Below, one piece after another: positions 1-64,000 of a stretch of 64,000 bases of DNA. The number at the start of each line of letters is the position of its first letter. Positions within the stretch are counted from its first letter, which is position 1. Under the pieces are notes generated by a model. It made no database searches. It was not told the origin of the DNA and saw only the letters and a program-made list of their open reading frames with translations. The stretch is from Chalciporus piperatus (taxonomy: Eukaryota; Basidiomycota; Agaricomycetes; Boletales; Boletaceae): positions 62,001 through 126,000 of the forward strand of contig JBBPTG010000027.1 of assembly GCA_038093975.1 (NCBI GenBank), given 5' to 3'. The position numbers and the translations under genes were made by a program.

Positions 1-1
1 G

Positions 2-1496
2 GCCTCACTTGAGCACGAAGAGGAAGATAGCGACGCCGAACAATCGACTGACACGCCCACCGCAGAGACGGTTCGATCTGCCAGTACCGAGCCCACCGAC
101 GAGGCTGGTGCATCTACATCTGCATCATCTCCCACCACGCAATCCTTCTTCACGCGTCTCCAATCCTCGATCCCTCCCAACATCCTGTCTGCCGTTCAAG
201 CCCAGCTACCCGAAGGTCTGAAACATGCGCAGAACATTGATTTCGCGCAACTGGGGAACACGCTATCGACGGAATTCCAGCGCATACACGGAGTCACGCG
301 AACGCAAGCGGAGGAATATGTGCATAAGAGCGAGGTGCTGCTCCGGGAGGCGATGAAGGAAGCTGGCGAGGTCTTACGGGATGCGGTGAAAGTGATACCG
401 CCAGAAGAAGCTGCCAGTGATTCGACGGACGTTCCAGGGGTGCTATGGGATGGCTCTGATGTCTGGATGCTTCCCGGTCTCGCTGCCAATTCGGATGGGT
501 CTACGAATGCAAGCTCGACGTCGAAAGGCAAGGGTAAAGAAGTCGATTCGGAGCCTTCGTCAACCCGTCAATCAGAGGATGCGCGTCGGGCGGTTGCGAC
601 TCGCGCTGAGTCGTTGTTGGAGCAACTGAGGAGTAATCCTGAGATTATCAAGTTGGATCCTGCTGCGGACACGTCAAAGGATGCTTATATGGCTTGGGCT
701 GAGGCGAGCGAGACGAGCGGGGAAGGGTTTGGGACGAAGGTGTGGGGTGAACGGGTTGCCGAGGCGTCGTCGGATCCGACGTTGCAAGATACCCTTGATG
801 CTCTTGGTGAGTTTGGGGTTTCTATATTTCACTGGAACGTCGATGGCGATGATTTGGTTCTAACTCCACTTTACTGGTATCAGTGCCATCATATATGCCC
901 GAAGAAGTCTTCTGGGTCAGATACTTCTTCCGAGTGCACCAAATCGAGACGGAAGAAAATAGGCGGAAAGCGCTACTACAAGGTAAGTTCCCTGCTTCAT
1001 AACCGCATCTGACACGACGTTGCTAAAGGTCTGACGACTTGGAAAAGCTACTGCCGAGAATGAGGAAGACTTTAGCTGGGAGGACGACGAAGACGAGTCG
1101 GCTTCCGCTAGTGATGCGAAGGAGACCGCGTCGCAGCACACACTCGCTCCTCCGAGAACAACGTCTGCATCGGATGTTCTGTCTTTGCCATCTTCTCATG
1201 CTCAAAGCCCAAGGGAAAGCAGTGACGAGAGTTATGATGTTGTCTCAGGGAACACTAGTAATACAGGGGACACTGGGATGATGGCCGGGGCAGCTGCAGA
1301 GGGTAATGAGGAACAAGATGAAGACGACGGTGACGAAGAGGAGGACGAAGAGGAGGACGAAGAGGAAGATGAAGAGGAAGATGAAGAGGAGGACGAAGAG
1401 GGAGAAGAGGAGGAGGACGAAGAGGAAGGCGGCGAGGAGGGAGAAGAGGAAGGCGGCGAGGAGGGAGAAGGCGAGGAGGACAGCGATTGGGAGTGA
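2..1496 (+). CDS. BSD-domain protein, 5' end outside window
   Basis: Three exons are visible: 2-806, 884-982 and 1048-1496, joined at GT...AG introns of 77 and 65 nt. The reading frame is open at the left edge, so the start is missing. Exon 2 encodes a BSD-domain core with the pattern YMPEEVFWVRYFF followed by a basic-acidic helix (RVHQIETEENRRKALL), as in fungal Dos2-like and mammalian SYAP1-like proteins. Upstream is a Ser/Thr-rich region and a helical stretch. Downstream is a DFSWEDDEDE motif and then a long, almost pure Asp/Glu tail ending in DSDWE. BSD proteins of this type are small cytosolic or nuclear adaptors; no enzymatic role is known. The acidic tail is coded by an imperfect GAGGAC/GAAGAG repeat that may vary in length. 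The family call is firm; the function is inferred. Confidence 0.85.
1310..1480 (+). repeat. Imperfect GAR/GAY triplet repeat coding an acidic tail
   Basis: Purine-rich tandem triplets (GAA, GAG, GAC, GAT) encode the Asp/Glu tract of the BSD-domain protein. The repeat stays in frame, with a GGC/GGA-interrupted second half. Such tracts tend to vary in length between strains. Confidence 0.8.
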
Positions 1497-1677
1497 AGTG
1501 ATGACCAGTCTCGTTTATCTCTTGATGTTGTAAGTACGACGAGTGATTGTAGTACCCGATTAGGTAAATTACCGAGGTTATGTTGACGACCAATGAAAGG
1601 ACTCACCAGAGCAATTACTGAGCTAGCTAGTGGTCCCTTGCAGCTCTCGTCTACATCCATTCAAGTTCAAATGCGGA

Positions 1678-3716
1678 ATGAGCTCGCTATTTGAAAGACG
1701 CTCTCAAAGGTTGCGTCTTCTCTCCAAGGACACCATCATCCTCGCCCTCCGCTTCTTCTGGGTCATCGTGGTCATTTGGTGCGAGTTTGGAGTTTTCTTT
1801 TACAGTCTGTCAGATTGTAGATGGCCGGACAAGGTTCTACAATCCGTGAGTGGTGTCCACTGAAATGCCTTCGTGTCGGACTGACACCCTTAATCCAAGG
1901 CCAACTCCCTCTCTGCAGTTAAGTCCACCCGAGTTCTATTAATCTCGGATGTTCGTCTGCAAAACCCTGCCCTATCCTCATGGTTCGGATATGACTCAAG
2001 TTCAACGTATCTACGCAGGAGTTGGAAGGTCGTGTCACGTCTCCGTCCCAACGTAGTCATGTTTCTCGGTGACACGCTTGCCTCAGGACGCTACGTCACG
2101 AGCGAGGCCGAGTGAGTGCTTATTCTGCATCCCGTCCGAGTGACGTGCCTGTAAACTGATACAATACTGACTTACGAGAACCAGGTATGATCAGTACTAC
2201 CGTGCCTTCGAAGCAACTCTTCCTCGGAACGATTCGGTGCCGGTCTACTTCATTGCTGGCAATAATGACATTGGGTACGTCTCAGTTTCTCCGAGCGAGG
2301 CTAGGTTTATATGTATATTTACAGGCTTGGGGACTCTTCTTCCTTCTCCAAGGATGCCCGTCACTTCTTCGAGACGCATTTCGCGCCCCTAAACCAAGTC
2401 GTCTCTGTTTCTGGGCACAAATTCATCCTACTCGACGCCCCAGGACTCGTAGAAGAGGACTATCGCCGTCATGCGCATGGTCAGACGTACGATCAATGGA
2501 CCCCGCTTCCTAGGGGACCGATCGAGTTCTTACGGTCTATATCTGATCCAGAAGAAGGCAACGAGGTTCAACCAAAAATATTACTCAGTCACATCCCATT
2601 GTTTCGACCGTCGAGCAAGTCTTGTGGCTCGTTGCGCGAGAAGGGCTCCATACGCGCTGGGGCTGGTCATGGGTACCAGGCTATGCTGGGCAAGGAGACC
2701 ACCGAGTTTTTGTTGACGACTTTACGACCCTCTGTGGTATTCAGGTAAGGTGAAGCCTTTGGGTTAGTTAATGCCAAACTTAAATGTCTGGTAGTGGGGA
2801 CAACCGTGATTATTGCGAGCTCACACATGAGGTACATGGCGTTGACACGGCGCAGACAGTCCGGGAGGTCACTGTCAAATCATTTTCCCCTAGCCGACAC
2901 ATCCGCAAACCGGGCTTTCAACTGCTTTCCCTAGTCCCTCCTTCCTCAACAGCTGGACCCAGCTTCGCGGATACACCCTGTTTTCTACCCGACAAACCGC
3001 GCATCTTTCGATCTATATACATTCCCTGCTTGCTCTTAACAGCACTCGTGTTATTGTACCTGAATATCGGTCCTTCGCGACACCGAAGACGATTTTCTGC
3101 CCTCTCCCCCATCTCACTGACCCGTTCGGGACGATTATCGCCACCACCTGAACCTGAATCTGCGATATGGGCTACTCGTACACCACTCAAGTCAAGAGTT
3201 CAAACGAGTCCCACCCACCCTCTTCCCCTAACTGCACGCATTCCCAGTGCAAAATTGGTTCCATCCTACCGTGCCTCGCCAATAACCACACCCCAGGATT
3301 CCCCCTTGCTCAGCCCCATCACGCTTTTCCCTCCAGGAGACGAAGGCGATGCAGAAGATCAGATTGGCCCTTCTCAATACAGCCGTCGGGATGTCCACCA
3401 GAGTAGTGGATGGTCGGGAGAATACGAAAACGGCCTCACGGGGTTCGAACCGTCCCGCCGTCGAGTGGCACCTTATTTCCTCCCTCCTCCTTCACAGCAT
3501 GCGCGACAGCGGTGGTTGTGGTCATGGTCATTCGTGTTCATGGGACGTCGACGACGGATGACGGTCGCTATGCCGGACTGGAAGGAATGGCGAGCGCGAT
3601 TCAGAGAGAGTTCTTCGAATCAGAGGGGACCTGTGTGGAGGTTTGCGAGCGACTGTGTCAGCGTTGCGTTGCCTGCTGTCATTGCATGGACGGTTATCGA
3701 TTGGCTGTTTTTCTGA
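1678..3716 (+). CDS. Cdc1/Ted1 (PGAP5)-like phosphoesterase family membrane protein
   Basis: Five exons (1678-1845, 1900-2111, 2185-2274, 2325-2744, 2795-3716) give 603 residues. An N-terminal membrane segment (about residues 17-40) precedes a calcineurin-like phosphoesterase domain. Recognisable blocks are LLISDVR, FLGDTLASGR, GNNDIG, LSHIPL and GDNRDYCE. A second membrane segment follows (SIYIPCLLLTALVLLYLNI), then a long Ser/Pro-rich loop, and a last one sits at the extreme C-terminus. This topology fits fungal Cdc1/Ted1, ER or Golgi enzymes that remove ethanolamine phosphate from GPI-anchor mannoses. Several positions that normally bind the metals look substituted: D-x-R for D-x-H/Q, GNND for GNHD, and GDNR where many relatives have a His pair. 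It may be a catalytically altered paralogue, or this may be normal for its subfamily. The start is the first ATG in frame before the signal-anchor. Confidence 0.8.
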
Positions 3717-4246
3717 TCATTTTTGGGACAATGATATTATTAACAGTAGGTTATAGGCTGCTGTTCAGTCAGCGTAATCTTTAGACTGTATCATGGTTAT
3801 GCGTATTTGTGGAATCTGTTTTTCTGGTCTTGCTATTCGCGCAACTGCAACGTGGGTACACCAAGAGGTCAAGTAAGTCGCGTACGGTTTTCTTTTCTGT
3901 GGGAAAGGCGGTCAGTATACAAGTGTAGCCTAGCGTTGCAAGCCGTCCAGAACACAGAACTGGCGGTTTCGAAAGCTATCTGGATCTGCCTACCCAAAGG
4001 CCGCATTAAATGCCACGCTTGACAGGACCCTTCCTCGGTGGACACGACACGACCAGCACAATACGTTTGCAACTTCGCCCAGTGGCAAGGAAATTCCTAG
4101 ACCTGCGCAGAGTGCTATGCTCGCTGTTACAGCCACTCCACAATCGTTCCCTGGGCGAGGTATCGTTTGACTTTGGGCTCACGTTCACAGTGAGAAGGAA
4201 AATGATTGTATACACTGCCAGAAAACAGGGACATCCATAACGTATT
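3717..4246. other. Convergent intergenic stretch
   Basis: This region lies between the 3' ends of the phosphoesterase gene (plus) and the complex I subunit gene (minus). Short open frames occur on both strands, but none has a recognisable motif or splice support. I see no RNA gene here. Confidence 0.5.
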
Positions 4247-4643
4247 TCAATGATGCTCGGAGTGTTCCTCGTGGTGCCCGTGTCCATGCCCTTCCCATGG
4301 ATGCCGCAAACCCTGGATGTGGATGGTAAGACGAAGTTGGTCATATGAGTTGACGCTTCTAAACGGCGTACCAGAAGCTTCGGTCCATCCTCACTATAAT
4401 GCATCGATAAGAACAGCCGTGAGTCCATGCGACGATGTGGGAGCGCGGGGCTGAGGGGACTTACCGTGCTCTGTAGAAGATGAAGAACCACATGGTTGCA
4501 CCGAGGGCTTTGGCGAGGAATTGGTATCTGGGCCCGGGGAGATGAGGGTTGAACCCTGAAGCTGTTTGTTCGAACGTGGAATTAGTTGCATTCGAACGGG
4601 GCCGAGTCGTAGAGAGCTGCGTACGATGACTTCCGCCTGCCAT
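4247..4643 (-). CDS. Complex I accessory subunit, NDUFB2-like, 67 aa
   Basis: On the minus strand, four small exons (4643-4625, 4561-4465, 4393-4372, 4312-4247) splice to a 67-residue protein. It has a short N-terminus MAGGSHPSGF, one membrane segment around LAKALGATMWFFIFYRAR, then EDGPKLLG, RHPWEG and a His-rich end. This is the pattern of the fungal NDUFB2/AGGG-type single-pass subunit in the membrane arm of mitochondrial NADH dehydrogenase. The first intron was chosen because it removes a 63-nt non-conserved stretch and has a good CTAAT branch site; without it the frame also stays open. The third exon is only 22 nt. The gene is short and fragmented enough to be missed by automatic annotation. 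Family recognition rests on my reading of the central block. Confidence 0.72.
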
Positions 4644-4679
4644 GGATGTTCGGAGGAGGACGGTATTTGGTCTTGTTTA

Positions 4680-5114
4680 CGCTCGGAAGCCAACACCAAT
4701 ACCCGACGCGAGGATCAGATCAAGTCCAGGTCATTATTGTAAGAACATCCTCGATACATGCATATCCAATTAATAGAATACAGTTGTGACAGCATGAGTA
4801 GTGATACACTCGATCTAGATGGCCTCCCCGTCGTCGTCGGCCCGTCAAGGGCGCATACCACACCATACCCCGATCAAACAACCTATAGCCTACAACATAT
4901 CAAGATCACCACATACGATCGCTGAAAACCCAGCAGCCGGCCTCCCTCGTTTCAGCAGAACGGGACCTTGCAGTTTTCCAGCACACACCCGTCAGGTATG
5001 TCGATCCTGTGCCCTTCCTTCGCTGCAACTGGTGGCAAAGGGCAGGTGTTGGAATCAGAATTGGTGGTCGGCAAATTCCACTTACCAATTACAGTGCCCC
5101 GGAGTGTCACTTCT
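4680..5114 (-). pseudogene. Distal second copy of the UGPase 3' end (terminal exon and 3' flank)
   Basis: Read on the minus strand, this begins exactly at codons for EVTLRGTVI and continues through an intron with the same ends. The next exon reads EGHRIDIPDGCVLEN, and 3' flanking sequence follows. The same order, including intron and 3' flank (shared CATATCCA and AGATCAA blocks), occurs at about 6300-6770 at the end of the pyrophosphorylase gene. The two copies are clearly homologous but diverged. Downstream of VLEN the donor present in the other copy is lost and a TGA follows. Toward 5115 the homology stops and monooxygenase-like sequence begins. It lies directly beside the complex I gene, so it could be the original end of the locus. 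Confidence 0.75.
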
Positions 5115-6080
5115 GTGCCTGAGGGATTTCTCCCTCTTCCAAAGGAACACCACATCCGACGCGGTATATCCTTTCAGAAACGGAGGGTCCGCCGTGGGCT
5201 GCGAGATAGTCATTGAAGGCGAAAGGGAGTGGGAAGCAAAGGAAGAAGTTCATCGGGGATAACGATCCCGAATAAGAGACAGTGTCTAGCTCTGCACCGT
5301 CAAGAGTGACGTCTGCGAGGATCATCTGAGCCAGGTTGGTTTTCTTTTCTTCCGTCGAAGTGATCGGATCGGAAAAGCCAATACCGGCCAAGGTACGAAC
5401 CTATGGGATTTCAAGGTAAGCGTTTTTCACAAAGATGATATAATACGAAGACCTTACCGTCGAACGAGCACCATCAGCGCCAACCACATACCTCGCAGTT
5501 ATCACCCTACCATCTTCAAAGGTGATATCACTAAGTTGCGGATTGGCTGCGTTTTTCGGGAATGCCTACGGGAGACTCGTCCTCGTCCCCGGAACAGGAC
5601 ATCTTTCGAGCTGTGAATACAAAGTAATCAATTGCAGCATGTTTCTAATTGAAGTGGTTTGCATATTGCCACCGGCGTCGATGTCCAACTTGAAGTTTGC
5701 GACTCGGACGGGATCGAGGGATAAAACTGGCCAACGATCATCGATCATTGTCAGTACCAAAGAGACCGGAGCGACATGATAGATCGTGGAAGACTAACTG
5801 TAATAAGTATATGGCTATGACACCATCTTCTTTGACACCCTCCCCATCCTCCGAGCGACGGCCAACGCGCGTGAGCGACTCTAGCAGAGCCAAACTTTGG
5901 ATAATATCCAACTTTGGCCCTCGTGCGGGTCATCGGTCTGCTCTGTGCGTACTGCGAGTACTGAAAGCACTGCACCTTCCCCGGTTTTGTAGCACTAGAC
6001 GAGCTCATCCTGTAGTAGGTGAACAAGAGGAGCATGTAGACGTCTTGGAGGAAAGGTGAACGACTGTCGTCATCCGACAC
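5115..6080 (-). pseudogene. Relic of a FAD-dependent aromatic monooxygenase
   Basis: Minus-strand fragments encode TFEDGRVITARYVVGADGARST, then after a GT...AG intron (about 5401-5457) VRTLAGIGFSDP, and later a stretch ending YRVGCGVPLEEGEIPQ. The GADGARS(T) and R.LAGI.F blocks are typical of the second FAD/NAD motif of phenol-hydroxylase/PHBH-type flavoprotein monooxygenases. The N-terminal Rossmann GxGxxG motif is not found. Upstream pieces (around 5600-6000) lie in different frames, and the C-terminal domain is cut off where the pyrophosphorylase tail begins at 5114. It is therefore a truncated, frameshifted remnant. Its position between two copies of the pyrophosphorylase 3' end suggests it arrived with, or after, that duplication. 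Confidence 0.65.
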
Positions 6081-6299
6081 TTGGGTCTGCCTAGGGGAGA
6101 CTAGGAGGAGGAAAGCGTGGAATTGCTGGTTCATGTAAATTGACAGTCAAGGCTATTATCTGCCGACAATTGATTGGGCTTCCCGACCCTTCAAGGGGTT
6201 GGTTACCCACTTCCTCCCAACCCCTGAGTCAATACGAGTGCTGAGCCGACCCGCAGGCGTACATTTTCCATCGCGCTCGCATCCCATGAATCCTGATGA

Positions 6300-6773
6300 T
6301 TTGGATTTCACCAACACTGGAAGGGGAGTAACCAAAACACCTGCCGTCGAGAACCAGATCAAAACTAGCTCATGAGCATCGTAACATCCCGATACGAGCA
6401 TATCCATCAATAGGAAACAGTGGGAGCAGTCCAGTCCATTTCGTTACATCCTCTCCGTCGACGCCCGACCGAGAGTACCACCGATCATAGATCCTGGAAA
6501 GCAGAGTCAGAGGGATGCATGAACAAGGGAGGATGCGATAAGCATACAATCATATCAAGATTCCCAGAGAGAAGCCCTGAAAATCCCGCAGTCAGCCTCG
6601 CAAAAATCGTCGGGAAACATGCACTTACGATTGTCCAGTACACATCCGTCAGGTATATGGATTCTCCGTCCTTCAATCGCTACGACTGGCGGCGAGTAGA
6701 AGAGTGTGAGAAGCAGGAACAGTGCGTTGGGAGACTCCACTTACCAATGACAGTGCCCCGGAGTGTCACTTCT
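6300..6773 (-). repeat. Proximal copy of the duplicated UGPase 3' end
   Basis: This holds the last two introns and exons plus 3' flank of the disrupted pyrophosphorylase gene, homologous to 4680-5114. Shared landmarks in the same order are EVTLRGTVI, a GTAAGTGGA-type donor, IPDGCVLDN/EN, and a CATATCCA motif in the 3' flank. Introns and untranslated sequence are included, so the copy was made at DNA level, not from mRNA. Confidence 0.75.
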
Positions 6774-8637
6774 TGGCCAAAGTGAACGTCGCCAGCGACG
6801 GTGAGGTGGTCCAGGTCGATGATTGACGGTATCTTTTTGAACCGGGCCTGGAAGTCTTGGATCTATTATCGTGTTAGGTATACATCATAGTGAGTCGCCG
6901 AGGAAGGGAGATAATACATTCTTGAAATGTTCGCCGAGTGTGATGATGGGCACACTGCCAAACATCCTGTGCTCGTTCATGATAAGCTGGCCATCCTTGA
7001 GCGAATATATGTCGCTCTTGATCAGGAAAGGGTCCGAACAGGACTTGACAGGGAGGAAGCGAGAGCGGGGAACATTGATTCCACGGGCATTCTTGAAGTG
7101 CTTTATTGCCGCGCCAGCAGCAGTTTCTAGCGAGGTTCATTGTGGAGGTTTAAGATAATTTCCGGGTGGAGTATCTATGGGACGTACCTGGATGACAGAC
7201 TGTCCGTCGTCGGTGACCTTGGGTTCACGATGATGTCGAGGGCCATGCCACCTTCTCGCATGATTTTCTTGAGAGCTAGAGGAGATTCATGAACGAGACA
7301 CGATCTCGGTATGAGACAACAAACCTCTGAGGTTGATCCATAAATTATTAGTATTGAAGATCTTGAACTTGTCCACTAAGATTTTTGTCAGGAGCGTTCC
7401 TCTCAGCACTAAATGACTGTTCACCTGACTTGAAGTCGTCTATGTGCCCGGAAGGAACCTGGGCGATTTCTAGAAGGCGCATAGAGCCGTCATAATCTGT
7501 GAGGGTCCCGCCCTGGAACGGTAAAGTTGAGTTGTGACAAATAGCAGGGACGGTGCTCACCTTTACGTCGCTTTTTGTCTTATTGGTCACTTCCATCAAG
7601 AAATCTACACCCGCATCAATCATATACTGCAAAATGTTTTGGTCGACTCTAGACAAAATTGAGTTCACTCCACTCAAACTTAACTTACTCAGTAGTGAAT
7701 GTTTCGTAACTTACACAGCCGGAGTTCGATACAAATAGGTACTCCTTTCCCTCTGCCAGTAGGTGGTCCAAGACACCGCTACGCACAAGTGAATCGTAGA
7801 GATCACCGTGACCGGGTGGATACCAATGCTTCTTGTCATCCTCCGCGTGACACGGGCAAGGCTGCAAACTGTCCTTCCAGATACGCGGGTATCTTGATTG
7901 ATTGAAAGTCGTTATCTTGATTTGTCGGTTGGCGTATTTCTAAATGATGCGCATCGTGTCGTCGTACGTGTTGAACGATGCCATGAGGATGAGAGGAACG
8001 TCCGCTTGCTGTGTCTTGTTGAGGTGTTCGATCTGTTGGACGGTGAGGTCGAGGAAAGTCAACCCATCCTTGACTTCAAGGGCACACTTTGCGCCTGACA
8101 TCCCTACGGAGCCGTCGCCATCCATTATTTACTTCCGTCAATCAAATGCATGGCAAAGCGATGGGAAAGAGGTATACATGCCCATTGAGGTTCCCAAACC
8201 ACCATTGACCTTGAGTAATGCTAACTTGGACAACGCCTTTGGATCCTTCGCCTTTGGCAGCTTGTCATAGGTGATGATTCGATCCTCCGCGGGGGGATTG
8301 ATTCGTTCCCAATCCCTGCCCGGCGCCACATCACGGACATGAATTCCGATGATAACTGAGAATAAGGAACAGCAAACCGCACTTACAGCTCCTTTCGGTT
8401 CTCCTTCTCCGCGAGGTAGCGAGTGTGAAGTTGGAGGAACGCTTGCATCTCTATATCGAACGCCTATGAGGCAGCGAATGCAGGTAAGGGGTCGGTGGCG
8501 TCATTCGGTACCCGAAGGTCAACTGCCAGTGAGTACGCGAACCCAAGGCGCAAATGAAGAAATCGACTTACCTTCCGAGCAACTGGGTCCGCGGTACGAA
8601 CGAGCCGATCGAGCTCGCTTCGCGTTGTTTTAGACAT
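6485..8637 (-). pseudogene. Disrupted UTP-glucose-1-phosphate uridylyltransferase (UGPase)
   Basis: The exon order follows the whole UGPase family: SELDRLV, a helical N-terminus ending in DWERI, the nucleotide-binding [81 protein letters not shown], and FLPVKSCSD with NEHR-FG. Expected function is UDP-glucose synthesis for glucans. The copy is broken. A TAG at 7940-7942 replaces the Lys after MRII. A deletion I estimate at 11 nt removes the DNLGA part of the VSN-DNLGA motif near 7720. A base is missing at the NPKV codons near 7220. The acceptor before LETAAG (about 7136) reads CG instead of AG. The intron after GTSMG needs a GC donor. An intact UGPase presumably exists elsewhere, as the enzyme is normally essential. 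The start chosen is the MSK ATG; coding-like sequence continues upstream to about 8690. Confidence 0.85.
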
Positions 8638-9403
8638 GGTGGATGAATCGTTGATCCTGGCGTTCTTGCGGCTACCAAAACGTCGAAACCTGGCTGTGTT
8701 GAAGAAGAACATAGTCTAGAAGCACCTGAAGCTAGAAGACAGAGAGGAAGCGATGGGAAGCGAGAAGGGCCGCAACAACCACTTATCTGTGTTAATAGAC
8801 ACGCGTGTGCGGTGAGGTAGGAACGATTGCACGACAGTTGTAAAGGGCGTATCGAGGCAGGGATAGCAAGAGGCCAAGGGTACCGGGAAAGAGCAACAAA
8901 TGACCGTGCGTCTGAACTAGACACGTTGGTTCATCCTGGACCGTAGGACGGATATTCCAGCACGGTGTTAGATAGCGCACTGTATCTCGCCGATACCACG
9001 CTGACTCCAGAGGGGTAATTCACCGGGGTCGCTCTCATACGGCACCATGAGAGGCAGAGAATCTAAGATGGTCTGTTCGGATTGCGCAAGGGCTGTTAAC
9101 TGGTTCACGGAAGATTATCGTACATCAGAGAGTGACTGTGTGCTTGCCCCACTGGCTATCTAAGCTCAACTTCAAAACAAAGAACTCACTGACCACCGTC
9201 TATCCTTGCACCGAGCACATATTCAGACATTTTTAGCCGTCAGTAAGTAGTAGTAGTAGTCGCAAACTTAGTCGGTCGTCCAAAGGTCAGCCACATTTTC
9301 GGTTGTTTCCGGCTGAGTTTGAACTTGGCAAACCTTGATTCTGAGTGGTAATCATCGTAACCTTGGGCTCGGCTTCAAGACTCCCATCCTCAAGACTCGT
9401 CAA
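8638..9403. other. Divergent upstream region of UGPase relic and RPS8
   Basis: No gene is supported here. A short TAG triplet run lies at about 9250-9262. A possible acceptor (CACAG at about 8694) suggests the UGPase relic once had a further 5' exon. The RPS8 promoter should lie in the right half. Confidence 0.5.
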
Positions 9404-10339
9404 CATGGGTCAGTGCTGCCCGACCATGTAATCGTCCATACGATATACATCTGACCTCTTCTACTAGGTATTTCACGTTCGTCCCGGCACAAGCGCTCCG
9501 CAACTGGTGCCCAGCGCGCCCACTACCGCAAGAAGCGAAAGTTCGAGCTCGGTCGTCAACCCGCCAGCACCAAGCTTGGTCCTAAGCGTATCCACACTGT
9601 CCGTGTCCGTGGTGGTAACACCAAATACCGTGCCCTCCGTCTCGATACTGGTAACTTTGCCTGGGGTTCTGAACACACTACCAGAAAGACCCGTATCATC
9701 AACATTGTATGTCCAAATTCTCTGGCGGTGCAGATAGTAGCGCTGACCAGGATCGTGTGATCCAGGTGTACAATGCTACCAACAACGAGTTGGTTCGTAC
9801 CAACACAGTCGTAAAGGGTGCTATCATCCAGATCGATGCTACCCCCTTCAGACAGTGGTACGAGGCTCACGTGAGTGGTGGAATCGTTTATCAACACGCA
9901 GACGATAATAATTGAAACATTTGCCTGTCTGCAGTACGCACAGCCAATCACCAAGAAGGGTAGCGCTGCAAAGACACAAACTGTTGCTGCGGGTGAAGAG
10001 CCGGTGAAAAAATCCAACCACGTGCAGCGCGTTTTGGATGAGAGAAAGAAAGGTAAATTTCATTTTTGTGATCCGAGGCGGTACCGGGAATGCTGACTTG
10101 GCCGTTAGAAGCAAAAATCGACCCTCTCTTGGAGCAGCAATTCGTTGCTGGTCGTCTGTATGCTGCCATCAGCAGCAGACCAGGGCAGTCTGGCCGTGCT
10201 GATGGGTACATCCTTGAGGGTAAGGAACTTGAAGTAAGTTGGTTCGACTGAGCTGGGTGCTGCGTTGCTGACGTCGCATGTTCAGTTCTACGTCAGGAAG
10301 ATGCGGACTGGCAAGCAGAAGCACGCACACAACGCATAA
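9404..10339 (+). CDS. RPS8: 40S ribosomal protein S8 (eS8)
   Basis: Six exons (9404-9407, 9468-9706, 9766-9870, 9935-10052, 10109-10233, 10286-10339) give 214 residues. The first exon is only ATG plus one base. The protein begins [12 protein letters not shown] and contains RRKFELGR-like and [15 protein letters not shown] blocks. It continues with [30 protein letters not shown] and ends [13 protein letters not shown]. This matches eukaryotic ribosomal protein S8 across its length, a component of the small subunit body that binds 18S rRNA. All introns are short with clean GT...AG ends. The tiny first coding exon is typical of highly expressed ribosomal protein genes in these fungi. Nothing is odd in the coding sequence. 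Confidence 0.95.
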
Positions 10340-10833
10340 GATCCGACGATGATCCTTTTTCCACCTCCGCTGGCGTTGAGCTGTTCGGTCGTGTACCTGA
10401 GCATCTGGGTTCGGTGGGGACATGGGAACCGAAAAATTCTGGGGCCCTTATTGCTTTGTATATGACCCATGTTGTTTTTCTTTTACCATGCTACCATGAC
10501 CAATACAATCCATGTCCTCGCATCTCAGCTCTGTGTCCGCTGATTTTCTTGTGATTTTTCATTTTTTTTTGTGCAATTTATTGAAGGTCAATCTCGTTGA
10601 TTACCTAATCAATACCAGACTATGCCGTAACCGGGACAGCTAGTTCGACTGCCTGAGCGATTCTTCGCTCTTGTCCTGCATTTTCGCGTCGGATTTTCAG
10701 CTCCTCGAAAACTCTCAGGGCGCGCCCATCGTCGTTCCCGTTGTCGAGCTCGATGCCCCCAACGTCGGTGGCAGGTTCTCACTCGCTGGGACTCGCTCAC
10801 AAGGCCCCTCTGACATGGCGTCCCACCAAAATC
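10340..10833. other. Intergenic: RPS8 3' region and Set9 5' region
   Basis: T-rich sequence with a run of nine T at about 10562 follows RPS8. The Set9 frame is open leftward from 10834 without an ATG in good context until 10753, so the Set9 start could lie somewhat upstream. No other feature is seen. Confidence 0.45.
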
Positions 10834-13800
10834 ATGAACATGCGTGACCTTTCCAGGGATGACGACTTTCTTAGCCACTTGCTAGTCGAAAAGCTTGGTA
10901 CCGGGAATGTTCCTCTTTGCGTTCATAAGATGGATTCATCCCGGAGACTGCCAAAGGTTCCTGTGAGCGATCTCATGGCAGCTGTTAAACGCGTGAGTTG
11001 CACTTCCAGCTTTCGTCATGTTGACTTGTCCCGTCTCATGTAATTCAACCGCTTCCCTCAACTAACTTTTTGCTCGTTCAGTTGGTCGAAAGTAGGAGTG
11101 CACCCCAAAACGCTGCGCGTCAGGCGGTGGACGAACTCCTCGCGTTGGTGTCTTTATCTTCCTATCGCCCGAACACATATCTCAAATGCCACTATTCCCA
11201 GTCTTCAGTCCGTCCGTTACTACCTCAAGCCATATACACAAAAGCAGATTAATGCGTTCGCCACGTGTGTACGAACATGCTTTCTCCCTAACAACGCCTG
11301 AAGTTCGGTTCGCCACAGACATGCCTCGCGATACTTCGAGCTATACCATCCCGGAGGCTGCATCGAAATAGCGCATACATCGAGGTATGCTCACAAAACC
11401 GGAAAATCGGAACTCTGTATCCTCGCCACTCGCCCCCTCTCCCCCGGAATGGTTATCGGGGAATTGAAGGGCTCGATGGCGCACTTATCGAAGGAGGAGG
11501 ATTGTGAGCTCAAGCGAACTGACCTGAGAAACCTCGACATCAGACGGGACTTCAGCGTGATCCATTCCCGTCAGATGAAGAAAAACCATCTATTTTTGGG
11601 TCCTGCTCGATTTGTGAATGTAAGCTATACTGGCCTCTTTCCATTGGGCAAACTAACGGTACATTTTTCTGTAGCACGACTGCGATAACAATTGTGACTT
11701 GTTTCGGGAAGGCAAATACATAACTTTCCGCGTGGTCCGGCCTATCGCCATCGGTGAAGAAATTACAGCCCATTACGGTGATGGTTATTGTCAGTTCAAA
11801 CAATGTTGTTTTATGTGCGCGCTCCTGATTCAGGCATGTAGTTGGAGGCAAAAATCGGTATTGCCTCTGTGAAACGTGCGAGAAGAACGGCCGAGGAGGT
11901 TACGGACCTGAATGCGAGGTTTCCGGCGGTGGATCGGACGCGGGAGCATCGGACGATGATCTTAGCGAGTCAGAACCTGTGACAACTGCGGTTGGAAACG
12001 TGAACGAACGAAGGACTCGCCGCGGAGTGTATGCTATCGTCCAGGAGCAAGACGACGACTCCGAAGAAAGTGATGACGAAGAGGAGAAAAGCAATAAGCC
12101 ACTTGCAAACGCTCCGGATGTCGCTGAGGTTGACATGGAGTTAGGAGAGTCTTCTTCGTCTACTCTTCGATCATCATCGCGAAGATCAGCCTCGAGGTTC
12201 GTCAGCAATGTATCGAACATTAGTATTCTCACCTTTTATTCAAATTAATAGCTCTGCCCCACCGGACAGCTTCGGGTTACGTGATGGGACGAGGGCCCTG
12301 TCCAAATCCACCCGACGACAGCAAGCGTCTGGGTCTGGTACTGTTACCCCCGAGGTTTCCACAAAGTCACTCACGCCTGGACCATCTGACCCTGCACAAC
12401 GGCCTACCCGTAGCACAAGGCAAAGTGCAAGTAGGCTATCCACTCCCATTAATGGTAAGGAGAAGGAGCAAGAGAGAGTCCCTCTCAAGGAGGAACCCGA
12501 AGCACGAATTCTACGCACACGTCCCTCGCTGCATATCGATAGGAACGAGTCGTTGAGTGTTGCCAAACGGATTGCACCTGTGGGGTCAGATGGACAACCG
12601 TTACCTACCTGCGTAACATGCCACAACGTTCTGCCAATGATTTCCGTCGACAATAAAATAGTTTGGGGTCTTAATCTTGACACGACGCCACGGCGAGGCA
12701 GGAAGCGCAAGGAACCACAAGAGTGTCCTCGGTATGTCGAGTTTCTCTTCCATTCAAACAGACTTCTCGTATCTCACGTTTCCGTGGCGTTTTACTTTTG
12801 GACTAGATGCATGCGCCATTTCGCGATCTATTCACAGCCTTGGCCTGCGCGTCTGGCAACCCAAGTCGTTGCTCCTGTCACTAGGGATGATCCAGAGCCT
12901 TCTTCTCGACGTTTTGCCCCAAAGAACGTGTCTACCGCTGAGCCGAAATATGCCGCTGGAGCTGAGGAGCGGCCCGCGAAGAAAAGGAAGATTGAGCAGG
13001 GACCTGTTGTGGAAATGTCGGACAAGGCCAAGGAGCTACTGATGCCGGCGAAGAGGAAGAGAGGTCGGCCTCGAAAGTACCCCCTACCAGAAGAAGAGCC
13101 TCCTAAACGCAAACGAGGCAGACCCCGTAAAACATCACCTCCACGACAATCTCGTCCGCAGTCGCCTCCAAAGCCGCGTGCCGCTACACCTGTTAGGGTG
13201 GTACCGCCTCGCGACTCCTCTCCCGCGAGTGACAGATCCAGGAACGAATCTGAAAGCCCATCGCCCTCACAGAGCCCCCTCAGGCCCAAGTCGTTGGCTG
13301 TTCAGTATCAGCCAAGGGACTCGAACGGTCGTTTTGGAAAGAAAGCATCTACCAATGGTAGATTTGTGAGGAAGAAAGTTACTACTTTGCGAAGTAGTGC
13401 AACACGGACGCAAAGGGCCCTGCAGAGGGCAAAGGTGAAACGCTGGCTTGGAGAAAAACAGGAGCAACTCAAAGCAGACCAGGAGGCGGAGAGTTCAACT
13501 CCTCCCAATTCCAGGAAACGCGGACACTCCATCGCTCCCGACGATTCCCCACGTCCCACTAAGAAGTTGCGGAGTAGTGTACGTCCAGAGGGCGGAGATG
13601 AGGACCCGGCCCCGCACCATCCCAGCGGTTCCTCTTCGAACAGATTCAAGGGCAACGGGAGTCTCCTATGTCGTCCCAATCCCACGAATTTCGCTCGTAG
13701 AACCTGGGCTCCTCCCCCACCCGAAGACTCATCTCCAGACGAAGAAGATGCGGAGGGTTCCCTGCCTACGATAGAGAGCGAGAGCAACGGACCTGTAACT

Positions 13801-14610
13801 CCGCAGGATCGCACCCCACTGCCGATTCTTGCCACAGACCAATTTCCGTTTCATGACGAACTTAAAGTCGAGAACGCTTTCGAAGACACTACTCCACGAG
13901 CCCCCACGCCACGCCATGCCATCTCCACCATTTTGACGTTCAAGCCCTCTCCAATTAATTTTGCCAGGCGACGATGGTCTTCAACCACCAAGTCACCGTT
14001 AGAATCAGGAACCGGGACTCGTCGGAGCCAGAGACTACGACCGAGGTCTTCGCTTCCTGACGAGCATAATTTATCTTTGGCCACCACCCAATCTGAGATA
14101 TCTTCCGCGTTGAGCACACGGACAGCACTTGCCACAGGTCGATCGGTATCACCGCAGAAGTCCATGAAAGTCGATGTTGCTCCCGATTCAGCCCCGGAAG
14201 CAGCAGTTGAAGGCGTACGTCTGGGAGCCTGATCCTTTTCATATGGTGGAACTGAGCACTTCTCGCAGCTAGATGACTTCTCCGTCTATCCTTTGAAACA
14301 TCGCACAGGGCTCTCTGGTGAACAACAGTCATTCGACAGTACAAACTCCGACGACGACCGTGCCGTTGAGGGACTCCTTGCAGAAACCCCAGAGAGTCAT
14401 GAAGGATCCGCAAATGAAGACTCCCTTTCTCATCTCCGCGTTACATACACCACAGAGCTCCCTGCAGTCGTGCCCTGGAAGAATGCCCAAGCAACACCCA
14501 TGTCTCATTACTTGAAAAAGTCGGCTTCTTTCTGTGGCGATGAGCTGGCTTCGCCGACACATCTCGTTCACGCGGGGTGGGACTCTGCATCGGATATACT
14601 CTCCGATTGA
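10834..14610 (+). CDS. SET9: Histone H4 Lys20 methyltransferase Set9 (KMT5/Suv4-20) with AT-hooks
   Basis: Nine exons (10834-10992, 11082-11147, 11209-11264, 11319-11619, 11675-11789, 11842-12196, 12252-12731, 12807-14214, 14269-14610) give 1093 residues. The N-terminus MNMRDLSRDDDFLSHLLVEKL is the Set9 helical region. The SET domain follows (about residues 100-250) with RYFELYHPGG, SRYAHKTGKSEL, the catalytic RFVNHDCDNNC and GEEITAHYGDGYF, and a post-SET CxCxxC (CLCETC). A second conserved block, TCVTCHNVLP and later CPRCMRHFAIYSQPWP, is also known from fungal Set9. The C-terminal half is basic and Ser/Pro-rich with two KRGRPRK AT-hooks. Set9 methylates H4K20 on chromatin for DNA-damage checkpoint recruitment (Crb2/53BP1) and heterochromatin. 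The final intron uses the TCTCGCAG acceptor because it keeps phase and gives a plausible C-terminus ending DILSD. Ten of the first residues could be extended upstream. Confidence 0.92.
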
Positions 14611-14865
14611 CCTCGCACATTGTGTCGAAGAAATGCCCTGGTTAATTTATTCCTCTTGCAAACTTGTTTCACTCGCTCGCCCAACTCCCAACCTACATCA
14701 TAGCAATAATTTATGCTTTGTTGAGGTTTTTTTTCTTCGTATCCCCACCTACCGTACCCTACAGTATAGTTGTTAATGTTCATAGTCATGGTGAATTGCC
14801 TTTGACGAGTTCACTGAACGTGCAATTAGGAGACGATAACTGTACATGCGACCCTTTTGTATCTA

Positions 14866-16951
14866 TCACGACTGGCCATCTGGCTTAAGGGAACTCCGTC
14901 CAGCCCGCAGTATCTCATCTGTGGACAGTAAATTTACGGCGATGACGGAACTGCGTACCTAAATGAGCACAGCGCACGTTGGTACTGATAGGCATGGCGG
15001 ACTCACCAAGAGTTCAACATCTGCCTCTTCACCCTATAATTGTCCCAGATACCCTCCACCGTTGGGTCAAAGGGCTCGCCGGACTGGAGGTCGAGACCGA
15101 CGATGTTTCCTTCCGATTGTTCATCCTGACAAATAAATTTAGTCATCGGAGGCAGATCGATCGCGATCAAATGCACGAACCTGCAGGGCCACGACGACGT
15201 CCTGGACATCAAAGCCACCGTTCTGAGCCAGGGTTTTCGGGATGATCAGAAGAGCGTCTGCGAACGCCTGGACACCCATTTTGACCCGTCCTTTGGCAGC
15301 CTTCTTGACAGGACCGCTGAGGTGTGCAGCGCAGGCGACTTCGAAAGCACCTGCTCCGGGAATAAGACATTCGTCCTCTAGAGCGTTTTTGACGGCACGA
15401 AGCCCGTCACGAAGAGCATCCTGAATTTGCTGGATTGTGTGAGCGTTGGGGCCCTTGATCAGAAGCGTAACACTCTTGGGGTCTTTGACGTCCTCGAGGA
15501 ATGTGAATTTATCCTCGCCGAGAGTGTGCTCATAGACGAGACCAGCCCATCCAAGGATGTCAGGGGTGAGGTCATCAACGGAGTTTTGCGCTATGCCTCC
15601 ACAAATAAGCTGCAGCCTGTGATAAGACTGTGATCAATGACCATCATATTACGTGTAAGTCGGAGTCGTACCGCTCCATGTTGCGTCGCTTGGCACGCCG
15701 CAGGGCAAAAATGCCATTTTTCGCCAAAATATCGAGGCTGAGAGGGTCGATTCCCTTTTGATTAATGACGACGAAGTTTTTCGGTTTTTCGTTACCGCCG
15801 ACGGCCTGGTCGCAGACGATATTCTTGAGCTCAACGATTTTTTTGACCTTTGCGTCAACGAAACGACGCTCAGATTCGACGAGTTTCTCCCGCTGTTCGG
15901 CCGATGAATAAAAGAAGCCAGAGTTAACCTCCCTAAGGTTTTGTGAATTTAGGGTTGAGGAAAGCAGTGCACATGACCGTACGTCTTTTCGTATTCAAGG
16001 CTCACATTCAACGTCAGAATGTAGGCGTTCTCGACGCGTTTTGGCATATCCGGATGTCTTGCGCCGTGATCCATGACCAAACCACGCACAAGCTGAGTTT
16101 CTGACGCTGTGCGGTGCTGCATTTTCATAATTTCAACCATGTGAAGATCAATAGGGTCCCTCCACTGATCTTTGGCTCCTGCAGTAGACTTTTAGCGTGG
16201 AGACCCTGACTGTAAGATTAAATACGTGCCTTTTGGGGGCGGTGGTGGCCTGATGGTGAGCACGGCGTCTACAACGTCAGCTGCGAGCTGCTTCGCTAGC
16301 GAGGCGTGTAGCTTCGTTGCAAGCGAAGTGTGTGCGACATTAATCAGGGTAGGCCGATCCAATTTCGATGGCTGCTTGAACGTGTCGAGAAACTGCAGGT
16401 TGCGTCAGAACGGGGCGGAAAAAGCGCAGACATCGGACACTGACGGCTAAAGCCTCTTTCTTCGCGAGATCAAAGCCTTCACCGATGACGGTAGGGTGTA
16501 CGCCTTCTGAAGTGTACCGATCTGCTTGTTTGAGCAACTCTCCAACGAGGAGGACGACGGAGGTGGTGCCATCGCCGACTTGATCGTCTTGCGCAACCGC
16601 GGTACGAGCGATCATCGCTGCCGTAGGGTTCTGTATTTGCATCTCGGACAGCAGGACTTTACCGTCTTTTGTCATCTTGATCTGGCCAGAACCGTCCACG
16701 AGCATCTTGAGCGTTCCTCTTGGACCTGAGGCAGATTCGATCGCTTGTTCACTGTAGTGAGATGATGTGGTGGAGGCTTACCGAGATTACCCTTCACGAC
16801 ATTTGCGAGACCCATCGCACCTGTTGTGTTGACCTGGTGGGATAGATGCGGACGAGCGTTTACACGCCAGGGGAGATGAAATTACCTGCAGTGCGGCAGC
16901 GCGACGAACGCTTTCAGCTTTTGGGTTGATTAGTTCTAAGCTTGAAGACAT
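14866..16951 (-). CDS. CCT6: Chaperonin TCP-1/CCT zeta subunit
   Basis: This minus-strand gene has about ten exons. The protein starts [22 protein letters not shown] and continues with [19 protein letters not shown] and [20 protein letters not shown]. It contains the ATPase motif [13 protein letters not shown], then [46 protein letters not shown], and the C-terminal ATP-site block [12 protein letters not shown]. The end is [11 protein letters not shown], then after an intron SVIAVNLL and LRAGRSSL. This is the zeta subunit of the hetero-octameric cytosolic chaperonin that folds actin and tubulin. Expected length is about 545 residues, as in the family. The last intron was placed at the GTACGCAG acceptor because it restores the conserved end; the stop is at 14866-14868. 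It converges on Set9 with about 255 bp between. Confidence 0.93.
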
Positions 16952-17412
16952 GATGGATTATTGATGATAGGTGAGGGATGCAGGTAGTCTCCGGCTCTGC
17001 TCGCGGTGTAGCGAGATTGAGATTGAGGTAGATGCAAGCCAGATGGAAGCAAGATGCAAAGGTACGCAGATAATTGGACGCGTCGCAGGTGGGTGGCGGA
17101 GTGCCAAATCGAGCCGCTTCGTTCATGAACCACTGACTGCCAGAAGTTGCCAGTGCCACCTCGACAGGCTTCTGCAGTCCATCGCCATCATTACTGATAC
17201 TCGCCTGCCCGACAGATTCATTCCTCCTTCTACTCCGCTATCCCCACAGCTACGACGGCAGGATGTCGCGTTTTGTTTCTCAAACGTGCCTCTCTAGCGT
17301 CACAGAAAAATACCGGTCAGTAAACTATATATCTCCCAGTCTGATCGTCTTTCAGGTCAAACAAAAAGTCGCCTCAGTCTTGGGTTCGTCTAATCCATCT
17401 CCTTCGACGATC
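16952..17412. other. Divergent promoter region between CCT6 and a low-complexity protein gene
   Basis: Short open frames only. Both neighbouring genes are transcribed away from this segment, so it should hold both promoters. No TATA-like box stands out. Confidence 0.45.
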
Positions 17413-18301
17413 ATGTCTCGCTCTTTCCAAACGCTAGGCTCCATCAACGATCCTCCAGCGCCACACTTCGATGGCGTTCACCAGCGCAGAGAATCCTCGG
17501 CAGTACGTCTCTGACATCGACAGTTAATTCTAACACCGAACGTGTCTTCTCCAACAGAAACCGAAGGAAATTAAACCGCTTCTCACCAGGGAACCACTGC
17601 CTCATGTCAATGATAGGGAAAAGAAGCAGCCTCTCCCTCCAAAAAAGCGCAAGCGTGCTCTCCCTACCAAGCCTGCCTTGACCTTCAATCCCAGATCAAA
17701 CTCTATTCCTTCCGGCAGACAGGATCCCCCTGCGTCACAACCCCTTTTCACCGGGCCGCCCGCTTCTGAGTCTTCGACAAGCTCATTTAATGACCCTCCT
17801 CCTCCTCTCTCCGATCATGAGATCCACGATCAGGTCTATGACGGATACGATGCCCACAAACGCCCACGCATCTTTGGACAGTGTCCTTCCGCTGAATATC
17901 TGACCCCATCCAATCCCGCCACCCCAAGCATAGACCCGAACGAATCGAGCTCGGTCCCGCCAGAGTTCTATGACTCGCCTGTGTCGTATACCTCATCTTC
18001 CTCTCCGGCACCGTCGGATCAATCTCCTTGTGCCCCCGAGTTTGCCGTGCAGGTCATTGACTATGCACGCCAGGCACAAGGTCCCTTGCCGATGTATCCA
18101 TACGGCGACCATGCGTACGTGCAGCAGCCTGCGATCCACCAGGATGTCTATAGTGGCTATCCCATGGATCCTTGTCAAGATCGACCTGGTCAAGGTTATC
18201 CTGTGCAATATTTTGACACTACCTACGTCAGCGGAGTACCCCACAGCGTTCCAACTCACCCCGACAACAACGGGTCCCCATATTTCCCCCACAGATACTA
18301 A
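17413..18301 (+). CDS. Proline/serine-rich protein of unknown function
   Basis: Two exons (17413-17502, 17558-18301) give 277 residues. The N-terminus MSRSFQTLGSINDPPAPHFDG is followed by a short basic patch PPKKRKRALPTK that looks like a nuclear localisation signal. A Pro/Ser-rich region follows with PPPPLSDHEIHDQVYDGYD and HKRPRIFG, then a Tyr/Pro-rich C-terminus ending YFPHRY. There is no known domain and no signal peptide or membrane segment. The composition suggests a disordered nuclear protein, possibly a regulator; this is inference. The start was chosen at the ATG that gives a clean single intron. The gene is divergent from CCT6 and the next gene is in tandem. Confidence 0.65.
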
Positions 18302-18659
18302 AACTAGTAGTTGTACCCCAAGGTACAGCTGAACCCACTAATGTTTCATTGATTGCTTCCACGTCTTCTTTCTATGTCTCTAGAGCTCTCCGGCACTGTC
18401 GGAAATTAGACTCGCAGTGTATCTGTTTTATTTCGCGGTTGTATAAACGCCACTGGCATACCCATGGTTCAATCACTGTATCTTGACTGTGTTTTAGATA
18501 CCAATATATCACATTCTCATGGTTTTTGCATCTTGAGAGCGATGTCTCCCGTGACTCTTCCGGTTACCCGGTTAACCATTGACCGTGGCAAGAATAATGA
18601 CAAGTAACTGGACCCCACAGCGGCGAGCGCCCACCTCTTGGTGAACCTGGTGCACTACC
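18302..18659. other. Intergenic between tandem genes
   Basis: It contains a T-rich 3' flank and the presumed promoter of the dehydrogenase. No further feature is recognised. Confidence 0.45.
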
Positions 18660-20161
18660 ATGGCGAAAGGCTACACTATCACGGCCAAGAAGCCCTCCTC
18701 CGATGAACACCACCAGCGAACGCTCGCGCGTCTCGAGCAGGTTCAGTCTCACCTGAAGAACTCCCCTCGCGGCCAACGCCTCAAGGGCAAGGTCTGTATC
18801 ATCAGTGGTGTTGGTTCATTGCACGGCATTGGGTAATGTCCAACGTTTCTGAGGGTTGCTCGTCTACTTACGCTCACTCAGGCGTGCCTCTGCCCTCCTC
18901 TTTGCACATGAAGGTACAGATGGTTATCCCTTCACCTCACGACAGTGCTAATTAAGAGTGTGGTTTGTTAGGTGCAAAACACCTCTACTTGATGGACTTT
19001 GTGGCAGACAATCTACCGGACCTTGAATCGACGATCACCCAGTCGTACCCAGACGTGAAGGTTGGAATTTGGAAATGAGTGCGCCCCACAACGACCCTAA
19101 CTGACGACGTTGTCAAGGTCACCACCATTCAAGCTGATGCTGCGGATGATGCTGCAATAGCTGCCGTGTGCAAGCAGGCAATTGAGGAGGAAGGCCAGCT
19201 AGACGTCTTCTTCGCCAACGTCAGTCCCTTCTCTGGAGACTACGCCTTCAGCGTTAACCGGTACTTACCCCCACAGGCTGGAATATCGACTGGAGTAGCA
19301 CTCCATGACACGTCTGCGGAGCTATTCATGAATACCATGCGAATCAACACGCTTTCGTGAGTAGAGGCGCCGCTTTCGAAAAGTTCGTGTGCAATACTGA
19401 TGCTTGCCCCAGTTGCTTCCTAGCAGTCAAATATGGCTCGGAAGCTATGACGCGAGTGAATCCCTCGACTGGGAAGACGTTCGGCGGGGGAAGCATTATA
19501 CTGACTGCTTCCAGTTGGTTCCTTCTCGTTTTGCGTCTCTCGCAACATCTGATGCTGTCTTAGTTGCCGGACTGCGTTCGGGGGCTGGTACTATTGACTG
19601 TAAGTACTTCCTATTTGGATTACGTGTCTATAATGCTAAGACTATCACAGACAGCGCAAGCAAAGCTGCGTGAGATTGCCTTCGGTTTCCCCATCGTCCA
19701 CCGATCTCACCCCTATTATAGCGTCAACTCGATCGCAAAGACGAGTGTATACCAATTGCAGAAGACCGACATTCGCGTAAACTCGATCTGCCCTGGATTG
19801 ATCGAGACCAACATGACGAAGGACATGTTCGATGCCGCTCGTCAACGAGGTAACGCCGGCAAAATTGGACAATTGAATCCAATGGGCCGGTACGGTATCG
19901 CGCAGGGTACGTATATTTTCGTGTTGGCATTGTGCAAACCTTGCTCCCACGAGCTGACCACGCGATGTAGAAATTGCGCAGATGGCGCTATTCTTGGCAT
20001 CAGGTGAGGCTTTTGATATGTTTGCGGGGTGAAGGTGCTCGATGAACTGACTTTGGGATTTGCTTTTTGAAGATGAATCAAGCTATGTCAGTGGGCAGAA
20101 TATGGCTGTGGATGGTGGCCTGTCTGCTTCTCATCCTGTTGTTCCCGGCCATTGGGCTTAA
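18660..20161 (+). CDS. Short-chain dehydrogenase/reductase
   Basis: This multi-exon gene (about nine short introns) encodes roughly 300 residues. The cofactor loop is SGVGSLHGIGRASALLFAHEGA, a TGxxxGxG variant. Further landmarks are LYLMDFVADNL (second strand with an acidic end, favouring NAD), FFANAG, SIILTAS before the active site, the catalytic YSASKAA, and DIRVNSICPGLIETNM. The C-terminus VSGQNMAVDGGLSASHPVVPGHWA is typical of classical SDRs. An unusually long N-terminal extension of about 40 residues precedes the Rossmann fold. The Asn-Ser-Tyr-Lys set is present, so it should be active. The substrate cannot be inferred; relatives oxidise or reduce sugars, steroids or other alcohols. The stop is TAA at 20159-20161. 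Confidence 0.9.
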
Positions 20162-22129
20162 GCGCACATGGTCTCTAGAGCAACTTGTGTACTTCGGGCC
20201 CGTAATAACTTACATAGCTTAGGCACTTTTGTTTGGCAAATGACGTTGACTCGGTGACCTGGCTCTACTCCGCGGCGCCTCGTCTCGCGGAGTTTGGGAT
20301 CAAGCCCAACCTTGTTCGTTGAATCAAGATACTGTACGATCGTTGTACCAGAGTTGCACAATCTACAGATGTATTTACAATACTTCTCTCGTCTGTTTAT
20401 CGATAAATCTCGGCTGCGAGAGTGGACAGAGTTGATATTGAATTGCAGCTCCATAAGGTTTCGTATGTAGGCCGCACGGCGCACTTGTCCACATTTCATC
20501 GACCTCCATTCAAGTTGCAGCTCGCTCAGACTCTCGAGATTGAAAGCCCTGCAACATCTCATATCTCACCACAACGTTGTCGGAAAAATGAGACAGAGAT
20601 GGACTAGACTACAGAGTATCCGTCCAGGTTTTTCTGATAGTTTTTGGAGACAAATGTGGGCATGCTTTGACCATTCTTTGCTACAAAATTAACAGGGGAG
20701 GTATAGATACGAAGCCGAGCAATGATATCACAGCTTTCTTTAGAGAAAATAAAATACAGGGTTCTTAGTGAATCCTACCATGAGCTGCCTGCACAAGTAC
20801 GGGTTTATATGCGTATCTACCTGGTCTTCAAGGGCGACCTACCCCCAAGCAACGCATACTGCTTGAAAGCACACCGTTGAGGCATAGTTCGCTACCATAG
20901 ATCGACCCAAGACTATCAGGCGGCTAAGAAGTGATATGATTCACGAAGGGCATGGGCCGCATGGCAAGCAGAAAGAAAATACGAATCTAATGAAATGAAA
21001 ACGCGTACTCTATTGAAGCTGATGCAGGATGTGGTCAAAGCTCTCGAACTGCCCTCTCAAGGATCCACTCTCGCGAGGCATCGCTGAGCATGACGACAGG
21101 GACTTTAATTTGTCCAGACCCCATTCATCTTCGACGACATCCACTGGCGGTACTAAATGTGCTTGGTGTGAGGATCCGTCCGTCGTTTAGCGGCTTTCTG
21201 GTGTTCGATGTTTGTCCCAACGAGACCGTCGAACTAGCTGTGAGGGACGAGATGCGTATTTGGACCTAGAGTGTGGAACGAACTCGAACTTCGAAGGGAA
21301 TGTCATGCCGCAGAGGGCATCGAGTTATACATTGATGACAACCTGGCGCTAGGTGAGAGACCGAAGGAGAAAGTCTGCGTGAGATTTACCTATGATTCGC
21401 ATTCCGAGTTCATGGAGAACATCCAACTAGGCAGGGAATTTTCAAGAAAAAGTCCCCAGCTATTCTCTTCAATCTCCTCCTCAACCTAGACCCCCGTTCC
21501 GTCGCACTTCTTCCAACTCTCAATCCTGCTCGGGAATGCGGTAGGACCTCTCTTGAAGCCTTGATAGTTAGGTTCCGAATCTGGCCAGTTTCTTGGCTTT
21601 CGTTCGACTGCGTGCGGCTTTTGACTGGATCTGAGGAAGGGGCGAAGCAGGCATCGTGAACAGGGCAGGGGAGGATAGTAAAGGAAATTTTTATATCTGC
21701 CGGCAATGCCTATTAAATCGACACGCACAGAGTAGAACTTTGTCCAAGAATGGAGGTCCCAGTCGACTCGGCGGATTGCGCGGCCTCACAGCCTTCCACT
21801 CGCGTCCATTCAAACCACAGGGACGAAAGGACTGTTCAATGACCTTGAACGAAACACCGATCGTGGCTATACCAGTTACGGTCGGTCGTTAACTTCGAGC
21901 CCTTGAACACCAAGTCTCGACCCCAGGGTAGACTTCGACAACGTAATATTAGTCGGAGGACAATCTCTAAATCGAAGGATTACTCACCTTCAAACGGTAT
22001 GTTGTAACCCTCCGATCAATGTGCGCACCGTGGTGTGATTAACACAGATGCAACGATCCTTTGCTGGACTTCGGAGCTAGTTTGTATCTAGAGGGTCAGT
22101 AGGTTCTCTGCATCCACTGTGATGATCGG

Positions 22130-22340
22130 GCACTCGATTGACCTGGCTGTAGGCACGAGCAAGGGGGGACTGCCTACATAATGGTCCAACCCTCTTCCAT
22201 TCCCATGGTATGTACTGCAGGCCATTCTTCTACAAACGAAGGCATCAACCTTGCAGTACATATGAGATTGGATAGGGTCTGACCATTCCGTAGCAGTTCT
22301 CGCTCTGAACGGCCGGTCGACTCGAAGTGTTCGCTTCCGC
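22130..22340 (-). repeat. Diverged dispersed repeat, copy A
   Basis: On the minus strand this reads TGTACTGCA, about 40 nt of spacer, CAGTACATACCATGGGAATG GAAGA, and then GGACCATTATG. The same order occurs at 25590-25830 in the same orientation. An exact core of about 25 nt is shared, with weaker similarity on both sides. Confidence 0.6.
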
Positions 22341-25300
22341 TGGTCTCTTTTATAGGAAGAGACAACATATTCCGAACGCTCCCGGGCCCGCAGATCCACT
22401 GGGCTAGGACTCGCGATCGTCCCTTGAATGTTTGTGGCCAGGAGCTCGCCGAACGGCAAGAGATCGCGTTCGAACCCTGCGATGCGGCGTCTCTCGAAAC
22501 CAGCGTTCATGATTCCGTCTGCAGAAGCTTTGGTGTTGACTTCCATTCGCAGCGGTGACAGCGTACTACGCCCCCTGTTCGCTTCATAACGGGGTCGTCC
22601 TCGAGGTCCAAATGGTTGGGGCGATTACCCTGGTACCGTCTGGAAAATTCGATATGGGCGGAAAGGCCCCCGGTGGATGGTGTCAGCTGTGGACGACAAA
22701 AGGCATTGCCCTTGCGCACATCTGACAAAACAGGACATGGTTTGATAGATCTCGATGCTATGCCAGTTTGAACGCCGTGAGGCATGATCCCAGCAGCCCA
22801 CCTTCGAGGATGTGGCGACTGGGTTACCGTGCTGAGTCCATGACGGGAAGGTCGAACGTCTTTGCCTCGCTCATCACTTGCGCGATTCATTCGTGGGGGT
22901 CCGTGGAACCATACCCTTTGTGGATTTCTACTGGGTCCTCGGGGCTGGGTCGGTCAGTCAACCCGGTATTTGTTTTTGTTGAGTAACGTGGGTCCAGTAG
23001 GATGGTGCGAAACCCAGCGACAGATTCTCCGATTCACTGACAGGCACTTCAAGGAAAACACGACGCAAAAAATGCACCAGATCGTCTACAAAAATTTCAA
23101 CTCTGCGCGGCGCCTCATATTCCCTCTTCGAGATGTCATTTCGTTCCTCACTGTCCATCAGAAGGGTCCCTTAGGGCGGTCAGTGGCGTTGGCCAAACTT
23201 GCAAAGCTTTTAGGAACGAGTGGTGGTCAAGTACAGCCGCCACCTACCTTGGTCAGTGCTCTTCCTTTGTCGGTCCATCACAGTGCGAAGGACGGTCATT
23301 CCGTCGCAGCCACCGTCTTTGAATTGACAGATTGCGGACCTCCAGGTTTAGCAATGACCGCAAGGGCTCTGCGGTTAGCAAGTTTACACGACACGCTCTC
23401 TTCAATGGGTTCCTATACTCTGTCAATTAGTGGGTGCTGTATTACTTTTGATTCATTTTTTCGTTTGATTCATTGACGGGGAACCACTTTGTAGGCGTTC
23501 CACCGCGAATCATGATCATGCTGCGCCCCATGAAAAATTCTTTCATATCTGGGAGCTGAAGCCACCACCACGAAATCATCGCCACACTGATGGAGCTCCG
23601 ATCTACTCACGTCCTCAGTGAGAAAGGCTTCGCGAATATCATGGTCCGTCGTTCATTCCGACAGTGCCCGAATCCACTGTCCAAGATCACTGCCAGGGGT
23701 TGGAAAGGAAGCTATATAGGTGACAGCGCAATCATATTTCCTTGTGTACTACTAGCCTTGCGTTTCATAAAGCTTGGTCTGTCCAGGATAGTTTTTTCTA
23801 CTGTTCCCCAGTAACTGTCACAATACAGACGAAGAGAATGTGATTCGTTCTTGAACATCTCCCTATAGAACCGGGACCCACCTCATGAGACCGAATCGTC
23901 TACCCAGGTCTATCCTCAACGGCGTCCCAACTACCCCTTCGCCGGCCGCGAGATTCGTCACCTCGTCAGGCGTCCCGGGAGAATCTAGACCTACAAATCG
24001 ATACTGAATTGATAGCATAATCATTCTTGCCTGCCTGCCACCCGTCCACCAGATCAGCGGCCGAGATGTCTCATTCACTCGTGCGTTGATCGTTAATCCG
24101 GTCAAAATCAGGAGGGCGCTGGCATGCTATAAGCAAGATCCGAAGCAAAATATGCATGCATGTCTCGGAAACGCATCCGTACTGCGGACGGAGTCGTGAT
24201 GCCGGGAAACTGGGATAAGATTATGAGCCCTTGGTCTGAGCAAGCGTGTAGGCTACAGTACTTAGTCTTAAAACACTGGTGTCGAGACACAACGTCGTCT
24301 CCATGATTTGTTTGCTTCCGCGAAACTGCACTGGGTCACTAAGCGGACCTTGCTCGCGGAGTTGATACCGATACCTCTTCCATATCGAGAGAGCTTAGAA
24401 AGGTGTTCAGTGGTGAGTTCTGGGACAGTGATGATCTTTGATGATCCGCCAGGGCTCTTCCCGGAGCTGGCGGTGAGAGGGGACGAGCCTCCAAGAGTCG
24501 TGGGGCTGCAGCGCCTCTCGGATCTGCATGACTTCAGGAGTGTCCTCAACCCGTGACGTCGCCTCATGGAAGGGCCAAAATATTTTGCAGTGTTCCTGAA
24601 GGAACCAGAGATTGAAAACCGACCATTTGTATTCCTTTTAGGTGTGAGGTCGCCTCGTACATAGGGACCATTTTCGATGTTGGACTCTGGGCTTCCATTC
24701 CAGTGCCGTTGACGTGCGTTTTCCCTACTGATCTTCTGGTCTGGACATGATACCTATGGACAAGGGACCTGACCGTGCCCCTTGTGTCTTACGGCCAAAA
24801 TGAAATTCGATGGGCGAGACCATGCAACGTTGAAGGAAGGCACGGAAGCTGCTCTAGGCGGTTTCCAAAGTCGCGTCAACATGAGATCGAGAAGGATGCG
24901 AACAGATCATGATATATGACCGAGAAGTTTGTACAGAGCAAAGGTCGAGGAGGTCCGATATAATCAATTATCCAGGATGATCGAATAACACAAGTAGCTC
25001 TGGTTCAGTTGTAATTGTTGATTGGTTCGATGTAGTGGTACTACTTGGAAGAATCCGAAAATGAATAGCTTTGGTTTCCCACCTCCGCAAGTCATGCATC
25101 ATGGTGGGCTGGCGGACAATCAATCCGGACTCATTCGACCCTGTTTCTTTCCGATGCTCACAGACCTCACTGCAGAGCGCCGCAACGCTCGAAGTCACAG
25201 TACAATCAACCTTGAAGGAGGAGCAAAGAGCGTTAAAGACCTGTCATAACTTGACAACATTAGTTTGCCGATAACCAAACCTAATCAAGCGTCAAGTAAA

Positions 25301-25589
25301 ATTACTGAGACACGTAACCTCGCTCCTCGCTGATTCAAAGCTTCCTTTCATCTATAACGAGCCTGCCTTCGAGCACCGTGATCTGCGTAGGTCGACTGTG
25401 AATGGAACAAGCCGCTCACCGCGCTTCTGCGACAGGTTCATAACGTGGGGTGACCGGTGACCACCCGAAGAGTGATTGCCCGAAATGAAATGACAATGTT
25501 CCTTGGCAAAGAACCTTCTACCCAATCTTTCGGACTCGCTGCGCGTGCTGTAGTGGGCGTAGATGTCAAGGTGAGTAACGTTGCTTCCG

Positions 25590-25830
25590 GAAACCTGCAT
25601 TGTGCGCACGCCGTGTATTAGTACTAGTAGCCTCTGGGTATCTGGTCTCGCGATGTTGGCACCGCCTGGGCATGGTCCGAGGCATCTTCCATTCCCATGG
25701 TATGTACTGGGACAGTAGCAATGAAACAGTTGCGTATGTCTGCAGTACAATGGGAAGGAAGCGCTTCCGACCATGCTGCAGCAAGTTACACATCCAGAGG
25801 ACGCAGACATCCCTGGAGAGGTCTACGCCA
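25590..25830 (-). repeat. Diverged dispersed repeat, copy B
   Basis: This is the partner of copy A, with the same core around CAGTACATACCATGGGAATG and flanking TGTACTGCA and GGACCATGCC blocks. An upstream coding-like piece (about 25930-26060, minus) may belong to the same relic. Confidence 0.6.
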
Positions 25831-28505
25831 GAGGGAGGGCGTGAAGTGTTACTCTCCCCACAACCCAACGGTGTGGACAGCGATAGAAGTACTCACTAGG
25901 AAGCTCCATGACCATCAGGGCGAAGTTGTTCGCGGTCTCCTTGAGCAAGAGGGTGAAATCGAGGGAGATGGATGCCCTTCGAGGGAGGGCTTCAGCTGCT
26001 GGGGCTGACCTTTCCGGGTGGATTTTATAGTCCTCAGGCCGGCATACTCGTGCCCGCGTGGTCTTTCGGCCCCACACCGATATTTGTTTCGCCATGAGGA
26101 AGTGCTGGAGGCTGTTAGCGGAGGTTATCGGTTCCATCGCAATCGCGATGGAAAACTATTTGTGTTGGTGAGGTGTTCGGCAAATGCGTTATTTCATCCT
26201 TTGACATATCGAATCAGCGATGCCACCTGGAGTCCCTGTTTTTCTGTTCATTCACGGAAAATACCTCTTTCCAGGTGTGACGTGCAAGCCCCACTGTCGA
26301 CCAACGTATTAAAATGCGAGGCGGGTCTTGAAAAATATGTGCAGCACAAGTTTCAAGGTAGGCACCAGCTCTAAAATCTGATTGTATTCCCCCTTGCGTT
26401 TCCTCGCGTCGCACTTGGCTGAGTTTCCTGTCTAGCTGAGTTTGCAGAAGATTTCGGACTTTCATATGTCGGGCTGCGTGTTTTAGCCTGCCTGCCGCAG
26501 ACGTCACCTTCTCCACGCATAGGACATTCGTTCTAATCGTCCCCATGTCTTGCTAAATTCAAGGTGAATCTTCACTCTTTCCGACAATAGATGCAGTCAC
26601 TTCCGAACATTAGACGATTTGTGGATGTATTTCCGATCAACAAGAAAGTTTTTTCTTCTCCACTCAATCCGCAGACGAAACTCCGAGTGTCCGTATTCAG
26701 TCGCTCATGTTCTGTCATCTGATCCATAAGATTGCTCTTGTTCTGTCCTACGCTGCGCCAATATTGGTGGGTGACCTCGTGTATCGCCTTCTTCCATCAA
26801 TGATAATCCATGATAGCACTAACAACAAAGGTACGGGCGGCTCTGCCGAGCTTTCACAACTCAATACCCTCTTTCTGCCATGATAGATTGACAAGGAATG
26901 ATCGAAATTGCTTCCTAGTAAATAATTTTTGAACAAAGGAGAGGTAACTGGTTGGCTAAATATGCGAGCAACGTGTGGTGCGAGCGTCACGTTTGAAACA
27001 TTCGAGGGCCATTTCTTGACAATGCTGTGGCTCAACTTGTGTCCGGAGACGACTATTCCAATTTCCAAATCACCTTCCAAAAAAAATTCGAGCCCTCCAT
27101 TGTCCTCAAACCACGCCGTTTCTTCGCCGCCGCAATTTTTTCACCTCGGTGCCCAGCTTCGGAGACTCCCTCACCCCAGTCCATCCTCGCGACACTATCC
27201 AACGGGCCGACTCAAAGATCAAGTCTTTATCAAGTCTCTGTTGGGCCTCTGTCTCTCTCTTCCCCTGAGGTTCCGCAGTTGAAGCGGTCGGTAAAATCAC
27301 CCGCCCTGGTGGACCTTGAAAGCCTCGGGTATTCCGTTCCTATTTTGGTGGGTTTGCTTCTGATCTGCTGACCGCGACGTCTATCGTCCAAACGATTTTC
27401 CGAGGCGATAGGGTTTTTGTCTCCACCACGTCAACCATCATGGTCATTCCAGGAAAAGTTAGATGGACAGTCGGCAGTATTTCAGCCATCGAACATGCTC
27501 TCCATCCCCCAACTCCTCTGGCTTTAGGTCCGTTTAGGTCCAAAAACTCACGATTATTTCGCCTCATTCTTCCAACCATAGCAGGTTCATGTTTGGGCAC
27601 GCCCAATCCCCACCCACGCCTCTTATCCCAGGCTACGGCTAACGCAGGCTCGGAGGATTTATGGCGCGCGAGGATCCCATTCTGGCATCTCGGACTTCCG
27701 ACGAAACGATCCGGTAGCGGGAAAATTATAAAACAAAGCATGACGTGCATGTATCGCTCGCGCGGTACCAATTAGACCCTTGTTAGCCCCCTACCCTTCT
27801 TACCCATACACGGGGTCACAGGCGGCGACTTTCTCCCGGCACGAGCTCGGAGGATATTGCGAAGAGGGGGACCGTGACACCAGTGACGGTGTCCGAATCT
27901 ATCTTCTTCCGTCTAACGCATTTCCTGTTGTGGGTCACACCCTGTCACACCCAAGAGGGAGAGCACCTCGAACGACTGCGGTAAATATCTCCACGTTCTT
28001 CCCTGTCATAAGAGAAAAACACGTTGTACGTCCGTTCGTATTACATGTTTAACATGGACCGCCACCTGAACATGTCAGCGTGCGCCACATTCTTACGAGT
28101 CGCCGTCGGTGTCCATATAGACTCATATGCGATCGCCTTGTGCTCTTTGGTGTGTCGTGGTCGAGCGTTGCAGGCAGACGGTCGAATCGAACCCCTGATT
28201 GACACACTTCCTTTTTCGCATTCAGGTTCGCCAACTCTCGCGCTTGGCCCACGTCGGCCGCCTTCAAGTCTTATTCTAAGTGTTCACGTGTTCACACTAG
28301 TTTCAGGGTCTAGCTGGATGCAGTGCATCCACTCATGAATGATGATGTGCACACGGCTAGAACACACGAGACAAATGCAGGGTCCAAGATGTACGCAACA
28401 AAACAGTGTAATGAAATGTGATATATAGACACCCACACATACATGGAGCTGCAACTACCTTTTTCATGTGGCACCGAGCCTTCTGACTGATGAATGGGGA
28501 CCGGG

Positions 28506-30122
28506 TCACTTGATCTCCAAGAGTTTCACCTCTAGCAATGAATCCACATCAGTCATATAGTTCAGTGGATAATGGGATGTTGACGCACCGAACCTCAATG
28601 TAGAGTTAGCAGGGATGTCGCCCATCTTCTTCCCACCGTAACCCATCGATGGTGGAATCACAATCTCGCGTTCTCCTCCGATTTGCATCCCGGCGATTCC
28701 TACGTCCCAACCTAATATCATACTAAGCGCACTGTGGAATGATACAAAGCGATTTGTCATACCTTTGATGACATCACCCCGCCCTAGTGCGAAGGCGAAC
28801 TAGCGAAGACGTTACTGATAGTTCGCAGCCTAAGACAGAGGGCACTTACAGGCTTGCCTTTAACGCACTTGTCAAATTCTTTGCCGTTCATGAGCTTGCC
28901 AATATACCGCATCTCGACCTTGTCGCCTTTCTTGGCCATCTTTCCTGTGCCAACCTTGGAATCCCGAACCTTGACTCCCCCCTCGAGGGTGCGCTCAACC
29001 TGCTTCTCGTCGTCTTTCTTCTCGCCGTCCTTCTGCTCAGACTTGTCTTTCTTCTTCTCAGACTTGTCCTTCTTGTCTTTCTTGTCTTTCTTGTCCTTTT
29101 TGTCCTTCTTCTCGACCTTCTTGTCTTCAACCTTCTTGTCTTCGACCTTCTTCTCCGCCTCAGTGGGGGGAGGGACAGCTTGGCCGTCAGCAGCTTTTAA
29201 TTTTTTGGCGAGCTTCTTCTTCTGCGACTTTGACAACTTTTCGTCGGGCTCGTCGGTCTCCATGGCATCCTCACGTGGACGCTTGAGGTTTTTTGGGGAT
29301 GCTTCCGCATCTGAGAGCTCCTCGAAACGCCTTTACAAAGAGTATGATCAGTCATTTGAACGTGCTCTGTGAAGAATTGTACGCACTCCGCGTCATCTTG
29401 ATCCTCGAGGTCAGCTTCATCAGCGTCTACTTCGACTGCAACATCCGAGCTGACTTCGCCAAGGTTATATGCGTCCTCTTCGTCGGAGTCCATGTCAGAA
29501 CCAAACGGTGGCTGGTCGACTGGAGCCTGGTCTAATGACGATGGTCCCAATCAGGGGTCAACGATATCGGGAAGAGCATTTGCATCACATACCAATGTAG
29601 TTGCCATACACGTGGACGGAGCTGGAGAAAATGAGATAAAAGGTCAGTTATTCCAGTTCGTGAGACGATATCCAAAGACTGACTTTTTGCCGACGACCTC
29701 GAGGATGTACTCATTGTCTTCTTCGAGGATGATTTCACACGGAGATTGTTCGATCTAGTTCGCCTCATAAGACGTGTTCAAAGTATTCATAGACAGAGAA
29801 CATCCATACCTTGCCAGGGGTGAGTGAACACAAGACAGTGGTCACTGCAGCACCCTCATTTTCGTCGTCATCGTCATCGTCTTCATCCTCGTCGTCGTCG
29901 TGAGACGTAAGACTCCGGTACGTCAACTTGACCGACGTCCGTGCATTGTTGTCCTGCAACTCATCAGGGAGAGCTGCATTCTTGATCTGGAGGTCTCCTT
30001 GAGGGATGACGACCTCTGGCTTTCCCGGCGTCAACACAATGCTCCTACAGCGCCCTGATCGTTAGCACAGCTTAGTTTTTACTTTTTCACGACGCGTACC
30101 AAGGTGCGATTGCGACTGTCAT
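28506..30122 (-). CDS. Nucleolar FKBP-type peptidyl-prolyl isomerase (Fpr3/Fpr4-like)
   Basis: The minus-strand gene starts with a short exon for MTVAIAPW and continues with [20 protein letters not shown], a nucleoplasmin-like N-terminal fold. An acidic Asp/Glu run follows ([15 protein letters not shown]), then another acidic stretch after [17 protein letters not shown] long Lys-rich middle is built of KKDKKDKKD repeats. The C-terminal FKBP domain has [63 protein letters not shown] and ends EVKLLEIK. This architecture matches nucleolar histone-chaperone prolyl isomerases such as yeast Fpr3/Fpr4 and S. pombe Fkp39. The expected role is proline isomerisation on histone tails and rDNA chromatin assembly. 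The FKBP catalytic aromatic pocket (W, Y, F) looks complete. The gene is divergent from ARPC4 with about 126 bp between starts. Confidence 0.9.
29040..29165 (-). repeat. Lys/Asp coding microrepeat in the FKBP gene
   Basis: Tandem TTGTCTTTC/TTGTCCTTC units (plus strand) encode KKDKKDK and VEDKK repeats of the basic linker. The repeat is in frame, so unit changes would keep the protein intact. Confidence 0.7.
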
Positions 30123-30248
30123 GATGGTTGTGAACACAAATTTTTCGGATGTAAAACGAGGAAGACGCGTCGAGAAAACAAGCAGGCGCGCGAAGCCGTA
30201 GGATATTTCAAACTCCGACTGCGGTAGACTTTGGTATAGACATCGAAG
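30123..30248. promoter_or_regulatory. Short bidirectional promoter, FKBP / ARPC4
   Basis: Only about 126 bp separate the two start codons, transcribed in opposite directions. The segment must hold both core promoters or overlapping 5' leaders. No TATA box is evident. Confidence 0.6.
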
Positions 30249-31090
30249 ATGGTGAGTCTACCTGGTTGGACATCGAGCTCGCTGTGAACGACGCTGACGA
30301 ATGATTGTGATAGTCGAACGTGCTTAGACCGTATCTATCAGCTGTTCGGTCATCGCTCACTGCAGCGCTCACACTTGAGAACTTCTCATCCCAGGTACGT
30401 GATTGGTCGTGCTGCTGCTGCTGCGCGATTCGGTGATGGAGTATGACATGCATAGGTCGTCGAGAGACATAACAAACCAGAGGTGGAAGCGCGGTATGTT
30501 GACCCTTGGCACGATCGCACGCCGCTTGAGCTGATCGGTGCACACAGAGGCTCAAAGGAAGTCCTCCTGAACCCACTCACGATATCTCGCAATGAGAACG
30601 AACGTGTGCTAATCGAACCCTCCGTGAATTCGATACGGATGAGCATCAAGATCAAACAAGCAGACGAAATCGAACGCATCCTCTGCCACAAGTTCACTCG
30701 ATTTATGATGCAGCGCGCAGAAAGCTTCGTGGTGCTACGCAGGAAACCCGTTCCGGTAGGTCTCCTGGACCGTCGACTTGATGAGCGTGTGCTGATACCG
30801 CCAAGGGCTATGATATCTCGTTCTTGATCACCAACGTTCATACCGAAACAATGCTGAAGCACAAGATCGTCGATTTCATCATCCAGTATGTGTCCTTTCT
30901 GTCCTGCTCACCTTCGTGGCTCACGCGACCACAGATTCATGGAGGAAGTAGACAAAGAGATCAGTGAGATGAAGCTCAGTATGAATGCTCGGGCACGTAC
31001 AGTGGCAGAGTCCTACTTGACCGCAGTAAGCCCATCTCGACTGCATGTCAACTGCACGATACCGATCCCTCTCGACAGTTCAGCTCATGA
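30249..31090 (+). CDS. ARPC4: Arp2/3 complex subunit 4 (p20)
   Basis: The first exon is the ATG alone (30249-30251). It is followed by [126 protein letters not shown] and [13 protein letters not shown]. This is the complete ARPC4/p20 chain of about 170 residues. It forms the core of the Arp2/3 actin-branching complex with ARPC2. The last intron (GTAAGC...GACAG) was chosen because it yields the family-like end YLTAFSS and a stop at 31088-31090. All conserved blocks are present and the gene appears intact. Confidence 0.94.
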
Positions 31091-31539
31091 GCGGGAATCT
31101 TACCAAAGACACTGTATTCTCATTACATGTCGAGTACCTTGGGGTCAGCGGGTATGCCCGAGAGTACCCCGAGCTCCGAGTTGTATCACTATACTCAAGC
31201 CCTTCCGGACAATTTCCACTGGAGTGATCTCTATATGTGGGCGAGGACCCACAAAATATGGTCATTCGGCTGCTGAGAAACAGCACTGCAACTGCAAATG
31301 TGCTACAACTTCGAGATTAACGTACGAATGCTGTTGGTCATATGAACAATAGGTAAGGTATGCGATGCGCTCGTCCATGCCGAGAATTTGTGATGCTAGT
31401 ACAGGGAGTCGTGCAAATGCTGGGAATGTGATATGGGGTACAAAAAGTGGTCATGCCAAATGGTGAAGTGAGCTCGGACACTCACAAAGGGCAGAAACGA
31501 AAACAGAGACAAAAGAACGAAGACACCAACCACGGGTGT
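31091..31539. other. Convergent intergenic stretch
   Basis: Between the 3' ends of ARPC4 and the minus-strand coiled-coil protein. No gene or RNA structure recognised. Confidence 0.45.
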
Positions 31540-33417
31540 TTACTCACCGCGCGCGCCTCCAAGGTTATCAAACAACAAATCCTTCAACTTGCCCCAAACC
31601 CGACTCTCCGAAGCGGACGTCCCGTTCACCGACTCGCTTGCCCGACGTTCCGCCTCAACCAGCCGCTGACGCAACGCCAGGTTCTCCTCCCTTGATGCGT
31701 CCAGCTGAACGCGGGCTTCATGTGAACGTCGCTCCAGCGTACGCGCCTTGTCCTCGGCGCGCATGAGCCTATCATTGGTGCTCGCCAATTTGTCCTGTAG
31801 TCTCTTCTGTGAATCGTGCGCAGCATCCAGCTCCCTTTCAAGTGATTTGATGCGCTTCGCAGACTCCGCTTCACGAGGTGGAGGTGGTGGCGGTCCGGGT
31901 GTCGATGCCGGCGCAGGCCCCGGCGCGGACGTGCTCACAGGCGACGTCCCGCATTCCCTATTACGCGAAAATTCGAGACCAAGGGCATTTTGGGGTGGCG
32001 GTGGGGGACGCGCTGCTCCTCCAACGATTGCGTCGTTGACCTTGCCATACACGGCGCGGAACAGATCATGCGCCTTGGCTGCGTGCCTGACACTCTCAGG
32101 ACCTGTGGGATCCTCGCGGCTGATATCCATCTCGCACGCAGCCAGAAGAAGCATCGCGGGACGTATGGCAGCACTTTGAAACACAGGCTTGGTCACGTCT
32201 ATTGGTGAATCGGTCGTTTCAGGGGTATCCGAGCTAGACGGTTGTGCTAGAAACGCATACAATCTGAAATCAAACGAGCCTTGATAAGTACGAGAGACCT
32301 ACTGTTCCCTTTTTCTTGCTCGACATCGGATGGACTGTCCAGCCGAGCGAGTAGAGATCTGATGATGGCGCAGGCTGCTCTGGAGCGACCGGTACGCCGA
32401 TAATGTGCACTGACGAGAATGTATGCGCCTGGATCGATATTGGTGATCCTCAGCAGCGCAATGGTGCCCGTAGGGTCATCGGGGAGCGTAGACAGATCAT
32501 GAGTAAACGAGAATCCCTTATACACGAGGTTGACTTGGTGCTCCTGATTACTCGTGCTCCCATTTGCGCCTGTGCCCTTGAGAACCTCCGTGGGGGACGT
32601 TGGGAGACGGGGGGAAGGGGACACCGGGGCAGGCGACGGATTCGGATTTGGAACGGGTATGCTAGTAATGGTAGGTTTTTCTGGAAGTCTAATGCTCCGT
32701 AAGAACGAGTCCACGGACTCGGGTGATGGGGTCTTTCTACTGGTATCCTGTGCAGACGGCGTGTCCGTGTCGGTGGTGGGTGTAATGGCGGATGTAATGG
32801 GAGCCAAATGGACCAGCAAAGGGGGACCAGGCGCGTCGGCATGCGTGCTCATCGAATACGAGCTCAAAGGTTGGGCTCGCTGCGACGGACCAGGACTGGC
32901 CGTACTACTATGTTTCCAGGACCGAGACGTGGGTCGTTTTCCCCCTGTCTTGGTGCGAGAACGGTGCTCGTCGTCGGCGAAGTGGTTCGAGGGGGTTGAT
33001 TGCCCATTATCCCGTGCCCGAGACGAGGCTATCGTTTGGTCTGGAGACGGCGGACGGACGTCGCGAGCCCGGCCAGATGTGCGAGGATGACCATGGGACG
33101 CGTCACGTTCGTATGCCCGACCCCGTGCTAAATAATTGGGAGATACAGATGGCTTGCGTTTTCTGTAAGGAGCATGAGTGCGAGGAGAGGGCGTGTGTCG
33201 ACGGGATGGGTCCTTCATGTGTCGAGATGGACAGATGGGAGAGGTTGAAGAAGAACCAGCTTGAGCCTTGGAGCGATCGGAGTGCTTCTTTCAATCACAC
33301 TAATACAAGATCAGAGCGAGATATAGATAGATAGTCCAAACACAGTCCATGAACGATCAACAGTTTACCGACAAGAAGTTCGATGTGAGACCGTGCACTT
33401 ACAAAGTTACTGGACAT
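31540..33417 (-). CDS. Ser/Pro-rich protein with C-terminal coiled coil, unknown function
   Basis: Three exons (33417-33403, 33287-32299, 32263-31540) give 575 residues. After a five-residue first exon (MSSNF) comes a long disordered Ser/Pro/Arg-rich region. A compact conserved-looking block follows: YKGFSFTHDLSTLPDDP, IALLRITNIDPGAYILVSAHYR and ACAIIRSLLARL. Next is LFRAVYGKVNDAIVGGAARP, and then a coiled coil of about 100 residues (SAKRIKSLERELDAAHDSQ onward, heptads up to RLVEAERRAS). The end is SRVWGKLKDLLFDNLGGARGE. No catalytic motif, signal peptide or membrane segment is seen. I do not recognise the family; a scaffold role is only a guess. The short first exon is less certain than the rest; an ATG at 33216-33218 is the alternative start. 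Confidence 0.68.
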
Positions 33418-33986
33418 CTACTTTCTTGATGTCAGCTACATAAATTCCAACTCCAATAGAACATCAACAAGGTATTAACCAAGAAGGAGAAGGAGAACAC
33501 GTGTAAACATCCAAAGAAAGATCTGATATTCTCCAGCTCATGGTTCAAGCGCTCAGGAATTCCATCATGATGATTGTGACCGACTCGGAGGGTATGAAAG
33601 GAGTACGGAATCTACAATAGAAATACGGGTGCTAGGTCGGATCCAGAATTGTAGAGTATTATTAGCTTGAGCTTTGCTCGAGTCCAACGCAAGTTCCAAC
33701 GGTAGCATTTGAATCCCATTAGAACGTAGCGCGGGGAGGATCACAGCCGTCTCAGACGATAGTGTATACTTCAGGACGTCCACCCATCGCCTTGAAGCAG
33801 CCAGAAACAAAAGATTTTGTAAATCCAAACATATGCATCTACAAGCAAAACACAAAGCACATACATAGATCATTCAATCAAAGTCCATTCGTGAGTGCAT
33901 CGAGCACTTGGGTACCAGGGAAACCATCAAAATCGAGCTTGCCACCCCTCAACGTTGCAACAGCAACGAGTTACACACTCGTGACC
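33418..33986. other. Intergenic between two minus-strand genes
   Basis: It holds the promoter side of the coiled-coil protein gene and the 3' flank of the gelsolin-repeat gene. A/T-rich in the middle; no coding signal. Confidence 0.45.
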
Positions 33987-36900
33987 TCAGGACGGCGGCA
34001 CCTGTGGCGAGTCAAGGCCCAGCGGGAGCATCGTATGGTCTCTGAGTACTGCCTTATCCCAAGCAGACGTGCGCAGCTATATTCCACGTTTCAGCAATGC
34101 TACTGCATCTAGGATAAGAGTGTATGCACTTACATGCTCGACTGCCTCTGCCGTGGACAGAATGTTCATATGGTCTGGGACGACGCCGCCGTTCTAGCGT
34201 GGCGATCGTGCGCATCAGGAGGACTTACATTACAGTCGACGGAAACTCAAGACTCACCAGCGCAGACTCATCTAGATCGCGAAAAGCGTGCCGCATATCG
34301 AGGGGCAGCTGCGTGGGCAGGATCAACACGTGGACAGTCGGCGAAAACGGTTTAGAGGCAGCTACGACAGGCCCCATAGCCTGTCCGAGGGAGGCGGCGT
34401 CAGTAGCAAGTCCGGGGAGCATGCATGGCAAGGACACGTACTATTGCTGTCTTAATAGCGAGCGTGATGTCGCTTCGCTTCGCTCGGGCATCTTTGCCGA
34501 CCAAAATGAAGAACTCCCAGAAACAGTCAATGATGTATACCGACTCTTGCTTTACCGTCTCCGCAACCACCGTCGGAACAGGTCGAATCTAAGGGTAGAA
34601 GGCGTGTCAGAGCACAGGGGAATCAACGGAGCTCAACGCATGACACTCACCGGGGCCTCCGAGTTCGAGGCGTCCACGAGCCAGCAACGAGGTTCAGGCG
34701 GCACCACGCTCGTCCTCCACCTCCAATAATCAGCTTTAGCATAAGAGTCGGACTCGCCGACAACCATCCAAAACATGTCATCATCCCCATCGTTCTCGCC
34801 CTCCGTAAGTTCTACGACAGTCGCCCCCGTGGCAGCCATGCCATGGGCATACTGGAGTGCTGCGGTGCGCTCAGGCTGAACTGAACCACAGCCATGCCAC
34901 ACGTAAATGTTATCCAAGATAGTGACGCAGTAGCTGTATCCAGAACAGAGGTTTTTGATGTTCTTCGGTGGAATGAAGTCGGTAATTGGCCATCAATCAG
35001 GAAAGCAAACTAACCAGATCTATCTCATCAATCATAATGTGACCGTCCTGTGATCTTACAACATGCATTGCAGTGTTCTCGGAGGACCAATGGGCACGAA
35101 TCCCCTGAGCAAAGGTCAAGCCCCAGAAAGCAACATCAAGAACATTGCTTCTCACCTGGCGTATCGCGAGTTGACCCCCGAGAACGTGAACAAGTTCAGC
35201 GGGTTCACGTTGCTGAAGAACCTCCTCCTCCAGAACGATCATTCCGTGAACCACCACTCTCTTCAAGGAACGCGAACAATACTCACTGCCGAGGTCCCGT
35301 ACCTCCTCGCAACTTCACCTACTTTCTTCTCCTCTTTCTCCGTATAATGACATTTCCTGCCCTTCCAGCACCACACTTTCGTAACCACCAATCCGCTCTC
35401 TCGAGACTTTGCTCGGTGCACGATGACCAGCACCTCAGCATCGTAAAATACGTTCGTATCGCGCTGAACGGGGGTTACGCTCGTATATATCACCGACAAC
35501 ACCTCGACAGAGATCGATCGCAAATCAGGGTTTGGCACGAATTGGGAAGGTCTCGCTGCTTTCAACAAGGCTGCGACGTCCAACTTGGGTAGCGGCTCGT
35601 CGACGTGATCTGCAGACATGATTCAGATTACCTCGGTTGTTCGAATGCATCGAGTACCCACCGATATGAACTTTTGAGGAAAATTCAGACTTCCCGAGCA
35701 TTTTGGGGTGGGAGGGCTGCTCAGAAGTACCCGCCGATTCCACGCGGAGGCTGCTCGTAGGACTCTCACTGACGACCGTTGCACCCAACACGTTTTGTGC
35801 CGCAGTCCGCGACATCGTGTTCGCCGGGGTCGCCGCCGGGGTCCGTTCCTCCTTTAGCGGTGGCATCGCAATCGCTGAGTACCGCTCATAACTCTTGCGT
35901 TTGTCCGTCGCACCGACTGGGAAGGCTGGTGCAGTGGGTGCAAGGACAGGGGCGATGGTAGCTTCTTTCTCTTTCTCTTGCTGCTGCTGAGCCTCGTTGA
36001 GAGCCTGTGCAACTTCCATGACGAGTGCTCTATTCCCCGTGCTCGGGATCCGCGAGTGTCGGGTAGGTGACGTCGGCACAGTGCGTGCCCCTCTCCCCTT
36101 CTCCTTAATGACCGGCTTCTCATCCTTGTCCCTCTCCTTCTCAGCAGTTGCAGCGGCGAGCGCGGCATGGTTGACGAGACCAGGAAGAGCGTGACGCCCA
36201 ACCATAGCCGCCGCGCCAGTTGGGTTCGGATGTGGTTTACTCGCCGCAGAGACTGAGGGCGAGGACTTGATTCCAATCAACGTGGGCTCAGTCCAGCGAT
36301 CGGTAACTTTCACCGAGGTACTGGGCTGGGAGTCGGTAACATCTTTGGATTTGGTACGGGCAGGAGCGTCTGCCGGGGTTCTTGTGGCGGGCGCGTCCAA
36401 AGAACTCGTCGCTGGAATTGCGGACCTAGAGGGTTGACCCTGGCCGTCGAGTTCTGTGCCCGGGATGGATGGTGCAGGGACTGTAAGACGATGCTCAGCT
36501 GGCTCCGTTTTGCCTTCCTCGGTCCTCGATTTACGTGGTTTCTTCGCCCTCTCCTTGGTAGGCTATACGATCAATCCCAAACCAGCATCCAAAAACGATC
36601 AGTAATCAAAACATGCCATTCAAAAAAGGACAACCGGGTTCAGCATTACACCAATAATCGACGTGACGTATATGCATCAACACATGTCCAAAGAGAGAGA
36701 AAGTGTCCAAAAGGCGACGCGCGCGGGAGGGAGTCATCCATCAACCATCGATTCAACTCAAATGTCACCGAAGAGGACGCACATGACTCAGTGGTTTGCC
36801 AGGCGACGCGGGTAATTGCGAGGCTGATACCCTTGGCGTCTTCGTTCTGCCTGGGGCCCCAGCTGGACCTCCATAATTCGCCGCGCTCGTCCCTGAGCCT

Positions 36901-38879
36901 CCTCCAACTCCTCCCTCGGATGCTTTGACACCCAACTCGTCGACGTCGGGTTTGACAGGGTCGTCACCAGTCTTGATAGGCTTGATGTAGGTTATCATCG
37001 TACTCGAAGAACCGAGTTTCTTGTCTTGAGGACCTTGGAAAGGTAGACTCTCTGACTTCTTCAGAGGCGTCTTGGGTATCGCAGGGAGGGAGACTGCGCT
37101 CCGGACAGAACGTCCCGTATCGTGGGTCTTCACGCTTGCAATCTCCTGTCCCTGACTAGGTTTCGTGCTCACATGAGCGGTGTGTAACCGAGTGGGGGCA
37201 GGGCTCTTGGATGACTGGAGTGGGGACGGGATACCGTTACTGGTACCACTCATCACGGGGTTCCATCGATCGAGGACAGAGCCACGTCTGGCACCTTTCT
37301 CCCGCACCTCACTACCGCCCTGTGGAGGGATAGGCGACGTAGAGGGGAATATATGCTTCGGAGCGGTAGATGGACTTCCTTGAGGGTCATAGCCGAGTCG
37401 ATCACTGGCTTGCACAATGCTCTGTACGAATCCACGTCCATGCAATCTACTAATGCTCGGCGTGAGGTCCTTTGCAGAAGACGAAATAGGACGCAAGAAT
37501 GGAGCAGACACCCCGCGCTGAGGTTGAGGAGCATGAGTCGCGCGAACAGGCGATGGGGGACCAGGAGATTTAGGTGGAATCGTTGACACTGAGGGTAACT
37601 GGGTAAACGATTGATGTCGAGGGGTGTGGCGTGGGGCTGCATTAGAGAGATTTGAACGCGAAGGGCTGGGTTGAATTGGGGTCCTCGTTTGTGTGGTATC
37701 TGCGCCTGGCGTTTTGGCACGTGGCTCTTCAGGAGGGGTCTTTGGGCGGGATTCAGTCGCAGGCTTCGAGCGTGCTTCGACGACGGCGGGTGTCTTTGGT
37801 CGATGCTCAGCCGATGGCGTTTTAGGACGCACATCTGAAGCAGTGGGCGTCTTGGGACGGACGTCTGCAGGGGTCTTTGCCGCAGTCGGACTTCTGCCTC
37901 TAAGCCTCGTGTCTGGGGAGGGAGCCCTAACTCCAAGATTCTGAGATACCGGACGTAAAGGCATTGGGGGGGTGCTAACTGGAGGCTCGGAAAAGCTACC
38001 ATGAGGCGCGCTCTTCCGAAGCTCGCGGATCCCAGGACCAGATAGCTTTGGGGTTGATGGTTGACTGGCGTTCTGTTCCTCGAGTTTCTCGACATACCTA
38101 CGAGCGGCATTGGACGTGCTCGTGGTACGGGAGCGCGACGGCTCCGACGGTACTGTGGGCGGAGTAGATGTCGCAGGCATGGGGAAAGTGGGCATTGGCA
38201 GGGAAGTTGATACAGAAGAAAGTACGGGAGAGGGCAGAGCAGCGGCGACTTCACGTGTGACCATGCCTGGCATTGCAACACCACTACGACCGAATATCGG
38301 GTGTACTGGACCATGGTCGATGCGGCCATCATAAACAACGCTCGGATCTGCCTGTGGCTCGTGACGTTTAAGTCTGGGTCCAGTGGCCGAGCCACCCATG
38401 AACGTTGCGAGCGACACTGGGGCTGCCTTTGTCCCCGTATTCGGCGTCTGTTTCATCGCAGATTTCGGTAGTGAAACATTCGATGACGATTGCTTCTCAG
38501 AGGAAGATGTCCCAAGTTCAGTCTCGCCATTGCGCGACGAGACTTCCTGGATCTTGGCTGCATTGCGAGGGTGTTTAAAAGACGACATCCTCCGTGGTTG
38601 TAAGTTAGATCACCTACACAGATCGATACCGTGCATGCCAACACCGAAATCGCCACTCTGTCCAGTCTTACTTCGTCTCATCCTGGCCAGCCTGGCTCTC
38701 ATGATCTCTTCTTCTAAACGACGTTGCTCGGCCTCGTCATCTGCGTCGACCTGACGTTGCATGGCTTTGATTTTGCTCGCCCATTCTGAGAGTCCCATCT
38801 CCGGTGCATTTGAGTTGGAGTGTGCTGGGGCAGAGGGGAGATCGAATCTTGGGGAACGCGGTGTGGACGTCGCCGACAT
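33987..38879 (-). CDS. Large Ser/Pro-rich protein with C-terminal gelsolin-like repeats
   Basis: On the minus strand, exon 1 (38879-38618) encodes LSEWASKIKAMQRQVDADDEAE and a helical EEE/RR segment. Exon 2 (38557-36783) holds a long disordered region with PVSLATFMGGSATGPRLKRH and repeated RPKTP/AKTP units. Exon 3 begins at 36562 with PTKERAKKPRKS. Later exons give LGGQLAIRQ, RAHWSSENTAMHVV, IDEIDL, then a gelsolin repeat with NIYVWHGCGSVQPERTAALQYA and VVGE-YAKADYWRW. A second repeat follows with VHVLILPTQLPLDMRHAFRDLDES, VPDHMNI and a stop at 33987-33989. The total is about 1,500 residues. Gelsolin repeats normally bind, sever or cap actin; here they sit on a long disordered arm, so an actin-scaffold role is inferred. 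The exon 1/2 junction was chosen to keep phase (GTAGGT donor, AATGCAG acceptor). Confidence 0.78.
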
Positions 38880-39204
38880 TGTTGACGGTAATGAAGAGCC
38901 CCTTGCCCTGATGCCTGTATGCTAGAGAGAAATAAACTGGGCAACAATGAAGGTGCTATCGCGAGAGAATCGACAGTGGTCACACTCCTGCATTGTGGCA
39001 TAGCGGCAGCTGACGTAAGGGGAGATCGTTCAGTTGCCTGACTAGTAGCATTTCTACCAAGTAGTACTCCGAGTCCGCGGAACGACAAGGTCAATAAATT
39101 CATCAGTGATTCAAAGGTAAATGTCCATCAGTACACATCAGGTGTTCGTAGTATGTGCAATGTCCGTGCAATATTCCAAGTATCTCATACTCCCCCCAAA
39201 TTGC
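38880..39204. other. Intergenic, both neighbours on minus strand
   Basis: 5' flank of the gelsolin-repeat gene and 3' flank of the GPI-anchored protein gene. Nothing else seen. Confidence 0.45.
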
Positions 39205-40136
39205 TCACGCAAATAGAGCGAAAGCGGAGGAAACAGCGATCAACATAGCTGCACCAGCATTCAGACTGCTGACGGAGAGAGAGGCAGCTCCGTTACCATT
39301 GGTCGATGTGGTGGTGTTGGCGGCAGTTTCCTGAATGTTGGCTGGCATTTGTCCATCTGATAAATCCATCAGTTTTCATTTCAGAAGAAAGATCATGATA
39401 TGCGAACCGGTGAAGGATGCACCGCACTCTGACTGGAGAGCTGTCTGCTGACTCGTCAGAAGTCCGGGGATGTCCTGGTTGATAAGGGTGACGGCGGCCT
39501 TTGTGCAGTTGGAGCAGGTGACATTTTGAGGGAGGTTGATGGAGGTCATTCCGTTAAGTGCGCTGGTGATGAGGCCAACGATATTGTTTAGGGTGAGAGT
39601 GGTGGTAGCAGACTGGATATCCGTAAGCAACTCAGTGGCGCAGAGAGTGCTTGAGGAGGTACTAATCGACAAACCATTATGAGCCTGGCAAGTAAACGAT
39701 TGAAACCTACACTTACTCTTTCAGGCATACGACTTGTCGGACAGCAGGGTAAAGACTTTCAACCTCTGTAGTCAGGGCAGCACTGTTAGTGGTGGAAATA
39801 CCAAGGCTGGCGAGGTCGGTAGCACAGCCAGTGGTGATGTTGGTAACAACACCCTGAAGGGTAGCATTGGTGCATGGGCCTTGGGCACAGAGACCGGTCA
39901 ACCAGGTGTTCACTGTTGGGATGACGGAAGTGGAAGAGTTGGATACAAGGGGTACTAGGCTGTTAAGGTTGAGACAGGGTGCATCCGCAGCCACTGTTAG
40001 AAGGGATGAAACGCATTGGCTCGAGAGACTGAAAAGATCGACGGATCGGCGCTCAACTTCTCATGAGTGAGTGAATGACTTACGACTGAGCAACAGCGAG
40101 ACCAGCGCCAGCAATGAGAATAATGGGTCTGAACAT
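39205..40136 (-). CDS. Secreted Cys-containing GPI-anchored surface protein
   Basis: The protein begins MFRPIILIAGAGLAVAQS, a clear signal peptide. It continues SSQCVSSLLTVAADAPCLNL, LTGLCAQGPC, regularly spaced N-glycosylation sequons (NSS, NAT, NIT), VRQVVCLKD and TLCATELLTDI. Then come NIVGLI, NLPQNVTCSNCTKAAVTLINQ and LQSECGASFTG. It ends in a Thr/Ser/Asn-rich linker and a hydrophobic tail (AGAAMLIAVSSAFALFA), the hallmark of GPI attachment. Length is about 250 residues in four exons. The first intron uses the TTTTCAG acceptor (about 40035) because the nearer ACAG acceptor breaks the frame; this also adds a cysteine. It belongs to a common group of basidiomycete surface proteins with paired cysteines and no assigned enzyme activity. 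A TATA-like box lies upstream. Confidence 0.75.
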
Positions 40137-40263
40137 GGCAGCTAGAACGTTGGAGGATGATCGATGAACGTTTGAACTGGAAAAGCGTGAAAGGTATTAC
40201 AACGTCAGGAGGGTACAAGTATAAGGGGACGAAATGCGCAGTTGTGTCACGGTCGTGCCCTCT

Positions 40264-40279
40264 TTTTATAATATAAAAG
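40264..40279 (-). promoter_or_regulatory. TATA-like element of the GPI-anchored protein gene
   Basis: The plus-strand sequence TTTTTATAATATAAAAG lies about 130 bp upstream of the minus-strand start codon and reads as TATATTATA-type on that strand. The position fits a fungal TATA box. Confidence 0.5.
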
Positions 40280-41040
40280 CCTCGTGTTGATTATTTACCG
40301 AATTTGCTCCACAACAGTGCCCTATCTCTCACGAGCGTTGCAAGGGACAACTGCACAGAGCTGTACAGACAACTGAGACATCCGGCCCCTCATGATGAAC
40401 CGAATCAACTGGCAGTGCCGGGTGGTGGCATTTGAGCGGCATGCTCTGTGACCATCCCTAGTAGTGGACCGTATTCAGCAGGAGAACCAGTTGAGATCGG
40501 ATTACTGTGGCTTGGGGATGATTTTGAGAAAGATCGCAGTGCTGATTTTCTGTCAATGGTCTCTGGACTCCCGGTACCATCAGCCCCAACTTGAAAGCTC
40601 CAACTTCCAAGCGCCGGGGAAGAATGAAGTTCCTCTGCTTAGTCATCCAAGAAGATCGCTCCTCCTCAGGCTGGATTGACTCGTTGCCCCGAAATTACTC
40701 ACTCGAAGTCAGCCTCTTGGAAGGCACAACGGCAAGCCCATCTGCCCTTTGTCTGTTCTCTTCATCCGGCGTTTTTGTCAATGCCTTGAAAAGAACAATA
40801 ACATCCGTTCTGAATATTCGATTGGGGCGCAAGTCATTATGATCATGGATCGGTTCCCTCACGAAGTTCCGGAATGAATGCGAGCTTGCGATTGGTTGTG
40901 ATTGCTCGGAGCATTCTATCACTCAATTTTTATTTTGACAGCTCTCCGCTCGCTTAGATCAACGAGTTAGCCGCTGTCAGCCGATCCAGAACGGAGGGAC
41001 AAAAGCCTGTACCATGCATCCATTGTGTTTTCCACAGGAC
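40280..41040. other. Divergent intergenic region between two secreted-protein genes
   Basis: The two flanking genes, a GPI-anchored protein and a GH17-like hydrolase, are transcribed away from each other and both act at the cell surface, so shared upstream control is possible. Short open frames around 40460-40840 have no motifs. Nothing else is recognised. Confidence 0.45.
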
Positions 41041-41048
41041 TATAAAAT
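41041..41048 (+). promoter_or_regulatory. TATA box of the GH17-like gene
   Basis: TATAAAAT lies 109 bp before the ATG at 41157, a normal distance for a fungal TATA box including a short leader. Confidence 0.6.
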
Positions 41049-41156
41049 CAATGTTGTCCCTGTGCCCGAAGTTCTCCATTCTCATTCCTATACTCCTCCT
41101 GCCGGCGTCCTCGTCGAACCTCCCCCCATCGTTCACCCTAGTCACTCTCTCCTGCA

Positions 41157-42523
41157 ATGACTTTCCCTTCACTTATTTTGCTCTACTTAACACTTTGGAT
41201 CTCGTCGAACCTCGTATCTGCTAGACCATATCCGAGGTCCTGCAAGACCAAGAATGGTTCGCCCTCAGCTACACCCACTGGCACCATACAGACAACTACC
41301 GTCTCATCGGTAGCTGCCGCCCCATCGTATTCGGGCTGCTTCCCGTCCATGAATTTCCAAATGCCCTCGACTGTCCCAAGCTCATTGACCAACTGGTGGT
41401 GTCCCATGAATACCGAGTACGCGTTCATGGGGTTCAGTTACGAGGTCACCGCCTGTACGTCCTGCTGTTTTCTTCCCAGCTCTCCGCAAGCCTGACGGGA
41501 TCTTAGGTCAGAGCCTTGACCAGCTCAATAGAGAATTTGCCGACATCAAGAAGACATTCAAAGGACGATACGTGCGCCTCTACGGCGCCTGCGACAATCC
41601 AGGGTTCTAGTATGTGGTGTCGTCCGAGATATTCTTCCCTTTTCCTAACTTTCTGCAGTGATGATGTTGTAGACGCTGCCTGGACCAACGGTATCGGTGT
41701 TCATGCCCTAATTTGGGTAAGCTCTACCTTTGAATTAGCCTCACTCCGTCCTTACCCTCTTCAGTTTGGCTTCGATGGCGGCAATCAGTGGCAAACCCGT
41801 CGTGATTCGCTCATCAACGCTCTCACCACCAACCCTAAGGCCAAGTTTGTGACGCGTGGCGTTCAATTCGGCTCTGAGCCTCTCTATGACGACGTCCTCT
41901 CTCCCTCTGATCTTGCCGCTCAAGTCTACTCCCTCAAGGCCCAACTCGCCGGAGTTCAAATTCCCGTCACAGTTTCTGAACTGGCGTATGGTTATCAGGA
42001 ACATGGAGGCGCTCAGGATGTCCTCGATTCGCTCGATTTCATCAACATCCACATGCTTCCTTTCTTCTCGACCCTTGCTACGAGTGGCGGCCTCGCATGG
42101 CCCCTCGTGCAATTGGATTTGAACTGGTTCATCCAGCACGGCGGAGGCAAGAAAATGTACATGGACGAGGTATGTCTGTCTGTGGAGCTACTCGGATCTC
42201 GTGTGGCTGACTTTCCTCCGCAGAACGCTTGGCCCTCCGTTACATCCCCAGGCGTTCAGCCTAACAGTGCGCTCGCAGTGGCTAGCGTCCCGAGCGAGCA
42301 GGTGCGTTCGTTCGGCTGACTCACCAGCCAGCCAGTGCTCACGCGCTCTGTATAGGCATACTATCAGCTCCTGGACACCCAGTGTCAATATTTCAAGACT
42401 GCCCCTGGCGGCGGCATCGGCTGGTTCGCCCACATCTACTCTGACAACCAAGAGCCCGGCTATGGCATCTACGATAGCAATGGCAACCTGAAGTTCAACT
42501 TCCAACCCCGCATATCTTGCTAA
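41157..42523 (+). CDS. Secreted GH17-like glycoside hydrolase (clan GH-A)
   Basis: Six exons (41157-41454, 41507-41609, 41659-41716, 41765-42169, 42224-42301, 42356-42523) give 369 residues. There is a signal peptide (LILLYLTLWISSNLVSA), a short Ser/Thr linker, then YAFMGFSYEVTACQSLDQL, FKGRYVRLYGACD, GIGVHALIWFGFDGG and FVTRGVQFGSEPLYDD. The Glu of GSEP fits the acid/base position of GH-A enzymes. VSELAYGYQEHGG and YMDENAWPS follow, and the Glu of MDENAWP matches the nucleophile in the ENGWP-type motif of GH17 beta-glucanases. The end is GGGIGWFAHIYSDNQEPGYG. The likely substrate is beta-1,3-linked cell-wall glucan, acting outside the cell. Both catalytic Glu candidates are present. The GH17-like family label is from memory of these motifs. 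Confidence 0.82.
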
Positions 42524-42742
42524 AGCAGACTCGTTTTACACCGCCTTCGTTTACGATGCTTGTGGCGTAGGACAAGAACCGCTCTTGAGAGCATCCATCT
42601 TTCTTTCCACTTAAACCGAAACTTCCTGGGGAAGTTTCGTTCATATTTTGGGCTCCTGGGGAATGTACGATCACACATCTTAAAGGATTTTAATTTCCTC
42701 ATTCATTGTAACACCCCTACATTCATTTTGTATCACTCGCGA

Positions 42743-43010
42743 TTCTGTATCCCTCAGGCTCCACATTCGATCGACCTGGTGAAACATGTGTGAATGCAAT
42801 AGAAGATAACGGAAAGCAATTATCATCCCAATACAATACAGTAACGATGGATAATCTAGCAAGAAACGACAAGCTATCGGTGCATCTACCACTAACCATA
42901 CCATTATTTATCGCCGATCCTCATCCTTGCAGGGGACGCTGGTATCTCAGGCTGTGATTCGGTTATGTTCCCACTTCTATCGCGCGTTGGATAGTCCAGG
43001 GATCAGTTCA
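42743..43010 (-). pseudogene. Decayed distal copy of the nse4 last exon and 3' flank
   Basis: On the minus strand this matches the nse4 3' end at 45895-46142 through the last part of the final intron, the last exon and about 150 nt of 3' flank. The copy is dead as an exon. The acceptor CTATCTAG has become CTATCCAA, and small insertions and deletions break the frame (GAAGTGGG for GAAATATGG, CAGCCTGAGATACCAG for CAGATACCCCAG). The 3' flank is better preserved, for example the ATTGCATTCACACATGTTTC block. Homology ends abruptly near 43010. I infer this is the original end of nse4, displaced by the insertion to its right. Confidence 0.85.
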
Positions 43011-43119
43011 ACGAGTCCAGTGTATCATACTACCGATCCATCGGGGTTGAACAACTCGAGAACGCGTTTCGAGTGCGTTTCGTAACCCTGCGAAAATCAA
43101 CCTCCGCTATGCCTTCCGA

Positions 43120-43790
43120 TTCACATGAGTCTCGTGTACTCTCGCCAATGGGTCTCACTGTCGATGTTAACAATTTGGAGTCTTCGTAACTCCCCGGAGC
43201 CTCCATCAATCAACTTCCCAGGGTCCTTGCGCCCGTTCGGAGCCAAATACCTGTTGGTTCGCGCCCCTGGGCCCTCGGGCGGAGAGCTCAATCCATCAAA
43301 CCACGGAAGCAAAGATGAAATCGTGAGGTTCCTCTTACAAGTCGGCATTGTAAACGATCCACGTACGTCGTGACTTTTCACCTTTTGTCCTTCGTCAGTT
43401 TTGATATCGCATCGTTCACAGCGCGCCCCAGCTGCTAGTTAATGCAGACACAAACCCCTCCGACGAAGCCATTTCTCCGTTCAGGCCTGCACATCGTCAA
43501 AGGCGCAGCATGGCAGGGTAATGCAAACCTGAGCTTTCTCTTGTACTGGCCAGAGGAAACGAGCTGGGACGACGCGGCAGTGTCTTCCGTTTCGTTGCAA
43601 TCGCGTGACATCCATGAGGTTGGCTGATTCTCACCTCCTCCCCCATGCTCACAACGAGCTTACCGCCCGTCCCTACTAGGTACCTCGGGAAGATGTGTGA
43701 CCAGGTTGTCACCCTGATTTCACTAGAACACGCACAAATGATCGTTTGGAGCGATAACGGGGACCTGATCAGGACGGAGAGGACGTGAAG
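43120..43790 (+). pseudogene. Relic of a second inserted gene (unknown basidiomycete family)
   Basis: Three plus-strand pieces look like exons of one protein, separated by intron-sized gaps. The first includes SINFPGSLRPFGAKYLLVRA and DEIVRFLLQVGIVND. The second includes HIVKGAAWQGNANLSFLLYW followed by PEETSWDDAAVSS. The third includes YLGKMCDQVVTLISLEHAQM followed by IVWSD. Stops and frame changes prevent a full reading, no start is evident, and sequence to 44170 is non-coding or decayed. Composition is CpG-rich like the host. I do not know the family's function. It sits inside the segment bounded by the two nse4 ends. Confidence 0.5.
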
Positions 43791-44185
43791 GGTTCCAGAT
43801 AATCCCGTTCAACCTTTCTCTTGTGTCACATGGTCCTTGAGTGACACAGATTTGGAACTACAAGCTGTTTCCGGGAAGATAGTGGCCCCAGATCGAGAGG
43901 CAAGGTATCGTCAGATCAATCCCATACAACTCGTATTGTTCCTGTCATTGCGTTTCCATGGTAGTTGCTTTCTCTGACGAGTGATGTTCTTGCTGCACAG
44001 AGCCACAGATTGTTTCGGTATCAACGAAGCAATGGATGATGAGTCCCTCGAGATACTCCTGTACATAGTACCATTATCCTGGAGTTACTGTGAGTACACC
44101 CAATGCGTGTCCGAGTTCTCGGGGTCCGGTTGCCAGTGTATAGGAGGTTTTCAAGTTGGACAACTCAAGACATGCTCCTATGACA

Positions 44186-44192
44186 TATAAAT
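44186..44192 (+). promoter_or_regulatory. TATA box of the inserted nuclease-like gene
   Basis: TATAAAT lies 107 bp before the ATG at 44293. It is followed at 44197-44220 by a 7-bp inverted repeat (CCCCTCT ... AGAGGGG, 10-nt loop). The gene therefore seems to carry its own promoter. Confidence 0.55.
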
Positions 44193-44292
44193 CTGGCCCC
44201 TCTCAGCCACTTCAGAGGGGATTTAAAAAGCATCTTGACCCATAGGTATTTCCTATCACTTGGATTCATTCTTTCCTTACCATCTCAGAACA

Positions 44293-45546
44293 ATGTCTGT
44301 TGACGGTAATAATCAGACAACACTCAATGTTCTCCCCTCTCACAAGGAAGCCACAACCATTGACTCAGATCATTGCCTTGAAATTATCCAGGCTCTGAAA
44401 GGGGACTTTTTTGAGATCCAAGTGAGTGAATTCTGGAATGTAGTTTCAAGATCCAACCATAACCATCTTCACAGATTTTCAGTGATGTCACACCCAAAGA
44501 GTTTGAAGTTATCACATATGAACGTGAAGATCACATTTACCCCAAGTAAGTTTTCAACCTATCTCTCAATGATTCTAACCAAGCACTTCCCTGCTTCACA
44601 CAGACTCTTGTACAATCCCCAACTACTTCGACTGGTTGCAATGACTCCTCTTCCTACCCATCAACGTGCTATTGAGTGCTTCACTGACTGTGCTAAAGCT
44701 CTCGTAGCTCCCTACAAACACTCCCATCTTTCAGTGCTGGCCAGGCACAACTCCATGATTCATGGCAGACAGGAAGGTGATAGTGGTGTTATCCCAGACT
44801 TGCACCTTGACATTGAGAAAACCCACCCTGAGTATGAGCTTCCCTCCCCTTTCTGGGTCATGGAGTGTGGGTTCAGTCAAGGTGCTGCCGATATGAAGAG
44901 GCAGCTAGAGATGGCAGTTAAGAATGCCCCTGGCATAGATGCTGCTTTCATGATCTCTATCAATGACAATATTGATCATGATAGCCTCCCTCGAAGGGAT
45001 CTGGGTCATCCTCTTTTTCATGAATCCCTATCCTCAAAGAAGGACTTCACATCAGCTTTGTTCCGCAGTGAATCAACTCCAACTTTACAACCTGTTATTG
45101 TCAAAGGTGTAACCTGGGTTGACATCAAGTCAGTCACAATCTCTGTGTTCCTTCGCCAAGAGGATGGAACATTCAATTTCGATATTAATGGTCATGATCC
45201 ATTTACTGCATGTGGGGTAAGCATATTAGTATCTCAGGGTCTCTGGTATTTAAGATTCACTGACTATTTCCCTCAGACCTTATACCCTCACATGTCAGTT
45301 GACCACATCAAAACACTGTTAGATCAGGCTGCCAGACGGCTTCTTCAATGTCTTGCTGATAAGCTGGAAGAGCATAATGACAACGACCATATCACCATTC
45401 ATCGCCTTCGTAATGGAGCAGAGAGTGCCACTTTCCCACTTGATTGGGCCCTCTTCCTTGTTGTCATTCAACGCTCCTTGTACGAAACAGCCTTCTCTCG
45501 TTATACTTCATCCGCCCATGGGTTGAATGTCCCACATCCTAAGTGA
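44293..45546 (+). CDS. Putative PD-(D/E)XK (Uma2-like) nuclease of an inserted element
   Basis: Four exons (44293-44421, 44475-44545, 44604-45216, 45277-45546) give 360 residues; all splice sites are GT...AG. The frame also stays open without splicing, so exon use is not certain. The centre reads GVIPDLHLD, then 18 residues later PFWVMECGFSQ, then KRQLEMAV and DAAFMISIND. A PD followed by a strand with E-x-G-(F/Y)-S resembles the active-site layout of Uma2-type restriction-endonuclease-fold proteins. The usual Lys is not at the E-x-K position, so activity is a hypothesis. No Cys/His metal motif is seen. The DNA has only about 20 CpG in 1.25 kb, far fewer than the flanking genes, suggesting past cytosine methylation or foreign origin. 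It is convergent with nse4, 485 bp from the nse4 stop. Confidence 0.6.
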   Translation: MSVDGNNQTTLNVLPSHKEATTIDSDHCLEIIQALKGDFFEIQVSEFWNVVSRSNHNHLHRFSVMSHPKSLKLSHMNVKITFTPSKFSTYLSMILTKHFPASHRLLYNPQLLRLVAMTPLPTHQRAIECFTDCAKALVAPYKHSHLSVLARHNSMIHGRQEGDSGVIPDLHLDIEKTHPEYELPSPFWVMECGFSQGAADMKRQLEMAVKNAPGIDAAFMISINDNIDHDSLPRRDLGHPLFHESLSSKKDFTSALFRSESTPTLQPVIVKGVTWVDIKSVTISVFLRQEDGTFNFDINGHDPFTACGVSILVSQGLWYLRFTDYFPQTLYPHMSVDHIKTLLDQAARRLLQCLADKLEEHNDNDHITIHRLRNGAESATFPLDWALFLVVIQRSLYETAFSRYTSSAHGLNVPHPK

Positions 45547-45894
45547 AAGGTACCAGAGTTGGCTGAAGCTGGGCCTTCAGAAAAGCACCCTGCAGTGGAT
45601 TCTGAAGTGTGCAAAAGGCAGCGGTGGTCCAAATGATTGCAGTAGGTGTCACAATGAGTAATAAAACAAAAATCTTTAAAATATGTACACAATTGTATAT
45701 GACTCAGGAAAACAAACAAGATGATGTTGCTCCTCTGCAGAAACTCCCTGCCAGTGCTGCTCATGCGTTTGTCAACTGTTTCTACATGGAAAGGTGTACC
45801 CTAGAGGCTTCAAGTTGAACTGTCAATTGAGCATACACTTACCTACTTATGGGCCTTCTTATGAGATGATGTATTATCCATCTTTGTCCAAGGG

Positions 45895-46142
45895 TTCTGT
45901 AGCCTCCACATCCAATCAACCTGGTGAAACATGTGTGAATGCAATAGAAGATAACAGAAAGCAATTATCCCTCGCAATACAATACAGTAACAATGGATAA
46001 TCTAGCGAGAAACAAGAAGCTATCAGTGCACCTAACCATACCATTTATCGCCGATCCTCGTCCTTGCAGGGGGACGCTGGGGTATCTGTGATTCTGTTAT
46101 GTTCCATATTTCTATCGCGCGCTAGATAGCACAGGGATCAGT
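45895..46142 (-). repeat. Proximal, functional copy of the nse4 3' end
   Basis: This contains the end of the last nse4 intron (acceptor CTATCTAG), the last exon coding RAIEIWNITESQIPQ and the 3' flank. It is in direct orientation with 42743-43010. The exon is intact here and completes the Nse4 protein. Confidence 0.85.
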
Positions 46143-47331
46143 GTTCGTGAGACCGAGCAGCCAAAGGGGCTCAGCAAAACCAAGGCCTTACCTTCCACGT
46201 GGCCATGTCGAGTTCCATGACAATCTGTCGTCCGTGGACACCCGCGGCCCTGTCATCCATAGTCGGTTGTTCGCACCGCACTGCGAGACCGTCAGACAGA
46301 GTCGAGTATGGTAAGTCTTCCGCACTTACTAACGATCGGTTCACCTTCATCGTTAATTTCGAACGCGCATTCTCCGTCACGAATGACAAAGGAGAGATAG
46401 AACAAATTTTCCACCGACTGTGCAAAGTCGTTGGGGTTTACAATGAATTTGAAGACATTGATTGGACCAGTCTCTTCGAGAATGTCTCTGATCTGCGTGG
46501 TTGTTAGCGGGGCGAATGTGTGAAAATTCAATGTCGGACATACCTTCAAGACATTCTTTGTTGTCTCGTTGTCGGACCGTTTGATGTCGTCCTCCCTGAT
46601 TTGTTGGGGACGGCGTTCTTCTTCCTGGACTTTCTCTTGCTTCTGGCGCTTGATGGGAGCCCGTTTCTTTTGTTCTAATGACAGAGGGCCAAGCCTGGAC
46701 AAGTTGAGTCAACGACGAAGGCTCAAAGTGTGTGACAAGGCGTATACATGAAGCCGGTGACAGGGACTCTCCGGCTCTTTGCCAGGGATAGTCGACCTAT
46801 TTTATCCCAATCAAGGGCAGCGTCTTCAACCGCTTCCATATCTTCCTCTTCATCCTCGAAGCGTTGTCTGCCGCCCATATAACTGATGAGTTTCGTCACA
46901 AATTCATCCAAGTCAAACGCGGCAGAGCCGAGCTTCATGGCACGCGCTTTTTGAGCGCTGATACTCGAGACATTTCGAAGTACCGTCGAGTCGAGCGTCG
47001 CCTCTGTCGGGTTCTTGACTGCACACGATGGGCGCTTAATCGAACTGACAGGTGTGACGGCAGAGAGGTACGTACCTTTTAAGAACAGTTCGTCCGCTTC
47101 TGCGACCTGACCAGCGAGATCTTCCGCGTCGTGGTCCTGTGGTCTCATGTTTTCTGTGCCATGACACGTTCATCTTGCGTCTTTCAAAGGGGAAAACGAT
47201 GTCGTTGACTCACCTCCTGTCCTCTTCTCGAGAAGACGGTATTTCTTTCGGAGGTCGCGTTTCTCGGCAGCATCCTGGTCTGGGTCGTACGCAGGATTGT
47301 CAAATTTAACTCCGGCTTCAAAGGAGACCAT
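46032..47331 (-). CDS. NSE4: Nse4, kleisin subunit of the SMC5/6 complex
   Basis: The minus-strand protein starts MVSFEAGVKFDNPAYDPDQD and continues with RDLRKKYRLLEKRTGG and AEADELFLKG, the N-terminal kleisin helices. Then come AAFDLDEFVTKLISYMGG, DWDKIGRLSLAKSRRVPVTGF, LGPLSLEQKKR and IRDILEETGPINVFKFIVNP. The C-terminal winged helix follows with FAQSVENLFYLSFVIRDG, CEQP and GRQIVMELDMATWKRAIEIW. Length is about 340 residues in six or more exons, as in the family. Nse4 bridges the SMC5 and SMC6 heads in DNA repair and is essential in yeasts. The last exon was placed at acceptor CTATCTAG (about 46126) because it gives the conserved ATWKRAIE junction; the stop is TAG at 46032-46034. This last exon exists twice in the window; only this copy can be spliced and read. 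Confidence 0.9.
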
Positions 47332-48121
47332 GTCTTCCTTTCTCTGCAGAGGGGGTGCTTGGAGGTGGAAGGAGACCAAGACGCGTGTATCACGTAATCA
47401 TCGAGCGCGACGCGTCTGGCCAAACAATGACAAAGTGACGCGCTCGTTACAATCGTGAAAAGCATAGAAGAAACTGGGATTTTTACAGGTCTCTACCCAA
47501 GGTCTACCGAAAAAATAAAACCGCGTCAACGTGCGGTGTGTTACTACGCATAGATGCCAGCTCATGCGATAGACGTGAGTGCCCCCTATCGACCGCTAGA
47601 TCCGGACCTCACAGGAGTCTTTTGTCAATGTATCTAGTACAGCAAGAGCACCCGCTCCGTGTGCAAGGGACCTGCTCCATGTACGGGATCCCCGATTCCC
47701 GTGGGTAGCTTGAGATATGGACAACTTACACAGAGTGAGTTCGGAGAAACAGTTACCTGGCGTCATTGGTAAGTTTCCGTCGACTCGGCAACATCCCGTC
47801 CGAAAGAAGTTGATAGCTCGGGCGCTAACTGTCAACAAACTCACACAGGGGTTGCGTTACGCCAGAGATCTTGCGGAATCTTGCCGTCACTGACTTGGAC
47901 ACCATCACTGGGTTTCAGACGATTAGGTGCGCTTTGGAGCGTGGACCGGCGGATCCGCAGTTCGAGGGTAGGGTTCGTGAGAGACGCCGCGCTGACAAAT
48001 TTTTCTCTGCAGACGCGAGGACCAACAAAGAGTGAGACGCGCTATTGCAGTTCAACGCGTCGATCCTGCAGACATTCCTTTCTCCGCGAAAGCCGCACCG
48101 TTTCCACCCACACCTCCAGTG
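47332..48121. other. Divergent upstream region of nse4 and the SNF2 gene
   Basis: Two DNA-repair genes are transcribed outward from this segment. In-frame sequence continues upstream of the SNF2 start to about 48032, so an extra 5' exon is possible. Otherwise nothing is recognised. Confidence 0.45.
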
Positions 48122-51100
48122 ATGGAGCCATCTTCGTCTCAGTCATCCAATGGCCCCATCGGGCAGAAGAAACGAAAACTTGCCTTTGAACGCTCAGAAT
48201 CTTTTGGCTCGCTCAGTCAGACGACTCCTTTGACAGCGAGTGTTGTACCTGCTGGTGCGCGTCGTTTGGTCAACGACGAGGATGACGAGGTTATGATCGT
48301 CGAACCTGAGCCAGCCGATGAGCTCTACTGCGTGATGCAAACCAGTGTCGTCGGTATACAATACTACACAGGTCGGTTTTCAGCGCATTCATCCAGGTTG
48401 TGCGGGTGTGTTTACCTTTGACGAAGGCATGGTTGGTGCCGGAGAACAAGTTAGGTTGGTCAGGGAGCCGAACAATCGTTACGACAGGTAGTTACCCCAC
48501 TACTTTTTTTTTTCGTTTTTGTGCTCACGGAACGGCGTCCGCAGGAATGCGATCCAAGTCAAGAACATCAATGGGGTACAAGTGGGACACATCCCAAAAA
48601 ACGTGGCAGTCGAATTGGCTCCGCTTCTTGATCGACAGCTGGTCAATGTGGAAGGTATCATGCTAGACGGCAACAGTAAGGCGTGTGTCCTTTGCCTTAT
48701 GATCGTAATCTCACCGTTTTTAGTGAATCGCTTCAATTACTCGTTGTCCATGTAAGCCGTTCAACCTCACTTCTACTTCCCAAGCTCACTTGCATTCATC
48801 CAGGACCCTGAACATTTATGGACCATCTGACAAACGCGATATCTTGGAGCCAATGCTCCTTTGGGCTACACCACGTCGGGCAGGTTTCCAGAAACGAGCA
48901 GGAGGTGGGGTTCCAGGGGCGTCATATGCAGGTGCCATGTCCGCTATGTCAGCCGCAGGTGGTGTGGGATCCTATGGTGCAGGTGGGGCAGGTATGTCCG
49001 CGGCATATGTCGGCGCACTTGCAGCGTCAATGGGAATGCCAATGCCAGGGCCAAGCCAGGCTCGTGGCATGCCCGTCTCTCGGACGCCAGCTCAGGAACA
49101 GGCTTTCAGACAGCAACATGAGGCGTTGGCGAAAGCTGCCGAGCTCCGGCAGATGCTGAGCGGCCTTGAGAAAGTGGATGATGAAGATCGACGGGCCTCG
49201 TTGCTTGATACGCTCTGCTCAACGGAGGACATCTTGAGTATCCCGGTACATCCTAATCCACCGAGTATCGCTAGTGGAGAGTTAGTCGTAGACTTGTTGA
49301 AACATCAGGTAAGACTCCCGTGTAGCAATTATGAATATATGCTAAGTGATGCGATGTTGTTAGAATCAAGCCCTACAGTGGTGCATCGACCATGAATACC
49401 CCAAACTCCCGACCAAGGAATCGGATAAGCCGGTACAGTTCTGGCAATACCGCAAGGTTGGTAACAAGGTATGTAGTGATCCCCGACGCATACATGAATG
49501 ATAGGCTCACAAATTGTCGGTAGCCATTCTATTTCAATCGTGAGTACTGTGTGGTCTATCCCGAGGAAAACAACTGACGATTGCATTACTTGAGTCGCCA
49601 CCAAGACTCCACAGGACATCAGCACCCCTCCGGAACTTGGCCGAGGTGCTCTGGTCGCTGATAGCATGGGCTTGGTAAGTGGCATGGTTCCGAGGACATA
49701 TACAGACTAAGGGCCATTACAGGGGAAAACGCTCACCATGATTTCCCTCGTGCTCGCGACCAAGACAGATGTCCCCAAGGAGTACTCCAACACTACCCTC
49801 ATCGGTGCGAATTGTTTTGATCGACAACAACGCCGTCTCATCTCATTCATTCATAACAGTCGTCCCACTTTCCGTCATTTCAAACTGGGAGAAACAAATC
49901 GAAGAACATTGTGTCAGAGACGCATTGTCTGCTTGTGTTTACTATGGTTCAACACGAAGCATGACGCCGAAGCAAATGATGAAGCATGACATAGTGATCA
50001 CCACTTACCAAACCGTGACAGGCGAGGCCGATGCGAGCACCGCTACAAAGTATGATAGCGATGACGAAGATTCTACTGGACCAGCAAGGAAAAAGAAGAA
50101 GAATAGAAAGAGTTTGTTTGACATGAAATGGAAGGTATGTTCATTCGTAGTTACCCTCTAGTCACCGGAAAGTTGTGTTGATGATTGGCTCTCAGAGGAT
50201 CATCTTGGACGAGGGTCACAATATCAGGAATCCCAGGACGATGATGGCCAGGGCAGTGTGCCAGCTTGCCGCTGAAAGGCGATGGATACTTTCTGGAACC
50301 CCCATCGTGAGTGTTATGGAACGAGTAGTTCATTGTTCATTTCACTCATCTTCCATAGATCAACTCTCCAAGAGTGAGGTGTCTTCTTTCTTTTGAACCT
50401 GTATCCCGTAACAATGATGTCAACAGGATCTCGGTTCCATGCTGACTTTCCTGCAAATTTGTCGACCGCTGGACAATGAGGACTTCTTCAAGCGCCTAGT
50501 TCTGCGTCCTTTGAAGGATGGAGATCCTGCCGGAGCAGAGCTGCTTCGTGTAAGTTGTTTAGAAGTGAAATGCGCTGATGTACTGATCCGTGATAGGCAT
50601 TGATGAGCCACATCTGTATCCGAAGAACGAAGGAGGTGTGTTTCTGTGAATGCGTTGCCATCTTATCGATCCTGACGTCATCAAGATGCAAGATAAGGAG
50701 GGCAAACCCCTTGTTCCTCTTCCACCGGTGAGTGGTTTCCGTTCACGACTCCTTCAATCTATCTTCAACTCGATGTTAGGTTGACGTCACATTGGTCAAC
50801 GTGGCACTCAACGATGAGGCTAGGGTACGTTGAGTTCATTATCGTTGCGTACAGATCTCAATTCCGCTCTCCCAGGCCCTCTATGATTCTGTGGAAGCTC
50901 TTTCTAAACAACGAGTTGAGAACATCATAAATGAAGTCGGCGGAATGGCCCCCATCGTAGGTGTCATTCTCAGCCTGTTCCATTCATACGCTAATGTCTT
51001 CAGGTTACAACTAACGTGCTGAGCATGCTTACCCGCCTGCGCCAAATTGCTCTTCACCCAGGACTGGTCCCCCCAGACTATCTCGACCAGCTTCGCTTGA

Positions 51101-52816
51101 ACGTTGACGCCACTACAGCTCACGGCACCGCTATATCCATCACACCGGAACTCAAAACAAAGCTGCAGGCACAACTCCTCCAAGCCATCGAGGACAATGA
51201 AGAATGTCCTATCTGCTTCAACGTTGTGATAGACCCAAGGATTACCGCGTGTTCCCACGTTTTCTGCCTTGCTTGGTAGGTTTACTTTGTTTCTTAGCAC
51301 TGCGCTTTATTCACGCCAGATACAGTATTTCAGAGGTAATATCGAGGGATCCCAAATGTCCTATGGTGCGTTTCGAATTGTTGTGCTGTCCACCCACATC
51401 TCTGAACTTCTTGCAGGATCGTCGCCCTCTTAGCATGTCTCACTTGGTCGAGCCGCCACCTCCTACGGAACTTACACAGGCACCTGTGAAGCTAGATGCA
51501 GACATGGATCTCACTGGATTGCGAGCTGGATCGTCTGCTAAGATTGATCAGCTTATTCACCTCCTCAAATTGATTCCCAGCGGCGACAAGAGCTTGGTTT
51601 TCTCCCAATTCACTTCTTTCTTGGACAAGGTACGCTTACTTCTTTAACCGTGATCCAGATGCCTATATTGACGCGCATCCTAGATTGGCGAGGCCTTGGA
51701 GGAACATGGGTGAGTTTGACAGGTGATCGCTATTCGAATGTCATGCTCATCATCTTTAGCATTTCGTATGTTCGATTTGACGGACAGTTGTCCGCAAGAA
51801 GAAGGCAGGAAGCTTTGGAGCGGTTCTCCATTCCGCTCGATCCGGACGCTACTGATCCCGATTTCGAGGAGACGCCGCTCCCTCCTACTCGCCAACGTCG
51901 GACACGCGCGCAATCCACGCCCGTCGAAGAAGACAATGATGATCTCGCTGACGGTACTGACTCCGACTTTGTTGTCCAAAATGACAGTGGGGACGAAGAT
52001 TTTGAACAAGACATCTCAACTCGAGTGAAGAAGACCAAAGGCAAAGGCAAAGGCAAAGGAAAGGCGAAGGCGAAAGGAAAGGGCAAAGCGAGAGCAACTC
52101 CGGCTGCGAGGCGGAAGTTTGATGGTGCTGCCTTCTGTGGTGAAGTTCCGAGGGTGATGTTGATCTCACTCAAGGCTGGTGCCTTGGGTCTCAATCTCAC
52201 TGTTGCGAACAACGTATTCTTGTGAGTCGTTCCTGATTCCTTAGCTGTGTTTGCATGCTGATGGTGTCCCCTAGGATGGATCCGTAAGCAATCACATTTC
52301 CTTTGCGTTTCGTGGCTCATCTGTATCTGCCTTCAGATGGTGGCAGGAGGGCATTGAGAGTCAAGCAATCGACAGATGTAATCGGTAGGCTACTCTTCAT
52401 TTCTTCTAGTTGGTCGAAGTTAACATCTGTCCAGTATCGGACAGAAGAAGCCTGTCCACGTATACCAGATGATCGCAGAGCACACAGTCGAATCAAAGGC
52501 AAGGCGATTGCTAGATTACGGCAGAACCACTTCCTGACTTTGATCTCCATTCTAGGTGATTGATATTCAAGAGAAGAAGAAACTCCTCATTCAGCACGTA
52601 TGTATTCTTCCGCGCTCTGTCGTTGCATAGGCTGACAGGACCTTGCGCATATAGGCCTTCTCCGGAATCAAACGAACGGAGACACACAGAGAGAAGAGGG
52701 AAGCAAGGTTGCAAGGTTAGTGGTAACATTCCATCTTATTGATTGAATGCTTAAGTTCGTTTTCAGATCTAATCCACCTGTTTGGGATTCGCAACCGGCG
52801 GGGTGTAGAAGAGTGA
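48122..52816 (+). CDS. HIRAN-SNF2-RING ATPase, Rad5/HLTF-like
   Basis: Over twenty exons encode roughly 1,150 residues. After a disordered N-terminus comes a HIRAN domain (VVGIQYYTG, VRLVREPNNRYDRNAI, VGHIPKNVA). The SNF2 ATPase follows with Walker A DSMGLGKTL, ITTYQT, DEGH (usual in this family), LSGTP and motif blocks RPLKDGDP and CIRRTKE. A RING finger is inserted (CPICF, CSHVFC, CPMDRR). Helicase C then has KSLVFSQFTSFLD, YVRFDGQLSARRRQEAL, an acidic and KGKGK-type insert of about 90 residues, LISLKAGALGLNLT, DPWWQ and AIDRCNRIGQ. HLTF/Rad5 proteins remodel stalled replication forks and polyubiquitinate PCNA. The large basic insert between helicase C motifs IV and V is unusual. A 9-nt exon (52275-52283) and a GC donor (about 52498) are required. 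The stop is TGA at 52814. Confidence 0.9.
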
Positions 52817-55450
52817 GGCTAGTGAAGACGCCTGCTCACATGGTAATTATTGCGTATACCTATTAGTGTTACTGTACATACGGTATAGTATTTCCAGTAC
52901 GACACATGGTTAATCTGCTGTATATTCAGATAGTTTTCTGCTCCAGTATTGTACGTACCCCCACGTACTCTTAGACAGCATGACTTACAGACCTAGACAT
53001 TGAGGTACAGGACCACCTTCAAGTTACGGTAAGCTGGCACGTTTGTTCTCTCGCCTGTTTCACCCCACTATCTATCTCCGGTTCTCTTCCTGCATGCTGA
53101 TCTGAGTTTGAGCTCATCTTCAATGAACGCCGTGTCCAGGGTTGCTCGATGTTGTCGACTGCAACCCCCTTCCAGCCGCTCTTGAGGCACTTGCTGCATA
53201 CAGGGGCGGCCCTTCGGCGGTAACTCCATGTCCCCCTCGTTGGTGCGTATATCCCTGAGCGTCCAAGTGGGGCTGGGACGCGTTTGTATGCCTCCCACTG
53301 CCAGTCGCAAGAATAAACGCCAAGGTCATATACTGATTGCATTGCCGCCTCGTCCCTCAGCTCAGGTATGTCTACGTATCAGACATTTTTCCCATTTTAA
53401 CTTACCTTCATACCGGGCCGACTTGAAGGTTCAGGATGTTCCTGGGTTTATATACGTCACAGCAGCTCGTCTTCTTATGGACATGTTTGTTTTGATTGAC
53501 GACATTGACAGATAGTCATCTCGGCAGCGTGCAAGGAACGCACCTGTGATTGGACCTTTCCTTGGGGGCGTCCGGTACGATCGCGAGTCTCCAATTCTGT
53601 CATAGTGGAATCAGAGACAAAAGGACTCAGAGTGCCATGGGTCGTAAGTGTACTAGCACTACATACTGGTGGCCCATCTGAATCATCCAGAATCTAAGCG
53701 GTATGTACTCTGAACCTTGATGGATATACTTACGTGTTCGTCTCCGAGTCGTCAACTGCCGGTGATTCGATCTTCAAACATTTGTTCCAGGACTCTTCGC
53801 GGTTGTCATCGACACCCCCCCCCCCAACCGCCGGCGGTTACTGTAACCTACAATTGGTTGTAAACGGCAAGTCAAAGCCTTCTTGTAATCTTCACAACAG
53901 TCACCAAGTCAGTCTTAGACTCCGAATCATACAAGTCGCCGATCTGAATCCCGTATACTTACTAGTAAGCTTAAGGGTAAGAACTAGGTCACGTCGCGCC
54001 TCTTCATCATCTTCCGAAGAATGACCGACCGCGTTCAGATCTTCCTGACACTTGTCATAATCACTCGCCCTGCTTCGTCCGATAAACCAAGCCAAACCAT
54101 TCATTCCCAGTCATTTCCTTGTCTCACACACACACGCACACTCCACACCTCGGCAGCCTCGATATGGTATGTTAATTAAGTTTACCGCTCGCCGCCCGCC
54201 ACTGCCGCCGCACCCACACTTGGAATTGGAAACGTGGGCCGGAAGCCAGCTATGGCCGCCATCATCCTTATGGGCCAAGCCTATGTTCCTGAAAGTCCGA
54301 CTCGGAGTGCCAAGGCTCCGAATCCGACTCTCCAACGCGCAGGGACGACCTATTCATTCAGGTGACCTAGTATGTACCGACAGTTCTCGAGTCCTTGAGA
54401 AAGAACGAGAACAGGAACAGGCGCCCGTGCCAGTGGCCTCGTGATCGCATTTCATTATCAATTCGGTTTATCATCTTTGAATTCAAACCCAATCTATATG
54501 ATCTATTCCAAGGACACGAATTCGAGCTGCCTCTAGTGGTATGATACAGAAATCTAAGTACCCGAAACATCCGTCCAGTATGTGATGGAAAGCAGCCACC
54601 GGCCACCTCGGTGGTAGCCCTTCGAGAGAGTCTTGATTGCCACAATTGATCAATCGATCCATGTGACAAGCGCATCAGGTTGTCACAAGGAGGAAAACCT
54701 GGCCGCTCTGAAGTCTCTATGTAGCTACTTGCGCCCTGAGCGAGATAAATATAGTACATATGTACGGTTCCCATTCTTGCGCTAATAGTCGGATGAAGAG
54801 GGGAAGAGTCAAGAACGACACGAACAGCGAGGATGAGAGGAAGAACAGGCTCGCTGGGCCAGACCTCGTGGAGGGTCCGTGGCTGGGTAAACAAGGATGA
54901 TAGATTGGGGATAAATAACAAGATGACCGGACGGTCCAGGGATGGTGAAGATTCAAGGAAAGCAACGGGGTAAAAGGATGCTAGTACTGAATCGAATGAG
55001 GATGAGGGCCACTGTAATGGAATACGACTCGAGCAAGGTGCGTCGTTGGGCCGTATGGAGTGGGTTTAATTTGGCCCGAAGTGATTATGAGTAATGATAC
55101 AAATTGATGTTCCAGCAGCAGCTGTGAAATGACTCCGGTAGTTGCCCGTTATACGAGGCTGTAGGGCGTTGTCGTTGCCGTTGGAGATCGAATGAAGATC
55201 GTCCGATGGTAGGGTGGTCGAGTTCCACACTCGCAGTGGAAGGAGTGGCCTCAGGCCAGGGTTTTGCAGGCTAACGATGGGGGCTGCAACTGCTGGTCAG
55301 CCGAATGCCAAGATCCATTCCCTCGGTCCCCGAAAAGTCCAATTGAAATTTCATCCAAAAGATTGCGCGATACGCGAATCCAACCATGCTTCCGAATCCT
55401 AAGTTTGATGATGATGCCGACAAGAAATCAAGAATGGGTGCGAGCTGACG
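52817..55450. other. Gene-poor stretch
   Basis: It contains several short open frames on both strands (for example 53020-53340 minus, 54170-54440 plus and 54370-54920 minus) with no motif, no paired splice sites and no family resemblance. A run of 13 C lies at about 53814. No RNA gene was recognised. Confidence 0.5.
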
Positions 55451-57078
55451 TCACCGGTGAACGGATTGTCGCAAGGAGTCCGCTGGAGATGCACCTGAAG
55501 GGAACTCAGGTTTGGGGACGACGCCTGCTAGACCGATATATCCAAAGTCACGACCAATCTCTTTTACCATCGCCTTGCCCATCAAGCAAACCCAACCCAG
55601 GCCCTCGCCAGTGACACATTGGCCGGGCCAGAAGAGTTCGCCTTCTTCGTCCTCGATGTCTGGTTCGTGTTCTTCGTGCGCTGACAGACCTGTTCCCACC
55701 ACTCGGGCAAACGTCGTGGGATAGTGGCGAGAAAGGATAGGAAGGGTCAGGAACTTCTGGGCGTGCTCCATACAATAGCCCGCGGAAATAATCCCATTCG
55801 ATTGCTCCTTCAGAGTGTACGTGAAGGTTGGGCCGAACGAGGCAGTCGCTTTTGCGGCGGCCGCAATCATATTGGACGATGGCGCACGCCCATCAGAGGT
55901 GTTGGGCACGTGAGAGATCAGATGAGACGGCAATGCAGATGAGGTTGCCTGGGCAGAACGTGGTGGATTGGATGACTGGGAAGCTACCAACGTGGTGCTC
56001 GAGCTGTTGGTATTTGGTGTGCCTCCTGAACAATTTGTGATGGGTGTCGAGTTGGCGCTGTTGGCGGGAGCGATGCTCGCGGGAGAGGGGAGCATCTGAG
56101 GTGTTGTTTGGGAGCCTAGGGAGAGTTGGCCCGCGGTGCCCGCAGGACCGTTCATCTCCGCTTTCTCCGCCTCCCTACTCAACGCGGCCATCTCAGACTT
56201 CATCTTCGACCATGTGCGATCCAGTTCAGGGTCCACTACCTGTTTAGCTGCATAAAAGAACTTGCGGGCGCGGACGAAACCCTCGATCATCCAGCTGCGT
56301 AGGAAAGACTCATGTGTGAGTGAGCTTCAAGCTGCAAGAAAAGTGCTTACATCAAGCCCAGGAGAGCTTTTTCGCGTTCGCCAAAGGTATCCTCGCTCGT
56401 CCATTTATTTTTACACCATCCCAAAAAAGCTTCGATGGTCACCCAAGTTTCACGGAAGCAGGCTTTCTTGCTATAATCCTTGACCCATAACGAGTATGCG
56501 AAACAAACGAGAGCATCAACGAGCTCTAGCCGTGCAATGAGAGCGCCATATTTATGATACGACGAGTTTGATGGAGGTGGATGTGATAGCGGGCGATATT
56601 CTTTGTGTGAGGAGGGGTATGTTGACCAGAATCGGGAGTCACCCGAGAACTTGAGGAGACGACCAGCATGGTGGTATTTTTGATGGACGGCATCAAAGTC
56701 AAGTTGTGTGATCTTGCCTCTCCGCGGTCGTCGGACGGGTACGAAGGATGGTAGTACAGAGAGCGCCGGTGGACGAGAGGAGATTAAGCCCAAGTCCTCC
56801 CTCACTTCACCATCTTCTGACGGTTCAGAGCGCAGATTGAAGCTCGGCGGTTGATTAGAGGACCTATGAAGTTGTCCAGGCGGCGGCGGAGGGTGGTGAT
56901 AGTGGTTATGATTGTACTGTGAGGGACCATCCGAGTGATTACCAATGCGTTGTCTCTTTGTAGTTTCTGAATCTTGTACTGGATCATGTTTCCGTTTGAG
57001 TGGTGGCAAGGCGGTGGAGTTTAACCGGGACGAAGGTGGGGGCAGCAGGGGTGGCAGAAAATCTGAGATGGAACCCAA
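55451..57078 (-). CDS. Conserved-looking protein of unknown function
   Basis: Two exons (57078-56351, 56294-55451) give 523 residues. The N-terminal third is Pro/Ser/His-rich with a possible nuclear signal (PLKRKHDP, TKRQRIG) and PVRRPRRGK. A compact, helix-rich domain follows: LDFDAVHQKYHHAGRLLKFS, FWSTYPSSHKEYRPL, HKYGALIARLELVDALVCFA and WVTIEAFLGWCKNKW. It continues through the intron into GLIWMIEGFVRARKFF. The C-terminus is Ser/Thr/Asn-rich with LKEQSNGIISAGYCMEHAQK and an acidic DIEDEEGELFWPG. Nothing suggests an enzyme. The join across the single intron is supported by phase and by continuous hydrophobic helix pattern. I do not recognise a named family; a nuclear regulatory role is conjecture. 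Confidence 0.72.
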
Positions 57079-60000
57079 CGTCTAGGAATAAGGGAGGAAA
57101 GTCAGGAAAGTGAATTGGTTTAGTGGGTATAGTGACCTCTGAACACTTTCTGAACTGCTCATGCGTGTATTTGGTTCTAGCGATGAGGAGGAAGGGTGAG
57201 GAGGAGTGAGGAGGAGGCAAGGAGGAGGACATACCGTTTCTTGAGGTTTGGATATGATGAGGATGAGGGAGGCATTGGGGAGACGGACATGGCAGAGGGG
57301 ACGGAGGTAGTGGGAAGAGAGAGAGTTGTGGCCAGCGCAACAATGGCTGGATGAGTTGTGAGGACCCGCTAGGCGGGGGCAGAATTTGGCTAAACAGGGA
57401 GTGCCTTGCCGGTCACAGCGCTTACGGGAATAGCCTTCAGAATACCCCTCAAAAATAAAATACAACTAGAACCCAGACTTAACGCTGTAGCCCTACATAT
57501 CAGCACGACCCGTGGTACACAAGTAACCATTACGGCCTTGCAGACATGAACAGTGTATGGCCCCCCGGAAAATGCATATCGGATCACCTGGCCCTCCATA
57601 CCACTGTCGCACCCGGTCCCAAGAACCCGCTCGTTTGAAATCACCCACTCCCGAGGACAACTGGTCTTGTCCCCGACACCAATGAGCATCTACTAGTAGT
57701 AGTACTGAGCCATAGAGCCAGCCTCAGCCAGGGTGACCCTTGGTGACCCCCAAAGTGTCAGTTGCGACGTTTATATGACGCTGCACAGCTCGCCAACACG
57801 TTTCATGCCAGCTTTCGGCGCGATCGGCATCCTGAGGTTGCTGGGTGGGATGATTGCTAATCTATCTATCCTTCCAATCCTTCCCCGTTCTTTCCCCTTG
57901 TAGTTCTTGGCGAATATACTCGTATTTACCACGTTTCGGGTCTCTACCTTCCAAACCCGAGAACGATCTTTACTTTTGGCAGGAATGTTCCGACTTGGCT
58001 TCCATCACGCGGAGAACTCCCCTCGCCACGCCTCCTATACCCTCCTTCACTAGCTTCACTCCTGCTCCACATTCAACCTGCACGCTCCCGACACGCACAG
58101 CACGACCACTTCAGTGGCCACTGCATCCGCCATCTACTTGGTACGTTCTCACATCTCGAAAAGTGTGACACATGGTACCAGATGGTACCCCAATGTCCGG
58201 CATCGGTCCTCCTCAGGAACGTCACTCAGCGTCCCAGAATAGTCTTGACACATCTGACTATTTCAATTCAAGATTCTGTCACTTTGCCTCTTTTATCTAA
58301 ATGCTCTGGTCCCATGTGAAGGGCTCACTCAACTGCTGTCAGTGGTAAAGACATCCCCAAAGCCCTCTTTCATCTCAGTATCGACAGCGTTGATCGTCCA
58401 CGTTCTGCTCTGATCGTCTCAGCCTCAATACGGTCCCTCCCAGCTACCAAAGGTCACTCACATACCTGACTTATCATCGCCACTTCTCCGATCTAAGCGA
58501 TATTGATAACTCCCGTCCGGAGTCCTCGCTGACATTGACAATTCCCTCCCAATATCCAACCATCACCCACATCAAATCAACATTCATCTCGCAATTTAGG
58601 TACTAAGTCAAGTCGACTACATAGTACAGAGTGTATTCCCCGTTGACAAGCATCACGGGTGCCTCCGGACAGTAGGACGTTTACAGAGCCGAAAAACCTC
58701 CATCTTGAGGAGAAGAGCGGACTTTCCTGACTGCATGAGCAATTAATGCGCTAATTCTGTTCCAGCCCCGATGCCTCCCGCGGCCGTAGGATGATCCAGG
58801 TACCGGTATCACAGTTATCCCATCACGAGTGGGGTAAACCGTAATGCAAACTTTACTCAGTAGTGATATACAATGTGACCGTGACGTCCGGGATGGTCCT
58901 GTACCGAGGATTATCTCTGTTTTATGGGAAAGCGCCTACCCCGTTGAGCGCGGCACGACATACCAGCGAGGGTCAGCACACGAAGTCCACGGGGAGGACA
59001 TGCGAACGAACATGTGTCTTCACGAGCCCCGTGGGTCCCGGGAAGCGATTCGAAGCAGGGCACATAAACGCTTCCCCTCTGACGTATGGGATAATCGCGA
59101 ACGAGACCTTCCAGTTTAAGTGATTGTATTATCGCCGAACTATCAACCCTGTCCACTTCCATGGTTTCCCGACCCCCCAATACGTGAGACACGCGCAGCA
59201 TGAATTTGGAGTCATAGAGAGTAAGTCGGGTTTATCCAGTGGAGGTCGAACTTTTGAACTCGGTGGGTCCAAGGGAATCGGTCAGCCCTATCTCAGAGCA
59301 CAGGTAGGCGATTGAATGAGAGCGCAGGGATACAGGAATGGAGTTCATATTAAAGACCGACGTCGTAGATCCGACTCGTCAGCGTGGACCATGAGATTCG
59401 CCAACATAATGATACTGTCCGCGCCCATCAGTTTCGAGATACTGCCGGTGCCGCCTAGCACAGGATGAGTCATTGGCCCACCTCTGGTCAGACCTCGGGA
59501 GCGCGAGACACTTCTACACAGTCCTATGGGAAAGAGGGTCAACGGGGCACTCGGAACACAAACGGTGGATAGCGCTCATGCGTACGCCGATATCGGATAT
59601 TTGCAGACTTGAACTGTATGCTTCTAGGGCACGAAGGCCTCTAGCACTAGCGAGTGAAGCAACCCCCAAAGACGCCGCTCGTCAATTCATGTTCGCGACC
59701 GAAAGCTGTCAGAGATAATTCCCCTACGGCATTATCGTTAGCTCACGACCCCATGTTGACTTCCAATGCTTCAATACTTCCACATGAGGTTCTAGCATTC
59801 TTGCGAATCTCGGGCTGTGAGAAGATGGACGATATGTGTATGTTAACGTAAGGCGTGAACTTTCAAATTGTGCTATCCCTACCAAATTCGTCCGGTGTAT
59901 CAGGGTATAACGGGGGATTTGCCTTTCTGGGATGTCGGGCATGATGGCTGGCCCGCAGCTCGTTCCCAGCTTGCCGTATGAGTGTCTCGGATGGTTTTGG

Positions 60001-60934
60001 ATGGAGGATACTTGACCTGAGCTAGTCAAAACTTGGGTATACATTGCGAGATTGAACTTACATTGCGAGGAAGGTTTGTTCGACTCCGTAACCATTGCAA
60101 AAATAGGTCTAGTTCAAGTGCGAACGATCGGAAGCGTCTCAGATCCAGAGATGGAGGTATGGTCATCGAGTTGTTGATCGCTCCATCGCGGTGCATACCT
60201 ATTGCCGGTGTTGCTGGCCTTGGGAGTCGCGGAACTTGTGGATATCATTCAGAGCATACCTGTGGTCGAGAGTTGTCTAACGCCGCATGTCTTGACGCCA
60301 CTTCGAGGCCAGGTCCATCGATACCCGCCACAGGCGAACAGTGCTATTTTTATGAGAAGGGATACGGATACGACTCGGATACGTCGTCTTCAATAGTCCG
60401 CACACTATACCGCAGAACACCCTGGAGGAAGCAATGAAGAGGTTGAAGCGACGGCGAAACAGTAATGATATACTCGAATGACGACTGTTCCCGATGGATG
60501 TAGGGCGCCGGGACCGGAGCATACGATCGACTCGGTATTAACCTAGGGGAAGAGTCTCCGTGAAGGCGATCATGTTAGAATTTGCAAGCCCTGTAGGGTC
60601 ATCGTGCTCTGTTCGCGTTGGAGCTATCAAGCTTCGTGGCAGGAAAGCAGACAACACGCCTGGTTGTGACAATGTGAGTGACAGGGGTATTGTGCCTTGT
60701 TTGCACGTGTTAGGATCAGAAGCTGCTGGCAAACAATTCGTCCCAGAATGGAAACACGTTCTGCAATCGACTCCCACCAGATCCAGACGCCAGACGCAGA
60801 AGCCAGCAGCGTGGCCCTTCTGGCTCCAACTATCCTCGTGGAGCATTATAGACTAACGCCATTTCAAACAACTTAAGCTTCTCATCCTCACGCGTGCTGG
60901 CAGCCATCTTGTGAGATTCGTATATGTAACAGGA
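57079..60934. other. Gene-poor 3.9 kb stretch
   Basis: The left part (57079-57460) is purine/pyrimidine-skewed 5' flank of the minus-strand gene. Beyond it, short frames at 58844-59123, 59124-59315, 60033-60437 and 60560-60856 (plus) and their minus-strand shadows show no motif or credible exon chain. No repeat or RNA gene was recognised. Decayed genes are possible. Confidence 0.5.
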
Positions 60935-61543
60935 ATGCCCCAACAAGTAGAGAACGCAACCATCACGACGCTAGATCGTATCAGTGAGGACGATATTGGA
61001 CGGAAATTGCGTGTCGCAGGAAGGTGCGGCTTCCTTCCATTCATTTCGTCTACAGCTAAGCCGACAGGAGCTGCCAATCAATGACACAGGATGTTGTCTT
61101 ATGACGCCGAGACTGCACTTGTGTTGTTACATGATTCGTCCAGCGCGCTGCTTGTCGATGTAAGTCTTTGCATTGACTCGGAAGGTTTTCTCTCCCCACG
61201 AAACGCGGATATGGCGAGGAAAGACCCTAATGTACATCATTGGGCATCAGAGCGAAAAAGCTATGTGTGGGTCATCGGATACCTGGAACGAGCTGAGGTA
61301 GGCCATTTTCGTCGTGCGTATATTCCGTTGGCCTCATGGACCACGCTTCCGCTTGTCTCCGCCGTCCAGTCACAGTTACCTATACCTATGCTTCCAGCCT
61401 TCTCATCACCACCGACCATCGACCCGTCCCTCGTTTTCCGTGCCGTAATCATCGCTCCAGTGACCAGAGATTTCAGTACTGCGCGAGTGCGAGATGTGCT
61501 CGCTGGGATGGCAGCCTTACCTGTGGTGCCTTATCCTGTATGA
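60935..61543 (+). CDS. Candidate Ten1, CST telomere-complex OB-fold subunit
   Basis: Three exons (60935-61023, 61090-61297, 61370-61543) give 156 residues. The N-terminus VENATITTLDRISEDDIGRK leads into KLRVAGRMLSYDAETALVLL, then SALLVDVSLCID, and after an acidic loop YVWVIGYLERAE. The alternation of strands (G-x-x-LRV-x-G, then a strand with D-x-x-TALVLL, an LLVDVS strand and a V-x-x-IGYLE strand) fits a small OB-fold of the Ten1 type. Ten1 is part of CST/Stn1-Ten1, which binds single-stranded telomeric DNA and controls fill-in synthesis. Length is in the usual range. The second intron is optional, as read-through remains open. The OB-fold pattern is clear to me; the exact Ten1 assignment is tentative. 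Confidence 0.55.
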
Positions 61544-62433
61544 CGTTGGGCTGGGGATGGCATCGGGTGGTTTATTATTTCCTCGGGCAGACGAGCCGGT
61601 GAGGGGTTTTTCATCAGTTGTGATGACGTGCGTGATGCATGACATGGCATGCAGGGGTATTTCCTTTCGTGTGCGGTGTGGAGTTTACCCGAGTACGTTG
61701 TGGGTAAAATAACGAGGATATGTAGTCTCTCATAGTTCACTCACTGATCAGAATCGTCTCCGCGAGGTGTGGAGTCCACGCTGAAACCTCGACGCATCTG
61801 ATCTACAGTGATGCCTAGTTGTGTACTTGTCAGGTGTGCTTTAGTAGCGGTCACCGGGGCAGCGACACTTATATGGTATGATTCATCGAGATGGGGCGGA
61901 TAACGGATAAGATTAGACTGTCGAAAGCTAAGCGAGCTGCTCAATTTAGTCCGGTGTGTATGGTTCCGTTCCGCTGTTGAGAGCGATGGCGACGATGGCA
62001 GACAACAAGTGCTCTGTGAAGAATAAGATGGCTAGTTGGAACTAGTTGGTAGTTGTCTTATGTGTTATTCTTTTCTTTCTTTTTGTTGCTGTGTTCTTTA
62101 AAACGAGCTTGTAATGAGAGCCACGTGTTGGGAGAGAGGTGTCCCGATTTGGCATGTGATGAATCGGGGATTGGATAGAGCGTGCCCTGCCTCGCCTTCA
62201 AGTAAGCCGGCGCGCTGAGAGTCTGTCTCTACAGTCCCAACGTTCTTCCTCCCCGCCGCAACTATCCAACTCATCGTCCTCGCCAGTTCCACTCCGTTCA
62301 AACTTATCTATCATCAGAACGCATCTACATCCAGCTTTGCTTTCACGGCGTAAGTCCCGCATCACGCCGCCGTGCATCCACTTTGTCTTTGTTAAATCGC
62401 CACATATCCCCCAGCTCTTAGTGCTCATTCACC
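61544..62433. other. Intergenic between tandem plus-strand genes
   Basis: No coding signal. A C/T-rich stretch just before 62434 is a plausible promoter or leader of the next gene. Confidence 0.45.
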
Positions 62434-64000
62434 ATGATAGGCACTCTAAAGAACCTCCATCCTGACCCTTTCCGGTCACCCCCGCAACACCGCCAACTTG
62501 CCTCTTATCCCTGTCCGCGTGACCTCCTCGCTTCCGTGGAATACGGTATCCCCGCCCCGTCTACCTCAAGATTCCCAATATCCTCGATTCGCCCAGATGG
62601 ACCTCAGAACACAAGTGCAATACCACCAGTACACCCTCCTGAACCTGTATATCCGCGCCACGATCCACTTCACATACTCGCACAGATGACCCCACCGCCG
62701 ACCCCCCGGTCATACCCTTCCGTTCTCCCAGCACCTTCGGTGGCACCTGGCATACTCGCTGATGGTGTCCTCACTGCTAAACTACCATCCATTAAAAAAT
62801 TCCTCCAAGCTGCGACCATCGCTCCACCCGAGTACCCTCCCTTGCCCGTGGACGAGCGGGTCCTGGCGCTCGTCGCTCTCTCCGTGTTTTACCATCCCCT
62901 CCATCCAGCCCACTGGGCATTTTGGAATAGGGAACAAAAAAAGGAGACGGCGGCGATGATACAATCTGTTCTAGGTCAGTATATCATGTCATGTCTACCC
63001 TCCCAGAACCCCACTTCTTCCGAGTACCTTCCATTCCAATCTTACGTTGACCTGGCGTACATCGTACTGACACTGGTCTCGAAGATACCACTCCGACACC
63101 TATTCTCTCTCCGATTGGATGGATCGATGTACCCGAGAACCTTTGGATTCTCAAGACCATGCAAGGTGCTTACGGACCTACCCTCGCTTCAAAGCCGTGG
63201 TTTTCAACGTATACCCCCTCCGAACCCGAAAATCGCATGAATCTTCGAAAGCGTAGAGCACCTGCTAATCTCCCAACGTCGCATGGAGCAGATGCGGACG
63301 AAACCGTGGACGAAGAAGAGAGGCTGACGCCCCCACCACCCCGCAAGCGTGCCAAGACGCGCAGATCGGCTGTTTCCCGATCAGCGGGAGCCAAGGCAAA
63401 GGAGAAATTTAATAACGAAGCCCTGGAGGATGAGACCATGAAAATAGATGGACCCGTGGCTTTTGAAAGAGTCGACTCGGCTCTTTTCCTCATTCCGGAT
63501 ATCTCTCCGTCTACACCAGCAGTTACCAAGACTGCGAAACGAGAGGTGATCGACTCACTCGAGTTCGTCGTCACCGTGTCAGCGGCGGACGACGAGTTAC
63601 AACCCGAACCACCGGATGCGGAAGAGGAAGCGCCAGAACTTCGCAAGAGCTTGCGTCAGCGGGAGCGAAAGGCGAAAGCAGCGAGCACTGCGTCACCTGC
63701 ATCTGTCACATCCACCCTTACCCCGTCTGTTCGGGCTCGCGCCCTTTCTCAACCAGAAACGCCATCTCGTGAATCGTCATCAGTCACTCCCGAGTCCGTT
63801 CATTCTGGATCAAGCACTGCTGTCAGCTTGTGCGATGAAGAGGGGACGAAATTCAAGTCTACCAAGACAGTGGAAGAGGTGCTTGACGATGAAGAGGATG
63901 AAATGGAAGAGGATGCTGTTGAGGAACCCGCTCCCAAGAGGGCCCGGACGGCCCGCACCAGAGCCAAGAATGGCTCTCGGGCCCGAACTGTGACGAAGCA
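62434..64000 (+). CDS. Nuclear low-complexity protein, 3' end outside window
   Basis: Exon 1 (62434-62974) encodes a Pro-rich N-terminus and a more ordered block with LTAKLPSIKKFLQAA, VALSVFYHPLHPAHWAFW and REQKKETAAMIQSVL. A 110-nt intron leads to exon 2 from 63085, which reads TPTPILSPIGWIDVPENLWI, LKTMQGAYGPTLASKPWFST and then NLRKRRAPANLP. Several basic patches (RKRAKTRR, KRARTARTRAK) and acidic runs (DDEEDEMEEDAVEE) follow. The frame is open to the right edge, so the protein is incomplete. The basic/acidic composition suggests a chromatin-associated or nucleolar protein, but no catalytic or binding domain is recognised. The acceptor at 63084 was chosen over a later one (63169) because it keeps a conserved-looking WIDVPENLW segment in frame. 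Confidence 0.65.

What the first reader, a model, noticed from the sequence alone, without database searches (positions are those of the whole stretch)
42743..46142. Selfish-nuclease-like insertion at the 3' end of nse4, with duplication of the gene's last exon
Seen: two direct copies of the nse4 terminal exon plus 3' flank (45895-46142 intact, 42743-43010 decayed) bracket about 2.9 kb that holds a self-contained gene with its own TATA box and a PD...ECGFSQ motif. Known: homing-type endonuclease genes in fungal mitochondria (the Allomyces atp6 case) can enter a gene and bring a replacement C-terminal part, leaving the resident end as a relic. Inference: the same strategy is used here in a nuclear essential gene. 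The nuclease would cut nse4 alleles lacking the insertion, repair would copy the element, and the carried 3' end keeps nse4 working and perhaps uncuttable through sequence divergence. Homology between the two ends stops in the last intron, so the insertion point is just upstream of the final exon.
Basis: partly seen in the sequence, partly recalled or inferred. Interest (0 to 1): 0.88.

Follow-up and report, generated by a model that had tools for sequence, protein, structure and literature searches.

The report
Nuclease-like gene lodged behind nse4
In a bolete mushroom genome, a gene with a restriction-nuclease-like fold sits just behind an essential chromosome-maintenance gene, between a working copy and a dead copy of that gene's last exon; this looks like the scar of an insertion by a mobile gene, but homing is not shown.

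Summary

New here: a CpG-poor tract (about 44150-46020) covers the gene and runs into the 3' flank of the working tail; the dead tail is not CpG-poor. A distant branch of the family sits beside truncated copies of another conserved gene, RPP1.

I favour a duplicative break-repair insertion of a dispersed nuclease-like gene, later hit by methylation-type decay (0.5); tail-carrying homing stays possible (0.2).

The parts
46192..47331 (-). nse4 exons 1-6 (47331-47214, 47153-47076, 47018-46748, 46694-46544, 46492-46330, 46280-46192)
   Evidence: hand model
46032..46121 (-). nse4 working last exon
45895..46142 (-). working copy of the duplicated tail (21 nt of intron, last exon, 3' flank)
42743..43010 (-). 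dead copy of the tail (acceptor lost, frameshift, early stop)
44293..45546 (+). 360-aa nuclease-like gene, exons 44293-44421, 44475-44545, 44604-45216, 45277-45546
44186..44241 (+). promoter-like 56 bp with TATA-like sequence, 53 of 56 identical to one place on contig C10
44150..46020 (.). CpG-poor tract (edges approximate): the nuclease-like gene, its 3' flank and the 3' flank of the working nse4 tail
43305..44061 (.). decayed piece of another repeated family (73-85% to copies on C234, C323, C3)
43047..43293 (.). decayed piece of a second repeat (71-78% to C60, C83, C155, plus 25 identical bases)

Best explanation
A gene of a dispersed Boletales family with a PD-(D/E)XK (DUF820/Uma2-like) fold was copied into a break at the 3' end of nse4. 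Repair of a wide, staggered or re-copied break doubled about 250 bp (end of last intron, last exon, 3' flank). The copy still joined to the gene body stayed in use; the distal copy decayed. The newcomer was then treated like a repeat: CpG loss spread over it and into the neighbouring 3' flank of nse4, while its reading frame stayed open. Pieces of other repeats landed later between it and the dead tail. Shown: the repeat, working and dead copies, the open gene, past constraint, the CpG-poor tract. Supported: nuclease-type fold. Inferred: break repair as the route, whether the enzyme made the break itself, methylation as the cause of CpG loss, the order of events.
For: Repeat anatomy. Fold: models of the window protein (exons 3-4) and of its Pisolithus relative give the same core order, and the same three PDB entries come first in both re-alignments (6okh, uncharacterised by its title; 1wdj, DUF820 per PMC1913061; 3ijm, restriction endonuclease-like by its title). 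Family dispersed: 15 matches at 8 places on 7 contigs. C98 and C250 share 2.05 kb at 94%, including the start of what reads as a hAT gene, so the gene can travel with flanking DNA. dN/dS 0.30 and 0.29 against C98 and C250. CpG o/e 0.28 (gene) and 0.13 (3' flank) against a window mean of 0.95, s.d. 0.19; C98/C250 have 0.81/0.97; other repeats in the fetched loci are also CpG-poor. In the tail's 3' flank 6 sites are CG in the dead and TG in the working copy, 1 the reverse. In the reading frame 11 CpGs are left at codon position 1 against 23 in C250, 7 against 41 at the other positions (Fisher p 0.019).
Against: No empty allele was seen, so a single insertion event is inferred. The nearest paralogues are only 64% identical in DNA, so no donor copy is visible. 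The CpG step inside the insert implies at least two events. A 250-bp duplication is long for simple fill-in. The CpG counts are small: 6 to 1 gives two-sided p 0.125, the last exon adds one site lost in the dead copy, and the direct comparison of codon positions with C250 gives p 0.064. Models are of low confidence (mean pLDDT 55.4 and 48.5), the K of the motif is missing, and a Glu after H86 kept in 5 of 6 aligned members is Gln in the window protein.
Confidence: 0.5

Rival explanations
1. Homing-type selfish nuclease that carries a replacement nse4 end: it cuts alleles without it, is copied in by repair, and its own last exon takes over.
For: Layout gene body - working tail - nuclease gene - dead native tail matches mitochondrial mORF cases. 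Nuclease-like fold. The CpG-poor tract joins the gene and the working tail's flank. A distant branch lies beside truncated copies of RPP1. Where the working exon reads IEI, the dead exon seems to have read IEV (inferred across a gap); V stands there in 5 of 7 Boletaceae and in 10 of all 16 relatives read (family membership recalled; one site only).
Against: Opposite orientation to nse4. The two close paralogues lie near what reads as an oxidase gene and a hAT gene, with no duplicated gene end in 10 kb. Outside CpG-type changes the 3' flanks differ at 11 of about 137 bases, 7 of these at the ragged edge or beside an indel, so no distant donor is needed. The 56-bp promoter piece differs from native C10 by CG-to-TG at 2 of 3 mismatches, so CpG decay need not come from a foreign genome.
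Confidence: 0.2
2. Tandem duplication of the nse4 tail came first by ordinary slippage or repair; the nuclease-like gene and the repeat debris were later dropped into the spare DNA between the copies.
For: The insert is a mosaic of at least three unrelated sources of different divergence. A direct repeat around an inserted stretch occurs elsewhere in the genome (51 bp on C111).
Against: No spacer of native origin was recognised between the copies; needs one more event.
Confidence: 0.2
3. Transposon of a known kind (hAT, Helitron) with the gene as passenger.
For: The C250 copy sits directly upstream of a gene with a hAT dimerisation domain, and the 2 kb shared with C98 includes about 168 bp of the first open frame of that gene region. 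One 17-nt inverted pair (94%) lies at L025 4133-4149 / 8699-8715, but its second arm falls inside the hAT gene.
Against: No inverted repeat of 12 nt or more at the edges of the window insert or of the shared segment, no short target duplication seen by eye at the junctions, no transposase recognised in the window insert.
Confidence: 0.1

Closest known systems
Mobile endonuclease ORFs (mORFs) with carried-in C-termini in fungal mitochondria: Allomyces atp6; Glomus atp6, atp9, cox2, nad3 (PMC3630166, passages read)
   Same: Gene end present twice, working copy joined to the gene, nuclease-type gene between it and a relic end
   Different: Nuclear gene with introns; nuclease gene on the opposite strand; different nuclease fold; foreign origin of the working end not shown; extra repeat debris in the insert
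DUF820/Uma2 (PF05685), PD-(D/E)XK superfamily (1wdj; PMC1913061, passages read)
   Same: Core topology, D then E on consecutive strands; E-x-G with K/R in the next helix, a variation that paper describes for other families
   Different: No significant match to any Pfam model; eukaryotic, intron-containing, extra N- and C-terminal parts
Nuclear inteins with homing endonucleases (VMA, PRP8; PMC1508164, listing and start of abstract only)
   Same: Homing-type selfish element in a conserved nuclear gene of fungi
   Different: Those are in-frame inteins removed by protein splicing; here the gene is separate and lies behind the host gene
Pisolithus P0001 and Suillus P0002 hypothetical proteins
   Same: Relatives over 82-85% of the query
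   Different: 26% identity; genomic context unknown

Membership tests
[quoted passage not shown]
   Two models, both of low confidence (mean pLDDT 55.4 and 48.5), same order of elements
PD-(D/E)XK nuclease superfamily | acidic residues of motifs II and III | tested here: met
   D132 and E154 invariant in 6 of 6 aligned members; D at the start of the second, E within the third core strand
PD-(D/E)XK nuclease superfamily | lysine of motif III | tested here: inconclusive
   E-C-G instead of E-X-K; K/R in the next helix could stand in, a migration described for other families in PMC1913061 (passages)
PD-(D/E)XK nuclease superfamily | DNA cleavage | not testable with these tools
   needs an assay
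Uma2/DUF820 (PF05685) | sequence match to the family model | tested here: not met
   Uma2 not among the matches of 6 members at E<=5; 0 matches in the host genome at E<=1, while 2 of 14 control genomes ring
Uma2/DUF820 (PF05685) | structural resemblance | tested here: inconclusive
tail-carrying homing element (mORF type) | working gene end plus dead relic end around the nuclease gene | tested here: met
tail-carrying homing element (mORF type) | nuclease gene within the host gene's transcript | tested here: not met
   gene on + strand, nse4 on - strand
tail-carrying homing element (mORF type) | working end foreign, relic end native | tested here: inconclusive
   only protein tails of relatives available
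tail-carrying homing element (mORF type) | LAGLIDADG or GIY-YIG nuclease as in the Glomus cases | tested here: not met
   no Pfam match at E<=1
tail-carrying homing element (mORF type) | empty alleles and cutting of them | not testable with these tools
   one nse4 match in the assembly; no strain data
cut-and-paste transposon | terminal inverted repeats at the edges | tested here: not met
   no pair of 12 nt or more at the edges; junctions read

The most novel reading that the evidence does not exclude
A nuclear family of selfish restriction-fold nucleases in boletes enters the ends of essential single-copy genes (nse4, and in a distant branch RPP1) and leaves part-copies of the host gene, the nuclear counterpart of mitochondrial tail-replacing mORFs; the host answers with CpG silencing while selection keeps the nuclease frame open.
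Probability: 0.2. Interest if true: 0.87.

Novelty: new variant of a known kind. Interest (0 to 1): 0.55.

Why it matters
As far as I recall, selfish nucleases in nuclear protein-coding genes are known mainly as inteins. If relatives' nse4 loci show filled and empty alleles, boletes would offer a natural, datable nuclear case of gene-end invasion in a DNA-repair complex gene. Even on the ordinary reading, this points to a eukaryotic family without a Pfam model, with a restriction-endonuclease-like fold, dispersed, once under constraint and marked by CpG decay.

Full report
What was checked. In a self-comparison of the 64-kb window 3 direct-repeat pairs reach E<=1e-5 and this is by far the strongest. 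A search of the assembly (35.5 Mb, 484 contigs) with the tail found these two places and no other.

The host gene. On the minus strand a hand-made seven-exon model gives a 319-aa protein with both Nse4 domains. The nearest database proteins are from boletes: Lanmaoa asiatica 89%, Butyriboletus roseoflavus 87%, Boletus edulis 86% (best 120 of 395 listed), so I take the host to be a bolete. I read 16 of the 120; 16 of 16 end in RAI[EDQ].[WF][NDE]I..S.IPQRP.....[IL]G[DG]KWYG. The copy at 46032-46121 reads such an end, in frame with the upstream exon. The copy at 42743-43010 has lost the acceptor AG, has a one-base deletion, small insertions and an early stop. Homology runs 21 nt into the last intron and about 137 bp past the stop codon.

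The insert. The 2.9 kb is a mosaic. 43047-43293 resembles a repeat on C60, C83 and C155 (71-78%, plus 25 identical bases); 43305-44061 resembles an internal piece of a repeat of about 5 kb on C234, C323 and twice on C3 (73-85%) and weakly C52 (70%). 44186-44241 is 53 of 56 identical to one place on C10; its 36-base core was found at just these two places in the assembly at up to 3 mismatches. Then follows the gene: four exons with consensus splice sites, 360 aa, on the strand opposite to nse4, so the two genes converge.

Constraint and CpG decay. dN/dS is 0.30 and 0.29 against C98 and C250 (dS about 1.3, so rough) and 0.65 between C98 and C250. The gene and its 3' flank have CpG o/e 0.28 and 0.13, against 0.95 (s.d. 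0.19) for 500-bp steps of the window; all 7 steps under 0.45 lie at 44001-46000. The C98 and C250 copies are not depleted (0.81, 0.97), nor are the dead tail (0.96), the C234-type piece (0.90) or the C60-type piece (1.17); the working tail as a whole has 0.75. Finer steps put the tract at about 44150 to 46000-46030, so it crosses from the insert into the 3' flank of the working nse4 tail and ends near the last exon. In that flank 6 sites are CG in the dead copy and TG in the working copy and 1 is the reverse; in the exon one more CG of the working copy is TG in the dead one (6 to 1 gives two-sided p 0.125). Other stretches here are CpG-poor too: 2.2% of 1632 overlapping 500-bp steps in the 172 kb of loci examined, which were chosen for repeats and family members, fall under 0.35, nearly all on C111 and C176. 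The C10-like piece differs by CG-to-TG at 2 of 3 mismatches. So the decay probably happened in this lineage and need not mark foreign DNA. Remaining CpGs in the reading frame sit at codon position 1 in 11 of 18 cases against 23 of 64 in C250 (direct comparison p 0.064); the retained-versus-lost tables give p 0.019 against C250 and 0.006 against C98. This fits selection on the protein while silent CpGs were lost; the sites are not strictly matched. The stop codon at 45544 lines up with an Arg codon of C250, and an in-frame tail continues after it with weak similarity (shuffle p 0.06): a possible truncation by the same decay.

Do relatives sit beside partial gene copies? C98 and C250 share 2.05 kb at 94%. 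The shared part on C98 starts 180 bp behind what reads as an oxidase gene; on C250 it lies next to a hAT gene (Dimer_Tnp_hAT 6.7e-11) (the oxidase name is by eye). In the 10-kb stretches of C98, C250 and C151 a self-comparison at E<=1e-4 found no repeat; C176 has several repeats whose gene content I did not examine. The distant members on C218 and C111 are different: they lie downstream of RPP1 (RNase P subunit p30, PF01876 1.1e-22), found only in this duplicated cluster, as 3 near-full matches to the 166-aa ORF plus 3 pieces. The pieces aligned share one truncation point followed by the same non-RPP1 sequence, and on C218 the segment that holds the nuclease-like gene starts about 40 bp further on. 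This is an association with a second conserved gene, but there the nuclease-like gene is not between a working and a dead end, and the cluster is so rearranged that chance cannot be excluded. I count 2 of 6 independent locations (C27, C98, C250, C151, C176, the RPP1 cluster) with a recognised partial copy of a conserved gene, one of them being the location under study.

Reading. The mitochondrial precedents in PMC3630166 (passages) have gene body, inserted C-terminus, mORF and native relic in one line; in the four Glomus genes the mORF is in the transcript and the relic is closer to the sister species. Here the line-up is alike but the nuclease gene is reversed, and the decisive test, which tail is native, needs relatives' DNA that was not available. 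Outside CpG-type changes the 3' flanks differ at 11 of about 137 bases, 7 of these at the ragged edge or beside an indel, so a distant donor is not needed. I therefore prefer a duplicative break-repair insertion (0.5) over tail-carrying homing (0.2), duplication first (0.2) and a transposon passenger (0.1).

Novelty. In the searches that ran (listings with abstract starts, and passages of PMC3630166, PMC1913061, PMC12543289 and PMC12730594) I saw no description of this family or of a nuclear counterpart of tail-replacing mORFs. That is a limited search.

Noticed in passing
45544-45546: The gene's TGA lines up with an Arg codon of C250; a basic tail of about 30 aa continues in frame, perhaps cut off by CpG decay.
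   Followed up: partly
L027, L028, L029, L047, L050 (contigs C218 and C111): RPP1 occurs in 3 near-full copies and 3 truncated pieces; the truncated pieces aligned share one junction, all in one rearranged cluster.
   Followed up: partly
L024:4327-6345 and L025:4328-6376: 2.05-kb segment at 94% on two contigs carries the nuclease-like gene and the start of what reads as a hAT gene; no terminal repeats seen.
   Followed up: partly
L029:220-270 and L029:3855-3905 (contig C111): A 3.6-kb stretch lies between 51-bp direct repeats (96%); another repeat-flanked stretch in this genome.
   Followed up: no
L029:6484-7319 and L029:7556-8391 (contig C111): 836-bp inverted repeat at 99%, strongly CpG-poor.
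   Followed up: no
4887-5114 and 6541-6773: Second-strongest direct repeat of the window, 72%.
   Followed up: no
L024 (C98): The C98 copy reads QD instead of PD at the motif, so it may be losing activity.
   Followed up: no
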